Assembly (NCBI RefSeq): GCF_031885415.1
Contig: NZ_CP116871.1
Span: forward strand, 3,689,260 to 3,753,259
Direction of reading: 5' to 3'
Source: Microbacterium forte
GTDB lineage: Bacteria > Actinomycetota > Actinomycetes > Actinomycetales > Microbacteriaceae
Length of the DNA: 64,000 nt
A model generated the notes under the pieces. It was not told where the DNA came from and did not search any database. It saw only the letters and a list, made by a program, of their open reading frames with translations. Below, piece after piece: positions 1 to 64,000 of the stretch. Position 1 is the stretch's first letter. Every line of letters starts with the position of its first letter. The position numbers were made by a program, and so were the translations under genes.

Positions 1-737
1 TGCTCCCGTCGAACGCCTTCGGTGCGATCGCCTCGCGCAGCCTGGTCTACTGGCTGCGCGACCGCAGGTACATCATGAACCTCATCGTCGTCCCCGTCGC
101 GGGCGTGCTCACCGTGCTGCCTCTCCTCGTCGCCGGAGTGCCGCTCGAGATCGCTGCGCTCGTTCCGGTCCCGGTGATGGCCCTGTTCTTCGGGTGGCTC
201 CCGCACAACGACGTCGCCTACGATTCCACGGCGTTGTGGACGCACGTGGCCAGCGGCGTCCGCGGCATCCCCGATCGTCTCGGACGACTCGTCCCGGTCA
301 TACTCGTGGCTGTTCCCGTGCTCGCCATCGCCGTTCCCCTCACGCTGCTGTGGATCGACGACTGGCGTCTGCTCCTTCCGCTCACCGGCCTCGGGGCCAG
401 CCTCCTGCTGTCGGCACTCGGATTCTCGAGCATCGTCTCGGTGATCGCTCCCTACGCCGTGTCGCGTCCGGGCGACAGCCCGTTCCAGCAGCCGCAGCGG
501 CCGACGTCGCGCGGTGCATACGGCCCCGCCGCGGCGTTCCTCGGCGCGATCGTGGTGAGCGTGCCGACCATCTGGCTGCTCGTGCTCACGATGCTCGAGG
601 GGTCGCAGTTCGCTCCCGCGACGTTCTGGGCGGGACTCGCGACCGGCATCGCGGTCTTCGCGATCGGCGTCGGTGTGGGCGGGCGCATCTTCGAGCATGA
701 GGGCGAGCGGCTGATGGAGTTCGTCGAGACCGCGTGA
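1..737 (+). CDS. Partial membrane protein, probable ABC-2-type permease (3' end)
   Basis: The frame is already open at base 3 and ends with TGA at 735-737, so about 244 C-terminal residues are present and the true start lies outside the window. An in-frame ATG at 75 exists, but the sequence before it also reads as protein (SRSLVYWLRDRRY), so it is unlikely to be the start. Five to six hydrophobic segments are visible, with a polar loop containing HNDVAYD, a Pro/Gln-rich loop in the middle and a short acidic tail. This layout is like the permease half of ABC-2 exporters. No ATPase gene is in view, so the partner and substrate are unknown; the family call is an inference. Confidence 0.55.
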   Translation, partial: LPSNAFGAIASRSLVYWLRDRRYIMNLIVVPVAGVLTVLPLLVAGVPLEIAALVPVPVMALFFGWLPHNDVAYDSTALWTHVASGVRGIPDRLGRLVPVILVAVPVLAIAVPLTLLWIDDWRLLLPLTGLGASLLLSALGFSSIVSVIAPYAVSRPGDSPFQQPQRPTSRGAYGPAAAFLGAIVVSVPTIWLLVLTMLEGSQFAPATFWAGLATGIAVFAIGVGVGGRIFEHEGERLMEFVETA

Positions 738-765
738 CAGCCGCCCCACGGGGCGCGTGCGCGGC

Positions 766-771
766 TAGACT
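766..771 (+). promoter_or_regulatory. -10 box of a leaderless promoter (DUF3039 gene)
   Basis: TAGACT lies 6 nt before the ATG at 778. No ribosome binding site is visible, so transcription probably starts at or next to the start codon. Confidence 0.5.
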
Positions 772-777
772 CTCGGC

Positions 778-1044
778 ATGAGTACTCCGCTGGACAGCCC
801 CGATCAGGGCGGCGTGGCAACGCTTGATCGCGAACTGGAAGAACTCCTCCGCGAGGAGAACCTCGAGCCGGGCGATCACGAGCGCTTCTCGCACTACGTC
901 AAGAAGGACAAGATCCTCGAATCGGCGATCACCGGCAAGCCGGTGCGCGCACTGTGCGGCAAGAAGTGGACGCCGGGTCGCGACCCCGAGAAGTTCCCGA
1001 TCTGCCCCACGTGCAAGGAGATCTACGAGACGATGGTCGGCTGA
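778..1044 (+). CDS. DUF3039 domain-containing protein
   Basis: This 88-residue soluble protein matches the actinobacterial DUF3039 family over its whole length. The N-terminal third is acidic (EELLREENLEPGD). The rest carries a likely metal-binding set: His35 and His39, Cys60 (ALCGKKW) and a CxxC at 76-79 (ICPTCKE). These residues suggest a small zinc-ribbon fold, but no function is established for the family. The ATG is supported by the -10 box 6 nt upstream. It converges on pncB with a 22-nt gap. Confidence 0.85.
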   Translation: MSTPLDSPDQGGVATLDRELEELLREENLEPGDHERFSHYVKKDKILESAITGKPVRALCGKKWTPGRDPEKFPICPTCKEIYETMVG

Positions 1045-1066
1045 GTCTGCGCCGACTCGCCGGCAG

Positions 1067-2392
1067 TCAGCTCGCGTCGACGAAGACGGTGGGGATCGCC
1101 GGGTCGGACTTGCTGAGCGCGAGCGCCCGCACAGGAAGCTCCTCCCGCACCCGAAGGTGATGTGCCCGAGCGGAAGCGGTGCCTTCGGCACCTTCGAACG
1201 CCGTGTCGATCTCTCCGCCCTCGACGAAGGTCGTCTGCAGCGCCCGCCCGTCCGCATGCTCCGCCGGGGTGTCGAGCTCTTCGAAGCCGGCTGAGACGAC
1301 GACCGTCTCAGCCTCGGCGACGCCGTCGACGAGAGTGCGGAATGCGGCCTTGCGCCCGCCGTGGGATGCCTTGTCGGTCGAGGCCTTGGCCACTCCGATC
1401 CACGCTCCGCTCGGATCCTGGCGAGCCACGAGCTTGTAGACCATGCTCGCCGTGGGGTATCCGGAGCCCGTGACCACTGAGGTGCCCACACCGTACGCGT
1501 CGACCGGTGACGCCGCCAGCGCGGCGATCGCATACTCGTCGAGATCGCTCGTGACCGTGATGCGCGTGCCCGTCGCACCGAGCTCGTCGAGCTGTGCCCG
1601 CACCTCTGCGGCGACGATCGGCAGGTCGCCCGAGTCGATCCGCACACCGCCGAGGCCGGTGCCGGCCACGCGGATGGCCGTCTCGACGCCCGTGCGGATG
1701 TCGTAGGTGTCGACGAGCAGGGTCGTATCGGTGCCGAGGCTGTCGATCTGCGAGCGGAAGGCCTCTTCCTCGGTCTCGTGCAGCAGGGTCCACGAGTGCG
1801 CGGCGGTGCCCATCGTCGGGATTCCCCAGCGACGTCCGGCCTCGAGGTTGCTCGTCGCGCGGAAGCCGGCGATGTATGCGGCGCGGGCCGCCGCGACCGC
1901 CGACTGCTCTGCCGCGCGGCGTGATCCCATCTCGGCGAGTGGTCGCTCGCCGGCGGCGATGCTCATGCGTGATGCTGCAGTGGCGACGGCCGAATCGTGG
2001 TTGAGGACGCTGAGAGCCAGCGTCTCGAGCACGACGGCGTCGGCGAAGCTGCCCTCGACCGTCAGGATCGGAGACCCGGGGAAGTACAGCTCGCCCTCGC
2101 GGTAGCCCCGGATCGAGCCGGTGAAGCGGTAGTTCTCGAGATAGGTGAGCGACTCGGCATCCACGACGTCGTTGTCGCGCAGGAAGCGCAGCTCGTCGTC
2201 TCCGAAGCGGAACTCGCGCAGCAGCGTGAGCAGGCGGCCGGTGCCGGCCACGACGCCGAAGCGGCGGCCTCCGGACAATCGCCGGGAGAACAGTTCGAAC
2301 ACACTGGGTCGTGATGCCGTGCCGTCGCGAAGCGCGGCGGCGAGCATGGTGAGTTCGTAACGATCGGTCAGAAGCGCCGTGGACGTCGTCAT
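1067..2392 (-). CDS. pncB: Nicotinate phosphoribosyltransferase
   Basis: The product (441 residues) makes nicotinate mononucleotide from nicotinate and PRPP with ATP, the entry step of the Preiss-Handler NAD salvage pathway in the cytoplasm. The N-terminal TDRYELTM motif, the EMGSRRA stretch, the GTAAHSW segment holding the histidine that is phosphorylated in this family, and VRIDSGDL in the phosphate-binding region are all present. Length is normal for the actinobacterial form. It stands alone, divergent from murI. The ATG at 2392 is 6 nt after a TAAGCT box on the minus strand, so the mRNA is probably leaderless. Confidence 0.93.
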   Translation of the reverse strand: MTTSTALLTDRYELTMLAAALRDGTASRPSVFELFSRRLSGGRRFGVVAGTGRLLTLLREFRFGDDELRFLRDNDVVDAESLTYLENYRFTGSIRGYREGELYFPGSPILTVEGSFADAVVLETLALSVLNHDSAVATAASRMSIAAGERPLAEMGSRRAAEQSAVAAARAAYIAGFRATSNLEAGRRWGIPTMGTAAHSWTLLHETEEEAFRSQIDSLGTDTTLLVDTYDIRTGVETAIRVAGTGLGGVRIDSGDLPIVAAEVRAQLDELGATGTRITVTSDLDEYAIAALAASPVDAYGVGTSVVTGSGYPTASMVYKLVARQDPSGAWIGVAKASTDKASHGGRKAAFRTLVDGVAEAETVVVSAGFEELDTPAEHADGRALQTTFVEGGEIDTAFEGAEGTASARAHHLRVREELPVRALALSKSDPAIPTVFVDAS

Positions 2393-2398
2393 CCGCTC

Positions 2399-2404
2399 AG
2401 CTTA
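2399..2404 (-). promoter_or_regulatory. -10 box of leaderless pncB promoter
   Basis: On the minus strand this reads TAAGCT and ends 6 nt before the pncB ATG. Confidence 0.45.
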
Positions 2405-2452
2405 GTGACGACACCCGCACGGGTTGCTGAGCATGACGCGCTCGCGCGCAGG

Positions 2453-2458
2453 TAGGCT
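2453..2458 (+). promoter_or_regulatory. -10 box of leaderless murI promoter
   Basis: TAGGCT lies 8 nt before the murI ATG at 2467, and no Shine-Dalgarno sequence is visible in between. Confidence 0.45.
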
Positions 2459-2466
2459 GGGTAGTC

Positions 2467-3300
2467 ATGAACGACGCCCCGATCGGAATCTTCGACTCCG
2501 GTGTCGGCGGACTCACGGTGGCACGTGCCATCCGAGCCCAGCTGCCCCGGGAATCGTTCGTCTACATCGGCGACACGGCACACTCCCCGTACGGTCCGAA
2601 GCCCATCGCGGACGTGCGGCGGTACGGCCTCGAAGTCCTCGACACACTGGTCGAGCAGGGCGTCAAGATGCTCGTGATCGCGTGCAACACCGCGTCCTCA
2701 GCCATGCTCCGCGATGCCAGGGAGCGGTATGACATCCCTGTCGTCGAGGTGATCGGTCCGGCGGTGCGCCGAGCCGTCTCGACGACGCGCAACGGCCGCG
2801 TCGGTGTCATCGGCACTGTCGGCACGATCGGGTCGCGTGCCTACCAGGACATGCTCGAGGTGAACGAGCGCCTCGAGGTGTTCACCGCCGCGTGCCCTCG
2901 TTTCGTGGAGTTCGTCGAAGGGGGCATCACCGGAACGCCGGAGGTGCTCGCGACCGCCGAGGAGTACCTCGCACCGCTTCGGGATGCCGACGTCGACACG
3001 CTGGTGCTCGGGTGCACGCACTACCCGTTCCTCCGCGGTGCGATCAGCTACGTGATGGGGGAGGGGGTCACGCTCGTGTCCAGTGACGACGAGACCGCCG
3101 GTGATGTGTACCGTCAGCTCGTGCGGGGCGACCTTCTCGCCTCTCCCGACGCCACGGCGTCGTACGTCTACGAGGCGACCGGCGACTCGACGACCGAGTT
3201 CACCGCCCTCGCCAACCGTCTGATGGGCCGGGAGGTGCGCGACGTCCAGCTCGTGCAGACCGGCGTCATCACCCTCCCCGCGACGGCCTCCGGGTCGTAG
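2467..3300 (+). CDS. murI: Glutamate racemase
   Basis: The product (277 residues) interconverts L- and D-glutamate and supplies D-Glu for peptidoglycan precursors in the cytoplasm. Both catalytic cysteines are visible: Cys73 in VIACNTASS and Cys183 in LGCTHYP. The family N-terminus [13 protein letters not shown] is also present, with its catalytic Asp. It is the first gene of a likely operon with rph (46-nt gap) and rdgB. The link to two nucleotide and RNA housekeeping enzymes is a conserved actinobacterial gene order and not a pathway connection. Confidence 0.96.
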
Positions 3301-3346
3301 CTCTCCCGCAGCACCCGCTTCATCCACCTCCACCCGAAGGAAACCC

Positions 3347-4081
3347 ATGACCAGCATCGTCCGCGCCGACGGCCGTTCCACCGACCAGCTCCGCGAGATC
3401 ACGATCGAGCGCGGATGGAGCAGCCACGCCGAGGGATCGGCCCTGATCAGCTTCGGCGGAACCAAGGTGCTGTGCACGGCGTCGTTCACGAACGGCGTTC
3501 CTCGCTGGCTCACCGGCAAGGGCAAGGGGTGGGTCACGGCCGAGTACTCGATGCTTCCTCGCGCGACGAACAGCCGCAACGACCGTGAGAGCGTCAAGGG
3601 CCGCATCGGCGGACGCACGCACGAGATCTCCCGACTGATCGGTCGCGCGCTTCGCGCCGTTGTCGACACCAAGGCTCTCGGCGAGAACACGATCGTCATC
3701 GACTGCGACGTGCTGCAGGCTGACGGAGGGACGCGCACGGCCGCGATCACCGGAGCATACGTCGCGCTGGCAGACGCGATCGAGTGGGGCCGGGAGAAGA
3801 AGTTCATCGGCAAGAACGCGACGCCGCTGCTCGATTCAGTGGCGGCGATCTCGGTCGGCATCATCGACGGCGAGCCCATGCTCGATCTCGCATACGTCGA
3901 GGACGTCCGCGCCGAGACCGACATGAACATCGTCGTCACCGGTCGTGGGCTCTTCGTCGAGGTGCAAGGCACGGCAGAGGGGGCGCCGTTCGACAAGCGC
4001 GAGCTCGACGCCCTGCTCGATCTGGGCGTCGCGGGCTGCGCCGACCTGAAGGACCACCAGCTGAAGGCTCTCGCGGGCTGA
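3347..4081 (+). CDS. rph: Ribonuclease PH
   Basis: This 244-residue phosphorolytic 3'-5' exoribonuclease trims the 3' tails of tRNA precursors using phosphate. It shows the RNase PH fold markers: the N-terminal [12 protein letters not shown], the phosphate-binding GTRTAAITG, and the catalytic acidic region around [11 protein letters not shown]. The ATG follows an AAGGAA ribosome binding site, unlike the leaderless neighbours, as expected for an internal operon gene. Its stop codon shares one base with the rdgB start (TGATG). Confidence 0.96.
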
Positions 4082-4674
4082 TGAGGGTCGTCCTGGCCAC
4101 TCACAATCCGCACAAGGTCGCGGAGTTCCAGCAGATCGTGGCGTCTGCGCGCCCTGATCTCGAGATCATCGCGTATGACGGTCCGGAGCCGGTCGAGGAC
4201 GGCGTCACGTTCGCCGAGAACGCGCTCATCAAGGCGCGCGCCGCTGCGCGGCACACGGGTCTCGCGGCCCTCGCGGACGACTCGGGCATCTGCGTCGATG
4301 TGCTCGGTGGATCGCCCGGGGTGTTCTCGGCCTATTGGGCGGGGCAGAAGAAGGACGCCGCGGCCAACCTCGAACTGCTACTCGACCAGCTGCATGACAT
4401 CGCCGACCCGCATCGCGTCGCTCACTTCAACTCGACGATCGCACTCGTCACGCCGGATGGGCGCGAGCACGTGGTCGTGGGCAACTGGCCTGGTCGTCTC
4501 GCGACCGAGGCATCGGGCGGGGGCGGCTTCGGATACGACCCGATCTTCATCCCCGACGGCCAGGCCGCGGGGGCCGAGCGCACGGTCGGGGATCTCAGCG
4601 CGGAGGAGAAGCAGGCGCAGTCGCACCGCGCCCGCGCTTTCGTCGAGCTGCTGCCTCTGCTCGCTGATCTCTGA
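4081..4674 (+). CDS. rdgB: XTP/dITP pyrophosphatase (RdgB/HAM1 family)
   Basis: The product (197 residues) hydrolyses ITP, dITP and XTP to monophosphates and keeps deaminated purines out of nucleic acids. Family signatures are in order: ATHNPHKVAEF at the N-terminus, FAENALIKARAA, ADDSGICVDVLGG with the metal-binding acidic residues, and GFGYDPIF. A longer in-frame ORF runs upstream into rph, but the ATG at 4081 gives the normal family length and is coupled to the rph stop by a one-base overlap. It is the last gene of murI-rph-rdgB. Confidence 0.95.
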   Translation: MRVVLATHNPHKVAEFQQIVASARPDLEIIAYDGPEPVEDGVTFAENALIKARAAARHTGLAALADDSGICVDVLGGSPGVFSAYWAGQKKDAAANLELLLDQLHDIADPHRVAHFNSTIALVTPDGREHVVVGNWPGRLATEASGGGGFGYDPIFIPDGQAAGAERTVGDLSAEEKQAQSHRARAFVELLPLLADL

Positions 4675-4682
4675 GCCGAACG

Positions 4683-4720
4683 TAACCACTACGCTTGACG
4701 TACTTCACGCGTAGTGGTTA
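4683..4720 (+). promoter_or_regulatory. Perfect 12-bp inverted repeat around a promoter (operator candidate)
   Basis: TAACCACTACGC (4683-4694) and its exact reverse complement GCGTAGTGGTTA (4709-4720) are separated by 14 nt. The spacer starts with TTGACG (4695-4700), a good -35. TTATGG at 4718-4723, 17 bp later, can serve as -10 and is 8 nt before the ATG at 4732. The two arms would therefore sit on the promoter core elements, as repressor operators do. No regulator gene is adjacent, so the protein is unknown. Confidence 0.6.
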
Positions 4721-4731
4721 TGGTGGTCGGC

Positions 4732-5307
4732 ATGAGAGATCTCACCTACTACATCGGAGTGACCCTCGACGGGTTCATCGCAGGCCCCGACGATGAGGTC
4801 GATTTCTACCCGGTGACCCCTGCCTTCGCCGAAGTCCTGGGCACGGAGTTCGCCGACATCCAGCCGGCTCACGTCCGCGCGGCCGGCGGAGGCGAAGACG
4901 AACCGCTGACCCGGTTCGACACGGTCGTCATGGGACGACGCACCTACGAGCCCGCGCAGGAGGTCGGCATCACCGATCCCTATGCGCACCTGCGCACGGT
5001 CGTGTTCAGCCGCTCGCTCGACGATCCGGGCGAAGCCAATGTCGAGGTCGTGAGCACCGATCCCGTCGCGCGGGTTCGGCAGCTCAAGGCGGAGGACGGG
5101 CTCGGCATCTATCTCGCGGGCGGTGCGTCGCTCGCGGGGGTCCTCCTCGATGAGATCGACCGGCTGATCGTCAAGAAGTACCCGGTGATCGCCGGCACCG
5201 GCATCCCGATGGCGCGCCACCCGTTCTCCCCGACGCGGTTCGCACTCGATCAGGTGCGCTCGTTCGACAACGGCTGCGTCGTGCTCGAGTACTCCCGGTC
5301 CCGCTGA
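4732..5307 (+). CDS. Dihydrofolate reductase family protein (RibD C-terminal fold)
   Basis: This 191-residue protein belongs to the DHFR/RibD_C superfamily common in actinobacteria: YYIGVTLDGFIAG at the N-terminus, FDTVVMGRRTYE in the cofactor region, then GIYLAGGASLAGVLL and a hydrophobic C-terminal strand. Members probably reduce something with NADPH, but most have no known substrate, and this is not the folate DHFR (FolA). In-frame GTG 4714 and ATG 4720 exist. ATG 4732 is preferred because it starts the conserved region and lies 8 nt after a -10 box within the inverted repeat. The gene is alone and appears tightly regulated. Confidence 0.85.
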   Translation: MRDLTYYIGVTLDGFIAGPDDEVDFYPVTPAFAEVLGTEFADIQPAHVRAAGGGEDEPLTRFDTVVMGRRTYEPAQEVGITDPYAHLRTVVFSRSLDDPGEANVEVVSTDPVARVRQLKAEDGLGIYLAGGASLAGVLLDEIDRLIVKKYPVIAGTGIPMARHPFSPTRFALDQVRSFDNGCVVLEYSRSR

Positions 5308-5378
5308 CGAATCGACTACTGAGAATCATCACCATTCCCGACTGGGTGGATCCCCGCCGACGCGCGTGAGAGCCGGTC

Positions 5379-5384
5379 TAGCCT
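5379..5384 (+). promoter_or_regulatory. -10 box of leaderless promoter (CDF transporter)
   Basis: TAGCCT is 6 nt before the ATG at 5391. The intervening GGAGAC could also act as a weak Shine-Dalgarno sequence. Confidence 0.45.
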
Positions 5385-5390
5385 GGAGAC

Positions 5391-6311
5391 ATGCACGATC
5401 ATGCGCCCGCCGCCGGCGGCATCCGCTCGGCCAGCCATCGCCGCCTGCTGGCGATCTCGCTGACCCTGACCGCGACCATCATGGTCGTGCAGGTCGTGGG
5501 TGCGATCTTCACCGGTTCGCTCGCGCTGCTGGCCGACGCCGCCCACATGTTCACGGATGCGTCGGCTCTCGTGATCGCGCTCATCGCCGCCGCCGTCGCC
5601 GCGCGTCCGGCGGATGACCGACGCACTTTCGGATATCAGCGAGCCGAGGTGTTCGGAGCGCTGATCAACGCGATCATCCTGATCCTGCTTGCAGGCTGGG
5701 TCGCATTCGAAGCGGTGGGACGGCTGCTGAACCCGGGCGAGACCGAGGTCGTGGGCGGGCTGATGCTGGTCGTCGCGGTCGTGGGCCTCGTCGCGAACGC
5801 GATCTCGATGTGGCTGCTCAGCCGAGCACAGCGCACCAGCATCAATGTCCGCGGAGCCTACCTCGAGGTGATGGGCGACCTGATCGGGTCGGCGATGGTG
5901 ATCATCGCCGCGATCGTGATCGTGACCACCGGATGGATGCCCGCGGATGCGATCGCCTCACTGATGATCGCGGTGCTGATCATCCCCCGGGCGATCTCGC
6001 TTCTTCGCGAGGTGTTCTCGGTGCTCTCCGAATCGGCCCCGAAGGGCACCGCGGTCAGCGAGATCCGCCAGCATCTGCTCGACTACGACGGCGTGATCGG
6101 AGTGCACGACGTGCATGTCTGGCAGCTCACGCGCGGGGCGCCCGTGTTCAGCGCACATGTCAGCGTGGACCCCGCGCTGCTGGCCGACGGACGCTCGACG
6201 AAGCTGCTCAGTGATCTGCAGTCGTGCCTGGCGCACCACTTCGATGTCGCGCATTCGACCTTCCAGATCGAGCCGGCCGAGCAGTCGGATTGCGAGCCGC
6301 ATCACGCCTGA
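5391..6311 (+). CDS. Cation diffusion facilitator (Zn/Co/Cd efflux)
   Basis: The product (306 residues) is an inner-membrane metal/proton antiporter of the CzcD/ZitB type. A short His-containing N-terminus (MHDH) is followed by six membrane segments up to about residue 205 and a cytoplasmic domain of about 100 residues. The transport site is visible as Asp49/His52/Asp56 in helix 2 (LADAAHMFTD). In helix 5 the equivalent site reads LEVMGD, so Glu159 stands where Zn-type members often have His, with Asp163 kept. Efflux of divalent metals is the safe call; the exact metal is open. It converges on ligD with a 4-nt gap. Confidence 0.9.
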   Translation: MHDHAPAAGGIRSASHRRLLAISLTLTATIMVVQVVGAIFTGSLALLADAAHMFTDASALVIALIAAAVAARPADDRRTFGYQRAEVFGALINAIILILLAGWVAFEAVGRLLNPGETEVVGGLMLVVAVVGLVANAISMWLLSRAQRTSINVRGAYLEVMGDLIGSAMVIIAAIVIVTTGWMPADAIASLMIAVLIIPRAISLLREVFSVLSESAPKGTAVSEIRQHLLDYDGVIGVHDVHVWQLTRGAPVFSAHVSVDPALLADGRSTKLLSDLQSCLAHHFDVAHSTFQIEPAEQSDCEPHHA

Positions 6312-6315
6312 GGCG

Positions 6316-8304
6316 TCAGGCCTCGACGACGACCTCTGCGGGTGTCTTGTCGGGGCGCAGCCCTCGCCAACGCGAATGCCGGAGCACTCCGTCGGGCGTC
6401 CAGTTCGCGAACTCGACTTCGCCCACGAGCTCCGGCTCGACCCACAGAGCGTCCGAGGCATCGAGAGCCGGGACGCCGTCGAGCGGCGCCGACTCGACGC
6501 GCAGTGTCGCGAGGCGAGCGAGCAGGTCGCGCAGCATCCGGTCGGTGAAGCCCGTGCCCACGCGACCGACGTACCTCAGCCGACCTTCGTCGGGTACCGC
6601 GAGCAGCAGTGAGCCGAACGTCCCCTCGCGGTCGCCCTTGCCCGGACGGATGCCGACGATCACGACCTCCTGCATCCGCGTGTGCTTGAGCTTGAGCCAC
6701 GAAGGCGAGCGCTGACCAGGACGATAGCGGGACGCCGGATCCTTGACGACGACACCTTCGAGGCCGAACTCGTCGCTCGCAGCGAGAGCCGCATCGAGGT
6801 CGTCGAACACGGGCGGCACCTGCACGGGCGCGTCGAGGTCGGAGATGACGTCCTCGAGCAGGGTGCGTCGCTGCGAGAGCGGCATCGAGCTGAGGTCGTG
6901 GCCGTCGAGGTGCAGCAGATCGAAGACCATGTAGACGATCGGGGTGCGCACGACCTCGCGCTCGATCTCGCGCGGTCGAGTCAGGTGCATGCGGTTCTGC
7001 AGCATCGAGAAGCTCGGCCTGCCGTGCGCGTCGAACGCCACGATCTCGCCGTCGATGATCGCGTCGGCCACCGGCAGGAAGGGCGCGCCGTCGGCCGTCA
7101 GCTCGGGGTACCGGGCTGTGATGTCTGTGCCGCTGCGGGCGTGCAGCAGCATCCGGCCGTCGGCCCAGGTGCCGATCGCGCGGATGCCGTCCCATTTGAC
7201 CTCGACCCACGAGGGCGAGCTGAGGCCGCGCGCGATGGCCGGTGTGCCGTTCTCGGCGAGCATGGGGGAGACGGATGCAGGGGACCCTGGTGCGGACGCG
7301 CTCGCTGCCCCGGTTATTCGCGGTCGGTGACGCGGGAAAGCCGGTCGTGTGGCTGTCGTATCTGCGGGCACCTGCTCTGACTTCGCCTCGACCCGGCGCG
7401 GGCGCTCGGGGGGATGCTCGGTGCGAAGAGGTGCGAGTGGATCCAGCCCCGATTCCGCCCGCTCGAGCACGCTCGCGAAGTCGAGCTGCGCCAGATCGGG
7501 ATCGTCGAGCTCCTCCCAGGTGCGAGGCGCTGCCACCCACGGCTGCGCTCGTCCTCGCAGGGAGTACGGCGAGATCGTGGTCTTCTTGCCGTTGTTCTGG
7601 CTCCAGTCGAGGAAGACCTTGCCCCCGCGTGCGGCCTTGGCCATGGTGCTCGTGGCGAGATCCGGATGCTCGGTCTCGATGAGCCGGGCGATCTCCTTGA
7701 CGACCGACGAGATCTCGTCGCTGGTCTGCTGACCCGGCAGCGCCGCGTACAGGTGGATGCCCTTGCTGCCGCTCGTGACGGGCACCGGCACGAGACCGAT
7801 GTCAGTCAGCAGGGCGCGGGCGATGCGGGCGACCTCGGCGCACTGCGCGAGCCCGACTCCGGGGCCAGGGTCGAGGTCGAGCACGAGACGATCGGGTGTG
7901 CCGGGCAGGCCATCCGTGTCGAAGCGCCACTGAGGAACATGGAGCTCGATCGCCGCGACCTGAGCGAGCCAGACCAGGGTCGGCACGTCCTCGACGAGGG
8001 GGTAGGCCTTGGGGCCGTCGGAGTGCTGGATCTCCTGTCGGGGTATCCAGCTCGGAGCGCCGGGTTCGAGCTGCTTCGTGAAGAACGCGTCGGCGGGAGC
8101 ATCGGCGGTTCCGACTCCCTCGACCCAGCGCTTGCGGGTGACCGGGCGTCCGTCGAGCAGCGGCAGGATGTGGGGCGCGATCGCCGTGTAGTAGGCGATG
8201 ATCTCGCCCTTCGTGGTGCCGGTCTCGGGGTAGACGACCTTGTCGAGGTTCGTGATGCGCAGTCGACGACCGTCGATCTGCACGTTCTGCGCCTCCGGAG
8301 CCAT
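6316..8304 (-). CDS. ligD: NHEJ DNA ligase LigD (polymerase-ligase form)
   Basis: This 662-residue protein joins two activities of bacterial non-homologous end joining. Residues ~10-290 are the archaeo-eukaryotic primase-like polymerase domain, with VLDLDPGPG (metal Asp143/Asp145), SGSKGIHLY (His184) and FLDWSQN (Asp233). After an Ala/Pro-rich linker (~295-345), residues ~350-660 form the ATP-dependent ligase domain with the nucleotidyl-transfer Lys370 in VEVKWDGIRA. The nuclease (phosphoesterase) domain found in mycobacterial and pseudomonad LigD is missing. ATG 8304 is chosen over an upstream in-frame start at 8418, which would run into ku, because a TACGCT box lies 6 nt upstream. It is divergent from ku, its partner. 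Confidence 0.93.
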   Translation of the reverse strand: MAPEAQNVQIDGRRLRITNLDKVVYPETGTTKGEIIAYYTAIAPHILPLLDGRPVTRKRWVEGVGTADAPADAFFTKQLEPGAPSWIPRQEIQHSDGPKAYPLVEDVPTLVWLAQVAAIELHVPQWRFDTDGLPGTPDRLVLDLDPGPGVGLAQCAEVARIARALLTDIGLVPVPVTSGSKGIHLYAALPGQQTSDEISSVVKEIARLIETEHPDLATSTMAKAARGGKVFLDWSQNNGKKTTISPYSLRGRAQPWVAAPRTWEELDDPDLAQLDFASVLERAESGLDPLAPLRTEHPPERPRRVEAKSEQVPADTTATRPAFPRHRPRITGAASASAPGSPASVSPMLAENGTPAIARGLSSPSWVEVKWDGIRAIGTWADGRMLLHARSGTDITARYPELTADGAPFLPVADAIIDGEIVAFDAHGRPSFSMLQNRMHLTRPREIEREVVRTPIVYMVFDLLHLDGHDLSSMPLSQRRTLLEDVISDLDAPVQVPPVFDDLDAALAASDEFGLEGVVVKDPASRYRPGQRSPSWLKLKHTRMQEVVIVGIRPGKGDREGTFGSLLLAVPDEGRLRYVGRVGTGFTDRMLRDLLARLATLRVESAPLDGVPALDASDALWVEPELVGEVEFANWTPDGVLRHSRWRGLRPDKTPAEVVVEA

Positions 8305-8362
8305 AGCGCCAGCGTAGTCAAGGTACTGGCCCCCACCGGGGCGGCTGGTGTTCACTGGGGGC
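8305..8362. promoter_or_regulatory. Divergent ligD/ku promoter region
   Basis: Only 58 bp separate the two start codons. On the minus strand TACGCT (8311-8316) is 6 nt before the ligD ATG. On the plus strand TTCACT (8351-8356) is 6 nt before the ku ATG. Both genes may thus be leaderless and co-regulated. Confidence 0.45.
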
Positions 8363-9217
8363 ATGAGAACGATCTGGAAGGGCGCGCTGACCTTCGGCCT
8401 CGTGAACGTGCCGGTCAAGGTGTATTCCGCGACTGAAGACCACGACGTGCCGCTGCATCAGGTGCACGAGAAGGACGGCGGACGCATCCGGTATCAGCGC
8501 ACGTGCGAGGTGTGCGGCGAGACCGTGGCCTACGCCGACATCGATCGCGCCTACGTCGACGAGGGGCAGACGGTGGTTCTCACCAAGGAAGACCTGGCGG
8601 CGCTCCCGGCCGAGAAGAGCCGAGAGATCGACGTCGTCGAGTTCGTGCCCTCCGACCAGGTCGACCTGCTCACCCTCGACAAGCCGTATTACCTCGAGCC
8701 CGACTCGAAGTCGCCCAAGGCCTACGTGCTTCTGCGCAGGACGCTCGAGCAGACCGACCGCACCGCGATCGTGCGGTTCACGCTCCGTCAGAAGACCCGC
8801 CTCGCTGCGCTCCGCGTGCGGGGCAAGGTGCTGGTGCTGCAGACGCTGCTGTGGGCCGATGAGGTGCGCGAGGCGGCGTTCCCGGCTCTGGATGAGGATG
8901 TGCGGATCTCTAAGAAGGAACTCGAGCTCTCGGCTTCACTCGTCGACAGCTACTCGGCCGACTTCGACCCCGAGTCGTTCGTCGACGAGTATCAGAAGGA
9001 GCTGCGCGCTCTGATCGACGCGAAGATCGAGGCGGGCGACACGTTCGACGTCTCGGAGACCTTCGGCGAGGCCGAGGACGACTCGAAGAGCGGCGAGGTC
9101 ATCGACCTGATGGAGGCGCTGCGCGCCAGCGTCGCTCGCACGAAGGCCGCGCGCTCGGAGTCGTCAGATAAGAAGGAAAGCACCAAGAAGAGCCCGACCA
9201 AGAAGAAGGCGGGCTGA
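8363..9217 (+). CDS. ku: NHEJ DNA end-binding protein Ku
   Basis: The product (284 residues) forms the homodimeric ring that binds double-strand ends and recruits LigD. The Ku core runs from MRTIWKGALTFGLVNVPVK to about residue 240, including a CxxC (CEVCGE) in the N-terminal part. The C-terminus ends in a Lys/Ser-rich tail (~255-284, KKESTKKSPTKKK), as in other bacterial Ku proteins, where such tails help binding to DNA and LigD. ATG 8363 is used because the conserved N-terminus begins there; an in-frame GTG lies 15 nt upstream. A hairpin overlaps its stop codon. Confidence 0.95.
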   Translation: MRTIWKGALTFGLVNVPVKVYSATEDHDVPLHQVHEKDGGRIRYQRTCEVCGETVAYADIDRAYVDEGQTVVLTKEDLAALPAEKSREIDVVEFVPSDQVDLLTLDKPYYLEPDSKSPKAYVLLRRTLEQTDRTAIVRFTLRQKTRLAALRVRGKVLVLQTLLWADEVREAAFPALDEDVRISKKELELSASLVDSYSADFDPESFVDEYQKELRALIDAKIEAGDTFDVSETFGEAEDDSKSGEVIDLMEALRASVARTKAARSESSDKKESTKKSPTKKKAG

Positions 9218-9231
9218 GTCCTCAGCCCGCC
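9208..9231. terminator. Hairpin overlapping the ku stop codon
   Basis: GGCGGGCTGAG (9208-9218) pairs exactly with CTCAGCCCGCC (9221-9231) and contains the ku TGA. There is no T-run, but it sits between the convergent ku and dedA genes and may act in both directions. Confidence 0.55.
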
Positions 9232-9249
9232 TCTCTCAGTCGTTCGGGA

Positions 9250-10020
9250 TCAGTGCTTGCCGTCGCCGTCGAAGTCGGGAGCGCGGTCGAAGACCTCGGG
9301 GTCGAGCGCGAGCTCTTCGGCCTCGGCGGCGTCGGTCTCACCCTCGCCGGCCGCAGCCTCCTTCTTGGCCTTGTGGCGCTCCGAGAAGTAGTGCCAGACG
9401 GTGATCAGCGCGGTGCCACCGACGGCAGCGAGGAGGATCAGGTCGATGTAGCTCTCGACGAAGTGCGCGACCGGCGGGATGAACCCGATGGCGTAGCCGA
9501 ACATCGTCAGACCGAAGCCCCAGAGGATGGCGCCGATCAGGTTGTACAGCGTGTAGCGGCGCCACGGCATGTGGCCCACACCGGCCGCGACCGGGGCGAA
9601 GGTGCGCACGATCGGCACGAAACGGGCGAGGATGACCGTGATGCCGCCGAAGCGCTCGAAGAAGGCGTTCGTCCGCTCGACGTTCTTCTTGCTGAAGAGC
9701 CCTGATTCCTTGCGTTCGAAGACTGCCGGTCCGCCCTTGTGGCCGATCAGATAGCCGACCTCACCGCCGACGAACGCCGACAGGCCGATGAGCAGTGCGA
9801 CGATCCACACGTTGATGCCGAAGACTCCGTGCTCCGAACCCGCGAGCGGGTGCGACAGCAGGCCCGAGATCACGAGCAGCGTGTCGCCCGGAAGCAGGAA
9901 CCCGACCAGCAGGCCCGTCTCGGCGAAGACGATGAAGCACACCACGAGAAGCGCCCACGGCCCGGCCGATCCGATGATGGTGGCGGGGTCGAGCCAAGGG
10001 ATGAGAGCGGCGTGATGCAT
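9250..10020 (-). CDS. DedA family membrane protein
   Basis: This 256-residue protein belongs to the DedA/SNARE-associated (VTT) family, now linked to lipid flipping and membrane homeostasis. The family core is visible: ETGLLVGFLLPGDTLL near residue 40, GEVGYLIGHKGG, and the FxRF-like segment ARFVPIVRTFAPVAAGVG. Four to five membrane spans are followed by a charged, acidic cytoplasmic tail (EGETDAAEAEELALDPE). ATG 10020 is chosen because the upstream extension of the frame runs through the tRNA gene. The precise substrate is unknown. Confidence 0.9.
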   Translation of the reverse strand: MHHAALIPWLDPATIIGSAGPWALLVVCFIVFAETGLLVGFLLPGDTLLVISGLLSHPLAGSEHGVFGINVWIVALLIGLSAFVGGEVGYLIGHKGGPAVFERKESGLFSKKNVERTNAFFERFGGITVILARFVPIVRTFAPVAAGVGHMPWRRYTLYNLIGAILWGFGLTMFGYAIGFIPPVAHFVESYIDLILLAAVGGTALITVWHYFSERHKAKKEAAAGEGETDAAEAEELALDPEVFDRAPDFDGDGKH

Positions 10021-10086
10021 GGATTTCCCGTCGTAGTGATGTGTGCGGCGGTACAGACACCTGTCGCGGGGAACACGACAGATCGG

Positions 10087-10168
10087 TGCGGAAGGTGGGA
10101 CTTGAACCCACACGCCCTAGGGCACAGGAACCTAAATCCTGCGTGTCTGCCAATTCCACCACTCCCGC
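10087..10168 (-). tRNA. tRNA-Leu (anticodon UAG)
   Basis: Read on the minus strand, the acceptor arm GCGGGAG (5') pairs with CTTCCGC (3'). The anticodon stem CAGGA/TCCTG encloses the loop TTTAGGT, giving anticodon TAG. A T-arm with GGTTCAAGTCC and a long variable arm typical of class II tRNA are present. The 3' CCA is not encoded. It lies 66 bp upstream of the dedA start. Confidence 0.95.
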
Positions 10169-10288
10169 GCGGTGAGATAAGTCTACTGATCGGGGGATCC
10201 GTCGATGCTGGGGATCCGCCCGCAGCCCGAGCGCTGTCGCTGTGGATAACTCCGACGGGCGGCGCTCGATCCTTGCGAGGATGCTCGG

Positions 10289-11488
10289 GTGATCCCGCCT
10301 CCCGTCCTCGTCGCCGAGCGCGTGCGGCAGCGACTCCGCTCTGAGGGCACGGATCCGACATCCGATCCCGCGGCGGCGCGCGCCATCGCGCTGGCGGAGG
10401 TCCGCAGGTTCAACGATCTGGCGCTCGCACGGGGCGCGGCGATGATCGACGACGAAGCCGCGTGCGTGCGCGACGTGCTCGCCTCGGTGAGCGGGTTCGG
10501 AGCGCTGCAGCCCTTTCTCGACGACCCGGAGATCGAGGAGATCTGGCTCAACGGTCCCGAGAGCATCCACATCGCCCGCGGCGGAATCGCCGAACGCATC
10601 GAGCTGCGTCTCACCGACGCGGCCCTGCGCGAGCTCGTCGAACGGATGCTGCAGTCGACCGGGCGCCGCGTCGACATCAGCCAGCCGTTCGTGGATGCGT
10701 CTCTTCCCGACGGATCCCGTCTGCATGTCGCGATCGCAGATGTCGTCCGCGGATCGTGGTCGGTCAACATCCGCAAGTTCCTGCCGCGCTTTCGCACCCT
10801 CGACGCGCTGGTCGAGAACGAGGCTCTGACCGCAGAGCTCGGCGACCTGCTGCGCGAGGCGATGCGTGCGGGCAAGAGTGTCATCGTGTCGGGCGCCACC
10901 CATGCGGGCAAGACCACGTTCCTCGGTGCGCTGCTCGCCTCGTGCTCCGACCATCAGCGGATCATCACCGTCGAGGAGACATTCGAGCTCGCCGTGCAGG
11001 GGCCCGATGTCGTCTCCTTGCAGGGCCGTCAGGCGAGCCTCGAGGGAACGGGCGAGATCACGCTGCGCAGACTTGTGAAAGAGGCGCTGAGGATGCGGCC
11101 CGACCGCCTGGTGGTGGGCGAGGTCAGGGACGCGGAGGCGCTCGACCTCGTCCTCGCACTGAACACCGGTGTGCCAGGAGCAGCGACCGTGCACGCGAAC
11201 TCCGCCGCCGAGGCGCTCGACAAGCTCACACTGCTGCCGCTCCTCGCCGGACGGAACATCGACCGATCGTTCATCGTGCCTGCACTCGCGGGAGCCGTCG
11301 ATCTGGTCGTGCACTGCGTACGCGGCGACGACGGGGTCCGACGGGTGGAGGAGGTCATCGCGCCCACCGGCGAGGTGATCGACGGTCGGATCGTCGCGAG
11401 AGAGGTTTACACCCGTGGCGGGCCCGCCGTCGCTGCCGGGACGGCATGGCGACGCGGCAAGCTGATGAGGGTCGGAGGCACCCCATGA
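10289..11488 (+). CDS. tadA: Tad pilus assembly ATPase (TadA/CpaF family)
   Basis: The product (399 residues) is the secretion ATPase that powers Flp/Tad pilus assembly at the cytoplasmic membrane. The N-terminal domain (1-170) contains DPEIEEIWLNGP. The Walker A is SGATHAGKTT (201-210), followed by the Asp-box/His-box region with VTVEETFELAV-like and RMRPDRLVVGEVRD sequences and the AATVHANSA motif. The GTG at 10289 starts the conserved region. Its stop overlaps the tadB start by four bases. It opens a seven-gene Tad operon. The related locus in mycobacteria (Rv3660c-Rv3654c) has a CpaE-like gene first; none is seen here. Confidence 0.93.
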   Translation: MIPPPVLVAERVRQRLRSEGTDPTSDPAAARAIALAEVRRFNDLALARGAAMIDDEAACVRDVLASVSGFGALQPFLDDPEIEEIWLNGPESIHIARGGIAERIELRLTDAALRELVERMLQSTGRRVDISQPFVDASLPDGSRLHVAIADVVRGSWSVNIRKFLPRFRTLDALVENEALTAELGDLLREAMRAGKSVIVSGATHAGKTTFLGALLASCSDHQRIITVEETFELAVQGPDVVSLQGRQASLEGTGEITLRRLVKEALRMRPDRLVVGEVRDAEALDLVLALNTGVPGAATVHANSAAEALDKLTLLPLLAGRNIDRSFIVPALAGAVDLVVHCVRGDDGVRRVEEVIAPTGEVIDGRIVAREVYTRGGPAVAAGTAWRRGKLMRVGGTP

Positions 11489-12342
11489 CGGTGCTGCTCG
11501 GAGCGATGCTCGCCGCCGGCGTGCTGTTGTGCACGTCGCCATGGCTGTGGCCTCCACGTCCGGAGGAAGAGAAGGTCAGACGCCGCGGCCATCTCTCTCG
11601 GTTGCTCGAAGAGGGTGGTCTCGCCGCCGTCAGCCCGCGCACACTTCTGTCGGTGATGGCGACGGTCGCGCTCGCCGCAGCGTCCCTCGTCTGGCTTCTC
11701 ACGGCGATTCCCCTCCTGGCCGGGTTGGCAGGCGCGGCTGCAGCGGTGGCACCGATCGTGTTCGCACGATCGCGGCGGATGCGGCTGCGCAAACAGCGGC
11801 GACAACTCTGGCCCGACGTCTGCGATCTCCTGATCGCCTCCATCCGCGTGGGGCTGTCGCTGCCTGATGCCGTCGCGAGCCTGGCCGAGTCGTCGCCGTC
11901 GATGATCCGGCCCGCCTTCATCGTGTTCGCCAGGGATCTGCGCGCCACCGGTCGATTCGAGACGAGCCTCGATCGACTGAAGTCCGCGCTGGCCGATCCC
12001 ATCGCCGACCGGATCATCGAGACGCTGCGCATGGCAAGACAGGTCGGGGGAACCGAGCTCACCGGCGTGCTGCGCGCGCTGTCGTCGTCGGTTCGCGCAG
12101 ACGCTGTGCTGCGCGGCGAGGTCGAGGCCCGGCAGTCATGGATCCGCGGCGCGGCCGTGCTCGGCGCCGTGGCGCCCTGGGTGATCCTCTGTCTGCTCGT
12201 GCTGCGCCCCGAGGGTGCTGCCGCCTACGGCACCGCGGAGGGGATGCTGGTGATCTTCCTCGGTGCTGCCGTGTCGGTGACCGCGTACCGCATCATGATC
12301 CACATCGGTCGTCTGCCCGAGCCGGGGAGGTGGTTCGGGTGA
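11485..12342 (+). CDS. tadB: Tad pilus inner-membrane platform protein (TadB-like)
   Basis: This 285-residue protein has a type II secretion F (T2SSF) domain at ~115-245 (LWPDVCDLLIASIRVGLSLPDAVASLA), two membrane helices near the N-terminus (1-20 and ~52-92) and two at the C-terminus. TadB and TadC form the membrane platform that TadA drives. The ATG overlaps the tadA stop (ATGA), so the two are translationally coupled; the frame is open further upstream but there it lies inside tadA. Confidence 0.88.
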   Translation: MTVLLGAMLAAGVLLCTSPWLWPPRPEEEKVRRRGHLSRLLEEGGLAAVSPRTLLSVMATVALAAASLVWLLTAIPLLAGLAGAAAAVAPIVFARSRRMRLRKQRRQLWPDVCDLLIASIRVGLSLPDAVASLAESSPSMIRPAFIVFARDLRATGRFETSLDRLKSALADPIADRIIETLRMARQVGGTELTGVLRALSSSVRADAVLRGEVEARQSWIRGAAVLGAVAPWVILCLLVLRPEGAAAYGTAEGMLVIFLGAAVSVTAYRIMIHIGRLPEPGRWFG

Positions 12343-13277
12343 AACCGGTCTCCGCGGTCGCGATCGCGATTCTCGGCGGCGTCGCGCTCGGGTCGGGCGT
12401 GCTCTGCCTCCTCGCCGCCATGCCGCACTGGTCAGCATCGCCCCTCTCACAGCGGATCGCCTCGTACGTGCGAGACGTGGTCTCTGATGACGACCTGCCT
12501 GACGGCGCACTCCCGCGAGTCGGAGTGCTCTCGGCGGGCGACCGGACGGTGTGGCTGCGATCGCGGGCGATCTTCGAGCGCCTTCTCGGCGGTGGAGAAA
12601 CTCTGCGTCGCAGGATCGAGCAGGCCGGGCTCCCCCTGGAACAGGGCGCCTTCCGCGGGCGTCAGCTCGGCTGGGTGCTGGCAGGCGTCGTGACCGGTGC
12701 GATCGCCGTCATCGGCCTCGCCCTCGCGGGCCGCATGAGTCCGCCGATCGCGCTGCTGCCCGGCATTCTGGGAGCCGCCGGGGGATTCGGGTACGACATG
12801 CAGCTCACGGCGCGAGTCTCGTCTCGTCGAGCTCGACTGACCGACGAACTGCCGACGACCCTCGAGTTCCTCGCACTGTGTCTGTCGGCAGGGGAGGGGT
12901 TCCTCGACTCCCTGCGCCGGGTGGCCGCGGTCGGATCCGGAGAGCTCACCGGCGAGTTCCGCCGTGTGGTTCTCGCCGTGGGCACAGGTTCGCCGCTCGC
13001 CGACGCCCTCACCGAGATGGCCGTGCGGCTGCAGCTTCCAGGGCTCTCACGCGCCATCGACCAGGTGATCGCCGCTCTCGAGCACGGTGCCCCGCTCTCG
13101 GCCGTCCTGCACGCGCAGGCCGGCGACGCACGCGAGGATGCCAAGCGTGTCCTCATCGAACAGGCCGGACGCAAGGAGATCCTGATGCTCCTCCCGCTCG
13201 TGTTCCTGATCCTTCCGCTCTCCGTTCTCTTCGCCATCTATCCGGGCCTCTTCATTCTGCGTCTCGGCATCGGCTGA
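12339..13277 (+). CDS. tadC: Tad pilus inner-membrane platform protein (TadC-like)
   Basis: This 312-residue protein is the second T2SSF-domain platform component, with DELPTTLEFLALCLSAGEG in the conserved domain and the typical QAGRKEILMLLPLVFLILP near the C-terminal helix. Start GTG 12339 overlaps the tadB stop (GTGA); a longer in-frame ORF runs back through tadB and is a shadow. The C-terminal hydrophobic run (~285-312) places the end in the membrane. It is followed after 19 nt by the pilin-like gene. Confidence 0.88.
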   Translation: MKPVSAVAIAILGGVALGSGVLCLLAAMPHWSASPLSQRIASYVRDVVSDDDLPDGALPRVGVLSAGDRTVWLRSRAIFERLLGGGETLRRRIEQAGLPLEQGAFRGRQLGWVLAGVVTGAIAVIGLALAGRMSPPIALLPGILGAAGGFGYDMQLTARVSSRRARLTDELPTTLEFLALCLSAGEGFLDSLRRVAAVGSGELTGEFRRVVLAVGTGSPLADALTEMAVRLQLPGLSRAIDQVIAALEHGAPLSAVLHAQAGDAREDAKRVLIEQAGRKEILMLLPLVFLILPLSVLFAIYPGLFILRLGIG

Positions 13278-13296
13278 GCGATCAAGAAAGGACGAC

Positions 13297-13509
13297 ATGA
13301 ACACTCCTCGACCTCACAGGGCGCGCTTCGCGACCTGCCTCTCTCATGCTCCCGCCAAGAATCTCCTCGACGACGAATCCGGAGACGTGCCTGGCTGGGT
13401 GCTGGTGACACTGATGACGGCAGGCCTCGTGGTGCTGATCTGGGCGGTGGCCGGACCTGCGCTCAGTGCGCTGTTCGAGCAGGCCATCCAGCGTGTGTCG
13501 GGACTCTGA
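13297..13509 (+). CDS. Flp-like pilin (small Tad-locus membrane protein)
   Basis: This 70-residue protein has a polar N-terminus (~25 residues, including DDESGDVPG) followed by one hydrophobic helix (GWVLVTLMTAGLVVLIWAVA). That is the shape of Flp-type prepilins, which are cut by a TadV-type peptidase just before the helix. It resembles the DUF4244-type small proteins found in actinobacterial Tad loci. The position directly after tadC fits a major pilin. An AAGGA site precedes the ATG. Which residue is the cleavage site cannot be decided from the sequence alone. Confidence 0.75.
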   Translation: MNTPRPHRARFATCLSHAPAKNLLDDESGDVPGWVLVTLMTAGLVVLIWAVAGPALSALFEQAIQRVSGL

Positions 13510-13521
13510 GGGGCTATCTCG

Positions 13522-13932
13522 ATGCCGGTCACATCATCACGGCCCTCTTTCACGGACGACCGCGGATCGAGCCCGGTCGAGTTCGTGCTCGCGGGAACGC
13601 TGCTCACCCTGCTCACCCTTGCCGTGATGCAACTCGCGCTCGCCGTCTACGTCCGCAACGTCGTGCACGACGCGGCGGTCGACGGGGCCTATCACGCCGC
13701 TCTGGCGGACACGAGCACAGAGCAGGGAGCCGAGCGTGCACGGGAGGTCATCACCCGCGCGGTCGGCGAAACCTACGCCGAGGATGTGACTGTCGTCCGT
13801 TCGATGTCACTCGCTCAGCCGACGATCGAGGTTCGCATCCGCACCACACTTCCCGTGATCGGTCTCCTCGGTGTGCCGCTCGCACTGGAGGTGCAGGCGC
13901 ATGCACCGGAGGAGTCGTTCGATGACGGATGA
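13522..13932 (+). CDS. tadE: TadE-like pseudopilin
   Basis: The 136-residue product has the TadE signature: a short polar leader, DDRGSSPVEFVLAGTLLTLL with the conserved Glu at the start of a single transmembrane helix, then an extracytoplasmic domain of ~90 residues. Such minor pilins are processed by the prepilin peptidase and assist pilus assembly. Its end overlaps the next start by 11 bases. Confidence 0.85.
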   Translation: MPVTSSRPSFTDDRGSSPVEFVLAGTLLTLLTLAVMQLALAVYVRNVVHDAAVDGAYHAALADTSTEQGAERAREVITRAVGETYAEDVTVVRSMSLAQPTIEVRIRTTLPVIGLLGVPLALEVQAHAPEESFDDG

Positions 13933-14356
13933 CGACGGCTCGGCCGCCCTCGAGTTCATCGCCGTCGGCGTCATTCTGCTCGTGCCGCTCGTGTATCTGA
14001 TCATCGCGCTGGGGGCTGTCCAGGAGCAGACGCTGGGTGTCGAGGCCGCCGCACGGCACACGGCACGGGCGATCGCCCTCGCGCCTGATGCCGGGACGGC
14101 AGCCATGCGGAGCGAGCAGGTGATCGCGAGCATCTCCGATCAGTACGGCCTCGATGCGGAATCCATCGAGGTGTCGGTGACCTGCGCACCCATCGAGGTG
14201 GCATGTCCGTCGGCGGGCGCGACCGTGACCGTGACGGTCGCGACGTCGGTGTCCCTGCCCCTCGTGCCGACGATCTTCGGAGTGGACGAGGCTGCATCGA
14301 TCGATGTCGAGGGGGCGGCGGTGCAGAAGATGTCCCGTCTGTGGGGGGACGGGTGA
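13922..14356 (+). CDS. TadE/TadF-like pseudopilin
   Basis: This 144-residue protein again shows the TadE-type leader and helix (DDDGSAALEFIAVGVILLVP) with the conserved Glu, followed by an exported domain with one Cys pair (SVTCAPIEVACPS) that could form a disulfide. It is the second minor pilin of the operon. ATG 13922 gives the compact family N-terminus; an upstream ATG in the same frame at 13871 would sit inside tadE. Confidence 0.82.
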   Translation: MTDDDGSAALEFIAVGVILLVPLVYLIIALGAVQEQTLGVEAAARHTARAIALAPDAGTAAMRSEQVIASISDQYGLDAESIEVSVTCAPIEVACPSAGATVTVTVATSVSLPLVPTIFGVDEAASIDVEGAAVQKMSRLWGDG

Positions 14357-14763
14357 AGCAGGCGGGCGACGACGGAAGCGTGCTGCTCCTGACCCTCGGC
14401 TATGCGCTGCTCGCAGTCGCCCTCATCTTCGTGAGCGTGTGCGCGACGGACCTGTACATCTCGCAGAAGAGACTCGATGCGATCGCCGACGCGGCAGCGC
14501 TCGCCGGAGCGGACGGATTCACCCTGGCGCTCGACGGCGAGGCTGCACACGCGGATCTCACCGATCAGGGCGTCAGAGATCAGGTCGAGGCGCTGCTCGC
14601 AGCACTCCCGGCGGCGGTGACTCTGGAATCGGCGTCGAGCCCCGACGGCCGCTCCTCGCGGGTGACCGTCGCCACCATGTGGAGTCCGCCGCTCGCGTCG
14701 CTGTTCGTTCCGGACGGAGTGCGACTGGAGGCGACGGCGACGAGCCGCACGGCTCTGCGTTGA
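14353..14763 (+). CDS. Rv3654c-family TadE-like / TadG-like pilus protein
   Basis: This 136-residue protein has one N-terminal helix after a short polar leader (KQAGDDGSVLLLTLGYALL), then YISQKRLDAIADAAALAGADG. That sequence is typical of the Rv3654c/TadG-like proteins that end actinobacterial Tad loci. The start GTG overlaps the previous stop (GTGA). It closes the operon; immediately downstream begins a 16-bp tandem-repeat array and then the convergent NUDIX gene. No prepilin peptidase is encoded here. Confidence 0.8.
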   Translation: MKQAGDDGSVLLLTLGYALLAVALIFVSVCATDLYISQKRLDAIADAAALAGADGFTLALDGEAAHADLTDQGVRDQVEALLAALPAAVTLESASSPDGRSSRVTVATMWSPPLASLFVPDGVRLEATATSRTALR

Positions 14764-14775
14764 TCGGGACGGACC

Positions 14776-14868
14776 GGCCCGTCGCGACATCGGCCCTTCG
14801 CGACACCGGCCCATCGCGACACCGTTCCTTCACGACACCGCTCCTTCAGGACACCGGTCCTTCGCGAG
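14776..14868. repeat. 16-bp tandem repeat array A (~5.8 units)
   Basis: Five full units and one partial follow each other with an exact 16-bp period. The best-conserved ones read GGCCCTTCGCGACACC and GGCCCATCGCGACACC; later units drift to GTTCCTTCACGACACC and GCTCCTTCAGGACACC. The array lies between the convergent ends of the Tad operon and the NUDIX gene. A related array in opposite orientation is at 17984-18079. Confidence 0.85.
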
Positions 14869-14872
14869 GTCG

Positions 14873-15427
14873 TCAGTTCATCAGACGATCCCGCAGTCGA
14901 CGCACCCGCCGTGGGAATCCATCCGGTACCTGCACGGGCAGCGCGTCGATCGGCCACCAGCGCACGTCCTCCGACTCGTCGCTCACGATCAGTGCCGTGT
15001 CATCTGAGACGACGACGGCGACCCCGATATCGAGGTGCGAGGCGCAGCGTCCGAAGGCCGAGGAGAGCGCGTGGTGGTCGAGGTCGTACACGAGAGGCTC
15101 GGCGAGGCCCGAGACGACCACTCCGGTCTCTTCACGCAGCTCACGGAGCGCGGCATCCGCAATCGACAGGTCGCCCGCCTCGAGATGTCCTCCAGGTTGC
15201 ACCCAGAACTGCCCCTTGGCGTGGAACACGAGCAGGGTTCGAGTGAGTGTCGGATCGAACACGAGCGCGGATGCCGTGGCGTGGCGTGGACCGTCGTCAC
15301 GGGAGACGGGGCCGTGGTCGTCGGGAAAGAAGCTCGCGAAGTCGACCTGGGCAGCGCGCTCGCGCTCGGAGGACACCGCGGCGCCCAGAACCAGGAGACG
15401 CACATCGGCGCCGAGGCCACCGGTCAT
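14873..15427 (-). CDS. NUDIX hydrolase
   Basis: This 184-residue protein carries a Nudix box that starts at GGHLEAGD and continues ADAALRELREETGV, matching the G-x5-E-x7-REUxEE pattern, preceded by FHAKGQFWVQPGGH. Such enzymes cleave nucleoside diphosphate derivatives; the substrate cannot be told from sequence. The start at 15427 overlaps the end of the MFS gene by four bases (ATGA), so both are made from one transcript. The longer minus-strand frame upstream lies inside the MFS gene. Confidence 0.88.
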   Translation of the reverse strand: MTGGLGADVRLLVLGAAVSSERERAAQVDFASFFPDDHGPVSRDDGPRHATASALVFDPTLTRTLLVFHAKGQFWVQPGGHLEAGDLSIADAALRELREETGVVVSGLAEPLVYDLDHHALSSAFGRCASHLDIGVAVVVSDDTALIVSDESEDVRWWPIDALPVQVPDGFPRRVRRLRDRLMN

Positions 15428-16695
15428 GAAGGCTCCTCTCTCGTGCGGGGCACGAACCGGGGGATCCAGCGGATGAACCCGCCCGCGCCGACCAGACCGA
15501 TCACGCCCATGGCCGCCGCCGCGATCGGCAGGGACGCGATCGCGACGATCGCCGAGACCAGCAGGGGAGCGACGGCTCCTCCGGCATCCGTCAGCGTGCG
15601 CCACGAGCCGAGGAACGCGGCAGGCTCGCTCTTCGGGGCGACGTCGGCGCCCAGCGTCAGCAGAATGCCGCTCGAGAGCCCGTTGCCGACCCCGAGCACG
15701 GCGGCGAACATGCCGAACCACAGCACGGCCGCATCCAGATCATGTGTGAACGAGAGCGCGAGGAATCCCGCTCCCATCAGCACCATCGCCGGCATCGCCG
15801 CCCAGAGCCGTCCGAAACGGTCCATCACCTGGCCGCTCGCATAGAACAGCGCGAAGTCGATCGCACCCGAGATTCCGACCACCAGCGCGATCGTCGAGGC
15901 GTCGAGGCCGAGCGACAACCCCCACAGCGGCAGCACGACCTGCCGTGCAGACCGCACGGCCGACAGCGACGCGGCGGCGAGTCCCAGTCGGCCGAGTACG
16001 CTGCGCTGCTGCCACATGGTGCGGAAGATGCCCGCGCGCGCCGCCGTGGGAATCGAACCCGTGACAGGCTCGCCCGAATCATCCGCAAGCGCAGCGGTGC
16101 GCACCGCAGTCGTCGGCGCGATCGTCTTCTCAGGATCGGGGCCGAGAAGCACGAGCAGCACCATCACGACGAGGCAGCCCAGGAAGAACCAGATCGCTGC
16201 CGTCTCCGAACCGAACAGCTGCAGCAGACCCGCAGCGACGAACGGTCCGATGAAGATCCCGAGGCGGAAGCTGCCGCCGAGCAGCGAGAGGGCCCGCGCG
16301 CGGAAGGCGATCGGCACCCTCGTCGTCATGAAGGCATGACGTGCCAGACCGAAGGCGGCCGCGCAGAAGCCCAGGAGGAAGACGGATGCCGCGAGCACGC
16401 CGAGCGTGGGGGCGAAGACCATGCCCACGCCGGCACTGATCGCGATCACGCCCGCGATCACCATCGTGAAGCGTTCGCCGATGCGGCCCACAGCCCAGCC
16501 TGCGGGGAGGTTTCCGCAGAGCTGGCCGACCACGAGAGCGGAGGCCACGAGCGCGGCGAACGCGATGTCGGCGCCCATCCGCGCCGCGATCACCGGGATG
16601 AGCGGGATCACCGCGCCTTCCCCGAGCGAGAAGAGGACGGTCGGGAGGTACACCATCGGCCCGAACCGCCTCAGGACCGTGGATGCGCTGCTCAC
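15424..16695 (-). CDS. Major facilitator superfamily transporter
   Basis: This 423-residue transporter has twelve predicted membrane segments and a longer central cytoplasmic loop (~190-235). The loop-2 motif appears as GWAVGRIGERFTMVIAG. It resembles drug or metabolite exporters; no substrate can be assigned. Two GTG codons compete as start: 16704 and 16695. The second is preferred because a TAGCGT box lies 7 nt before it, the same spacing seen in neighbouring leaderless genes. A long frame extends further upstream across prfB and is a shadow. Confidence 0.85.
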   Translation of the reverse strand: MSSASTVLRRFGPMVYLPTVLFSLGEGAVIPLIPVIAARMGADIAFAALVASALVVGQLCGNLPAGWAVGRIGERFTMVIAGVIAISAGVGMVFAPTLGVLAASVFLLGFCAAAFGLARHAFMTTRVPIAFRARALSLLGGSFRLGIFIGPFVAAGLLQLFGSETAAIWFFLGCLVVMVLLVLLGPDPEKTIAPTTAVRTAALADDSGEPVTGSIPTAARAGIFRTMWQQRSVLGRLGLAAASLSAVRSARQVVLPLWGLSLGLDASTIALVVGISGAIDFALFYASGQVMDRFGRLWAAMPAMVLMGAGFLALSFTHDLDAAVLWFGMFAAVLGVGNGLSSGILLTLGADVAPKSEPAAFLGSWRTLTDAGGAVAPLLVSAIVAIASLPIAAAAMGVIGLVGAGGFIRWIPRFVPRTREEPS

Positions 16696-16702
16696 CCGTT
16701 TC

Positions 16703-16708
16703 ACGCTA
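16703..16708 (-). promoter_or_regulatory. -10 box for MFS-NUDIX operon
   Basis: On the minus strand TAGCGT ends 7 nt before the GTG at 16695. Confidence 0.35.
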
Positions 16709-16749
16709 CTCCCGTTCGAACGCCGTCCCCGCCCGCGCAGGCGGCACGT

Positions 16750-16755
16750 TAGGCT
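16750..16755 (+). promoter_or_regulatory. -10 box of leaderless prfB promoter
   Basis: TAGGCT is 9 nt before the prfB ATG at 16765, with no Shine-Dalgarno sequence between. Confidence 0.45.
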
Positions 16756-16764
16756 GGACGCGAC

Positions 16765-17874
16765 ATGCTCGAACTCGATCTCTCCGCCGACATCCAGGCC
16801 CTGCGACTCACCTACGGTGACATCCGCGAGGTCATCGATGTCGAGACCCTCCGCTCCGACATCGCGCGCCTCAGCGAGGAAGCCGGCGTGCCGGACCTCT
16901 GGGACGACCCCGAACGCGCCCAGAAGGTGACCAGCGCGCTGAGCCACCGGCAGTCGGCGCTCGCCAGGGTCGAGGGCATCGGTCGTCGACTCGACGACCT
17001 CGAAGTGCTGGTCGGGCTCGCGAACGAGATGGGCGATGAGGAATCCGCCGTCGAGGCTCGCGCCGAGCTCACCGCGCTCACCGAGATCATCAACCAGCTC
17101 GAGGTCCAGACGCTGATGGACGGCGAGTACGACGAGCGTTCCGCCATCGTCACGATCCGCTCGGGTGCCGGCGGCGACGATGCCACCGACTTCGCCGAGA
17201 TGCTGATGCGCATGTACCTGCGCTGGGCCGAGCGTCACAAGTACCCCGTGAAGGTGCTCGACACCTCGTACGCCGAGGGGGCCGGCATCAAGTCGGCGAC
17301 GTTCGAGATCGACGCGCCCTATGCGTTCGGCACGGTGTCCGTCGAGGCCGGAACGCACCGCCTCGCGCGCATCAGCCCGTTCGGCTCTGCCGACAAGCGT
17401 CAGACGTCGTTCGCCGCGGTCGAGGTCATCCCTCTCATGGAGGAGGCGACCGAGGTCGACATCCCCGAGAACGACATCCGTGTCGACGTCTTCCGTTCGT
17501 CGGGCCCTGGCGGACAGTCGGTCAACACCACCGACTCCGCGGTGCGCCTGACCCACCTGCCGACCGGCATCGTGGTGTCGATGCAGAACGAGAAGTCGCA
17601 GATCCAGAACCGCGCCGCGGCCATGCGAGTGCTGCAGACCCGACTCCTGCTCCTGCAGAAGGAGGAGGAGGCCGCGAAGAAGAAGGAACTCGCCGGCAAC
17701 ATCACGGCGAGCTGGGGCGATCAGATGCGCTCCTACTTCCTCTACGGCCAACAGCTCGTGAAGGACCTCCGCACCGGACACGAGTCGGGCAACCCGGCTG
17801 CCGTGTTCGACGGCGATCTCGACGGGTTCATCTCGGCCGGCATCCGCTGGCGCAAGCGCAAAGACGAGGACTGA
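16765..17874 (+). CDS. prfB: Peptide chain release factor 2
   Basis: The 369-residue product reads UGA and UAA stop codons on the ribosome. The stop-recognition SPF tripeptide is at 204-206 ([12 protein letters not shown]) and the catalytic GGQ at 249-251 ([10 protein letters not shown]). The frame is continuous from ATG 16765 with no internal UGA near codon 25, so the programmed +1 frameshift known from E. coli prfB is absent. The gene normally heads prfB-ftsE-ftsX-smpB; here a DUF2510 gene on the other strand separates prfB from ftsE. A good terminator follows. Confidence 0.97.
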
Positions 17875-17890
17875 GCGAAGGCTCACTCTC

Positions 17891-17922
17891 AGCGGGCGGC
17901 CTCTTCGAGGCGGCCCGCTTTT
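17891..17922 (+). terminator. Rho-independent terminator after prfB
   Basis: AGCGGGCGGCCTC and GAGGCGGCCCGCT pair over 13 bp with one mismatch around a TTC loop and are followed by TTTTG. It lies 16 nt after the prfB stop. Confidence 0.8.
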
Positions 17923-17983
17923 GTCGTCCCCCCTCGCGGTTCGTGTCCATGTCGGAGGCCGAACCCCGACGAGTGCGCGTGGC

Positions 17984-18079
17984 GACGGGCGGACATGGCC
18001 GGAGCTGAAGCGGGCCGGAGCCGAGATGGGCCCGTGCAGAAGTGGGCCGGGACGGAAGTGGGCCCGTGCCGGATGCCGA
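17984..18079. repeat. 16-bp tandem repeat array B (~6 degenerate units)
   Basis: Consecutive 16-bp units end mostly in GGGC: CGGAGCTGAAGCGGGC, CGGAGCCGAGATGGGC, CCGTGCAGAAGTGGGC, CGGGACGGAAGTGGGC. In reverse complement the third reads GCCCATCTCGGCTCCG, which matches a unit of array A (GCCCATCGCGACACCG) at 13 of 16 positions. The two arrays thus belong to one repeat family in opposite orientation, about 3.2 kb apart. Confidence 0.75.
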
Positions 18080-18099
18080 AGCATCGTGCACGGGCCCAC
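18058..18099 (-). terminator. 12-bp hairpin downstream of the DUF2510 gene
   Basis: GTGGGCCCGTGC (18058-18069) and GCACGGGCCCAC (18088-18099) are exact complements around an 18-nt loop. There is no T-run; it is 53 nt past the stop of the minus-strand gene and overlaps the last repeat units of array B. Confidence 0.45.
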
Positions 18100-18151
18100 C
18101 TGCGACGCGAACCGCCGGCGACCGCCGGACGGGTTCGCCTTGCGCTGTGTT

Positions 18152-19546
18152 CTAGCCTGCTGACGGGGTGACGGTGATGCGCGTGACCTCCTGCAGGACC
18201 TCGTCGGTGAAGATCACGTCGTAGGACTCGCTCTGCGCGACGTCGAAGGTGATCTTGCCGTCGACCGTGTCGCCGGGCTCGAGTTCTTCAGCCACGATCC
18301 CGTCGACGTAGTAGTCGTAGGTCCCTTCGACGCCTTCAGCGGTCTCGATGCCGAAGTTGAATGCGCTCAGGTAGCTCGTGCCCGAGACGCCGGTGAAGGT
18401 GACGTCGAGGATCACGTACCCGCCGTTGGTCGAGGGAATGCTCGAGCCGTCGCTCGTCGCCCACGTGGCCGAGTGGATCGTGACCTCGCTCGTGGCGGCC
18501 ATCTGGTTGATCGGCACGGGGGAGCCCATCTCGCCCTCGACGACCTCGGGAGCTCCCGTGCCCTCTTCGTCGGTCCCGGGATCCTGTTCCGTTCCGGTGC
18601 CCGTGTCCGAATCGCTCGACGGCGGGGCCGTCGGCAGGTCGCGGACGGCCTCGGACACCGTCGCGAAGACGATGACGAAGAACATGACGACCGCGATGAT
18701 CGCGCCGATCACCGACAGGATGAGGCCGGAGATGCCCGGCCACTTCTTGCCCTTGAGGAACAGCGAGATCAGCGAGACGATGAATCCGACGCCCAGCAAG
18801 AGCCATCCGAGCCAGAAGATCACGGGGATGCACGACAGGATGGTGCCGAGCGCTGCGAGCCCGAGCCCGACGAGGCCGAGGATCGAGGGCCCCGACGGAG
18901 CTGCCGGGGCCGTCGCTCCGTACGCGGGCGGGTAGCCCGTGGGAGCACCGTACTGCTGTCCTGCGGACGCATAGGGTGCGGCGCCGGGGTAGCTCGGCGC
19001 TGCGGCCCCCGGGTAGCCGGCGGTGACGGGGTACTCCTGGGGCTGCGCAGGAGCAGCGGCACCGGGGTACGAGGGCGCGCCCCCGCCATACGGCTGCACG
19101 GTGCCGTCGGCCGGCGCAGCGGCGCCCGGAGCGGTGAAGTCGGGTGCCTGCGCGCTGCCGGGTTCTTCAACGGGAGTCTCGGAGGCGGACCAGGAGGACT
19201 CGGACTCGGGAGCTGCGACCTCGTCCGCAGGCGCCTGCGCACCGGCATCGGAGTCGGAGGGTGCAGGGGCATTCCACGACTGGGTCTCGACCGCAGCGAC
19301 GGATTCGATCGACGCGGCGGTCTCTGCGTCGGCCGCGGTCTCCGGGGAGCCTGCGGAGGAGGCGTCATGCGCGCTCTGGGCGGAACCGGAGTTCGTCGCC
19401 TCGTCGTCGGTCGAACCGGCGGTCGACGCATCCGCTGCGGGCTCCGTGGAGTCGACGATCGGAGCGAAGTGCTCGGTCCACTGGGTGCCGTCCCACCAGC
19501 GCTGGCGCCCGGATCCGTCGTCATACCAGCCTGCAGGCGTCGTCAT
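18152..19546 (-). CDS. DUF2510 membrane protein with C-terminal extracellular domain
   Basis: This 464-residue protein starts with a DUF2510 domain (PAGWYDDGSGRQRWWDG, 4-20), which in many actinobacterial membrane proteins faces the cytoplasm. A low-complexity Ala/Ser/Glu region and then a Pro/Gly/Tyr/Ala-rich region follow (~30-230). Two to three membrane helices (~235-315) follow, after a DUF4190-like arrangement. An acidic linker (SSDSDTGTGTEQDPGTDEE) leads to a C-terminal beta-rich domain like DUF4352 (~340-464). ATG 19546 has a GAGGGGGA ribosome site; the in-frame start at 19597 does not. Function unknown. It interrupts the usual prfB-ftsE neighbourhood. Confidence 0.8.
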   Translation of the reverse strand: MTTPAGWYDDGSGRQRWWDGTQWTEHFAPIVDSTEPAADASTAGSTDDEATNSGSAQSAHDASSAGSPETAADAETAASIESVAAVETQSWNAPAPSDSDAGAQAPADEVAAPESESSWSASETPVEEPGSAQAPDFTAPGAAAPADGTVQPYGGGAPSYPGAAAPAQPQEYPVTAGYPGAAAPSYPGAAPYASAGQQYGAPTGYPPAYGATAPAAPSGPSILGLVGLGLAALGTILSCIPVIFWLGWLLLGVGFIVSLISLFLKGKKWPGISGLILSVIGAIIAVVMFFVIVFATVSEAVRDLPTAPPSSDSDTGTGTEQDPGTDEEGTGAPEVVEGEMGSPVPINQMAATSEVTIHSATWATSDGSSIPSTNGGYVILDVTFTGVSGTSYLSAFNFGIETAEGVEGTYDYYVDGIVAEELEPGDTVDGKITFDVAQSESYDVIFTDEVLQEVTRITVTPSAG

Positions 19547-19669
19547 GGTTCCCCCTCGGAGTATCGTCCACCCTGATGGCGTGGATCGCACCTCCATGTA
19601 TAGCAGTGCGGTGTGACACGCAGGGGGCTCCCGCGGGGTGTCGCTCGCGAACAGATGAACGGGCGCGCT

Positions 19670-19675
19670 TAGGCT
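19670..19675 (+). promoter_or_regulatory. -10 box of leaderless ftsE promoter
   Basis: TAGGCT is 9 nt before the ftsE ATG at 19685. Confidence 0.4.
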
Positions 19676-19684
19676 CGAACCGCC

Positions 19685-20746
19685 ATGATTCGGTTCGAGA
19701 ACGTCACGAAACGCTACCGCGGGACCTCACGGCCCGCTCTGTCCGATGTCGACTTCGAAGTGCAGCGAGGCGAGTTCGTCTTCCTCGTGGGCGCTTCAGG
19801 GTCGGGCAAGTCGTCCTGTCTGCGGCTGATCCTCCGAGAGGACGTGCCGACCACCGGTCGCGTCGCCGTGCTCGGACGCGACCTGCGTTCGCTGGCGAAC
19901 CGCAAGGTGCCGTACTTCCGCCGCCACATCGGATCCGTGTTTCAGGACTTCCGACTGCTTCCGTCGAAGACCGTCTATCAGAACGTCGCCTTCACCCTGC
20001 AGGTGACGGGCTCGTCGCGCGGTTTCATCCAGCAGGCCGTCCCCGAGGCGCTCGCGCTGGTCGGGCTCGACGGCAAGCAGAAGAGAATGCCGCACGAGCT
20101 CTCCGGTGGAGAACAGCAGCGCGTCGCGATCGCTCGAGCGCTCGTCAACCGCCCCCAGGTGCTGCTCGCGGACGAGCCGACCGGAAACCTCGACCCGGCG
20201 ACGTCGGTCGACATCATGCAGCTTCTCGCGAGGATCAACGCGGGCGGTACGACCGTGCTCATGGCGACGCACGAGGCGGGCTTCGTCGACCAGATGCAGC
20301 GCAGAGTGATCGAGCTCCGCGACGGCGAGATGGTGCGAGACGAAGTGCACGGCGGGTATGGCGACACATCCAACATCCCGCGCCTCGTCCCGGAGGAGGT
20401 GCGCGGTGCGGCAGCGGCAGCCGCCCTCACCGCGGTGCAGGAGGTGCAGCGCCAGACCGCCGACCTCTCGCTCGTCCGCGCTGCGCTCGCTGAGGAGCTC
20501 ACCGCTCAGCGCAGGGCCGAGGGAGCATCCGCGGATGCCGTACCGACCGCATCCGAGACGCCGGAGGCGCAGGCCGCACCGATCGAGCCGCCCGTCGTCG
20601 AGGAGCAGCCCATGGCCGTCCAGGCCCCTGTCGCGCCTCGGACGCATCCCATCGTGATGCCGCAGGTCGACGTCGCCGAGCTCGGCGTGGCCGATCGCCT
20701 CGGCCTGTCTGATGACGGTTCCGAAGAAGTGGGGCCGACGTCATGA
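19685..20746 (+). CDS. ftsE: Cell-division ABC transporter ATPase FtsE (C-terminally extended)
   Basis: The product is the ATPase of the FtsEX complex, which controls septal peptidoglycan hydrolases. Walker A is GASGSGKS (36-43), the Q-loop is FQDFR, the ABC signature LSGGEQQ (139-145), Walker B LLADEP (160-165), and the H-loop ATHEAG. The ATPase core ends near residue 225. Another ~128 residues follow, rich in Ala, Glu and Pro with a helical part ([17 protein letters not shown]) and no hydrophobic segment. E. coli FtsE has only 222 residues, so this tail is an addition. The stop overlaps the ftsX start (ATGA). Confidence 0.95.
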
Positions 20747-21657
20747 GAATCGGACTCATCCTCACCGAGGCCCTCGGCGGCCTCCGACGGAACATCTCGA
20801 TGGTCATCTCCGTCGTTCTCGTCACCTTCGTGTCGCTGACGTTCGTCGGCGCTGCGATCCTCATGCAGGCGCAGATCGGCACCATGCGCGGGTACTGGAC
20901 CGAGCGGGCCCAGGTCGCCGTGTACATGTGCTCCGACATCTCCGAGCAGGACACCTGTGTCGACGGTGGTGCCTCGGAGGAGCAGGTGAACGCCGTGCGG
21001 GCCCAGCTCGAGGGCGAGGCGCTCGCCCCCCTCATCAGCGAGGTCACCTTCGACTCCAAGGAGGACACCTACGCCAAGCTCGTCGAGCAGCTCGGCGAGG
21101 ACCAGGCGAGCGTCATCACCCCGGAGCAGGCGTTCGAGGTCTTCTTCGTCACCATGAAGGACCCCGGCCAGTCTCAGGTGATCTCCGAGGCGTTCAACGG
21201 CGTCGCCGGCGTCGAGCAGGTGCAGGACCAGTTGCAGTACCTCGAGCCGCTCTTCTCCGCGTTGACGGTCGCGACATACATCGCGGTGGGGATCGCCACG
21301 CTGATGCTGATCGCCGCCATCCTGCTGATCGGCACGACGATCAGACTCTCCGCCTACGCCAGGCGCAAGGAGATCGGGATCATGCGTCTGGTGGGTGCAT
21401 CCAACCGCTTCATCCAGACGCCGTTCGTGCTGGAGGGCGTGTTCGCCGCGTTCCTCGGCTCGGCCCTCGCGAGCGCGGCGGTCGTCGCCGGGGTGCATTT
21501 CGGTGTCGACGGCTACCTTCGAGGACGCGTGCCTTTCATCACGACGTGGGTGTCGATGCAGGATGCCGTCGTCGTCGTCCCCGTGCTGATCGGGATCGGT
21601 GTCGTGCTGGCCGCACTCTCGGCGGGCTTCGCGATCCGACGCTGGCTTCGCACCTGA
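20743..21657 (+). CDS. ftsX: Cell-division ABC transporter permease FtsX
   Basis: This 304-residue membrane partner of FtsE has the usual topology: helix 1 at ~20-42, a large extracytoplasmic domain (~45-165) that contacts hydrolases such as RipC in mycobacteria, then three helices (~172-300). Cys63 and Cys72 ([11 protein letters not shown]) could form a disulfide in the external domain. The cytoplasmic loop [15 protein letters not shown], conserved in FtsX, is present. Translationally coupled to ftsE. Confidence 0.95.
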
Positions 21658-21671
21658 GCGGCTCGCCGGTA

Positions 21672-21677
21672 TAGACT
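21672..21677 (+). promoter_or_regulatory. -10 box for smpB
   Basis: TAGACT (within TATAGACT) lies about 64 nt before the smpB ATG. It implies a ~58-nt leader, and the ATG has a normal AGGAG ribosome site, so smpB is not leaderless. Confidence 0.4.
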
Positions 21678-21741
21678 GACAGGCTGTCGTGCGCCCGACT
21701 CGGGCTCTGGAACACTTCGCGACACGGATCAGGAGAGAATC

Positions 21742-22218
21742 ATGCCCAGGGAACGCGGGGAGAAGGTCATCGCGACCAATCGTCGCGCACGTCACGACTA
21801 CAACATCGAGAAGTCGTACGAGGCGGGGATGGTGCTCACCGGCACCGAGGTCAAGTCGTTGCGTCAGGGACGCGCGAACCTCAGCGACGGGTATGCGTTC
21901 GTCAAGGGGAACGAGGTCTTCCTCGATTCCGTGCACATTCCGGAGTACTCGCAGGGGCACTGGACCAACCACTCCGCCAAGCGCGTCCGCAAGCTGCTGC
22001 TGCACCGCGAGGAGATCGCGAAGCTGCAGCATGCGGTGTCCGCCGGCGGCTACACGCTGATCCCGCTGAAGCTGTACTTCTCGGACGGTCGGGCCAAGGT
22101 CGAGATCGCCCTCGCCAAGGGCAAGAAGGAATACGACAAGCGTCAGACGCTGCGTGAGCGTCAGGACACCCGCGAGGCCGACCGCGCGATGCGCCTGCGC
22201 AACCGCGTCGGGGAGTGA
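21742..22218 (+). CDS. smpB: SsrA-binding protein
   Basis: The 158-residue product binds tmRNA and brings it to stalled ribosomes for trans-translation. Family motifs are present: [36 protein letters not shown] and the basic C-terminal tail ([17 protein letters not shown]) that enters the mRNA channel. The ATG follows AGGAGAGAATC. No ssrA gene was found in the window. The stop TGA directly abuts the stop of the convergent S9 peptidase gene with no intergenic base. Confidence 0.96.
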
Positions 22219-24078
22219 TCAGCGCGCGGGCGTGAAGCCGAACACGCGTCCGAGAAAGCCGAGCTCCCTCTCGAGTGCGTCGATGATGGTCTCGCTCGCA
22301 CGGAAGCCGTGGCCCTCACCCGGGTAGAGCACGTACTCGTGCTCGACGCCTTGCTGCGCCAGAGCGTCGCGGATCGCTTCGGACTGCGACGGCGGCACGA
22401 CACGGTCCTCCGCTCCCTGCATGAGCAGCACGGGCACGCCGATCCGATCGGCGTGCGTCAGGGGAGAACGATCGACGTAGAGCGCCTCGGCCTCGGGCAG
22501 CGGTCCCACCAGGCCCTCGACGTAGTGCGCCTCGAAGTCGTGCGAGTGCTCGGTCAGCATCCGCAGATCGGCCACGCCGTATCGGCTGATGCCCGCGGCG
22601 AACGTGCCGCCCCGCACCAGCGACGAGAGCACCGTCCAGCCGCCGGCCGAGCCCCCGCGGATCGCGATGCGATCGGGGTCGGCGAGCCCGGCGTCGGCGA
22701 GGCCGCGCGCCGCGGCGATCACATCGTCGACATCGACCACGCCCCATCCGCCGTCGAGTCGTTCTCGGTAGGCGCGCCCGTATCCCGTCGATCCGCCGTA
22801 GTTGACGTCGAGCACGCCGATGCCGCGGCTGGTCCAGAACGCGATGGCCGCGGACGAGGCGCCCGTCACATGGGCGGTCGGGCCGCCGTGCACGAGCACG
22901 AGGTAGGGCGGGAGCTCGTCGTCCGCGGCTGAAGCCGACGGGTTCACGGGCTCGTAGACGAAAGCATGGACAGGGCCGTGAGCGCCATCGACCAGGATCT
23001 CGGATGCTGCGGGCATCCACGTCGGGTCGGCCGGCGTCGCTCCCGCGACCACCTCTATGTCGCCGGAGTCGACGTCGACGCACCAGACACCTGGCGCGGT
23101 CGTCGAGCTGTTGCCGGAGAGGAGCACTCGGGTGCCTGCGACATCGTCGATGCTGACATGGCCGTCGGCGGCAACGGGGATGCGGTGGGCACCGCCGTCC
23201 CGCTCGATGACGTCCACCTCGTCGCGTCCGTTCGTGCGCACCGCCACGATGCGACCGTCGGCGAGCGGTCGATACCAGCGATTGCCGAGTACCCAGAGTC
23301 CGTACCCCGTGTCGGCGTCCGTGTCGGCGATCCGCTCTGCGGGACCGACCGCTTCGCGGCCGTCGACGCGCTGTCGGTGCAGCGCCCAGCGGCCGGTCGG
23401 GTCATCCGAGTACAGGATCTCGCCGTCGTCCGTCCACTCCGGCTGGAGGGCGGCTCGCGTGGGCAGCTCCATCCGGCCGGTGCCGTCGGAGAGCACCAGC
23501 GACGCGTCCTGCCACGGCATGCGTTCGCCCGACCATTCGACCCACGCGGCGCGAGTCCCGTCGGGAGACAGCGCAGGATGCGCGTAGAACGACTCTCCCT
23601 CCACGAGCACCTTCAGCAGCGTCGGATCGTCGGAGGCGGACCCGTCTGTCGGGATCTCGACGATGCCGCGCTGGTGCGGGTCGACCGAGAGGTCCTCCCG
23701 CACCGCGAACAGTCGCCCGTTCTGCAGGCGCAGGCCGCCATGTGCCGGCCCCGCGGGAGTCAGGGGCATCGGGGCGCCACCGCGGGGCATCCGATGCACA
23801 CGCTGATCCTTGGCCTCGACGAAGAACAGTGTCCCCTCGGCATCCGCCGTCCACGCCCCTCCGCCGTACTCGTGCACGCGCGACCGTGCACTCCAGGGCG
23901 CGGGGAGGATCTCGGCGCCGCTGGAACTTCGTACCGTCAGGCGACCGCCCTCGGCAGGCACCGACTCGCCCCACCAGATGTCATCGCCGACGAAGGCGGC
24001 GCCGTCGATCCTCGGAGACGACGCGGCGATCCGGTCGGGAGTGAACGGAGAGGGCCAGGTACCGAACGGCGACGACAT
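22219..24078 (-). CDS. Prolyl oligopeptidase family (S9) serine peptidase
   Basis: This 619-residue protein has an N-terminal beta-propeller region (~1-370) and a C-terminal alpha/beta-hydrolase domain. The catalytic triad is visible: Ser477 in GGSAGG, Asp558 in LLMQGAEDRVVP and His590 in PGEGHGF. The oxyanion-hole segment HGGP is at ~397-400. No signal peptide is seen, so it is probably cytoplasmic and acts on short peptides, as acylaminoacyl peptidase-like members do. The ATG lies 6 nt after a TAGGCT box on the minus strand. No functional link to neighbours is apparent. Confidence 0.92.
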   Translation of the reverse strand: MSSPFGTWPSPFTPDRIAASSPRIDGAAFVGDDIWWGESVPAEGGRLTVRSSSGAEILPAPWSARSRVHEYGGGAWTADAEGTLFFVEAKDQRVHRMPRGGAPMPLTPAGPAHGGLRLQNGRLFAVREDLSVDPHQRGIVEIPTDGSASDDPTLLKVLVEGESFYAHPALSPDGTRAAWVEWSGERMPWQDASLVLSDGTGRMELPTRAALQPEWTDDGEILYSDDPTGRWALHRQRVDGREAVGPAERIADTDADTGYGLWVLGNRWYRPLADGRIVAVRTNGRDEVDVIERDGGAHRIPVAADGHVSIDDVAGTRVLLSGNSSTTAPGVWCVDVDSGDIEVVAGATPADPTWMPAASEILVDGAHGPVHAFVYEPVNPSASAADDELPPYLVLVHGGPTAHVTGASSAAIAFWTSRGIGVLDVNYGGSTGYGRAYRERLDGGWGVVDVDDVIAAARGLADAGLADPDRIAIRGGSAGGWTVLSSLVRGGTFAAGISRYGVADLRMLTEHSHDFEAHYVEGLVGPLPEAEALYVDRSPLTHADRIGVPVLLMQGAEDRVVPPSQSEAIRDALAQQGVEHEYVLYPGEGHGFRASETIIDALERELGFLGRVFGFTPAR

Positions 24079-24084
24079 GGTTCG

Positions 24085-24090
24085 AGCCTA
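24085..24090 (-). promoter_or_regulatory. -10 box of leaderless S9 peptidase promoter
   Basis: On the minus strand TAGGCT ends 6 nt before the ATG at 24078. Confidence 0.45.
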
Positions 24091-24187
24091 TGGCGCACCG
24101 GCTCACGGCGTCACACAGGGTGGGTTTCGGGCCAGGCGACGAGGTCTCCGAGAATGCACGATTCCGGAGGCTCGTGTGCGGAGAGGG

Positions 24188-24874
24188 TCAGACGGAGCGG
24201 AGCACCGCGACGATCTTGCCGAGCACGACGGCCTCGTCGCCGAGGATCGGCTCGAAAGCGGAGTTCCGAGGCAGCAGCCACGTGTGGCCGTCTCGTCGCC
24301 GGAGTACCTTGACGGTGGCCTCGCCGTCGAGCATGGCGGCCACGATCTCACCGTTCTCTGCGCTGTTCTGCGAACGGACGACGACCCAGTCGCCATCGCA
24401 GATCGCGGCGTCGATCATCGACTCGCCCGACACCTTGAGCATGAACAGGTCGCCCTTGCCGACGAGCTGACGGGGGAGCGGGAAGATCTCCTCGACCTGC
24501 TGGTCGGCGGTGATCGGAACGCCGGCGGCGATGCGCCCGACGAGGGGAACCAGTGCGGCGTCTCCGACGGGCGTCGCCACATCGGCAGGGTTCTCACCGC
24601 TCGCGCCGGGGAGGTCGATGAGCACCTCCATCGCGCGGGTCTTTCCCGGATCGCGGCGCAGATATCCGCTGAGCTCGAGCTGACCCAGCTGATGAGTCAC
24701 GCTGGACAGCGACTTGAGTCCGACGGCGTCGCCGATTTCGCGCATGCTCGGCGGGTAGCCGTAGTGACTGATCGACGTCTGGATGACCTCGAGGATCGCC
24801 ATCTGCTTCGGGCTCAGGCTCTTCCGGCGACGAGTGCGCGGGGCGTCGGCCTCGGGGGCGGAGTTGTCGCTCAT
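24188..24874 (-). CDS. lexA: SOS repressor LexA
   Basis: The 228-residue product represses DNA-damage genes and cuts itself when RecA is activated. A winged HTH occupies ~20-85 ([20 protein letters not shown]). The cleavage site is Ala117-Gly118 (RIAAGVPI), and the self-cleaving dyad is Ser152 (SGESM) and Lys189 (ATVKV). The ATG follows a GGAGCACC ribosome site, so this gene has a proper leader. It is divergent from a LysM gene, the arrangement of lexA and Rv2719c in mycobacteria and lexA and divS in corynebacteria. Confidence 0.97.
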
Positions 24875-25028
24875 GGTGCTCCTCAGGTGTGCGATCCGGC
24901 GTCTCAGTTCGAATGTCGGAGGCCCGTGATGGGGTGTTCCTATCGAAACCGTATCCGAGAAACGCGACGATGTGGAAGATCTGTTCGAGCGTGTCGGCCG
25001 ATTCTCGCACTTCTGTTTCGAAGAACGC

Positions 25029-25061
25029 TTGACAGATGTTCGAATTCGAAGATAACTTCGG
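25029..25061 (+). promoter_or_regulatory. Promoter with SOS-box-like palindromes (lexA/LysM gene region)
   Basis: In the 281-bp lexA/LysM intergenic region, TTGACA (25029-25034) and GATAAC (25051-25056) form a -35/-10 pair toward the LysM gene. TTCGAATTCGAA (25039-25050) is a perfect palindrome between them. TCGAAGATAACTTCGG (25046-25061) contains the palindrome CGAAG-N4-CTTCG and matches the actinobacterial LexA pattern TCGAAC-N4-GTTCGA at 9 of 12 fixed positions. A second TTCGAAGA stretch lies 29 bp upstream. LexA binding is an inference. Confidence 0.4.
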
Positions 25062-25155
25062 TACGTAGCTTCGCATCCCCGGCTCCCGGCCGAGGCGTGG
25101 ATGCGAACGCTACGCCAACTTCACCGCCCACGCGGTAGATGCAGAGGAGCACGAC

Positions 25156-25518
25156 ATGAGCACCATCACCTTCAGCAGTGCAGCAGTCCTTCCGGCTCGT
25201 CCGGCGACGCGGCTCCGGCTGACGGCGCGTGGTCGACGCGTCGTGCTCGCCGTCGCAGCGGTGCCCCTCGCCGTCGGAATCGCCTTCGCGGCGATCAGCG
25301 GCGGCAGCGCGATGGCCTCGGGTGAGCAGACGGCGACGGCGACGTTCGCGACCGTGACCGTGATGCCGGGCGACACTCTCTGGTCGATCGCAGAGGGCAT
25401 CGCGCCCGAGGCCGATCCGCGCGACGTGATCGGCGACATCACACGGCTGAACCTGCTGCGCGGCGGGGAGCTGCAGATCGGTCAGGAGCTGGCGATTCCG
25501 GCGCAGTATTCGGAGTGA
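25156..25518 (+). CDS. LysM membrane protein, DivS/Rv2719c-like
   Basis: This 120-residue protein has a basic N-terminus (~1-27), one membrane helix (~28-50) and an exported LysM domain (~66-115: VMPGDTLWSIAEGIAPEADPR, with NLLRGGELQIGQEL) that binds peptidoglycan. Its size, order of parts and head-to-head position with lexA match the SOS-induced cell-division suppressors Rv2719c and DivS. By that analogy it would halt septation after DNA damage; this is an inference from synteny. The ATG has a GAGGAG ribosome site. In corynebacteria nrdR follows; here hisC follows instead. Confidence 0.8.
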   Translation: MSTITFSSAAVLPARPATRLRLTARGRRVVLAVAAVPLAVGIAFAAISGGSAMASGEQTATATFATVTVMPGDTLWSIAEGIAPEADPRDVIGDITRLNLLRGGELQIGQELAIPAQYSE

Positions 25519-25605
25519 GCCCGACTTCGCCCGATTCGTGGAGCGAGGCGGGGGAGTTCCCGTTCACACTCGGTCTCGACGGGCATTCATGGGGCGAACG
25601 CGGCC

Positions 25606-25611
25606 TACCAT
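25606..25611 (+). promoter_or_regulatory. -10 box of hisC promoter
   Basis: TACCAT is 7 nt before the GTG at 25619, which fits a leaderless start of the his operon. Confidence 0.35.
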
Positions 25612-25618
25612 GGGAAGG

Positions 25619-26704
25619 GTGACTGCATCACTCGACGACCTGCCACTTCGCGACGACCTCCGGGGGCTCACGCCGTACGGAGCGCCTCAAGCGCCTCTCC
25701 CGATCGCACTGAACGTCAACGAGAACACGCATCCGGTTCCGGACGCCGTGGCCAGCGACATCCTCGATGACATCGCGGTCGCGCTCCGAGACGTCAACCG
25801 CTACCCGGATCGCGAGTTCACCACGCTGCGCGAGGGGTTCGCCGAGTACCTCGGCCACGGTCTCGAGGCGGATCAGATCTGGGCGGGCAACGGGTCGAAT
25901 GAGGTCCTTCAGCACATCCTGCAGGCATTCGGGGGGCCGGGTCGTACGGCGTTCAGCTTCAGCCCGACCTACTCGATGTACCCGCTGATCTCGAAGGGGA
26001 CCGGGGCGCGGTGGGTCGCCGGCGCCAGGCAGCCCGACTATACGATCACGCCCGAAGAGGCGGCGGCCCAGGTCAGGGATGTCGACCCCGATGTCATCCT
26101 CCTGTGCTCCCCGAACAACCCGACGGGCACACCGCTCGGTCTTGACGTGGTCGAAGCGGTCTACGAGGCATCGACGGGGATCGTGGTCGTCGACGAGGCC
26201 TACCAGGAGTTCGCGCCGCGCGAGGCGGCCTCCGCCCTGACACTGCTCGACGGACGCCCTCGGCTCGCCGTGTCTCGCACCATGAGCAAGGCCTTCGCGT
26301 TCGCGGGTGCTCGCGTGGGCTACCTCGCCGCCGATCCCGCCTTCATCGACGCCCTGAGGCTCGTGCGTCTGCCGTACCACCTCAGCGCTCTCACTCAGGC
26401 GGCGGCGGTGGCCGCACTGCGCAACTCCGACGTGATGCTGGGCATGGTCGAGGAGATCGTCGAGCAGCGGGATCGCATCTCGGCGACGCTCGAGGCCCTC
26501 GGCTACACGCCGCACGAGTCGTGGTCGAACTTCGTCCTCTTCGGGGGCGTGGCAGAGCCTCAGAAGATCTGGCAGCAGCTGTACGACCGGGGAGTGCTGA
26601 TACGCGACGTCGGGATCCCCGGACACCTCCGCGTCACCGCCGGCACCGAGGCGGAGACCACCGCGTTCCTCGATGCCCTCGCCTCGATAGGATCGGCTTC
26701 ATGA
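25619..26704 (+). CDS. hisC: Histidinol-phosphate aminotransferase
   Basis: The 361-residue product is the PLP enzyme that makes L-histidinol phosphate from imidazole-acetol phosphate in histidine synthesis. Signatures are LNVNENTHP at the N-terminus, [23 protein letters not shown] and the PLP lysine in [20 protein letters not shown] 25619 (VTASLDD) is preferred. Starts further upstream (25538, ATG 25610) would add a non-conserved leader, and a -10 box sits 7 nt before the GTG. The stop overlaps the hisB start (ATGA). hisD is not adjacent. Confidence 0.93.
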
Positions 26705-27318
26705 GCACCCCCGCCCAGACCTCCCGCACCGCCACGCGTGTGCGCAGCACGTCGGAGTCCACCGTCGAGCTCGAGCTGAACCTCGACGGCACCGGTGCGA
26801 GCCGCATCGACACGTCGGTGCCGTTCTTCGACCACATGCTGACGGCGTTCGCGAAGCACTCTCTCACCGACCTCACCGTGCGCGCATCCGGAGACACGCA
26901 GATCGACGCCCACCACACCGTCGAAGACATCTCCATCGTGCTCGGTCAGGCGATCCGCGAGGCGCTGGGCGACAAGTCCGGGATCTCGCGCTACGGCGAC
27001 GCGCTGGTCCCGCTCGACGAGGCGCTCGCCCAGGCCGTCGTCGACATCTCGGGGCGCCCGTACCTCGTTCACACGGGAGAGCCCGCCGGTTTCGAGCACC
27101 ACCTCATCGGGGGCCACTTCACCGGGTCGCTGGTGCGCCACTCCTTCGAGGCGATCACGTTCAACGCCGGGCTGACGGTGCACGTGCGCGTCCTCGGTGG
27201 CCGTGACCCCCACCACATCGCTGAGGCCGAGTTCAAGGCGTTCGCTCGAGCATTCCGCCAGGCCAAAGCGCTCGACCCCCTGGTCGACGGCATCCCGTCG
27301 ACGAAGGGTGCGCTGTGA
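26701..27318 (+). CDS. hisB: Imidazoleglycerol-phosphate dehydratase
   Basis: This 205-residue enzyme dehydrates IGP to imidazole-acetol phosphate. It is the stand-alone dehydratase, not the bifunctional E. coli form. The manganese-binding histidine motifs [31 protein letters not shown] and [16 protein letters not shown] are all present. It is coupled to hisC and hisH by four-base overlaps on both sides. Confidence 0.96.
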
Positions 27319-27956
27319 GCTCGGCACCCAGGGTCGCCGTCTTCGACTACGAATCGGGCAACGTCCACTCGGCGGTGAAGGCTCTCGTCGCGGCGGGTGC
27401 GGACGCCGTGCTGACGCGCGATCGCAAAGAGGCGCTCGAGGCCGACGGTCTCGTGGTGCCCGGCGTCGGCGCGTTCCAAGCCGTCCGAGACGCGCTCTAC
27501 GCGCACGGCGGCGACGAGATCATCGACCGTCGCCTCGCAGGCGGACGCCCCGTCCTCGGCATCTGCGTCGGGATGCAGGTTCTCTTCGCACACGGCGTCG
27601 AACGCGGGCATGATGCCGAGGGCCTCGGCGAGTGGCCCGGAGCGGTCACCGAACTCAACGCGCCCGTGCTTCCGCACATGGGGTGGAACACCGTCGAGCC
27701 GGGCGCCGACTCCGTGCTGTTCAAAGGCATCGAGAACGAGCGCTTCTACTTCGTGCACTCGTACGCCGCGCAGTCGTGGGAGCTCGATGTCATCCCGCCG
27801 TTCCCACAGCCCGTGCTCACCTGGTCGACCTACGGAGACCCGTTCCTCGCCGCCGTCGAGAACGGACCGCTCTCGGCGACGCAGTTCCACCCGGAGAAGT
27901 CGGGAGAGGCAGGAATCCAGCTGCTCCGCAACTGGGTCGACAGCCTCCGGTCCTGA
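27315..27956 (+). CDS. hisH: Imidazole glycerol phosphate synthase, glutaminase subunit
   Basis: The 213-residue class I glutaminase supplies ammonia to HisF for making IGP and AICAR. The nucleophile is Cys84 in LGICVGMQ, and the His/Glu pair is in FHPEKSG near residue 196. The start is GTG 27315, overlapping the hisB stop. hisF is not in the window, and the usual next gene hisA is separated by a minus-strand gene. Confidence 0.95.
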
Positions 27957-28028
27957 CGAGCAATACCGGGCGCCCCGGATCGAGAGCCCGTCGCACAGCT
28001 GCGCGTCGGTGACCGCCCGCGGGGCTGC

Positions 28029-29540
28029 TCAGAAACCGCGCGCGACCGCGGCTGCGGCCGAGAGCCAGGATCGCTGCGTCGGTGCCGCGAGTGCCCGAAG
28101 GCGCAGGTGGCCGTCGACCATCTCGCGGTCGAAGGGAATGCCGACGACCTCGCGCGCGAGAGGCTGGTAACCCGCGATCACGTCCGTCACCTCGGCCGGT
28201 GACGCCTTCGGATCGGCCTGGCTGACGATGACCACCGATTCCCGCGCGAGCCGCGCCGAGCGCTCGTCGCGGTCCTCGAGCGCCTCGAGCAGCAGGGCCC
28301 CGGCTTCGGCATGGTCATCGCGTGTCGTCGTCGCGACGACGATCTGGTCGGCGAGGTCGATCATCCGCAGCCACATGGGATCGGATTCGTCGTTGCCCGA
28401 GTCGATGATGATCAGGCGATAGAACTTGGCCGCGATCGCGTGGATGGAGTCGACGTCGGTGGGCCGGAGCCGGTTCTCGTGCGCGAGTCGGATCGGCTTC
28501 GACCGCAGGACATCGTATTTCTCCTGAGGCTGGTGGTGCACGAAGTGCGCGAGGTCCGCAGACTGTCCCTGGGCTCCGAGCAGACGCTGCGTCTGCGGAA
28601 GCAGTTCAAGCAGTGTGCGGTCGTGAGCCCCGGTCTCGGTGCGCCAGCCGAGCGTGCCGCGGGTCTGGTTGTTGTCCCATGCGAGTACGCCGGCTCCGCC
28701 GTACTGGGCGAAGACCGCTGACAGCAGCACGGTGGCCGGTGTCTTTCCCGCCCCGCCCTTTCCGTTGACGACCGCGACGGTGCGGGGTCCCGGCCAGTGA
28801 CGGCTTACAGCGTGCTCGTCGTCGCGCACGGCTCGCTCGCGGGCGTTGGGTCCGAGGGAGAATCCGACGCGATTGAGCAGCCCGCGCCCGCCCTGTCGCG
28901 CGGGCTCCTCGCGGCGCTCCTCCTGCAGGAACGAGCGTCGTTCTACACCCTGCTCACGCTGCTGACGGCGCGATGATGCCGAAGACGCCGACTCGGCCGC
29001 AGCGGCGTTCGGTGCCGGCGGGGGCGCGGTGGTCGGCGCCGGCAGCGGCGGGGTGGGCGGGACGCCGGGGGTCTGGTGCTGCGGCACGCCATTCGCCGGG
29101 GTCGGCGTCGACGTCGGCGGGATGTTCGGGGCAGGGGCAGGGGCAGGGGCAGGGATCGGCGCCGCAGGGCTCGCCGCGGAACGGGCGTCAGCACCGGGAG
29201 CGGCAGGGCTCTGCGGCCCCGCCCACGCAGCGGGAGGCGGTCCGGGAACCGAGGGGGCTGCAGGCGGTCGGGAGATTGGGTCGGAGGGGCTGACCGCTCG
29301 GGGAGTGCCGGCCGGCGGAGTCTCGGCAGATGCTGCCGCCCACGCCGCCGCCGCGGCTGCGCGCGTCCCGGGCAGGGGCGGGATCGACGGCGCGTCGCCG
29401 TTCAGCGGTCGCTGGCGTGCATGGTCGGGATTCCCTTCCGGTGCGACCGGCCGCTGTGCGCCGTCATCCGGAGTCTCGGGAGGCAGCGCATTCCCGCGCC
29501 GCAGGGGTCCGCCTCCTCGCGGTTCCGCATCGCGCACCAT
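28029..29540 (-). CDS. MinD/ParA-like ATPase with long Pro/Ala-rich N-terminus
   Basis: This protein has 503 residues. The first ~200 are low-complexity Pro/Ala/Ser-rich, a basic Gln/Arg/Glu stretch follows ([14 protein letters not shown]), and the ATPase domain starts near 250. The deviant Walker A reads [15 protein letters not shown] (~259-273), with Pro right after GKT where Ser or Thr is usual. [13 protein letters not shown] and [12 protein letters not shown] follow in the switch regions. The arrangement resembles EspI-type ATPases of type VII secretion, but no ESX genes are nearby. ATG 29540 has a GGAG site. Function unknown. It breaks the hisH-hisA neighbourhood. Confidence 0.8.
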
Positions 29541-29694
29541 GCAACATCTCCTCACCGACCGAACAGGGGCGTCATCGAGGCTACCGCGTGGCACACGATG
29601 TTCTCAGCCGTCATCGTTTTGGAGCGGGCGGATGCGCGGGCTAGTGTCGATTCTCGTGCCGGTGAATCGGCTCTCCATCTCACCTGAGGACGTC

Positions 29695-30441
29695 ATGAAC
29701 GACTTCGCGCAGTCTCCCTCTCTCACTCTGCTCCCCGCCGTCGATGTCGCCGGCGGCAAGGCAGTCCGTCTCACCCAGGGTGAAGCCGGCACCGAGACCA
29801 GTTACGGCGACCCGCTCGACGCCGCGGGGGAGTGGGTCGCGCAGGGCGCGCAGTGGATCCACCTCGTCGACCTCGATGCCGCCTTCGGTCGCGGCAGCAA
29901 CGCCCCGATCCTCCGCAAGGTCATCAAGCAGTTCAAGAACGTCAACGTCGAGCTGTCCGGCGGCATCCGTGACGATGCGACGCTCGAAGCGGCTCTCGAG
30001 AGCGGCGCGACACGGATCAACCTCGGCACGGCCGCGCTCGAGAACCCGGAGTGGGCTGCCGACGTGATCGGCCGCTTCGGCGAGGCGATCGCCGTGGGAC
30101 TCGACGTCCGCGGCACGACGCTGGCCGCACGCGGCTGGACGAAGGAAGGCGGCGACCTCTGGGAGGTGCTCGAGCGCCTCGAGGATGCCGGTTGCAGCCG
30201 CTACGTCGTGACCGACGTCACGAAGGACGGAACGCTCAAGGGCCCGAACCTCGAGCTGCTCCGCGAGGTCACCGCCCGCACGCCGAAGCCTGTCGTGGCC
30301 TCCGGGGGCATCTCGAGCCTCGACGACATCGCCGCGCTTCGCGAGCTGGTGCCGCTGGGTGTCGAAGGTGCGATCGTCGGCAAGGCGCTCTACGCCGGCG
30401 CCTTCACGTTGGCTGAGGCTCTGGATGTCGCAGGGGACTGA
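29695..30441 (+). CDS. hisA: Phosphoribosyl isomerase (HisA / PriA)
   Basis: This 248-residue (beta/alpha)8 barrel isomerises ProFAR in histidine synthesis. The catalytic acids are Asp17 ([12 protein letters not shown]) and the Asp in [10 protein letters not shown]. In actinobacteria that lack trpF this enzyme (PriA) also serves tryptophan synthesis; whether it does here needs the rest of the genome. ATG 29695 follows TGAGGA. A TAGTGT box at 29642-29647 suggests its own promoter with a ~40-nt leader, so it is no longer transcribed with hisH. The end overlaps the next gene by 17 nt. Confidence 0.93.
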
Positions 30442-31249
30442 CGACGCCTGCAGCCCCGGCTCACAGGGCCACGGCTCACAGGATCATGCCTCGCCGAAGC
30501 AGGGAGACTCCGCAGGTGTGCCCTGGGAGGGGCGCAGCTTCGAGTCGAATCCGCATGCGGGGGATGACGGCTCCGCGGACCCGGCGCTTCTCGACGCCCT
30601 CCTGCGATTCCGTGCAGGTGAGGGCGCTCAGAGCGAGGTCGTCGACGCGTTCCGCACGGCACGGGTGCTGATACCTCTGGTCGCCGAGAAGGGCGAAGAG
30701 GGCGTCGCCCCCAGCGGTCTCGCGGTCGACAAGACGCAGGAGCTCTCCATCGTGACGGTGGCTGCGCCGGACGGTCGCCGGGTGCAGCCGGTGTTCTCCT
30801 CGGTCGAGGCGATGCAGCGCTGGGACGCCACGGCGCGACCGATTCCGGTCGACGCAACGCGCGCCGCACTCGCGGCGTCCGCGGACGACACCGACCTCAT
30901 CGTGCTCGATCCGACCTCCGACACCGAGTTCGTCATCCGTCGCCCGGCAGTGTGGGCGATCGCGCAGGGGCACGGCTGGGAGCCGAGCTTCCTGTCCCCC
31001 GAGGTGTTCGGCGCCCTCCAGGCGAGCGTCGCGCACGAACTCGCGGTGATCGATGTCGCAGTCGCCGCCGGCGACCCGGATGCGCGCCTGCGCGGGCCAG
31101 AGCTCATCGTCATCCTCGAGCTGGTCGACGGCCTCGAACGCGAAGTGCTCGACGCCGTGCTCGCCCGCCTCGCACAACGCTGGGCGGCGGACGACCGCAT
31201 CGCCGTGCTCGCCGACTCGCTGACCGTCAAGCTCCGTCGTTCGGCCTGA
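30425..31249 (+). CDS. SseB family protein
   Basis: This 274-residue protein has a polar N-terminal extension (~1-50) and an SseB-like N-terminal domain (~52-150, with [23 protein letters not shown] and [13 protein letters not shown]). The second half is alpha/beta (~180-274). SseB-type genes commonly follow hisA in actinobacteria. The role is unknown; an enhanced serine sensitivity annotation exists for the family but says little here. The start ATG lies within the end of hisA, so the two are probably coupled. Confidence 0.82.
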
Positions 31250-31271
31250 CCGGAGCAGCGCACCCCATCGC

Positions 31272-31277
31272 TAGGGT
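31272..31277 (+). promoter_or_regulatory. -10 box of leaderless promoter (DUF3626 gene)
   Basis: TAGGGT is 6 nt before the ATG at 31284. Confidence 0.45.
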
Positions 31278-31283
31278 TGCTGC

Positions 31284-32042
31284 ATGCCCGTCGCCGTCCT
31301 CCTGCACTTCCATCCGGATTGGCCCTTTCGAGACGGCACGGTCATGGATGCGATGGCGAGGGACGGCCGGTATCGTTCACAGTTCGAGACGGGGACGTCG
31401 AACGGCGGGCTCACTGCGCATCGGCAAGGCGATCGGTGGCGTTGGGAGAGCCGTCTGTTCGACGGGAGATACGACGCCGGCGCGCCCCACGCGAGACCCG
31501 TGTACGGCGCGCTCGACCTCGGCGACGCGCACGGAGCATCCCCACGATTCGGGTCGTCGTTCGTCCGGCTCCGCCCCGAGGCGGCTGCGCGTGCCACGTT
31601 CTGCTACCCGGACTCGGTCTTCGAGCCCGACGGCGTCGTCGACCTCCATGGCGTCGACGCTCTGGTCGAGCAGATGCGATCGGGTGACCTCGACCCGCTG
31701 GACCGCTACGTCGAGGCGCACGTTCACGGGGGAGTCGACTTCGCGGTGGATGTCGAGGAGATCGTCCTCGACCCCTGCTTTCGCGACTCCGACGCACATG
31801 CCGCCGCCGCTCGGCTCGCAGCGGTCGACTTCCATCCCGGTTTCAGGGCTGACACGGCCGCCCTCGATCCGAGGTATCGCGGAGCCGAGTACGTCGAACT
31901 GGCGAGGAGTCTGTCGGACGAACTGACGCCCGACGTGGTCGGAGCGGCAGCGCGCTCCGGCATCCATGAGCCGCAGGCGCTGAAGCGGGTCTGGCATCTG
32001 CTGGCGCGTTTCGGACGCAGTCCGTCGCATGCGCCCCACTGA
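31284..32042 (+). CDS. DUF3626 domain-containing protein
   Basis: This 252-residue soluble protein matches the DUF3626 family: LLHFHPDWPF near the start, YRSQFETGTSNGGLT, RPVYGALDL, PRFGSSFVRLR and ATFCYPDS in sequence. Several conserved His, Asp and Ser residues suggest a hydrolase or ADP-ribosyl-type fold, but no activity is established. It stands alone. The following 150 nt before the DUF1844 gene show no further coding sense. Confidence 0.85.
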   Translation: MPVAVLLHFHPDWPFRDGTVMDAMARDGRYRSQFETGTSNGGLTAHRQGDRWRWESRLFDGRYDAGAPHARPVYGALDLGDAHGASPRFGSSFVRLRPEAAARATFCYPDSVFEPDGVVDLHGVDALVEQMRSGDLDPLDRYVEAHVHGGVDFAVDVEEIVLDPCFRDSDAHAAAARLAAVDFHPGFRADTAALDPRYRGAEYVELARSLSDELTPDVVGAAARSGIHEPQALKRVWHLLARFGRSPSHAPH

Positions 32043-32191
32043 CTCGTGTGTCGTCGTGGTGCGCGCCGCCGACCGGACCATCTGGGAACCCTGCGACGGA
32101 GCCCGCGATGCTCCTGGAACACGGACCGCAGCATTCTGACGCTCAGGTCAGCCGCGTCCCACGGGATCCAGGAGCCCGCCACACGCGGTGA

Positions 32192-32590
32192 CTAGTTGAC
32201 CGGCCCGGTCCACTTCTCGCCCGGACCCTTGCCGATCGGGTCGGGGATCGTCGATGCCTCGCGGAACGCGAGCTGCAGTGAGCGCAGCCCGTCACGCAGG
32301 GAGCGTGCGTGCATGTCGCTGATCTCGGGCGCGCCGGCGGTGATGAGACCGGCCAGAGAGTTGATGAGCTTGCGAGCTTCGTCGAGATCGAGCTGCTCTG
32401 CCGCGTGCGGGTCGTCGGCGAGGCCGAGCTTGACGGCTGCCGCGCTCATGAGATGCACGGCTGCGGTGGTGATGACCTCCACCGCCGGAACGTCTGCGAT
32501 GTCCCGGGTGGCGGAAGATGCCGCCTCCTCCTGCCGTGCCCAGCGCTCTTCGCGCTCGCGTGCAGCCTCGTCCGATGCCTGGTTCGTCAC
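32192..32590 (-). CDS. DUF1844 domain-containing protein
   Basis: This 132-residue protein has an acidic helical N-terminus (DEAAREREERWARQEEAA), then the DUF1844 core (AVEVITTAAVHLMSAAAVKLG, LDEARKLINSLAGLI, and SLRDGLRSLQLAFRE). The fold is helical and soluble; function is unknown. GTG 32590 gives the family-sized product; a longer frame upstream crosses the infC leader and is a shadow. DUF1844 genes sit next to infC in many actinobacteria, here head to head. Confidence 0.83.
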   Translation of the reverse strand: MTNQASDEAAREREERWARQEEAASSATRDIADVPAVEVITTAAVHLMSAAAVKLGLADDPHAAEQLDLDEARKLINSLAGLITAGAPEISDMHARSLRDGLRSLQLAFREASTIPDPIGKGPGEKWTGPVN

Positions 32591-32607
32591 TTCGCCTTGC
32601 CTTCTGT

Positions 32608-32846
32608 TAGACTGTGTCGGGCTCCGGAGCGTCATGCTCCGGTACGAAAGAGGATTCACTTCCCACCCGCGCTTGCCGTTCCAGGCTACCGGGTCTTGCA
32701 CTCCACCGGATCGCGTCGTGAGGCTGATCCGGCAGGCAGGGTGCATAGCCGGCGTCTGACTGCCGGTGGGTGGGGGACGATTCTGATTTCGCCCGGGATG
32801 CTGACTGCGTCCTGGTGGCTGAATCCCATCGTCTAAGGAGTTACGC
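32608..32846 (+). promoter_or_regulatory. infC promoter and long structured leader
   Basis: TAGACT (32608-32613) is a likely -10, giving a ~225-nt leader before infC. The leader begins with a perfect 7-bp hairpin, CCGGAGC (32624-32630) and GCTCCGG (32636-32642). It ends with AAGGAG (32835-32840) 6 nt before the AUC start. A 42-codon ORF (32633-32759) lies inside but has no recognisable product. Nothing else was found in it. Confidence 0.55.
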
Positions 32847-33473
<627 letters not shown>

Positions 33474-33545
33474 CTCCCGCCCCCAGACTCCCGCACCGCG
33501 GGTTGACACCGTCGCCTGAGAAGGCGCCATACGAAGGAAGAGAAG

Positions 33546-33740
33546 ATGCCGAAGCAGAAGACCCACTCGGGTGCTAAGAAGCGCTTCAAGATCACCGGCA
33601 GCGGCAAGCTGAAGAAGCAGCAGGCCGGTATGCGCCACAACCTCGAGCACAAGTCGAGCCGGCGCACCCGTCGTCTGAACCAGGACCAGGTGCTCTCGAA
33701 GGCTGACACCAAGACGGCCAAGAAGCTTCTCGGCCGCTGA
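33546..33740 (+). CDS. rpmI: 50S ribosomal protein L35
   Basis: The 64-residue basic protein shows the L35 pattern: [20 protein letters not shown] at the N-terminus, [20 protein letters not shown] and a C-terminal KKLLGR. It is in the conserved order infC-rpmI-rplT, with a good AAGGAAGAGAAG ribosome site. Confidence 0.98.
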
Positions 33741-33772
33741 CGCGCCCGACGCACGAATAGGAACACAGGAAA

Positions 33773-34159
33773 ATGGCAAGAGTCAAGCGGGCGGTAAACG
33801 CCCACAAGAAGCGTCGGGTCATCCTCGAGCGCGCAAAGGGTTACCGCGGTCAGCGTTCGCGCCTGTACCGCAAGGCCAAAGAGCAGGTCATCCACTCGCT
33901 GGTCTACTCGTACCGTGACCGTCGCAAGCGCAAGGGCGACTTCCGTCGTCTCTGGATCCAGCGCATCAACGCTGCTGCACGCCAGAACGGCATCACGTAC
34001 AACCGCTTCATCCAGGGCCTCGGTCTTGCGGGTGTCACTGTCGACCGTCGTATGCTCGCCGACCTCGCGGTCAACGACGCAGCGACCTTCACGACGCTGG
34101 TCGAGACGGCGAAGAAGGCTCTGCCCTCTGACGTCAACGCTCCGAAGTCCGCTGCGTAA
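33773..34159 (+). CDS. rplT: 50S ribosomal protein L20
   Basis: The 128-residue product is full-length L20: [57 protein letters not shown] and the globular C-terminal part. In E. coli and Bacillus L20 represses this operon by binding its leader; no clear L20-binding fold was identified here. A strong terminator follows. Confidence 0.98.
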
Positions 34160-34173
34160 GCAGCTCTTCACCA

Positions 34174-34207
34174 CAGAGGACGCTCTCCTTCGGGAGGGCG
34201 TCCTCTG
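34174..34207 (+). terminator. Terminator of the infC-rpmI-rplT operon
   Basis: CAGAGGACGCTCTCC and GGAGGGCGTCCTCTG pair almost perfectly around a TTCG tetraloop, 15 nt after the rplT stop. The tail is only weakly T-rich (TCGTTC). Confidence 0.75.
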
Positions 34208-34249
34208 TCGTTCCCCCGGCGTTTGCGCAGGAACACCTCTGCCGTTCTC

Positions 34250-34255
34250 TAGACT
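34250..34255 (+). promoter_or_regulatory. -10 box of leaderless promoter (rRNA methyltransferase)
   Basis: TAGACT directly touches an in-frame GTG at 34256 and is 6 nt before a second GTG at 34262. The spacing rule seen across the window selects 34262 as the start. Confidence 0.5.
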
Positions 34256-34261
34256 GTGAAC

Positions 34262-35074
34262 GTGCTGGAGAACCCCCGTTCGCCCCGAGTCCGTGCCGTC
34301 GCCAAGCTGACCAAGCGCAGCGCGCGAGCAGAGACAGGTCTGTACCTCCTCGAAGGACCTCAGGCGGTTCGAGAGGCGCTGACCTACAGCCCCGAGGCGA
34401 TCGTCGAGTTGTTCGCGACACCGACCGGCTGGGAGAAGCATCCGGACATCCGCGCGAAGGCATCGGATGCCGGCATCGACGTCGAGCACGTCACCGAGTA
34501 CGTGCTGAACGCGATGGCGGACACGGTCACGCCGCAAGGACTGGTCGCGGTCGTCCGGCAGGCACCGACCTCCGTCCGCGACATCTTCGCGGACTCCCCG
34601 CGTCTCGTCGCGATCTGCGAGGAGATCAGGGACCCGGGAAACCTCGGCACGATCATCAGGGCCGCCGACGCGGCGGGGGCGGATGCCGTCGTGCTCACCG
34701 GACGTACGGTCGACCCGTACAACCCGAAGGTCGTCCGTGCCACGACGGGGTCACTGTTCCACCTGCCCGTGGCGGTGGGAGCCGAGCTCGCCGATGTGGT
34801 CGAGAAGGCGCACGCCGCCGGTCTTCAGATCCTCGCGGCGGATGTGAAGGGCGACGATCTGCTTCGGGCACGCGCGGACGGAGTCCTCGCCGAGCCGACG
34901 GCCTGGCTGTTCGGCAACGAGGCGCGGGGTCTCGAGGACGACGCGCTCGACCAGGCCGATCAGGTGCTGAAGCTGCCGATCTTCGGTCGGGCCGAGTCGT
35001 TGAATCTGGCCACGGCCGCGAGCGTCTGCCTCTATGAGAGCGCTTTCGCGCAGCGGGCGGCATCCTCCGCCTGA
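34262..35074 (+). CDS. TrmH/SpoU-family RNA 2'-O-methyltransferase
   Basis: This 270-residue protein has the substrate-binding N-terminal domain (~1-95) and a knotted SPOUT methyltransferase domain. The three family motifs are present: [20 protein letters not shown] (motif 1), [10 protein letters not shown] (motif 2) and [22 protein letters not shown] (motif 3). It is closest in type to 23S rRNA 2'-O-methyltransferases (RlmB/TsnR-like); the exact nucleotide cannot be told. Such a gene follows rplT in many actinobacteria, before pheS-pheT, which here lie 7.5 kb further on. Confidence 0.92.
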
Positions 35075-35108
35075 TCGCAGGCGGCGAGGCGCTCTCTCGC
35101 TCTGCTGG

Positions 35109-35114
35109 TAGGTT
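35109..35114 (+). promoter_or_regulatory. -10 box of the two-component/TAXI operon
   Basis: TAGGTT lies 36 nt before the ATG at 35151. A purine-rich stretch (GGAGAAGGGGA) follows as a ribosome site region, implying a ~30-nt leader. Confidence 0.35.
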
Positions 35115-35150
35115 TGTCCCTGCTCGAGCGGAGAAGGGGACCCAGGGTCG

Positions 35151-35819
35151 ATGCAGATTCTGATCGTGGAGGACGACGAGCGCGTCGCCGCCGCACTCGA
35201 GGCATTCCTCGCCCGATCGGGCTATGCGTCCGTCCGAGCGGCAGACGGTGCGTCCGCCCTGCAGCTGCTGGGTGCCGACACCGAGGTCGTGCTCCTCGAT
35301 CTCGGTCTGCCCGACGTCGACGGCATCGATCTCTGCCGCCGGATCCGCGGTCGCTCCGAGGTTCCGATCGTCATCGTGACAGCGCGCAACCAGGTCACCG
35401 AGCGCATCAGAGGGTTGCGGGCCGGAGCCGACGACTTCGTCGTCAAGCCCTACGACGTGCACGAGCTCCTGGCTCGCATCGAGGCCGTCACCCGACGTTC
35501 GAGACCGGTGCGGCCAGAGTCCGAGGCGCGTGTGCTCCTGCAGGATGGCGAGGTGGAGATCGACCTCGTCGCTCGTCAGTTGCTCATCGACCGGGCACCG
35601 ATCGAGCTCACTCGCAAGGAGTTCGACATCGTGTCGGTGCTCGCCCGGTACCCCGGTGTGGCCGTGCCGAAGGAGAGACTCATCCGCGAGGTCTGGAACA
35701 CCGACTGGCGCGGGTTCGGCCACTCTCTCGAGGTGCATGTCGGCGCCATCCGCAAGAAGACGGGCCAGCGTCGTCTGATCGAGACCGTGCGCGGTGTCGG
35801 CTATCGGCTGGCCGGGTAG
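35151..35819 (+). CDS. OmpR/PhoB-family response regulator
   Basis: The 222-residue protein has a receiver domain (1-115) with phospho-acceptor Asp50 (VVLLDLGLPDVDG), acidic Asp8/Asp9 and Lys99 (FVVKPYD). A winged-helix DNA-binding domain follows (~128-222, ELTRKEFDIVSVLARYPG, GHSLEVHVGAIRKKTG and TVRGVGYRLAG). It is the first gene of a three-gene operon with a histidine kinase and a TAXI binding protein. Target genes are unknown; the CCTCAAGAA direct repeats right after the operon could be its site. Confidence 0.93.
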   Translation: MQILIVEDDERVAAALEAFLARSGYASVRAADGASALQLLGADTEVVLLDLGLPDVDGIDLCRRIRGRSEVPIVIVTARNQVTERIRGLRAGADDFVVKPYDVHELLARIEAVTRRSRPVRPESEARVLLQDGEVEIDLVARQLLIDRAPIELTRKEFDIVSVLARYPGVAVPKERLIREVWNTDWRGFGHSLEVHVGAIRKKTGQRRLIETVRGVGYRLAG

Positions 35820-35825
35820 CCGTCG

Positions 35826-37202
35826 ATGCGCAGACGTCTGGTCGTCGTGTTCCTCGTGCCGCTCGTCGCGATCCTCCTGTCGCTGGGCGGCGCGACGGCC
35901 TGGAGCGCGACCCGCAGCATCCAGCAGGCGTTCTACACCGAGCAGCTCGGCGACCTGGGATACTTCGTGACGAGTGCACGACAGGCGCTGCGGTCGGGGA
36001 GCGCGACCGTGATCGACGCCGAGGTCGAGCGATTCCACGCGGTGTACGGGATCGACGTCGTCGTGTTCGATCTCGCCGGCGGCGTGTGGGCCTCGGGAGT
36101 GGACGCGGCCGAGGTGCTGCCCGACGACGATGCCGCACGCGTCGGCCTCGCGCTCTCGGGGCGGCGGGCCGAAGCTCCTGAGCCGGTGTTCCCCTGGATC
36201 GCGGCCGAGTCCTCGCTCGTCGAGCCGGTGTTCGATGACGGCGACGTCATCGGCGCCGTCATGCTCTCCGCCGACGTCGAGGCGCCGAGGACGGAGATCC
36301 TGCGGCAGATCCTCGTGCTGTCGGCGGTGTCGGCGGTGTCGATCGGACTGGGCGTCTTGCTCGTGTTCCAGCTCGCCAGGTGGGTGCTCTCTCCGGTGCG
36401 TCGTCTCGACGAGGCGATGATCGCGATCGAGCGGGGGGAGATGGACGCCAGGGTCGCGGAGGACACCGGACCACCCGAGCTGCGCCGGATGACCCGCGTC
36501 TTCAACGGCATGGCGGATGAGATCGAGCGCGTCATGACGCGCCAGCAGGAGTTCGCGCTGAACGCCTCGCACGAGCTCCGCAACCCCCTCAACGCTCTGC
36601 TTCTGCGCGTCGAGCACCTCTCGACCGGCCTCGATGACGACTGGAAGGACGACGTCGAGGAGACGAGGGAGGAGGGACGCCGCATGGCTCGCATCCTCGA
36701 GACGCTCCTCGGGCTCGCGCGGGGCGGACGCTCTGACACCACGATCTCGGCCGTCGATCTGACGACTCTCGCGGCCAGGCGCGCCGAGGCCTGGAGCGAG
36801 GTGGCCTCTCACCGGGGGATCCGCACGCTCTCGACGGGGGACGCCCCGGTGATGAGCGTCACCGATCGCACGATCGTCGAGAGCGCGCTCGACGCGGTCA
36901 TCGACAACGCGGTGAAGTTCTCTCCATCCGACACCGTCGTCGAGATCGGATCGCACCGCAGTGAGGGACTCTGCGTGCTGACCGTCCGCGATCACGGCCC
37001 TGGTCTGACTCGCGAGCAGGCCGAGAACGCCGCCGACCGGTTCTGGCGGAGCGACGACAGCGGCGGGGTGCCCGGTTCAGGGCTCGGCCTCGCGATCGCC
37101 ACCGACCTCCTGGCGACGATCGGTGGCGAGCTGAGGGTCGACACGCCGCAGGACGGCGGACTGCTGGTCTCGCTGCTGCTGCCGGACGGAGCTGCGGAAT
37201 GA
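35826..37202 (+). CDS. Sensor histidine kinase (HAMP, HisKA, HATPase)
   Basis: The 458-residue inner-membrane kinase has helix 1 (6-28), an extracytoplasmic sensor region (~30-155), and helix 2 (~160-183). These are followed by a HAMP domain (~184-236), HisKA with phospho-His249 (NASHELRNPLN) and the HATPase domain with DNAVKFSP (N box) and SGLGLAIATDLLA (G2 box). It follows the regulator by 6 nt and overlaps the TAXI gene by ATGA, so all three are coupled. The external domain has no recognisable ligand-binding fold; a periplasmic-type partner may provide the signal. Confidence 0.93.
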   Translation: MRRRLVVVFLVPLVAILLSLGGATAWSATRSIQQAFYTEQLGDLGYFVTSARQALRSGSATVIDAEVERFHAVYGIDVVVFDLAGGVWASGVDAAEVLPDDDAARVGLALSGRRAEAPEPVFPWIAAESSLVEPVFDDGDVIGAVMLSADVEAPRTEILRQILVLSAVSAVSIGLGVLLVFQLARWVLSPVRRLDEAMIAIERGEMDARVAEDTGPPELRRMTRVFNGMADEIERVMTRQQEFALNASHELRNPLNALLLRVEHLSTGLDDDWKDDVEETREEGRRMARILETLLGLARGGRSDTTISAVDLTTLAARRAEAWSEVASHRGIRTLSTGDAPVMSVTDRTIVESALDAVIDNAVKFSPSDTVVEIGSHRSEGLCVLTVRDHGPGLTREQAENAADRFWRSDDSGGVPGSGLGLAIATDLLATIGGELRVDTPQDGGLLVSLLLPDGAAE

Positions 37203-38179
37203 GCCGGCGCGGCAACCGCCACGCCCGCTGGCGCAGGATCGCGGCTGCGGTGGCCGTGCTGGTGATCGCAGGCGCGAGCAGTGCCTGCAGCACCCGGTCG
37301 GACGAATGGGGTGACTCTCAGTACGCGATCGCCGGAGGGGGATCGAACGGGGTGTACTACGCCTACGGTGCGGAGGTCGCTCGCGAGCTGTCCGGCTCGC
37401 TGGGCGTCCGCGTGGAGGTGGCAGAGACCGCCGGGTCGGTCGACAACCTTCTTCGGGTGAGTTCGGGGGAGGCTCTCCTCGGCTTCGCACAGGGGGATGC
37501 CGCGGCGGACGCGGTCGCGGGTGCCGGGGCATTCGACGAGGCGCTGCCGGTGCGGGCCGTCGCCCGCCTGTACGACGAGTACCTCCACGTGGTCGTGCGC
37601 GCCGACTCGGACATCGTCGACCTCGGAGACCTGGCGGGAAAGACCGTGTCGCTCGGCGCGGAGAACTCGGGCGTCAACGTCATCGCCGCACGAGCCCTGG
37701 ATGCCGCAGAGGTCGACATCGCGTCGATCGCGGATCCGCAGCTCGACCTCAGCGCGTCGATCAGCGCACTCGAGGGGTCGGGCATCGACGGATTCTTCTG
37801 GGTGGGTGGCATCCCGACCCCCGGCATCGCCGAACTGGCGAAGACCACCCCCGTGCGGCTGGTGCCGGTGCAGCAGACCTGGGTCACCGCGATCAACACG
37901 CGCTACTCCGACGCATACCGTCCGTCGGACTTCCCCGTGGGCCTCTACGGGCTCGACGAGTCGGTGCCGACGATGGCGGTCCCGAACTATCTGGTCACCT
38001 CGTCCGACACCCCCGACGGCATCGTGCGAGACGTTCTGACGAGCCTCTTCGACGGCCGCACGGATATCGCGCAGCGGGTGCCGGTCGCCTCTCTGCTCGA
38101 CCGGAGACAGGCGATCTTCACAGGGCCGGTCGACCTCCACCCCGGTGCGATCGAGTACTACCGAGACCAGCGGGACTGA
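37199..38179 (+). CDS. TAXI-family (TRAP-type) solute-binding lipoprotein
   Basis: The 326-residue protein has a basic N-terminus, a hydrophobic signal (~12-27) and Cys30 (GASSAC), a plausible lipidation site though the lipobox -3 residue is Ser. The mature part is a TAXI binding protein: YAIAGGGSNGVYYAYGAEVAR, VRVEVAETAGSVDNLLRVSSG, KTVSLGAENSGVNVIAARAL and GFFWVGGIPTP. TAXI proteins usually feed a TRAP permease, but none is encoded here. Its translational coupling to a histidine kinase suggests it senses a ligand for that kinase instead of, or as well as, transporting it. Confidence 0.88.
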   Translation: MSRRGNRHARWRRIAAAVAVLVIAGASSACSTRSDEWGDSQYAIAGGGSNGVYYAYGAEVARELSGSLGVRVEVAETAGSVDNLLRVSSGEALLGFAQGDAAADAVAGAGAFDEALPVRAVARLYDEYLHVVVRADSDIVDLGDLAGKTVSLGAENSGVNVIAARALDAAEVDIASIADPQLDLSASISALEGSGIDGFFWVGGIPTPGIAELAKTTPVRLVPVQQTWVTAINTRYSDAYRPSDFPVGLYGLDESVPTMAVPNYLVTSSDTPDGIVRDVLTSLFDGRTDIAQRVPVASLLDRRQAIFTGPVDLHPGAIEYYRDQRD

Positions 38180-38181
38180 GG

Positions 38182-38201
38182 CCTCAAGAAATCCTCAAGA
38201 A
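38182..38201 (+). promoter_or_regulatory. Direct repeat CCTCAAGAA x2, response-regulator-like site
   Basis: CCTCAAGAA occurs at 38182-38190 and 38193-38201, an 11-bp spacing of one helical turn typical of OmpR-family binding sites. It begins 3 nt after the TAXI stop codon and 330 nt before gluA. Confidence 0.4.
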
Positions 38202-38531
38202 GTCTCATGCCGGCATGCTGCTCTGCCAATGTGGTGGTCGATCGCGCTCGATTCGACGGAGAATTCAGATGCCACAGAGCCCACGCCCTTCACTCGGGCG
38301 CGCTCTCGGTCGTTTCCGGGGATCGTCGTGCGAGCGGATCCGGTCGGAGGCTTGCTGCAACGTTCTACTCGGGGGAGGAACCGCGCAGCAGGGACGCCCC
38401 CACGGTTCGCGGGGGCGGACCGTGGGGCACTCCGGCATCCGGACGGGATTCGCCTCTTCGCGTGGTTACGAACGTGTAAATGTCGACGGATCAATGTGGA
38501 GCCACGTGATCGACCTGGCTAGTTTGGAGAA
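38202..38531 (+). other. Non-coding stretch upstream of gluA
   Basis: This 330-nt stretch contains a hairpin with a 9-bp stem, CCCCACGGT (38398-38406) and ACCGTGGGG (38419-38427) around a 12-nt loop. It may end the upstream operon. Otherwise it has only short ORFs without protein character and the gluA -10 box. The end, after 38460, is clearly less GC-rich than the rest. Confidence 0.5.
38520..38525 (+). promoter_or_regulatory. -10 box of gluA promoter
   Basis: TAGTTT is 6 nt before ATG 38532. The spacer GGAGAA could double as a ribosome site. Confidence 0.45.
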
Positions 38532-39281
38532 ATGATGACCTCTGGTAAGCCTCTCGTCGTGGTCGACAACGTCCAGAAGCACTATGGCGACTTCCAGGCG
38601 CTCACGGATATCGACCTCACCGTGAACGCCGGCGAGGTGGTCGTGGTGATCGGCCCCTCCGGCTCGGGCAAATCGACCCTGTGTCGCACCATCAATCGAC
38701 TCGAGACGATCACGAGCGGCACGATCAGCATCGACGGCAAGGCGCTGCCGGCGGAGGGCAAGGGACTCGCGAACCTGCGAGCCGACGTCGGCATGGTGTT
38801 CCAGTCGTTCAACCTCTTCGCGCACCTCACGATCCTCGAGAACGTCACGCTGGGCCCGATCAAGGTCCGCGGCATGAAGAAGGCCGATGCCGACAAGGAG
38901 GCGATGATGCTGCTCGAGCGCGTCGGCGTCGCCCAGCAGGCGTCGAAGCTCCCCGCTCAGCTCTCGGGCGGACAGCAGCAGCGCGTCGCGATCGCCCGTG
39001 CCCTCGCCATGCAGCCCAAGGTCATGCTCTTCGACGAGCCGACCAGTGCGCTCGATCCCGAGATGATCAACGAGGTCCTCGACGTCATGGTCGAACTCGC
39101 CCGTGACGGCATGACCATGATCGTCGTCACCCACGAGATGGGCTTCGCGCGCAAGGCTGCCAACCGCGTCGTGTTCATGGCGGACGGGAAGATCGTCGAA
39201 GAGGCGACACCCGAGGAGTTCTTCACCAACCCGAAGAGCGACCGCGCCAAGGACTTCCTCTCCAAGCTCCTCACGCACTGA
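38532..39281 (+). CDS. gluA: Amino-acid ABC importer ATPase (glutamate type)
   Basis: This 249-residue ATPase powers polar amino-acid uptake. Walker A is GPSGSGKST, the Q-loop [11 protein letters not shown], the signature [15 protein letters not shown], Walker [15 protein letters not shown] and the H-loop VVTHEMGFA. It belongs to the GlnQ/GluA group by sequence and by its place in a gluABCD-type operon. The gene starts ATGATG; the first codon is used. Glutamate as substrate is inferred from the order of the four genes, which matches corynebacterial gluABCD. Confidence 0.9.
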
Positions 39282-39327
39282 CGAGCTTCACAGACCTTTG
39301 CACACACAGCACACGAAGGAGACGCAC

Positions 39328-40236
39328 ATGCGACGCACACGCACACTGGCAGGAATCGGGATCGCGACGGTGGCACTGTTCGCGCTGACCGCCTGCAACA
39401 GCGGCAGCCCGTCCGACCCCGGCGCCGGAACCGGCGGCGACGAGGGCGAGGACTCCACCTGGTTCGAGGTCGCCGAGGACGTGCAGCTCGAGGGCAGCCC
39501 GACGTTCGACGCCATCCAGGAGCGCGACAAGGTCGTCGTCGGCGTCAAGGAGGACCAGCCAGGACTCGGCTACCTCGACGTGACGACGGGGGAGCGCACC
39601 GGCTTCGACGTCGACATCGCTCGGTGGATCGCCGCATCGCTCGGCTACGACGAGGACAAGATCGAGTTCAAGCCGATCGCCTCGGCGAACCGCGAGCAGG
39701 CGATCACGAACGGTGACATCGACTACTACGTCGGCACCTACTCGATCAACGACAAGCGCAAGGAGCTCATCGACTTCGCCGGCCCGTACTTCATCACCGG
39801 CCAGGGACTCCTGGTCGCCGCTGATGCTGACGACGCCGAGGCGCTCGAGGACTTCAACGGCAAGACCGTCTGCTCTGCGACCGGCTCGACGCCGATCCAG
39901 AACATCAAGGCGAACTTCCCCGAGATCAAGACGCAGGAGTACGACCTGTACTCCGCCTGCGTGCAGGATCTCATCGACGGCAAGGTCGACGCTGTGACCA
40001 CTGACCAGGCGATCCTGATCGGCTACGCAGCGCAGTACCCGGACGACGTGAAGGTCACCGGCGGCCTCTTCACCGAGGAGCGCTACGGTGTCGGCCTCAC
40101 GAAGGGCGATGACGCGCTGCGCACGCACATCAACGAGCTCTTCACCGACAACGGCGACATCTGGCAGGCGATCTTCGACGCGAACCTCGGTTCCAGCGGC
40201 ATCGAGGTCGAGCAGCCCGAGGTCGACGCGTACTGA
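39328..40236 (+). CDS. gluB: Amino-acid (glutamate-type) solute-binding lipoprotein
   Basis: This 302-residue lipoprotein has a signal peptide with lipobox LTAC (Cys23), an acidic Gly/Asp-rich linker, and a type II periplasmic-binding fold (~60-300) with VVVGVKEDQPGLGYLD, RTGFDVDIARWIAASLG, GDIDYYVGTYSINDKRKE and VDAVTTDQAILIGYA. It captures the amino acid outside the membrane for the GluCD permease. ATG 39328 has an AAGGAG site. A hairpin between this gene and gluC may keep the binding protein in excess. Confidence 0.9.
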   Translation: MRRTRTLAGIGIATVALFALTACNSGSPSDPGAGTGGDEGEDSTWFEVAEDVQLEGSPTFDAIQERDKVVVGVKEDQPGLGYLDVTTGERTGFDVDIARWIAASLGYDEDKIEFKPIASANREQAITNGDIDYYVGTYSINDKRKELIDFAGPYFITGQGLLVAADADDAEALEDFNGKTVCSATGSTPIQNIKANFPEIKTQEYDLYSACVQDLIDGKVDAVTTDQAILIGYAAQYPDDVKVTGGLFTEERYGVGLTKGDDALRTHINELFTDNGDIWQAIFDANLGSSGIEVEQPEVDAY

Positions 40237-40243
40237 TCGACAT

Positions 40244-40269
40244 GGGCGGCCTCCTCAGGGAGGCCGCCC
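40244..40269 (+). terminator. Intra-operon hairpin between gluB and gluC
   Basis: GGGCGGCCTCC and GGAGGCCGCCC form a perfect 11-bp stem with a TCAG loop, 8 nt after the gluB stop. There is no T-run, so it may attenuate transcription or protect the upstream mRNA and not fully terminate. Confidence 0.6.
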
Positions 40270-40295
40270 ACTCATTCTGAAGAAGGGAGGGTGGC

Positions 40296-40952
40296 GTGGA
40301 CGTCATCTTCGGCAACCTCGACCTGTGGGGACAGGCGATCAGCAACACGCTGATCGTGTTCTTCGCCGGCGGGATCATCGCGCTGATCCTCGGCCTCATC
40401 GTCGGGGCGATGCGCGTGTCTCCGGTGCCCATCGCGCGAGGCGTCGGCACCGTGTACGTGAACACCGTGCGCAACACCCCACTCACCCTCGTCTTCTTCT
40501 TCTTCATCTTCGGGTACCCGCAGCTCGGGCTTCCCGATCTGTCGAACCTCGTGCTCGGCATCCTCGCCATCGGCATCTACACGGCGACCTATGTCGCCGA
40601 GGTGCTGCGGGCCGGAATCAACACGGTCCCGGTCGGCCAGGCTGAGGCGGCGCGCGCGATCGGGCTTCCCTTCGGCCAGGTGATGGGCCTCGTGATCCTC
40701 CCGCAGGCGTTCCGCTCGGTGGTGCCTCCGATGATGAGCGTCTTCATCGCCCTGCTCAAGAACACGACCGTGGCGGCCGGATTCTCGGTCGCCGAACTGG
40801 CGGCACTGCGTTCGACCATCAACGACTCGGCCGATCGCCCCGGCAACCCGATGGAGGTCCTCCTCTGGGTCGCGGTGGTGTTCGTCGCCCTGGTGCTGCT
40901 GTTGAGCTGGCTGCAGCGATATCTCGAGAACCGATGGAGGATCGCGCGATGA
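40296..40952 (+). CDS. gluC: Amino-acid ABC importer permease
   Basis: The 218-residue permease has five membrane segments and the EAA loop (GQAEAARAIGLPFGQVMGLVI) that docks on the ATPase. The N-terminal TLIVFFAGGIIALILGLIVG and NTVRNTPLTLVFFFF are typical of the HisM/GlnP family. The start GTG 40296 follows GGGAGG. It pairs with the next gene to form the heterodimeric channel and overlaps it by four bases. Confidence 0.92.
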   Translation: MDVIFGNLDLWGQAISNTLIVFFAGGIIALILGLIVGAMRVSPVPIARGVGTVYVNTVRNTPLTLVFFFFIFGYPQLGLPDLSNLVLGILAIGIYTATYVAEVLRAGINTVPVGQAEAARAIGLPFGQVMGLVILPQAFRSVVPPMMSVFIALLKNTTVAAGFSVAELAALRSTINDSADRPGNPMEVLLWVAVVFVALVLLLSWLQRYLENRWRIAR

Positions 40953-41869
40953 GCTCTGTACTGTACGACGTCCCGGGGCCCCGGGCGATCGCCCGCAACC
41001 GCGTCATCGCGGTCGCCACCGTCATCCTCGTCCTCGCCGCTCTCGGCTTCATCGTCCTGCGGATGGTGGAGACGGGCCAGTTCTCGGCGGAGAAGTGGTT
41101 CGTCTTCACGTTCTCCAACGTGTGGATGGGCATCTTCAAGGCGCTCGGCAACACCCTCGCCGCGTTCGCGCTCGCCGCGGTGCTCAGCATCGTGCTGGGA
41201 TTCGTGCTCGCGATCGGTCGGCTCTCCGACCACGCCTGGGTGCGGATCCCGGTGACCGCGATCACCGAGCTCTTCCGCGCGGTCCCGGTGCTGGTCTTCA
41301 TGATGCTGCTGTACTACGGACTGCCCGTGGTCGGCGTCAAGATGGACCCGTACTGGGCGGTCGTCATCGCGCTGATGGCGTACAACGGCTCCGTGCTCGC
41401 AGAGGTGCTGCGGGCCGGTATCGAGTCCCTGCCCCGCGGGCAGAAAGAGGCCGGCTACGCGATCGGACTCCGCAAGAGCGGCGTCATGCGTCTCATCCTG
41501 CTGCCGCAGGCGATCCGGGCGATGCTCCCGGTGATCGTCGCCCAGCTGGTCGTGACTATGAAGGACACCGCTCTCGGGTTCATCATCACCTACCCGGAGC
41601 TGCTGTACTACGCGAAGCAGCTGACGTCGCAGCAGGGTCGTCCGATCCTGCAGTCGGCGTTCGTCATCGGCGGCATCTACATCGTCATGTGCCTCATTCT
41701 CTCCGGCATCGCGAAGTGGGTGGAGATCAGCACCCGTCGTTCGCCGAAGGTCAAGGCGATCCAGGCAGCCGGGGACCCGCGCCAGCACGGCGACGGCACC
41801 AACACCGAGCTCATCACCCTGCAGCGCGGGGGCGGGGTCGCGGGCGGGGACGGCCCCGGCCCGGTCTGA
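40949..41869 (+). CDS. gluD: Amino-acid ABC importer permease
   Basis: The 306-residue second permease subunit has an extra N-terminal helix (~17-43), then the HisM-type domain with ALGNTLAAFALAAVLSIVLG, FRAVPVLVFMMLLYYGLP and the EAA loop GQKEAGYAIGLRKSGVMRLIL. A polar C-terminal tail of ~50 residues ends in Gly-rich sequence. ATG 40949 overlaps the gluC stop and has a GGAGG site; the in-frame ATG 40934 lies inside gluC. Confidence 0.92.
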   Translation: MSSVLYDVPGPRAIARNRVIAVATVILVLAALGFIVLRMVETGQFSAEKWFVFTFSNVWMGIFKALGNTLAAFALAAVLSIVLGFVLAIGRLSDHAWVRIPVTAITELFRAVPVLVFMMLLYYGLPVVGVKMDPYWAVVIALMAYNGSVLAEVLRAGIESLPRGQKEAGYAIGLRKSGVMRLILLPQAIRAMLPVIVAQLVVTMKDTALGFIITYPELLYYAKQLTSQQGRPILQSAFVIGGIYIVMCLILSGIAKWVEISTRRSPKVKAIQAAGDPRQHGDGTNTELITLQRGGGVAGGDGPGPV

Positions 41870-41878
41870 GCGTCCGTC

Positions 41879-42517
41879 GTGATGCGCGTCGAGCCGGTCT
41901 CCGCCTATCCGCCTGCGACGAGCCGCACGCTCGCGGAGTGGATGGATGCTGACCTGGCCGCGCTGCATGGCGCGGACTCCCGGTCTCGGCTGCGTGAGGT
42001 CGCCGATGCCCGCGCGATGCGCCGTGGGATGTGGGCCTCGTTCCTCGCGCTCGGCTCGTCGTCCGTCGTCGTCGGGCTCGTCCTGCTGGCGGTCGGTATG
42101 CCGCCGTCGGCATACGTGCCGTCGATGATCGTCGGTGGCATCGTCGCCGTCGTCTCCGGCGTGTTCCTCGCACGGGTGAGAGGCTGGATCCCGAAACCCG
42201 GCACGTCGCACACGACCCGGGGTGCCGGCTCGCTCGGAGGCGGCCTCATCGCCGCAGCCAGCATCTTCGGGGCGCTCAACGTCTTCCTGATCCCCGGAAT
42301 CGTCTCCTCGGTCGACCCGGTGCCGCTCCTCGTCCTCGACGCAGGATTCGCACTCCTGCTCGTCTCGGTGTTCGTGATCCCGGCCGCGGTCATCGGCAGG
42401 GGGCGTCAGACGCTGCGTCGCGAAGCGGCGCGGGACCAGCGACTCGTGGCCGCGCTCGAGCGCGATCGGGTCACGTGGGTGCCCCTGGTCGCAGTGCCGA
42501 TGTTCGGCCCGCTCTGA
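41879..42517 (+). CDS. Uncharacterised membrane protein
   Basis: This 212-residue protein is not recognised. It has a polar N-terminal region (~50 residues), two membrane helices (~52-74 and 80-99), a short loop, two more (~116-140 and 148-174) and a basic cytoplasmic end (GRGRQTLRREAARDQRL). Start is GTG 41879 or the adjacent ATG 41882; neither has a ribosome site. It begins only 9 nt after gluD, so it may be read through from that operon, but the sequence gives no functional link to transport. Confidence 0.65.
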   Translation: MMRVEPVSAYPPATSRTLAEWMDADLAALHGADSRSRLREVADARAMRRGMWASFLALGSSSVVVGLVLLAVGMPPSAYVPSMIVGGIVAVVSGVFLARVRGWIPKPGTSHTTRGAGSLGGGLIAAASIFGALNVFLIPGIVSSVDPVPLLVLDAGFALLLVSVFVIPAAVIGRGRQTLRREAARDQRLVAALERDRVTWVPLVAVPMFGPL

Positions 42518-42552
42518 GCCCGGCCCCGGGAAGGAGCAGCCCGCCGTCCCGG

Positions 42553-42558
42553 TAGACT
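42553..42558 (+). promoter_or_regulatory. -10 box of leaderless pheS promoter
   Basis: TAGACT is 8 nt before the GTG at 42567, with no ribosome site between. Confidence 0.5.
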
Positions 42559-42566
42559 CCTGTCTC

Positions 42567-43607
42567 GTGTCTGAGTCTCCCGAAATCACCCCGGAAGCGG
42601 TCGAAGCCGCCGTCGCGGCCGCACTCGAAGCGATCACTGCGGCCGCCGATACCACCGAGCTGAAGGCGGCGAGAGCCGCTCATGTCGCGGACGGCTCGCC
42701 TCTCGCCGTCCTGAACGCCTCGATGCGGCAGGTGGCTCCCGAGAACAAGGCGGCCTTCGGCAAGCTCGTCGGGCAGGGGCGCGGTCAGGTCACGAAGGCC
42801 CTCGCCGCCAAGGAGGAGGAGCTGGCAGCCGCCGAGGTCGCCGCCCGTCTCGAATCCGAGCGCCTCGACATCACCGCCGTTCCTTCCCGGACCCGCGTCG
42901 GTGCGCGGCATCCGCTCACTCTGCTCAGCGAGCAGATCTCCGACATCTTCGTCGGCATGGGCTGGGAGATCGCGGAAGGGCCCGAGCTCGAGCACGAGTG
43001 GTTCAACTTCGACGCGCTCAACTTCGACGTCGACCACCCCGCTCGCCAGGAGCAGGACACCTTCTACGTCGACCCGCCCTCGCGCCACCTCGTGATGCGC
43101 ACGCACACGAGCCCGGTGCAGGTGCGCTCGATGCTCGACCGCGACGTGCCGATCTACGTGCTGTGCCCCGGTCGCGTGTACCGCACCGACGAGTTCGATG
43201 CGACGCACCTCCCCGTCTTCACGCAGTTCGAGGGGCTGGTCGTCGACAAGGGCATCTCGATGGCCCACCTCAAGGGCACGCTCGACCACGTCGCGCGTCA
43301 GCTTTTCGGACCGGAGGCGAAGACGCGCTTCCGCACGAACTTCTTCCCCTTCACCGAGCCGTCGGCCGAGCTCGACCTGTGGCACCCGACCTTCAAGGGC
43401 GGCGCCCGCTGGATCGAGTGGGGCGGCTGCGGCATGATCAACCCGAACGTGCTGCGTGCGGCGGGGATCGACCCCGACGTGTACAGCGGCTTCGCCTTCG
43501 GTATGGGCGTCGAACGCGGACTCATGTTCCGCAGCGATGTGCAGGACATGCGGGACATGGCAGAGGGCGATGTCCGTTTCAGCGAGCAGTACGGGATGGT
43601 GGTGTGA
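42567..43607 (+). CDS. pheS: Phenylalanyl-tRNA synthetase, alpha subunit
   Basis: The 346-residue catalytic subunit charges tRNA-Phe as part of an alpha2-beta2 enzyme. An N-terminal coiled coil (~1-90) precedes the class II catalytic domain with motif 2 (YVLCPGRVYRTDEFDATH) and motif 3 (GFAFGMGVERGLMFR). HTSPVQVR and the FNFDALN segment are family markers. The GTG start is supported by the -10 box 8 nt upstream. It shares one base with the pheT start (TGATG). Confidence 0.97.
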   Translation: MSESPEITPEAVEAAVAAALEAITAAADTTELKAARAAHVADGSPLAVLNASMRQVAPENKAAFGKLVGQGRGQVTKALAAKEEELAAAEVAARLESERLDITAVPSRTRVGARHPLTLLSEQISDIFVGMGWEIAEGPELEHEWFNFDALNFDVDHPARQEQDTFYVDPPSRHLVMRTHTSPVQVRSMLDRDVPIYVLCPGRVYRTDEFDATHLPVFTQFEGLVVDKGISMAHLKGTLDHVARQLFGPEAKTRFRTNFFPFTEPSAELDLWHPTFKGGARWIEWGGCGMINPNVLRAAGIDPDVYSGFAFGMGVERGLMFRSDVQDMRDMAEGDVRFSEQYGMVV

Positions 43608-46111
43608 TGCGCGTCCCGCTTTCGTGGCTGCGTGAGTACGTCGATCTGGCAGCGGATGCGACGCCCGAAGACGTTCTGGCGGCGATGGTCACCGTCGGCT
43701 TCGAGGAGGAGGATATCCACCGCTTCGAGATCTCGGGTCCCGTCGTGGTCGGACAGGTCGTCTCCCTCGAGGGGGAGCCGCAGTCCAACGGCAAGACGAT
43801 CAACTGGTGCCAGGTCGACGTCGGCGAGGCGAACGGCGGCATCCGCGGGATCGTCTGCGGAGCGCACAACTTCGTCGCCGGCGACAAGGTCGTGGTGACC
43901 CTGCCGGGCGCTGTGCTGCCTGGGCCGTTCCCGATCGCCGCCCGCAAGACCTACGGTCATGTGTCCGACGGCATGATCGCCTCGGCGCGGGAGCTCGGTC
44001 TGGGTGACGAGCACAACGGCATCCTCGTTCTCGCCGACCTCGGAATCGACGCTCCCGTCGGCACCGACGCGATCAGCCTGCTCGGTCTCGACGATGTCGC
44101 GGTCGAGATCAACGTGACGCCCGACCGCGGGTACGCGTTCTCGCTCCGAGGTGTCGCACGCGAGTACTCGCACGCCACCGGAGCGACGTTCCGCGACCCG
44201 GCCGAACGCGACTTCGCCGAACTCCAGCCCGGAACCGGTCACACGGCGATCGTCGACGACGCCGCCCCCGTGCGCGGCCGCGTCGGGGCGAGTGAGTTCG
44301 TCACCCGTGTCGTCCGCGACGTCGACCCGTCGCGCCCGACCCCGCCGTGGATGATCGCTCGCCTGTCGCTCGCCGGCATGCGCTCGCTCGGCATCCTGAT
44401 CGACATCACCAACTACGTGATGCTCGAGCTGGGGCAGCCGCTGCACGGATACGACCTCGACAAGCTTTCGGGCGGCATCACGGTGCGCCGTGCGACCCCC
44501 GGTGAGAAGATGACGACTCTCGACGGCCAGGAGCGAAAGCTCCACGTCGAGGATCTTCTGATCACCGATGGATCCGGGCCCATCGGCCTGGCCGGTGTCA
44601 TGGGTGGTGGCACGACCGAGATGAGCGACACGACGCGCAACGTCCTCATCGAGGCAGCGACGTTCGACCCGGTGACGATCGCGCGCACGGCGCGTCGTCA
44701 CAAGCTCCCCAGCGAGGCGTCCAAGCGCTTCGAGCGCGGCGTCGACCCTCTGGTGCCGTTCGTCGCGGCTCGTCGAGCCGCCGACCTGATGGTCGAGTTC
44801 GCCGGCGGCACGCTCACCGAAGAGGGTGGCGCGCTGTTCGCCGAGGTCTTCGTCGCCGAGATCGAGCTGCCGCGAGGATTCGTACAGGGACTCATCGGGG
44901 TCGACTACTCCGACGACGAGATCGTGGGCGCGCTCACGACGATCGGTGGCGAGGTCACCGAGACGGATGCCGGCTGGGTCGTCATCCCGCCGACCTGGCG
45001 CCCGGACCTCACCGACAAGTGGTCTCTTGCTGAAGAGGTCGCGCGCATCCACGGTCTCGACCGCATCCCCTCGGTGCTGCCGACGCCTCCGTCCGGCCGC
45101 GGCCTGACGCCGCACCAGCAGGGGCGACGTCGCGTGGCTGACGCGCTCGCAGCAGCCGGTCTCGTCGAGACGCCCTCCTTCCCCTTCACCACCGACGCCG
45201 AGAACGACCTGCACGGTTCGGCGTCGGGAGAGCACCTGCCCAGCATCCGGCTCGCGAACCCGCTCGACGGCTCTGCTCCGTTCCTGCGTCGGTCGCTCAT
45301 CCCGGGACTGCTGCAGACCGCGCATCGCAACATCTCGCGCGGCCTCACGGATCTCGCGCTGTTCGAGACCGGCGTCGTGTTCCTGCCCGAGCCCGGTGTC
45401 GAGTACGGCACCGATGATGTTCCGCCGCTCGGCGTGCGTCCGTCGGACGAGACCCTCGCCGCGCTGAACGCGTCGATCCCGCCGCAGCACCGCCACGTCG
45501 CGGCGCTGTTCACGGGCAATGTCGTGGCACGCCAGCCCGGCCGTGCGGCTGAAGCGGCCGGTCTGTCGGAAGCGCTGGACGCGGCTCGCGTCATCGCCGC
45601 AGCTGCCGGCGTGGACATCGAGGTGGCCCAGGGCGAGCGCGCGGCACTGCACCCCGGGCGCACCGGCGTGCTGTCGGTCGGCGGCGTCGAGGTCGGCTAT
45701 GTCGGAGAACTCCACCCCGACGTCGCAGCGGGAGCAGACCTGCCGGGTCGCGCGACCGTGCTCGAGCTCGATCTCGACGGAATCCTCACGCTGGCGAACG
45801 CGCGTGCGGTCGCCGCCTCGCTGTCGACGTTCCCGGCCGCCACGCAGGACGTGTCGCTCGTGCTCGGGGCTGACGTCCCCGCCGGCGACGTCAAGGCTGC
45901 GCTGGCCGACGGCGCAGGAGAGCTCCTAGAGGCGATCCGACTCGTCGACGACTACCGCGGAGACGGCGTCGCGGAAGGGCAGAAGAGTCTCACCTTCGCT
46001 CTGCGGTTCCGCGCGGACGATCGCACGCTCACCGCGGCCGAGGCGACCGAGGCGAAGCTCGCGGGCGTCGCTGTCACGGCCGAGCGCTTCGGCGCGACGC
46101 TGCGCGACTGA
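43607..46111 (+). CDS. pheT: Phenylalanyl-tRNA synthetase, beta subunit
   Basis: The 834-residue beta subunit has a tRNA-binding OB domain (~40-155, VVVGQVVSLEGEPQSNGKTI), B3/B4 editing domain (~220-400), B5 domain (~410-485), a catalytic-like domain (~490-720) and the anticodon-binding FDX-ACB domain at the C-terminus (~740-833, FPAATQDVSLVLGADVPAGD). Length is usual. ATG 43607 starts the conserved MRVPLSWLREYVDL; the longer frame upstream lies inside pheS. A hairpin follows the stop. Confidence 0.97.
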   Translation: MRVPLSWLREYVDLAADATPEDVLAAMVTVGFEEEDIHRFEISGPVVVGQVVSLEGEPQSNGKTINWCQVDVGEANGGIRGIVCGAHNFVAGDKVVVTLPGAVLPGPFPIAARKTYGHVSDGMIASARELGLGDEHNGILVLADLGIDAPVGTDAISLLGLDDVAVEINVTPDRGYAFSLRGVAREYSHATGATFRDPAERDFAELQPGTGHTAIVDDAAPVRGRVGASEFVTRVVRDVDPSRPTPPWMIARLSLAGMRSLGILIDITNYVMLELGQPLHGYDLDKLSGGITVRRATPGEKMTTLDGQERKLHVEDLLITDGSGPIGLAGVMGGGTTEMSDTTRNVLIEAATFDPVTIARTARRHKLPSEASKRFERGVDPLVPFVAARRAADLMVEFAGGTLTEEGGALFAEVFVAEIELPRGFVQGLIGVDYSDDEIVGALTTIGGEVTETDAGWVVIPPTWRPDLTDKWSLAEEVARIHGLDRIPSVLPTPPSGRGLTPHQQGRRRVADALAAAGLVETPSFPFTTDAENDLHGSASGEHLPSIRLANPLDGSAPFLRRSLIPGLLQTAHRNISRGLTDLALFETGVVFLPEPGVEYGTDDVPPLGVRPSDETLAALNASIPPQHRHVAALFTGNVVARQPGRAAEAAGLSEALDAARVIAAAAGVDIEVAQGERAALHPGRTGVLSVGGVEVGYVGELHPDVAAGADLPGRATVLELDLDGILTLANARAVAASLSTFPAATQDVSLVLGADVPAGDVKAALADGAGELLEAIRLVDDYRGDGVAEGQKSLTFALRFRADDRTLTAAEATEAKLAGVAVTAERFGATLRD

Positions 46112-46122
46112 CTCAGCGCTGC

Positions 46123-46155
46123 GCGGACTGCATTCCGGTACGGGATGCGGTCCGC
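46123..46155 (+). terminator. Hairpin downstream of pheT
   Basis: GCGGACTGCATTCC and GGGATGCGGTCCGC pair over ~14 bp with wobble pairs around a five-base loop (GGTAC), 11 nt after the pheT stop. No T-run follows. Confidence 0.55.
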
Positions 46156-46231
46156 CACGCAGCGGTCGTGGCGTCGGATGTGGAAGTGATCGCCACCGCC
46201 GAGCCGACCTGAACCTGGCTTTCCCGCGAGG

Positions 46232-46237
46232 TAGCGT
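46232..46237 (+). promoter_or_regulatory. -10 box of leaderless promoter (DUF402 gene)
   Basis: TAGCGT is 6 nt before ATG 46244; it is only 3 nt before the in-frame GTG 46241, so the ATG is favoured. Confidence 0.45.
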
Positions 46238-46243
46238 GTCGTG

Positions 46244-46960
46244 ATGAGCATCCTTCCCCACAGCACGCCTGCGGCGGTTCCCGATGGCGTCCGACCGATG
46301 GGCGAGGCGCCCTTCCTCGACCCGGGCGATCAGATCTCCTGGCACTACCGGAAGCCGGGGTGGCAGCCCGGAGACGCGTCGACGATCACACCCATGCGAG
46401 TGGTCCGCGACGACGAGCGGGGCCTCGTCGCCTGGCTCGCTCCGGGCACGCTGCAGGAGGGGCAGGGCACTCCGGCAGGCGAGCGCATCCGAACGGTTCC
46501 GCTCGAGCGGCGATGGCTGGACCCGCGGACGCGGATCGTGGAGGAGTGGTGGGGCAACGGCATCCTGCGGATCGCCCCCGCAGGCGCCGCGTGGTCGGTG
46601 TGGCTCTTCTGGAGCGATGTGAGCGGGGCGGAGTGGCAGTTCGCCGGCTGGTACGTGAACCTCGAGAACGCGCACCTGCGCACCGACCGCGACACCTACT
46701 CGTCGGACCACATCCTCGACGTCGAGATCGAGCCGGACGGCCGGGTGCATCTGAAGGATGAGGACGAGCTGATCGCGGCCGTCGAGCAGGGCCGTCTCAC
46801 ATCCGAGCAGGCGGCGCAGATCGAGCGGCACGCCGACGCGGCGATCGCGTCGTACCGCGACGGTGACTGGCCGTTCGCCGCGGAATGGCGCGACTGGCGG
46901 CCGGATCCCTCCTGGACCGTCCCGGAGCTCACGGGGCTGTCAGACCTCCGTCCGCGGTGA
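46244..46960 (+). CDS. DUF402 domain-containing protein
   Basis: The 238-residue soluble protein carries a DUF402 domain (~65-215): GNGILRIAPAGAAWSVWLFWS, FAGWYVNLENAHLRTD, and DHILDVEIEPDGRVHLKDEDEL with the conserved Asp/Glu set. Members such as FomD and the Ntdp family are nucleotide phosphatases or phosphonate hydrolases that use these acidic residues for metal binding, so a phosphoester hydrolase role is plausible. The N-terminal 60 residues are less conserved. It is a single gene. Confidence 0.82.
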   Translation: MSILPHSTPAAVPDGVRPMGEAPFLDPGDQISWHYRKPGWQPGDASTITPMRVVRDDERGLVAWLAPGTLQEGQGTPAGERIRTVPLERRWLDPRTRIVEEWWGNGILRIAPAGAAWSVWLFWSDVSGAEWQFAGWYVNLENAHLRTDRDTYSSDHILDVEIEPDGRVHLKDEDELIAAVEQGRLTSEQAAQIERHADAAIASYRDGDWPFAAEWRDWRPDPSWTVPELTGLSDLRPR

Positions 46961-47024
46961 ACCCGGCATCCGCCGTGAGCGGAAGACACTTCCCCTCGCA
47001 CGGCGGAGATGGTGGCATGGGTCC

Positions 47025-47990
47025 ATGACTGACGTTCTGATCCTCGGCGGGACCGGCTGGCTGTCCGGTCGGATCGCCGGACGCCTGCTGGTGAACGGGG
47101 CGGCGGTGATGTGCCTCGCGCGAGGAGGTCGACCGTCCCCGGAGGGTGCGAGCCTGGTTCTGGCCGATCGTGACGACGCCGACGCCTATGACGCCGTCCG
47201 CGGTCGCGATTGGGACCACGTGATCGACGTCTCCTCGAATGCGGCGCACGTGGCGGCGGCGGTCGAGGCGCTCGGGGATCGAGCCGCCCGCTGGACGTAC
47301 GTCTCGTCGGTGTCGGCATACTCCGATGACGAGACGGTCGGGGCGGACGAGTCCGCGCCGTTGCATCAGCCGGCCGGCGCCGGGGATGAGTACGAGTACG
47401 GCGCGCAGAAGGTCGCCGCCGAGAACGCGGTTCGCACGCTCGGCGACCGAACGCTGATCGTGCGCCCGGGGCTGATCGTCGGGAAGGGCGACCCGAGCGA
47501 CCGCTTCGGATACTGGGCTGCGGCGTTCCTGCGCGCTCACGACGAACCCGTGCTGCTGCCCCGTGCAGACGGGCGAGACGTGCAGGTGATCGACGTCGAT
47601 GACCTGTCGGAGTTCATCAGCACGACGACTGCGACCGGAGTGATCAACACGACCGGCGACCGGCACCCGATGGCCGAGGTCATCGAGGCGGTGCGCAGGC
47701 ATGCGGATCACCGAGGAGAAACCGTCACGGCCACCGACGACTGGCTCGTGGCGAATGAGGTGGAGTACTGGGCGGGCAAGCGATCGCTGCCGCTCTGGCT
47801 CCCGAGCGACGTGACCGGATTCATGACGAGGTCGAACGCGCGCTACCGTGCGGCCGGGGGAGAGCTGCGTCCGCTCGACGAGACCATCGCCGTGGTGATC
47901 GAGGACGAGCGGGATCGCGGTGTCGATCGCGAGCGGCGCGCAGGTCTGACCCGGACAGACGAACTCGCGCTGATCCAGCTTCTGCGCTGA
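47025..47990 (+). CDS. NAD-dependent epimerase/dehydratase family reductase
   Basis: This 321-residue Rossmann protein has the dinucleotide-binding motif ILGGTGWLSGRIA at its start, SSVSAYSDDE and the YGAQKVAAE catalytic stretch (Tyr-x3-Lys) of extended SDRs, and a variable C-terminal half. It belongs to atypical extended SDRs that reduce or epimerise sugars or cofactors; the substrate is unknown. ATG 47025 is chosen because the Rossmann fold begins there; the longer frame upstream is inside the DUF402 gene. It precedes the thiamine operon without evident functional link. Confidence 0.82.
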   Translation: MTDVLILGGTGWLSGRIAGRLLVNGAAVMCLARGGRPSPEGASLVLADRDDADAYDAVRGRDWDHVIDVSSNAAHVAAAVEALGDRAARWTYVSSVSAYSDDETVGADESAPLHQPAGAGDEYEYGAQKVAAENAVRTLGDRTLIVRPGLIVGKGDPSDRFGYWAAAFLRAHDEPVLLPRADGRDVQVIDVDDLSEFISTTTATGVINTTGDRHPMAEVIEAVRRHADHRGETVTATDDWLVANEVEYWAGKRSLPLWLPSDVTGFMTRSNARYRAAGGELRPLDETIAVVIEDERDRGVDRERRAGLTRTDELALIQLLR

Positions 47991-48018
47991 CGGCGCGCGT
48001 CGCTAGACTGCGAGCAGT

Positions 48019-48093
48019 GACACGGGGTGCCGCATCCGCGGCTGAGAACAGACCCGTCGAACCTGATCTAGTTCGTACTAGCGAAGGGATGTC
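48019..48093 (+). promoter_or_regulatory. TPP riboswitch (THI element)
   Basis: The conserved aptamer parts are in order: ACGGGGTGCC, GGCTGAGA, ACCCG, GAACCTGATCTAGTTC-GTACTAGCGAAGGGA. P1 closes by GACA (48019-48022) with TGTC (48090-48093). A TAGACT -10 box (48004-48009) sits just before. The AAGGGA near the 3' end is also the thiM ribosome site, so bound TPP should block translation directly. Confidence 0.95.
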
Positions 48094-48096
48094 GCA

Positions 48097-48945
48097 ATGA
48101 GCGATCGTCTGCGTCCTGAATCCGAATCGACCCTGGCTGCCGCGGCCGGAGAGCTCCTGTCCGAGCTGCGCGAGAGTGCACCTCTGACCCACTGCATCAC
48201 CAACAGCGTCGTCACGGGGTTCACCGCCAACGTGCTGCTCGCCCTCGGCGCGGCACCGGCGATGGTCGACATCGTCGACGAAGCAGGAATGTTCGCCGGG
48301 GTGGCGTCCGGCGTCCTGATCAACCTCGGAACGCCGACCCCCGAGCAGCGGGCGGCGAGCCTCGAAGCCGCGGCCGGTGCCGTCGCCGCGGGCACTCCGT
48401 GGGTGCTGGATCCCGTCGCGATCGGCGCACTCCCGGTGCGCACGGCCCTCGCCCACGAGCTGGTCGCCTCGCGCCCCACGGCGATCAGGGGGAACGCATC
48501 CGAGATCCTCGCGCTCGCCGGACTCAGCGCAGGCGGCCGGGGTGTGGACGCGACAGACACGACAGACGATGCGGCAGAGGCAGTGCTCTCACTCGCCGCG
48601 CGTCATGGCTCTGTGGTCGCGGTGTCTGGACCGGTCGACCTGGTGACCGATGGCGTCCGTCTGCTGCGCATCGCGAACGGTCACGAGCTGCTCACCCGGG
48701 TCACCGGCGGTGGGTGCGCGCTGGGCGCGGTCATGGCCGCGTTCCTCGGCGCGGCGCGCTCGACCTCTGCCGATCCGCTCACGGCGGTGGCGTCGGCGAG
48801 CCTCGTCTACACGATCGCCGCCGAGAGGGCCGCGGTGCACGCCTCGGGCCCCGGCACCTTCGCTGTCGCTCTGCTCGACGCGCTCGCCGCCGTGCAGCCG
48901 GCTGACCTGGTGGCCTCCGCGCGCGTTCGGGAGAGCGCGCTGTGA
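48097..48945 (+). CDS. thiM: Hydroxyethylthiazole kinase
   Basis: The 282-residue ribokinase-like enzyme phosphorylates the thiazole alcohol in thiamine salvage. Family features include [48 protein letters not shown] and [16 protein letters not shown] with the catalytic Cys-containing loop. It lies directly behind a TPP riboswitch and overlaps the fused thiE-thiD-tenA gene by four bases (GTGA), so salvage and coupling steps are co-regulated by TPP. Confidence 0.95.
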
Positions 48946-51092
48946 TCGCCGACCTCTCGCTCTACCTCGTCACGGATCCGGGCCTCTGCAGTGAGCGGGG
49001 TGTCGTCGAGACCGTGCGCCTCGCTGTCGACGGGGGAGTGCGCATCGTGCAGCTGCGCGACAAGATCGCGACGGATGCCGAGACCGCCGATCAGCTGGTC
49101 GAACTGTCGCGCGTGATCGCCGGCCGTGCGATCCTCCTGGTGAACGACCGGGTCGATGCGGCGCTCGCCGCTCGCGCTCGGGGAGCTCGCGTCGACGGCG
49201 TGCATCTCGGTCAGGGCGATGCGTCGGTACTGCGGGCGCGCGAGCGACTGGGTGCCGAGGCGATCATCGGGTTGACGGCGAACACACCCGACCACTTCGA
49301 CGCGGTGGCGGCTCTGCCTGCGGGCGTGGTCGACTACCTCGGCGTCGGTGTGATCCGCCCCACCGACACGAAGCCCGACCATCCGCCGGTTCTGGGCATC
49401 GACGGCTTCCGGTCGCTCATCGAGACGTGCGCCGTGCCCTGCGTGGCCATCGGCGGCGTGGACATCGATGACACTGAGCGACTCCGCGACGCGGGCGCGG
49501 CCGGCCTCGCGGTGGTCTCGGCCATCTGCGCCGCGGTCGATCCGAAGCAGACGGCGCAGAGCTTCCTCCGGCGGTGGCGGGCGTCAGGCACGCCGCGGGT
49601 GCTCAGCATCGCCGGCAGCGATCCATCGGGCGGTGCGGGGATCCAAGCCGACCTCAAGTCCATCGCCGCGAACGGCGGGTACGGCATGGCGGCTCTGACC
49701 GCACTCACCGCTCAGAACACCGTCGGCGTGCGGGCGGTGCATGTGCCGCCCGCGGAGTTCCTGCGGGAGCAGCTCGATGCGATCTCAGACGACATCGTCA
49801 TCGATGCGGTGAAGATCGGGATGCTGGCGAATGCCGACGTGATCCGTGCGGTCTCCGACTGGCTCGATGCCATGCGGCCGCCGATCGTCGTGCTCGACCC
49901 GGTCATGGTCGCGACCAGTGGCGACCGGCTTCTCGACCGGGAGGCCGAGGTCGCGCTGCGCGGACTCCTCGAGCGCGCGCATGTCGTGACGCCCAACCTC
50001 GCCGAGCTCGCCGCGCTGGCCGACCATCCGATCGACGGGTGGGATGACGCGCTCGCGGCGGCAGCTGCGCTCTCCGACCGTGTGGGCGCGGCGGTGCTCG
50101 TGAAGGGAGGGCATCTCGACGGCGACGACGTGCCCGACGCGGTGATAGACGCTGCCGACGGAGTGAGTCGGGGGTATCCGGGCGCGCGCATCGCGACCCG
50201 CAACACGCATGGCACCGGGTGCTCGCTCTCGTCCGCCCTCGCCACCCGCCTCGCCAGGGGCGAGTCCCTCACCGACGCGGTCGCCTCGGCCCGTTCGTGG
50301 CTGCGTGAGTCTCTGACGGAGAGCGATGCGCTCCACGTCGGACGAGGACACGGGCCGATCAACCACTTCGGCGGCCTCTGGCGACGTGGCGGACTCGAGA
50401 CCACCCCCGACCGGGCGCACATCCGCGATCAGTGGTGGGAGCGGATCGCGCACCTGCGGGCAGATATCGACGAGCTGCCCTTCGTCGGCGCTCTCGCCGA
50501 CGGGACACTCGACCGCGAGTGGTTCCTGTTCTACCTTCGCCAGGATGCGCTGTACCTCCGGGAGTACGCGAGGGTCCTCGCCGAGGCCTCTCGGCTCGCA
50601 CCGACACCGCACGAGCAGGCGTTCTGGGCGGAGTCCGCGCACGGGGCGATCGCCGGAGAGCTCGAACTCCACGCGTCGTGGCTGACCCCCGGTGCGGGCG
50701 TGGAGGCGGAGACTTTCGCCGCTGATCCGGCCCCCGCGACCGTCGCGTACCTCGACCATCTGCGATCGGTCGCCTTCGGCGCAGACTACGCCGAGCTCAT
50801 CGCCGCCGTGCTGCCGTGCTTCTGGCTCTACACCGATCTCGGGACGCGTCTGCACTCGGGGGCGTTCGGCGAGTACGCCCGCGATCCGCAGCATCCCTAT
50901 GCATCGTGGCTCGCGACCTACGCCGATCCGGCCTTCGAGGCGGCGACAGAGCAGGCGGTCGGCTACGTGATGGACGCGGCGGCGCAGTCGGATGCCCCGC
51001 GGCGTCGACGGATGCTCCGAGCGTTCGAGGTCTCGAGCGCCCACGAGCTCGCGTTCTTCGCGGCGCCGGCGCTCCCCGTGCCTGCCGGATGA
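48942..51092 (+). CDS. Trifunctional ThiE-ThiD-TenA fusion (thiamine synthesis/salvage)
   Basis: This 716-residue protein joins three enzymes. Residues 1-~212 are thiamine-phosphate synthase ([34 protein letters not shown]). Residues ~217-475 are HMP/HMP-P kinase ([50 protein letters not shown]). Residues ~490-716 are TenA, the aminopyrimidine aminohydrolase, with the catalytic Cys626 in LPCFWLY (TenA-C type). It makes thiamine phosphate from HMP and the ThiM product and recovers HMP from thiamine breakdown. The start GTG 48942 is coupled to thiM. Confidence 0.93.
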
Positions 51093-51102
51093 CGGACCGG
51101 AT

Positions 51103-51132
51103 TTGCGCATGCCGCGACGAGCGCGCTATCGT
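51103..51132 (+). promoter_or_regulatory. Promoter of the arg leader ORF
   Basis: TTGCGC (51103-51108) and TATCGT (51127-51132) are 18 bp apart. The -10 ends 6 nt before ATG 51139, the same leaderless spacing as many genes in this window. Confidence 0.5.
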
Positions 51133-51138
51133 CGCGGC

Positions 51139-51222
51139 ATGCCTTCGGCCGCCACCGCAACTCTGACGCTCGCTCCGAGCGCCATCGCCGTGCGCCGACG
51201 CCGCAGCGGCCGCCGACTCTAG
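51139..51222 (+). CDS. Short arginine-rich ORF, candidate arg attenuation leader peptide
   Basis: This ORF of 27 codons encodes a peptide that begins MPSAATATLTLAPSAIAV and ends RRRRSGRRL. Six of its last nine residues are Arg, using CGC four times and CGA twice. It has its own -10 box at leaderless spacing and stops 114 nt before argC, the first gene of the arginine operon. Arg-rich runs at the end of a leader ORF are the hallmark of ribosome-mediated attenuation. This function is an inference; in GC-rich DNA short Arg-rich ORFs also arise by chance. Confidence 0.5.
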   Translation: MPSAATATLTLAPSAIAVRRRRSGRRL

Positions 51223-51252
51223 GCGACCCTGCGCTTCTGCCTGCGTACGCAC

Positions 51253-51297
51253 GGCGGTCGAGTGCCGGTGTCGCCGCCCCGGTTCCCGACACTGCAC
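51253..51297 (+). promoter_or_regulatory. Possible arg attenuator: two exclusive hairpins
   Basis: Hairpin 1 pairs GGCGG (51253-51257) with CCGCC (51274-51278). Hairpin 2 pairs GTGCCGGTGTCG (51262-51273) with CGACACTGCAC (51287-51297), 10 bp with a small internal loop. The left arm of hairpin 2 lies in the loop of hairpin 1, so they are alternatives. No T-run follows, so the mechanism could be Rho-dependent or translational. Confidence 0.35.
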
Positions 51298-51324
51298 CCC
51301 GCGTTCGCCGAGGGGTCCGACCGT

Positions 51325-51330
51325 TAAGGT
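51325..51330 (+). promoter_or_regulatory. -10 box or ribosome site before argC
   Basis: TAAGGT is 6 nt before ATG 51337 and fits the leaderless pattern. The same bases contain AAGG at Shine-Dalgarno distance, so a longer transcript from the leader promoter could also be translated. Confidence 0.4.
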
Positions 51331-51336
51331 AGAAGC

Positions 51337-52389
51337 ATGACGTACTCCGTCGCCGTCTCCGGCGCATCCGGCTACGCGGGCGGCGAGATCCTGCGCCTCC
51401 TCGCGTCTCATCCCGACATCGAGATCCGCACCGTGACGGCTCACTCGAACGCCGGTCAGCCGCTCGTGCAGCATCAGCCGCACCTGCGGTCTCTCGCTCA
51501 CCTCACTCTGCAGGACACCACACCTGAGACGCTCGCAGGTCACGACATCGTGTTCCTCGCTCTGCCGCACGGTCAGTCGGGTCAGTACACGGATGCGCTC
51601 GGCGACACCCCGCTGGTGATCGACGCCGGGGCCGACCATCGCCTCACCTCGCAGGCGTCCTGGGATGCGTTCTACGGCGGCGACTTCCACGACCCCTGGG
51701 CCTACGGGGTCCCCGAGCTGCTCGTCGACGGCATCAAGCAGCGCGAGACGCTGCGCGAGGCGAAGCGGATCGCCGCCCCCGGATGCAATGCATCCACGGT
51801 GAGTCTGAGTCTCGCTCCCGGCGTCGCAGCGGGAGTGATCGACGCGGGAGACATCGTCTCGGTGCTCGCCGTCGGCCCCTCGGGTGCGGGGAAGAGCCTC
51901 AAGACCAATCTGCTCGCCAGTGAGATCCTCGGCAGCGCCAATCCCTATGCGGTCGGCGGCACCCACCGGCACATCCCCGAGATCCGCCAGGCACTCGCCG
52001 CGGCATCCGGTGCTGCCGCCGACGGCATCCGCATCTCCTTCACCCCTGTGCTCGTTCCGATGTCGCGGGGAATCCTCGCCACCTCGACCGCGCCGATCGC
52101 CGGTGACGTCAGTGACGCGGAGATCCGCGCCGCCTGGGAGGACGCCTACGGTGACGAGACATTCGTGCAGCTGCTGCCCGAGGGACAGTTCCCGCGCACG
52201 GCCGATGTCCTCGGCGCGAACACCGCACTCATCGGCCTCGCGATCGACCGTGCGGCGAACCGCGTGACGGTGGTCGCCGCGGTCGACAATCTCGTCAAGG
52301 GCACCGCAGGCGCTGCCATCCAGTCCATGAACCTCGCGTTGGGACTTCCCGAGTCCCGCGCCCTCTCAGTGAACGGAGTCGCACCGTGA
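51337..52389 (+). CDS. argC: N-acetyl-gamma-glutamyl-phosphate reductase
   Basis: The 350-residue enzyme reduces N-acetylglutamyl phosphate with NADPH, the third step of arginine synthesis. The nucleotide-binding [11 protein letters not shown] is at the N-terminus and the catalytic Cys150 is in [20 protein letters not shown] and [10 protein letters not shown] are family markers. It is the first gene of argC-argJ-argB-argD-argF-argH, all linked by four-base overlaps. Confidence 0.97.
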
Positions 52390-53543
52390 GCGTCACCGCC
52401 CCCGCAGGATTCGAGGCGGCCGGAGTCGCCGCCGGCCTCAAGTCGACCGGCAAGCCCGATGTCGCCGTGGTCGTCAACCGCGGCCCGCGCAAGGTCGGTG
52501 CCGCCGTGTTCACGAGCAACCGCGCCAAGGCCAACCCGATCATCTGGTCGCAGCAGGCCGTCGCCGATCGCGTGGTCGAGGCCGTCGTGCTCAACTCCGG
52601 CGGAGCGAACTGTTTCACCGGCAGCTTCGGCTTCCAGACGACGCACCAGACCGCCGAGAAGGCGGCAGAGCTGCTCGGCGTCAGCGCCGGCGACGTCCTC
52701 GTCTGCTCGACGGGGCTCATCGGGGTCGGAGACGAGGTCTTCCGCGGCAAGGTGCTCGCGGGCACCGCACAGGCGATCGCCGAGCTGTCGGCCGACGGCG
52801 GCGACGTCGCGGCGGAGGCCATCATGACGACCGACAGCGTCTCGAAGACCGCTGTCGTGAGCCGGGACGGCTGGACGATCGGCGGCATGGCGAAGGGCGC
52901 GGGCATGCTCGCCCCGGGCCTCGCGACGATGCTCGTCGTCATCACGACGGATGCCGTGCTCGAACCTCTCGAGGCCGACGCGGCGCTGCGATTCGCGACC
53001 GGCACGACGTTCGACCGCCTCGACTCCGACGGCTGCATGTCGACCAACGACCAGGTCACGCTGCTCGCCAACGGCGCCTCCGGGGTGGCCCCCGACCTCA
53101 AGCACTTCTCTGCTGCCCTCGCCGAGCTCTGCCTGGAACTCGCGGTCAAGCTGCAGAGTGATGCCGAGGGCGCGAGTCATGACATCACCATCGAGGTGCG
53201 GCACGCCGCCAGCGAGGGGGAGGCCGTCGAGGTCGGCCGCTCGGTCGCCCGCAACAACCTCTTCAAGGCCGCGATCTTCGGAAACGACCCCAACTGGGGT
53301 CGGGTGCTCGCCGCGATCGGCACGACCAACGCGCAGTTCGACCCGTACGACGTCGACGTCTGGATGAACGGCGTCCGCGTGTGCAGCGAGGGCGGCCCCG
53401 ACCGTCCGCGCGAAGAGGTCGACCTCACCCCTCGCGCCACGCACCTCGTGATCGACCTCAAAGTCGGCGAGGCCACTGCGACGATCCTCACCAACGACCT
53501 GACCCACGACTACGTGCACGAGAACAGCGCCTACGCCTCATGA
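52386..53543 (+). CDS. argJ: Ornithine acetyltransferase / N-acetylglutamate synthase
   Basis: The 385-residue enzyme moves the acetyl group from N-acetylornithine to glutamate, closing the acetyl cycle. It cuts itself into two subunits at Ala180-Thr181 ([12 protein letters not shown]); Thr181 becomes the nucleophile. [10 protein letters not shown] and [10 protein letters not shown] are also diagnostic. Start GTG 52386 overlaps the argC stop. Whether it also uses acetyl-CoA (bifunctional form) cannot be read from sequence. Confidence 0.96.
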
Positions 53544-54457
53544 CCGACATCCAGGACACCACGCCTGACGTCGCCGCCGTCAAGGCCGCGACGCTCATCG
53601 AGTCGCTCCCGTGGCTGAAGAAGTTCCGCGACCAGATCGTCGTCGTGAAGTACGGCGGCAACGCGATGGTCTCGGACGAGCTGCAGGAGGCGTTCGCGCA
53701 GGACATCGCGTATCTGAGGTACGTCGGCGTGCTGCCGGTGGTCGTGCATGGCGGTGGGCCCCAGATCTCCGACATGCTGCAGCGCCTCGAGATCCCGAGC
53801 GAGTTCAAGGGCGGCTACCGCGTCACCAACACCGAGGCGATCAGCGTGGTGCGCATGGTGCTCACCGGCCAGGTGAACCCGCAGCTGGTCTCGAAGATCA
53901 ACTCTCATGGTCCGATCGCGACCGGACTCAGCGGCGAGGATGCCGGGCTGTTCGGCGGGCGTCGCCGCGGCGTCGTGATCGACGGCGAGGAGATCGATCT
54001 CGGTCGCGTGGGCGACGTCGTCGAGGTGGACCCGACGCCCGTGCTCGACCACCTCGCGGCCGGACGCGTTCCCGTGGTCTCGAGCATCGCCCCCGACCTC
54101 GATCACCCGGGCCAGTCGCTGAACGTGAACGCGGATGCCGCGGCTGCCGCGCTCGCCGTGGCTCTCAAGGCGCGCAAGCTCGTCATTCTCACGGATGTCC
54201 CCGGGCTGTACGCCGACTGGCCCAACCGCGACTCTCTCGTGTCGCATCTCACCTCGGAGGCTCTCATCGAGATGCTGCCGACCCTCGAATCAGGCATGAT
54301 CCCGAAGATGAAGGCGTGCCTGGACGCGATCGAGGGCGGCGTCGACGCCGCCGCGATCATCGACGGACGCGTGCCGCACTCGGTGCTCGTCGAACTCTTC
54401 ACCAGCAAGGGAATCGGAACAGAAGTGGTCATGGGAAGCGCAGGAGTGAAGGCATGA
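53540..54457 (+). CDS. argB: Acetylglutamate kinase
   Basis: This 305-residue kinase phosphorylates N-acetylglutamate and is usually the arginine-feedback-controlled step. [10 protein letters not shown] at the N-terminus, [26 protein letters not shown] and the C-terminal [18 protein letters not shown] are present. The N-terminal ~25-residue helix before the core is the kind found in arginine-sensitive hexameric forms, which suggests feedback inhibition. Coupled to argJ and argD by ATGA overlaps. Confidence 0.96.
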
Positions 54458-55661
54458 GCAACTGGCAGGATGACGCAGCGAGCGATCTGGTCCTCAACGC
54501 AGGTCCCCGGTTGGCGATGCTGACTCGCGGCGAGGGATCGTACCTCTGGGACTCCGAGGGCAAGCGCCACCTCGACTTCCTCGCCGGCATCGCGGTGACC
54601 TCGCTCGGTCACGCGCATCCGGTGTTCGTCGAGGCCGTGTCGACGCAGGCCGCGACCCTTGCGCATGTGTCGAACTACTTCGCGACACCGTCGCAGCTCG
54701 CGCTCGCCGCACGGTTGAAGCGTCTCGCCGGTGCCGGGATCGATGGGCGCGTGTTCTTCTCGAACTCCGGCGCCGAGGCGAACGAGGCCGCGTTCAAGCT
54801 CGCCCGCCTGCACGGCGGGACGGAGAAGCCCCGCATCCTCGCGCTCGAGAACGGATTCCACGGCCGGACCATGGGATCTCTCGCGCTCACGGCGAAGGCG
54901 GCCATGCGCGCGCCCTTCGAGCCGATGCCCGGGGGAGTCGAGCACATCCCGGCGACCATCGAGGCACTCGAGGCGGCGATCGACGACCGCGTCGCCGCCG
55001 TGATCGTCGAGCCGATCCAAGGTGAGGCAGGCGTCGTCGAGCTTCCTGAGGGATACCTGCAGGCCGCTCGCTCGCTCACTCTCAAGCACGGGGCCCTGCT
55101 CATCGTCGATGAGATCCAGACCGGGGCAGGGCGCACGGGCGCCTGGTTCGGCTTCAGCCACGAAGGCATCACGCCTGACGCCATCACGCTCGCGAAGGGC
55201 ATCGGCGGTGGCTTCCCGATCGGTGCTCTCGTGACCTACGGTGCGGCGAGCTCGCTCTTCACTCCCGGTTCGCACGGCTCCACGTTCGGCGGAAACCCGC
55301 TCGCGACGGCCGTCGCAGACGCGGTGCTCACCGAGATCGAGCGCGCAGGCCTCGTCGACAACGCCGCGCGTCGTGGGGAAGAGATCTTCGAGATCATCGC
55401 CGATATCGACTCGCCTCTGGTCACGGGAGTGCGTGGCCGCGGGCTCCTGATCGGGGTGGCGCTGGGCGCCCCCGTCGCGAATGAGGTGGTCGCCGCCGCT
55501 CAGGAGCGCGGCCTCATCGTGAACGCCGCCAACCCCGAGACCGTGCGCATCGCGCCGGCTCTCACGATCGGAGACGCCGAACTCGCCGAGTTCCGCGAGC
55601 TGTTCGCCGCGTCGCTCTCCGACGTCCAGACCTCCCTCGCCGAATCCGGAAAGGCCCTCGC

Positions 55662-55665
<4 letters not shown>
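54454..55665 (+). CDS. argD: Acetylornithine aminotransferase
   Basis: The 403-residue PLP enzyme converts N-acetylglutamate semialdehyde to N-acetylornithine. Class III aminotransferase features are [47 protein letters not shown] and the PLP lysine in [15 protein letters not shown]. Start ATG 54454 overlaps the argB stop; the frame further upstream is inside argB. Confidence 0.96.
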
Positions 55666-58021
<2,356 letters not shown>

Positions 58022-58061
58022 CCGACGAACAGGTGGAGCGCAGCGACCTGCACGACCCCAG

Positions 58062-58100
58062 ACGGCCCGCGGAACTCTCGGCGAGAGTTCCGCGGGCCGT
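58062..58100. terminator. Perfect 18-bp hairpin between argH and the DUF1349 gene
   Basis: ACGGCCCGCGGAACTCTC (58062-58079) and its exact complement (58083-58100) enclose a GGC loop. It lies 40 nt after argH and 43 nt after the convergent gene's stop, so it can serve both. There is no T-run. A partial copy of the right arm (GTTCCGTGGGCGTTCG) follows at 58118. Confidence 0.7.
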
Positions 58101-58143
58101 TCGGCGCTCCGCAGAGCGTTCCGTGGGCGTTCGCGCGGTGGGG

Positions 58144-58731
58144 TCAGTGCAGTGCGACGTCTGCCGCCGAGCGCGTCCAGCGGGTGAAGCGGACGACGAG
58201 TCCGGAGCGCGTGGGGCCCGCGAGGAACGGGCCGGCGGATGCCGTGGCCTCACCGTCGAACGGCGCCACGCGCACCAGGCGCCATTCGCCGTCGTCGGCG
58301 CGTGCACGCACGATCACGGCATCCGGCCAGCGGCTCACACGAACCGTGATCTCGCTGCCGTGCCAGTCGTCGACATAGCCGACCGACCAGTCCGAGCGGA
58401 TGTCGGTGACGACGGCGCCGAGACCGAGATGGCCGTCGGCGTACTCGACTCCCGCTTTGATCCAGTGCTCGTCGTCGGTGCGCACGAAGACTCCGGCCTG
58501 GTCGAACTGGCCGTCCCAGGGGGCGCGGAACGACACGTCCATCGCCTCGCCCACTTCCAGGGGTGCGAGCAGCGCGTGCTCGGTGTCGTGCACGAACCCG
58601 TAGGCGGTGTGCCGCCAGGCGTCGCTCCCTTCTACGGCGGTCGCGTCCAGGTGGTCGCCGTCGGAGGCGAGATGAGCGGGAGCGTGGGTCCACGACCCTT
58701 CGGACCAGGGGATGATGTCTGATTCAGGCAT
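58144..58731 (-). CDS. DUF1349 domain-containing protein
   Basis: This 195-residue protein is a DUF1349 (concanavalin-like beta-sandwich) protein with no signal peptide: DAWRHTAYGFVHDTEHALL, QAGVFVRTDDEHWIKAGVEY, SVGYVDDWHGSEITVRVSR and a C-terminal strand set. Relatives are found in many bacteria and in the yeast-type Ree1 group; no enzymatic role is known. The ATG is 8 nt after a TATAGT box. It is head to head with the SatD gene across an AT-rich 59-bp gap. Confidence 0.82.
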   Translation of the reverse strand: MPESDIIPWSEGSWTHAPAHLASDGDHLDATAVEGSDAWRHTAYGFVHDTEHALLAPLEVGEAMDVSFRAPWDGQFDQAGVFVRTDDEHWIKAGVEYADGHLGLGAVVTDIRSDWSVGYVDDWHGSEITVRVSRWPDAVIVRARADDGEWRLVRVAPFDGEATASAGPFLAGPTRSGLVVRFTRWTRSAADVALH

Positions 58732-58739
58732 GTTCTTAG

Positions 58740-58745
58740 ACTATA
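58740..58745 (-). promoter_or_regulatory. -10 box of leaderless DUF1349 promoter
   Basis: On the minus strand TATAGT, a near-consensus -10, ends 8 nt before the ATG at 58731. Confidence 0.5.
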
Positions 58746-58774
58746 GCCAAATAAGGCATAAATGGAAGTTATTC

Positions 58775-58790
58775 GTGATACGGTTATCAC
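58775..58790 (+). promoter_or_regulatory. Palindromic operator candidate at the SatD gene start
   Basis: GTGATA-CGGT-TATCAC is a perfect 6-bp inverted repeat ending right before ATG 58791. It contains the probable -10 TACGGT (58779-58784, 6 nt before the ATG), so a bound repressor would cover the start of transcription. Confidence 0.5.
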
Positions 58791-59435
58791 ATGGTCATCG
58801 CCGTACTCGCCGACATCGTGGGCTCTCGCAAGCTCGACGATCGTTCGGCAGCGCAGCGCATCCTCGATGACGCGATCGCTCGCGTCGAGGAGCATCTGCC
58901 CCTCGCGCACCACGCGCTGACGCCCACGGTGGGGGATGAGCAGCAGGGCGTGTACCTCGAACTCGAGGACGCGATGGTGTCGCTGCTGATGATCCAGCTC
59001 GCGCTTCCCGACGGCATCGCCTTCCGATTCGGGATCGGCGTCGGCGATGTGCGTTCGGTCGACTCCGTGCACGGCGAACTCGCCGATGGGCCGGGGTGGT
59101 ACGCGGCACGCGCCGCGATCGAGACCGTGCACGCGAGGGAGAACCGCACCGTGCCGCGCACGCGGACGTGGATTGTCGGAGCCCCGGGGCAGGATGAGGT
59201 CATGGAGAGCACCATCGCCGCGTCGAACGCCTACCTCCTCGTCCGCGACGAGCTGGTCGGGGCGATGAACGAGCGTGAACGGCGTCTGACCTATGGGCGC
59301 CTGGTCGGCAGGTCGCAGCACGACCTCGCGGCTGAGGAGGGCATCTCGCAGCCCAGCGTCTCGAAGTCGCTGCGCAGCGCCGGCAGCGCCGCCCTCATCG
59401 AAGGGGTGGCCGCGCTGAGGGGGTCGAGCGCATGA
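58791..59435 (+). CDS. SatD family protein
   Basis: The 214-residue protein has the SatD pattern: VIAVLADIVGSRKLDDR at the start, LTPTVGDEQQGVYLELEDA, and FRFGIGVGDVRS. A C-terminal part contains a helix-turn-helix-like segment (SQHDLAAEEGISQPSVSKSL). The N-terminal half has the look of a nucleotide-cyclase-like fold (DIVGS, GDEQQG), an inference. SatD was named for acid tolerance in streptococci; function is unresolved. It overlaps the following membrane-protein gene by ATGA, which suggests they act together. Confidence 0.85.
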   Translation: MVIAVLADIVGSRKLDDRSAAQRILDDAIARVEEHLPLAHHALTPTVGDEQQGVYLELEDAMVSLLMIQLALPDGIAFRFGIGVGDVRSVDSVHGELADGPGWYAARAAIETVHARENRTVPRTRTWIVGAPGQDEVMESTIAASNAYLLVRDELVGAMNERERRLTYGRLVGRSQHDLAAEEGISQPSVSKSLRSAGSAALIEGVAALRGSSA

Positions 59436-60331
59436 TCGTCGCCGGATTCATCCTGCTGGCCGTGGGCTCAGCCGATCTCGTGCGCCAGTTCGCCCCACGC
59501 CGATGGGTCGGCTACCTCACTGTCGCAGTGATGCTCCTTCTGCTCGGCAGCGTGAGCGACGCGCTGCTGCCCATGGTCCTCGGGCTCGTGGTCGGCGCGC
59601 TCTGGGTGTGGTGCATGCCGGCGGAGAGGCGCGCGCCACTCGGTTTCTGGCCCGCCGTGCTGCTCGGTGGGCTGAGCATCGGATCGGTCGTGTGGCTGGG
59701 GGCTCGCACGGATGCCGGCCTGATCGGGTCTGTGTGGAGTGTGCGCTCCCCGTTCGGAGAGATCCCGTTCGATCTCGCGCTCCTCACCGTGGGCACAGGG
59801 GTGTTCCTGTTGGAGTCCGCGAATCTCGTGGTCCGGGCAGCGCTCGACGGCGAGCACACGTGGCGGCCTGCCGAGTTGAGGCGAGCCGCGGTGCTCGACT
59901 CTCCAGACGGGCAGCCGACTGCGTCCGACACCCCGGTCGCGCATCCGGTGGTCCCTGGCGCCCAGGCTGACGACGGCGTGATCGGAGTCATCGGTGAGGC
60001 CGGCGTGGGTGCGGCAGACACGGTGGCCGCAGCGCAGTCCGAGCCGGCGGGCGAAGCCGACGCCGTGCCCGCACGCGATCCCCGGGCGGGTTTCAAGGGC
60101 GGGCGACTGATCGGCCCGCTCGAACGCATCCTCGTGATGCTTCTCACCCTGGCCGCCGCGTATCCGATTCTCGCCGCGATGCTGGCAGCCAAGGGAATCG
60201 TCCGCTTCCCCGAGATCTCTCGAGACGGGGAGACCGGAGCCCGCGCAGAGTACTTCCTCGTCGGCAGCCTCGTGAGCTGGGTCATCGGGTTGGGGGCCGC
60301 ATTCCTGGTGTGGTGGGCGGCGCACAGCTGA
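59432..60331 (+). CDS. Membrane protein paired with SatD (DUF3307-like)
   Basis: This 299-residue protein has four to five membrane segments in the first ~130 residues and a polar Ala/Asp-rich loop (~140-215). The C-terminal part, starting GRLIGPLERILVMLLTLAA and ending in AEYFLVGSLVSWVIG, has the layout of the end of DUF3307 proteins, the usual partner of SatD in other phyla. Here the N-terminal half differs from classical DUF3307. Function unknown; coupling to SatD is seen directly in the four-base overlap. Confidence 0.7.
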   Translation: MIVAGFILLAVGSADLVRQFAPRRWVGYLTVAVMLLLLGSVSDALLPMVLGLVVGALWVWCMPAERRAPLGFWPAVLLGGLSIGSVVWLGARTDAGLIGSVWSVRSPFGEIPFDLALLTVGTGVFLLESANLVVRAALDGEHTWRPAELRRAAVLDSPDGQPTASDTPVAHPVVPGAQADDGVIGVIGEAGVGAADTVAAAQSEPAGEADAVPARDPRAGFKGGRLIGPLERILVMLLTLAAAYPILAAMLAAKGIVRFPEISRDGETGARAEYFLVGSLVSWVIGLGAAFLVWWAAHS

Positions 60332-60371
60332 TCGGACGCGGTCACGGCGATTCGCCTGCCCCGACCGCTGA

Positions 60372-60377
60372 TAGCCT
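60372..60377 (+). promoter_or_regulatory. -10 box of leaderless tyrS promoter
   Basis: TAGCCT is 7 nt before GTG 60385; no ribosome site is visible. Confidence 0.45.
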
Positions 60378-60384
60378 GGGGCGC

Positions 60385-61686
60385 GTGTCGAATTCCGCTC
60401 TGACGACGGCCCCGCCGGCGATCGACCCCACGTTCGAGAACGTGTGGGACGAACTGCTGTGGCGCGGCCTCGTCCACGTGTCCACTGACCAGGAGGCGCT
60501 GCGCGCCCTTCTCGCCGGGGACCCGATCACGTATTACTGCGGTTTCGACCCCACTGCTCCCAGCCTGCACCTCGGAAACCTGGTGCAGCTGCTGACGCTG
60601 CGTCGCATTCAGCTCGCCGGCCACAAGCCGCTCGGCCTCGTCGGCGGCTCCACCGGTCTGATCGGCGACCCTCGGCCGACGGCGGAGCGCACACTCAACA
60701 CCCGTGAGACGGTCGAGGAGTGGGTGGGGCGCCTGCGGACGCAGGTCGAGCGCTACCTGAGCTTCGAGGGCGAGAACGCGGCGCGAATCGTCAACAACCT
60801 CGACTGGACCGCGCCGCTGTCGGCGATCGACTTCCTGCGCGAGATCGGCAAGTACTACCGTGTCGGCACGATGCTCAAGAAGGATGCTGTCGCCGCGCGT
60901 CTGAACTCGGACGAGGGCATCAGCTACACCGAGTTCAGCTACCAGATCCTGCAGGGGATGGACTTCCTCGAGCTCTACCGGCAGTACGACTGCGTTCTGC
61001 AGACGGGCGGCTCCGACCAGTGGGGCAACCTGACCAGCGGCACCGACCTCATCCGTCGCGCCGAAGGGGCCTCGGCGCACGCCATCGGCACACCGCTGAT
61101 CACGAACAGCGACGGGACCAAGTTCGGCAAGAGCGAGGGCAACGCCGTCTGGCTCGACCCCGAGATGTGCAGCCCGTACCGGATGTACCAGTTCTGGCTG
61201 AGCACCGCGGATGCCGACGTGATCGAGCGGCTCAAGGTGTTCACTTTCCTGACCCGTGCAGAGATCGAGGAGTACGAGGCTCTCGTCGAGTCCGAGCCGT
61301 TCCGGCGTGCAGCGCAGAAGCGCCTCGCGCTCGAGGTCGTGGCGACCGTCCACGGGATCGATGCGACGGCCGCCGTGATCGCGGCATCCGAAGCGCTGTT
61401 CGGTCAGGGCGACCTGACCGCTCTCGACGCGTCGACGCTGCGCACCGCCCTCGAGGAGCTCCCGCACGCGACAGTCGACGCCGGTTCACCGGTCGTGGAT
61501 GCGCTCGTCGCCACGGGGCTGGTATCCAGCCTGTCCGAAGCGCGCCGCGCGATCAGTCAGGGCGGGGTGTCGCTCGACGGCGCACGCGTCGAGGACGACT
61601 CGGCCACAGTCCAGGGGACTCTTCCGGGCGGGGTCTCCGTGCTGCGCCGCGGCAAGAAGACTCTCGCGGGAGTCTTCCTCGGCTGA
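60385..61686 (+). CDS. tyrS: Tyrosyl-tRNA synthetase
   Basis: The 433-residue class I synthetase charges tRNA-Tyr. The HIGH-type motif appears as SLHLGN, the KMSKS-type loop as KFGKS in SDGTKFGKSEGNAVWLDP, and YYCGFDPTAPS and QTGGSDQWGNL form the tyrosine pocket. An S4 RNA-binding domain is at the C-terminus (~370-433, ARRAISQGGVSLDGARV). GTG 60385 is supported by the -10 box 7 nt upstream; the frame continues further back without conservation. A hairpin follows. Confidence 0.96.
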   Translation: MSNSALTTAPPAIDPTFENVWDELLWRGLVHVSTDQEALRALLAGDPITYYCGFDPTAPSLHLGNLVQLLTLRRIQLAGHKPLGLVGGSTGLIGDPRPTAERTLNTRETVEEWVGRLRTQVERYLSFEGENAARIVNNLDWTAPLSAIDFLREIGKYYRVGTMLKKDAVAARLNSDEGISYTEFSYQILQGMDFLELYRQYDCVLQTGGSDQWGNLTSGTDLIRRAEGASAHAIGTPLITNSDGTKFGKSEGNAVWLDPEMCSPYRMYQFWLSTADADVIERLKVFTFLTRAEIEEYEALVESEPFRRAAQKRLALEVVATVHGIDATAAVIAASEALFGQGDLTALDASTLRTALEELPHATVDAGSPVVDALVATGLVSSLSEARRAISQGGVSLDGARVEDDSATVQGTLPGGVSVLRRGKKTLAGVFLG

Positions 61687-61707
61687 AGATCTGTTGCTGA
61701 TCGTGTG

Positions 61708-61743
61708 ACGGCGGTCGTCTGAGGATTCTCGGGCGACCGCCGT
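61708..61743 (+). terminator. Terminator-like hairpin after tyrS
   Basis: ACGGCGGTCG (61708-61717) and CGACCGCCGT (61734-61743) pair exactly around a 16-nt loop, 22 nt after the tyrS stop. Confidence 0.6.
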
Positions 61744-61779
61744 CGCGCTTCCCCCCCACCCAGCTCGTCAGGAGAGCCG

Positions 61780-62577
61780 ATGCCGTTCACGCCGAGTCAC
61801 GCGCTGGTCGCCCTGCCCTTCATCCGCACCCCGCTCGTGCCCGCCGCGATCGCGATCGGAGCCATGACGCCGGACCTTCCCCTGTTCCTCAGGGGGGTCG
61901 GCCTCCCGTATTCGTTCACCCACACGTTCGGCAACGTGCTCTGGACAGCGCTGGTCGCGTTCGTCCTGTTTCTGCTGTGGCGCGTGGTGCTGCGCCCGGC
62001 GGTCGGCGAACTGTCGCCGCTCTGGCTGGCTCGGCGACTGCCCGTCGAGTGGGCGCAGTCCGGTATCGAGGCGGCCAGAGCGGCCGTCGGCGTCGGGGCG
62101 CAGAATCGGCTGTATCCCCTCATGCTCGCGGCGTCGCTGGTGCTGGGCGTCCTGACGCACATCGTCTGGGATCTGTTCACGCACGAGGGGCGATGGGGAG
62201 TGGATGCGCTTCCCGCGCTGGACGACATGTGGGGGCCGCTCACCGGGTACAAATGGCTGCAGCACGGATCGAGCGTGATCGGGTTGCTCATCATCGGCAT
62301 CTGGGCGATCCGACGGCTGCAGAGCGCCGACCCTCGCGAAGACGTCGAGCGCGCGATGCCGGCAGCCGTCAGGCTCGCCTGGTGGCTGTCGCTTCCCGCA
62401 GTGCTGGTCACCGCGTGGATCCTGGGATACGCGGCATACGGACCCTTCACCGCGGGGTTCACGTATCAGCATCTGGCCTATCGGATGCTGCCGCCGGCCT
62501 GTGCGCTGTGGGGTGTCCTGACACTCGCATTGTGCCTCTCACTGCCGTTGTTCCGCCGTCTTCACCAGCGCGGCTGA
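61780..62577 (+). CDS. DUF4184 family membrane protein
   Basis: The 265-residue membrane protein matches DUF4184: MPFTPSHALVALPFIRTPL at the start, AIGAMTPDLPLFL, HTFGNVLWTALVAF, and THIVWDLFTHEGRWGVD in the middle, with six membrane segments. The conserved His and Asp residues (SHA, PDLP, HxxWDxFTH) resemble the metal-binding pattern of membrane phospholipase-like YdjM/LexA-regulated hydrolases, but no activity is proven. The ATG follows AGGAG. Its end overlaps the convergent CoA-transferase gene by 16 bp. Confidence 0.85.
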   Translation: MPFTPSHALVALPFIRTPLVPAAIAIGAMTPDLPLFLRGVGLPYSFTHTFGNVLWTALVAFVLFLLWRVVLRPAVGELSPLWLARRLPVEWAQSGIEAARAAVGVGAQNRLYPLMLAASLVLGVLTHIVWDLFTHEGRWGVDALPALDDMWGPLTGYKWLQHGSSVIGLLIIGIWAIRRLQSADPREDVERAMPAAVRLAWWLSLPAVLVTAWILGYAAYGPFTAGFTYQHLAYRMLPPACALWGVLTLALCLSLPLFRRLHQRG

Positions 62578-63890
62578 TCCGACCCCCAGCGGTGGGGAGC
62601 CGCGAACTCGAGGCCGGGGAGCACTGACGCGGCGGTGGTGACCGTCTGCCCGGCGACATCGAACACGGAGGTGTGGGCGGTGAGGTCCAGCTCCTGCCCC
62701 GCTTCCGGCTGGGAGCACCGCGGCATGCCGAGAAGCTCGGCTGCGACGCGACGCAGTGAGGTCCGCACCACCCAGCCGCCGCCCTCACGCCGCCGTCGTT
62801 CGAGCAGCGAGACGACCGCGGCCGCGAGAAGATACCCCGTGCTGTGGTCGAGGGCCTGCGCGGGCAGAACCCCGGGGCGATCACCGTCGGGGCTCTCGAT
62901 CATGGATATCCCGGACTCCGCCTGCACCAGGCTGTCGAACCCGGCTCTCGACGGCTCGTCGATTCCCCACGCGCTGAGCTGGGCGACCACCAGCGCAGGA
63001 TGCCGTTCGAGGAGTGCAGATGCAGAGAGACCGAGGCGGTCGAGGGATTCCGGCCGATACCCCAGGACGACGACGTCGGCCGCAGCGAGCAGCTCCTCGA
63101 ACCGATCTGTGCGGGCCTCGAGCAATGTCGACCTCTTGCCGTGGCCGGTATCGAGGTGCTGCCATTCGGGTTCGACCAGGTCCGGTGGGTCGACGCGAAG
63201 CACGTCGGCGCCCAGAAGTGCGAGAGTGCGGGTGCAGACAGGGCCGGCGATCACTCGTGTCAGGTCGAGTACTCGCACGCCGGTGAGAGGCGCGAGACTG
63301 TGCCGTTCATCGGTCCCGTGTCGCCCGGGGCGAGGTGCGAGGTCGATCCGCTCGACCTGGAGCAGGGGAGTGGCGCGCAGTCTCGCGTCGCGCTCTGGGT
63401 TCTCCTGCAGCACCGGCACTGCCAGCCCGCGTGCGAGCGTGATCCGCTCGACCGCCTCGGTGACACTCAGCGGCAGGATGGCAGTGCGCACATCGTCGGC
63501 GTCGGCGTCGGCGGTCAGTCCGAGCCCGGCCTGCAGGCGCGTCGCGTGGTGCGGATAGTTTCCGTGCGTGCGGACCCACCGGTCGGATGCTCGGAAGAAC
63601 CCCGAGTACGGCGACCAGACATCGGGGGAGAGACCATCGATCGTCAGAGCCCGATCGCTCCGATATGCGGCGGCGATGCGATCGGGGTCGGGAGAAGGGC
63701 CTATGCCGGACGCCAGACAGACGGCGCGCACGCTCGCCCATGCCAGATCACCCGTTGCCAGGCGCGATGGGAGGGGCACGGCATGAGGGGGCGGCGCAGC
63801 GCTGGCGGCGGGGTGCGGCTCGACACCGAGCTCTGCCCACACCCGGTCCAACAGCCCGAGAGCGGGGTCGAGATTCGTCGGCTCGTTCAC
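62562..63890 (-). CDS. CaiB/BaiF-type (family III) CoA transferase
   Basis: This 442-residue protein has a family III CoA-transferase core at ~200-400: PLTGVRVLDLTRVIAGPVCT, LALLGADVLRVDPP, VVVLGYRPESLDRLG, and the catalytic Asp348 in ALDHSTGYLLAAAVVSLL. The first ~195 residues precede the usual N-terminus of the family and contain WSPYSGFFRASDRWVRTHGN, which looks like the second half of a CaiB domain, so the protein may be a rearranged double-domain form. The substrate is unknown. The GTG start lies 6 nt after a TACGAT box on the minus strand. Confidence 0.85.
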   Translation of the reverse strand: MNEPTNLDPALGLLDRVWAELGVEPHPAASAAPPPHAVPLPSRLATGDLAWASVRAVCLASGIGPSPDPDRIAAAYRSDRALTIDGLSPDVWSPYSGFFRASDRWVRTHGNYPHHATRLQAGLGLTADADADDVRTAILPLSVTEAVERITLARGLAVPVLQENPERDARLRATPLLQVERIDLAPRPGRHGTDERHSLAPLTGVRVLDLTRVIAGPVCTRTLALLGADVLRVDPPDLVEPEWQHLDTGHGKRSTLLEARTDRFEELLAAADVVVLGYRPESLDRLGLSASALLERHPALVVAQLSAWGIDEPSRAGFDSLVQAESGISMIESPDGDRPGVLPAQALDHSTGYLLAAAVVSLLERRRREGGGWVVRTSLRRVAAELLGMPRCSQPEAGQELDLTAHTSVFDVAGQTVTTAASVLPGLEFAAPHRWGSDQPRW

Positions 63891-63896
63891 GCTGCG

Positions 63897-63902
63897 ATCG
63901 TA
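63897..63902 (-). promoter_or_regulatory. -10 box of leaderless CoA-transferase promoter
   Basis: On the minus strand TACGAT ends 6 nt before the GTG at 63890. The remaining ~100 nt to the window end hold nothing I can identify. Confidence 0.4.
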
Positions 63903-64000
63903 CTCGTGGCGGCGATGTGAGACGAATACCGGCGCTGGACTGGGAAAAGATCCATCGAACGATGCGGCGACACGCCCGGGGGTGGTGGCCCGATTTGCCA

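Follow-up and report, generated by a model that had tools for sequence, protein, structure and literature searches.

A candidate ribosome-mediated arginine attenuator ahead of argC in Microbacterium forte and other Microbacteriaceae

The arg operon and its leader region

The window, a stretch of 64,000 nucleotides from Microbacterium forte (NZ_CP116871.1, positions 3,689,260 to 3,753,259), contains an argCJBDFH operon whose six genes are all confirmed by NCBIfam models above cut-off, as an earlier note on this DNA had proposed (Table 1). Upstream, positions 48942-51092 form a single 716-residue ORF that fuses ThiE, ThiD and TenA parts and, at 748 bits, narrowly misses the 761-bit cut-off of a fused NCBIfam model. 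The interval before argC holds a 27-codon ORF with the translation MPSAATATLTLAPSAIAVRRRRSGRRL*, which ends in RRRRSGRRL and so places 6 Arg among its final 9 codons. The earlier note had read this ORF and its terminal Arg run correctly, together with a TTGCGC-N18-TATCGT promoter at leaderless spacing, 6 bases separating TATCGT from the ATG. GATTTGC, which takes in the start of the -35-like element, is present in the consensus of 28 genus loci, and a weaker gatT.G is found in 37 other-genus loci. A scan of 50500-52000 for a sigma-70 consensus promoter returned none, and its sole terminator-like site lies at 50506-50521, outside the leader region. Neither a T-run nor an intrinsic terminator with a U-run occurs in 51103-51336, in agreement with the earlier remark that no T-run follows the hairpins. 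Rfam models run against 50500-52000 gave three matches, all far under the gathering score, and identified no T-box or other family.

Table 1. Positions of the leader elements and arg genes, numbered from the first letter of the window
Feature	Position	Strand	Basis or remark
-35-like element, TTGCGC	51103..51108	+	sequence; begins inside GATTTGC 51100-51106
-10-like element, TATCGT	51127..51132	+	18-nt spacer from -35; 6 bases to ATG
Leader ORF, 27 codons, MPSAATATLTLAPSAIAVRRRRSGRRL	51139..51222	+	sequence, homologues in relatives
First Arg run, codons 19-22, CGC CGA CGC CGC	51193..51204	+	
Second Arg pair, codons 25-26, CGC CGA	51211..51216	+	
Segment 2, hairpin 5′ arm, GGCGACCC	51222..51229	+	overlaps last base of stop codon
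Helix 2:3 with inner stem, candidate anti-terminator or anti-sequestor	51222..51275	+	fold, relatives
CGGTCG, this genome's 5′ side of helix 3:4	51255..51260	+	predicted pairing
Segment 3, hairpin 3′ arm, ending GTCGCC	51268..51275	+	alignment and folds
Segment 4, CGACCG	51318..51323	+	two bases ahead of argC AAGG; predicted pairing
Shine-Dalgarno-like AAGG of argC	51326..51329	+	also within -10-like TAAGGT
argC, first gene of the operon	51337..52389	+	TIGR01850, above cut-off
argJ	52386..53543	+	NF003802, above cut-off
argB	53540..54457	+	TIGR00761, above cut-off
argD	54454..55665	+	NF002874, above cut-off
argF	55662..56591	+	NF001986, above cut-off
argH	56588..58021	+	TIGR00838, above cut-off

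A perfect 14-base inverted repeat at 51107-51142 spans the -10 box and the start codon. We considered this palindrome as an operator and rejected it: 14-base arms occur in only 1 of 27 other genus genomes, and the best promoter palindrome elsewhere in the genus has 9-base arms. Being so rarely shared, it therefore falls outside the conserved system.

Within this one genome the Arg run is unremarkable. There are 4 leaderless short-ORF candidates in the 64-kb window, 2 of them with at least 5 Arg per ten residues, as compared with a mean of 0.45 leaderless Arg-rich ORFs per 64 kb in 20 first-order Markov windows. The other Arg-rich candidate, at 50545, is an out-of-frame stretch of the upstream thi gene. 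The full 198-nt leader folds no better than shuffles (z -0.71). A single genome cannot exceed chance and its relatives do, so the case rests on comparison.

Conservation of the leader across Microbacteriaceae

ArgC was found in 28 of the 29 genus genomes searched, the source genome included. We listed leaders in these genomes without any Arg criterion, and all 28 carry a TANNNT box 6 or 7 bases before the ATG of a 21-35 codon ORF with clustered Arg; at one locus (L019) the leader is divergent and lacks a matching hairpin arm. A second set, which overlaps the first in genomes, was drawn from ArgC loci with record titles by taking the 80 nearest (75 Microbacterium, 5 Microbacteriaceae or Actinomycetota). 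Under a rule requiring 4 Arg in ten residues, the leader is present at 78 of these 80 loci. Locus L164 has no such ORF, and locus L210 keeps the sequence with the frame broken, which could be a sequencing error.

We then sampled 84 other genera of the family, of which 4 gave no ArgC match and one (G037), whose match began late, was left out; one region was taken from each of the remaining 79, plus one extra congener. The family rule called for TANNNT 5-8 bases before ATG or GTG, 15-60 codons and at least 4 Arg in ten. By this rule the leader is present in 38 of the 79 other genera, or in 40 once two are added by eye, one with its box nine bases before the start (L049) and one with a weak Arg run (L106). 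No leader was found in 36 of the 79 (for example L036, L039, L084 and L101). In the remaining three, L034, L057 and L061, the downstream arm is present and the end of pheT takes the place of the leader. One of the 38, L043, has an armless leader far upstream and was dropped from the structure work, which used 38 family regions, counting the extra congener and excluding L043. From the order's other families we took 20 regions, and none of the 19 that were readable has such a leader ending before argC; at one of these outgroup loci (L116) an Arg-rich leaderless frame runs into argC itself. Conservation of the ORF and its Arg run, which the earlier note had made decisive, is therefore borne out in close relatives, and further out it holds in about half of the genera.

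Of the 106 genus and titled loci, 102 have 6 nt between the -10 box and the start and 4 have 7 nt; of the 38 family-set regions, 32 have 6 nt and 6 have 7 nt. The spacing is 6-7 nt in 144 of 144 leaders, for which a spacing of 5-8 nt was a selection criterion. Among 32 distinct 27-codon ORFs, codons 19-22 are Arg in 29, 31, 32 and 25, respectively, and codons 25-26 in 32 of 32, with an N-terminal half that varies. Between 4 and 8 Arg codons lie among the 12 that end at the last Arg (143 leaders). Arg accounts for 38% of the final 16 residues at the genus and titled loci and for 37% in the family regions, most rows having been selected for Arg. The last 16 codons contain a mean of 6.0 Arg in frame vs 1.9 and 3.2 in the other frames for the genus and titled sets, and 5.9 vs 2.4 and 2.3 for the family set, although frame 0 was itself chosen for Arg in most rows. 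Mean entropy is similar at the three codon positions (0.56, 0.58 and 0.61), and the leader therefore has no strong synonymous signature. Among leader Arg codons, CGA has a share of 31% at the genus and titled loci and 22% in the family regions, compared with 6% (12/193) across the Arg codons of eight window genes; the hairpin described below may constrain some of these leader CGA codons.

The earlier note had worried that the Arg run could be chance in GC-rich DNA. For the window alone this stands, as the run is not unusual within this one genome (0.45 expected from the Markov windows, 2 present). Across relatives it does not, because the ORF, with its start, spacing and stop, recurs in all 28 genus genomes read and in 38 of the 79 other genera. 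We consider it extremely improbable that the run is accidental, with argC controlled otherwise or not at all.

The argC start itself differs with the presence of the leader: [AG]AGG stands ahead of argC in 38 of 40 leader-bearing other genera vs 6 of 36 without a leader. A TANNNT box stands 6-7 bases ahead of argC in 28 of the 40 leader genera and in 25 of the 36 that lack the leader, with TAAGGT counted as both box and ribosome site. Its presence in the leader genera makes a second, leaderless argC transcript possible. In the 25 genera without the leader, the box (e.g. TAGATT) suggests from its placement that argC may be leaderless. We also read the region before argG, where a leaderless short ORF is absent in 28 of 28 genus loci. 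A TAGACT-like box lies about 6 bases ahead of the argG start in most of these 28 loci (L211-L238, e.g. L225) and suggests a putative leaderless argG mRNA.

Predicted helices at the stop codon and ahead of argC

Overlapping the end of the ORF, a GGCG arm is complementary to a CGCC arm some 40-60 nt downstream, and the two define helix 2:3. In the window, 51218-51284 folds at -34.7 kcal/mol (z -2.54; 2 of 200 shuffles equally good), and the hairpin is seen in all six chosen single folds. Over 44 loci its mean z is -3.7, with 40 under -2, a result favoured by our choosing arms for complementarity; a comparison stretch, the 5′ part of the ORF, gave a mean z of -0.03 with 4 under -2. In 39 aligned rows, 92.0% of the helix 2:3 cells pair, vs 89.4% when shuffled and at most 70.5% when slid. 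The four GGCG pairs never vary (39 of 39 rows), and the central pair is unpaired in 13 of 39. Three pairs are changed on both sides, a number matched by 103 of 500 shuffles, and the covariation score of 0.118 exceeds 500 of 500 shuffles but falls below two slid versions (0.130 and 0.124).

Of 143 leaders, 131 have the GGCG arm starting 5 nt past the last Arg codon and the other 12 have it at 2 nt when frame and flanking bases were favoured in picking the arms; when they were not, 120 of the 143 have it at 5 nt and 13 at 2 nt. In 114 leaders the first base of the arm is the last of the ORF (TA, then GGCG); in 29 the ORF ends 13 to 28 nt past the arm start. It is thus the distance between Arg codons and arm that is kept, rather than the position of the stop. 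This bears on the idea that the ORF encodes a short basic protein acting in trans, with no cis leader. Conservation of the ORF would suit such a protein, but the N-terminal part is variable and the length ranges from 20 to 43 codons across the set, whereas the Arg codons and the Arg-to-arm distance are maintained, and we give this idea next to no weight.

An RNA model of the leader, run against the source genome, has one good site, before argC (2.8e-7; the next two 0.7 and 1.0). Among 246 genomes of the class, 11 matched, comprising 9 of the 12 listed family members and two others. The unmatched family members are G106, whose genus was also scored free of the leaderless ORF, G243 and G285. The two matches outside the family have no ArgC start nearby and lie within long open frames, and we took them as chance. 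These results also bear on whether the leader senses something other than arginine, such as ribosome-targeting drugs or generally slow translation. Arg-Leu-Arg drug-resistance leaders do exist, according to a mention in the available portion of PMC8632094. However, the only good match in this genome is at argC, and the leader precedes arginine biosynthesis genes, an argument that is partly circular in that leaders were sought before argC. A signal of that kind appears very unlikely.

The second helix, 3:4, joins the surroundings of the 3′ arm to the 18 bases directly before the argC AAGG. Against shuffles it is weak: 5 of 65 loci reach p<0.05, with a median p of 0.41 and a combined p of 0.04. 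When native pairing was compared with segments swapped between loci, helix 3:4 gave z -4.6 (44 loci) and -3.9 (34 non-redundant), in a test that was done after the weak shuffle test, covered ten pairings and leaves shared ancestry in place. The next pairings in that test were the 5′ part of the ORF with segment 3 (-2.2), helix 2:3 (-2.2) and the post-arm stretch with the stretch before the Shine-Dalgarno (-1.8). Of the ten, two that were intended as controls reached z -2.2 and -1.8. With a ribosome at the stop codon, helix 3:4 has 5.6 expected pairs in native sequences vs 3.09 in swapped ones (sd 0.25, 12 swaps).

We modelled the ribosome on either the first Arg codon or the stop, with RNA assumed free from 13 nt past the start of the A-site codon. 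Moving it from the first Arg to the stop strengthens helix 3:4 in 47 of 65 folds and weakens it in 5; 27 of the 65 loci are congeners, and the loss of helix 2:3 at the stop is by construction. Mean Shine-Dalgarno pairing is equal in both states (0.389 and 0.395). Under the assumed footprint, a ribosome held at the last Arg would hide segment 2 just as one at the stop does. In the window RNA, helix 3:4 keeps 6.0 pairs in each of the three ribosome states and helix 2:3 forms in none of them; with identical pairing throughout, a switch is therefore not seen at equilibrium. We infer that helix 2:3 would form first during transcription. The earlier claim of two mutually exclusive hairpins stands in so far as 51222-51275 is a strong hairpin and relatives back the second helix; the window fails to show an equilibrium switch between them. 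As a separate observation, GCTTCTGCC at 51233-51241 could in this genome pair with GGTAGAAGC at 51328-51336, which would mask the end of the argC ribosome site, with conservation judged by eye in close relatives.

The same sensor could drive a simpler switch, with the stop-codon hairpin acting as the terminator itself or uncovering a Rho site, and with a ribosome stalled over the final Arg codons keeping that hairpin from folding. The hairpin is suitably strong and local (-34.7 kcal/mol; mean z -3.7 over 44 loci), and its arm, 5 nt past the last Arg codon, is reachable by a ribosome stalled there. By the assumed footprint, however, the arm is exposed while the ribosome stands at the first Arg and becomes hidden once it sits at the stop codon. 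This arrangement also leaves segment 4 without a role, contrary to the swap tests, and a U-tract is absent; we regard it as unlikely.

Probable arginine sensing in a family without a detected ArgR

ArgR and its ARG boxes control arg genes by arginine supply. The earlier note had seen no argR in this cluster, and a search with PF02863 extends this to the whole genome: none of 150 family genomes, the source genome included, gave an ArgR match in a search whose control was positive in 8 of 14 known genomes. In the order's other genomes it is present in 110 of 111, the exception being a genome of 0.8 Mb. An ARG-box-like pattern occurs with at most 3 mismatches in 17 of 19 outgroup regions and at least 5 in 80 of 80 family regions; as the pattern was derived from outgroup promoters, only the contrast between family and outgroup counts. 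An argR gene elsewhere with an ARG box here, which the earlier note had named as grounds against its reading, was thus found neither as a protein in the genome nor as a site before argC. The leader would share with the ArgR system the control of arg genes by arginine supply, in a setting where neither protein nor site was found. As 36 genera of this family, in which ArgR was not found, have no leader either, there must be other ways than the leader of doing without ArgR.

Given a conserved Arg-rich leader and no sign of the usual repressor, the ribosome itself probably senses arginine supply. We consider it quite likely, on the comparative sequence evidence, that the argC leader acts as a ribosome-mediated attenuator responding to arginine in genomes where no ArgR was found. 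The earlier reading of stalling at Arg codons gains support here, as it fits the fixed Arg-to-hairpin spacing and the swap tests. In the proposed mechanism, RNA polymerase would start at the A of 51139 and a ribosome would load straight onto the leaderless ATG. When charged tRNA-Arg is scarce, the ribosome would halt in the first Arg run, leaving segment 2 (GGCGAC, at the stop codon) free to pair with segment 3 (GTCGCC). Helix 2:3, a candidate anti-terminator or anti-sequestor, would then keep segment 3 off segment 4 before the argC Shine-Dalgarno, and the operon would presumably be expressed. With ample arginine, the ribosome would instead reach the stop codon and cover segment 2, and helix 3:4 would form and switch argC off by either a transcription stop or hindered 30S loading.

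Short ORFs with a promoter, here recognised by its sequence, that stand before a biosynthetic operon and carry codons for the operon's own amino acid are features of an attenuator, and all are found here. The trp and his leaders are classical leader-peptide attenuators. The predicted layout at argC, in which an Arg run is followed by an arm at the stop, a second arm and a third segment ahead of the ribosome site, matches a classical attenuator. Shared with that class are regulatory codons, a stop that places the ribosome on a helix arm and, as candidates here, two exclusive helices; unlike it, the argC leader has no U-tract terminator, has a predicted leaderless start and uses arginine. Actinobacterial ilvB leaders, as far as the available text of PMC13236596 and PMC10272879 describes them, also belong to this known group.

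Closer in their start are the mycobacterial leaderless polycysteine sORFs, which are reported to be cysteine-responsive attenuators (Canestrari et al. 2020). Like them, the argC leader is actinobacterial, has a leaderless start (here predicted) and repeats a single amino acid in a short ORF ahead of the operon for its synthesis; unlike them, it has an arginine run and no cysteine run, belongs to a different family and has two candidate overlapping RNA helices. Seliverstov et al. 2005 (PMC1262725), in the sections available to us, describe mycobacterial cys leaders without conserved hairpins that could be terminators. According to the same sections, a conserved RNA structure was not seen upstream of arginine operons in Actinobacteria. 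For arginine codons, the available part of PMC6386406 describes the Salmonella speF leader orf34, in which ribosome pausing at consecutive Arg codons selects the RNA structure. In contrast to the argC leader, orf34 as described there is enterobacterial, controls ornithine decarboxylase, has two consecutive Arg codons and works with RNase G and Rho. Among the matches listed in open full-text literature there was no report of an arginine leader peptide before argC, and one may exist elsewhere.

On an ArgC tree of 37 family rows and 4 outgroups, the leader needs 8 changes vs a shuffled mean of 13.8 (0 of 500 as low), with family rows hand-picked as 19 with the leader and 18 without, three of the latter being of a pheT type. 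This would suggest an early gain of the leader and several later losses. In the three loci of the pheT type (L034, L057 and L061), the leader ORF is absent and the 3′ end of pheT stands at the position of the hairpin arm, reading GGGCGAC in two and GGGCGGC in one, with CGTCGCC or GGTCGCC downstream. pheT adjoins argC in many of these genomes, and leader C-termini of the form RRL(S/G)AT..R (L035, L065, L104 and others) resemble the PheT tail RFGATLRD. Comparing 37 leaders with PheT tails gave a summed best score of 1008 vs 926 (sd 21) in 60 shuffles, and for 17 chosen leaders an end-anchored mean score of 4.3 vs -6.3. As this comparison ignores kinship and the constraint that the arm places on residues A-T, it stays a lead.

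Taken as a history, Microbacteriaceae may have lost ArgR and replaced it at argC by the leader, which was later lost in some lineages and may derive from a copy of the pheT 3′ end; we put this forward tentatively and hold it doubtful. If true, one regulatory logic would have replaced another, with a ribosome-based sensor in the place of ArgR in about half of the genera. The argC leader, if it acts as proposed, would be a leaderless attenuator outside mycobacteria, and a leader-peptide attenuator for arginine biosynthesis in Actinobacteria, where the 2005 survey, in its available sections, reported no conserved structure. Read as an arginine attenuator, it yields simple predictions for growth with and without arginine.
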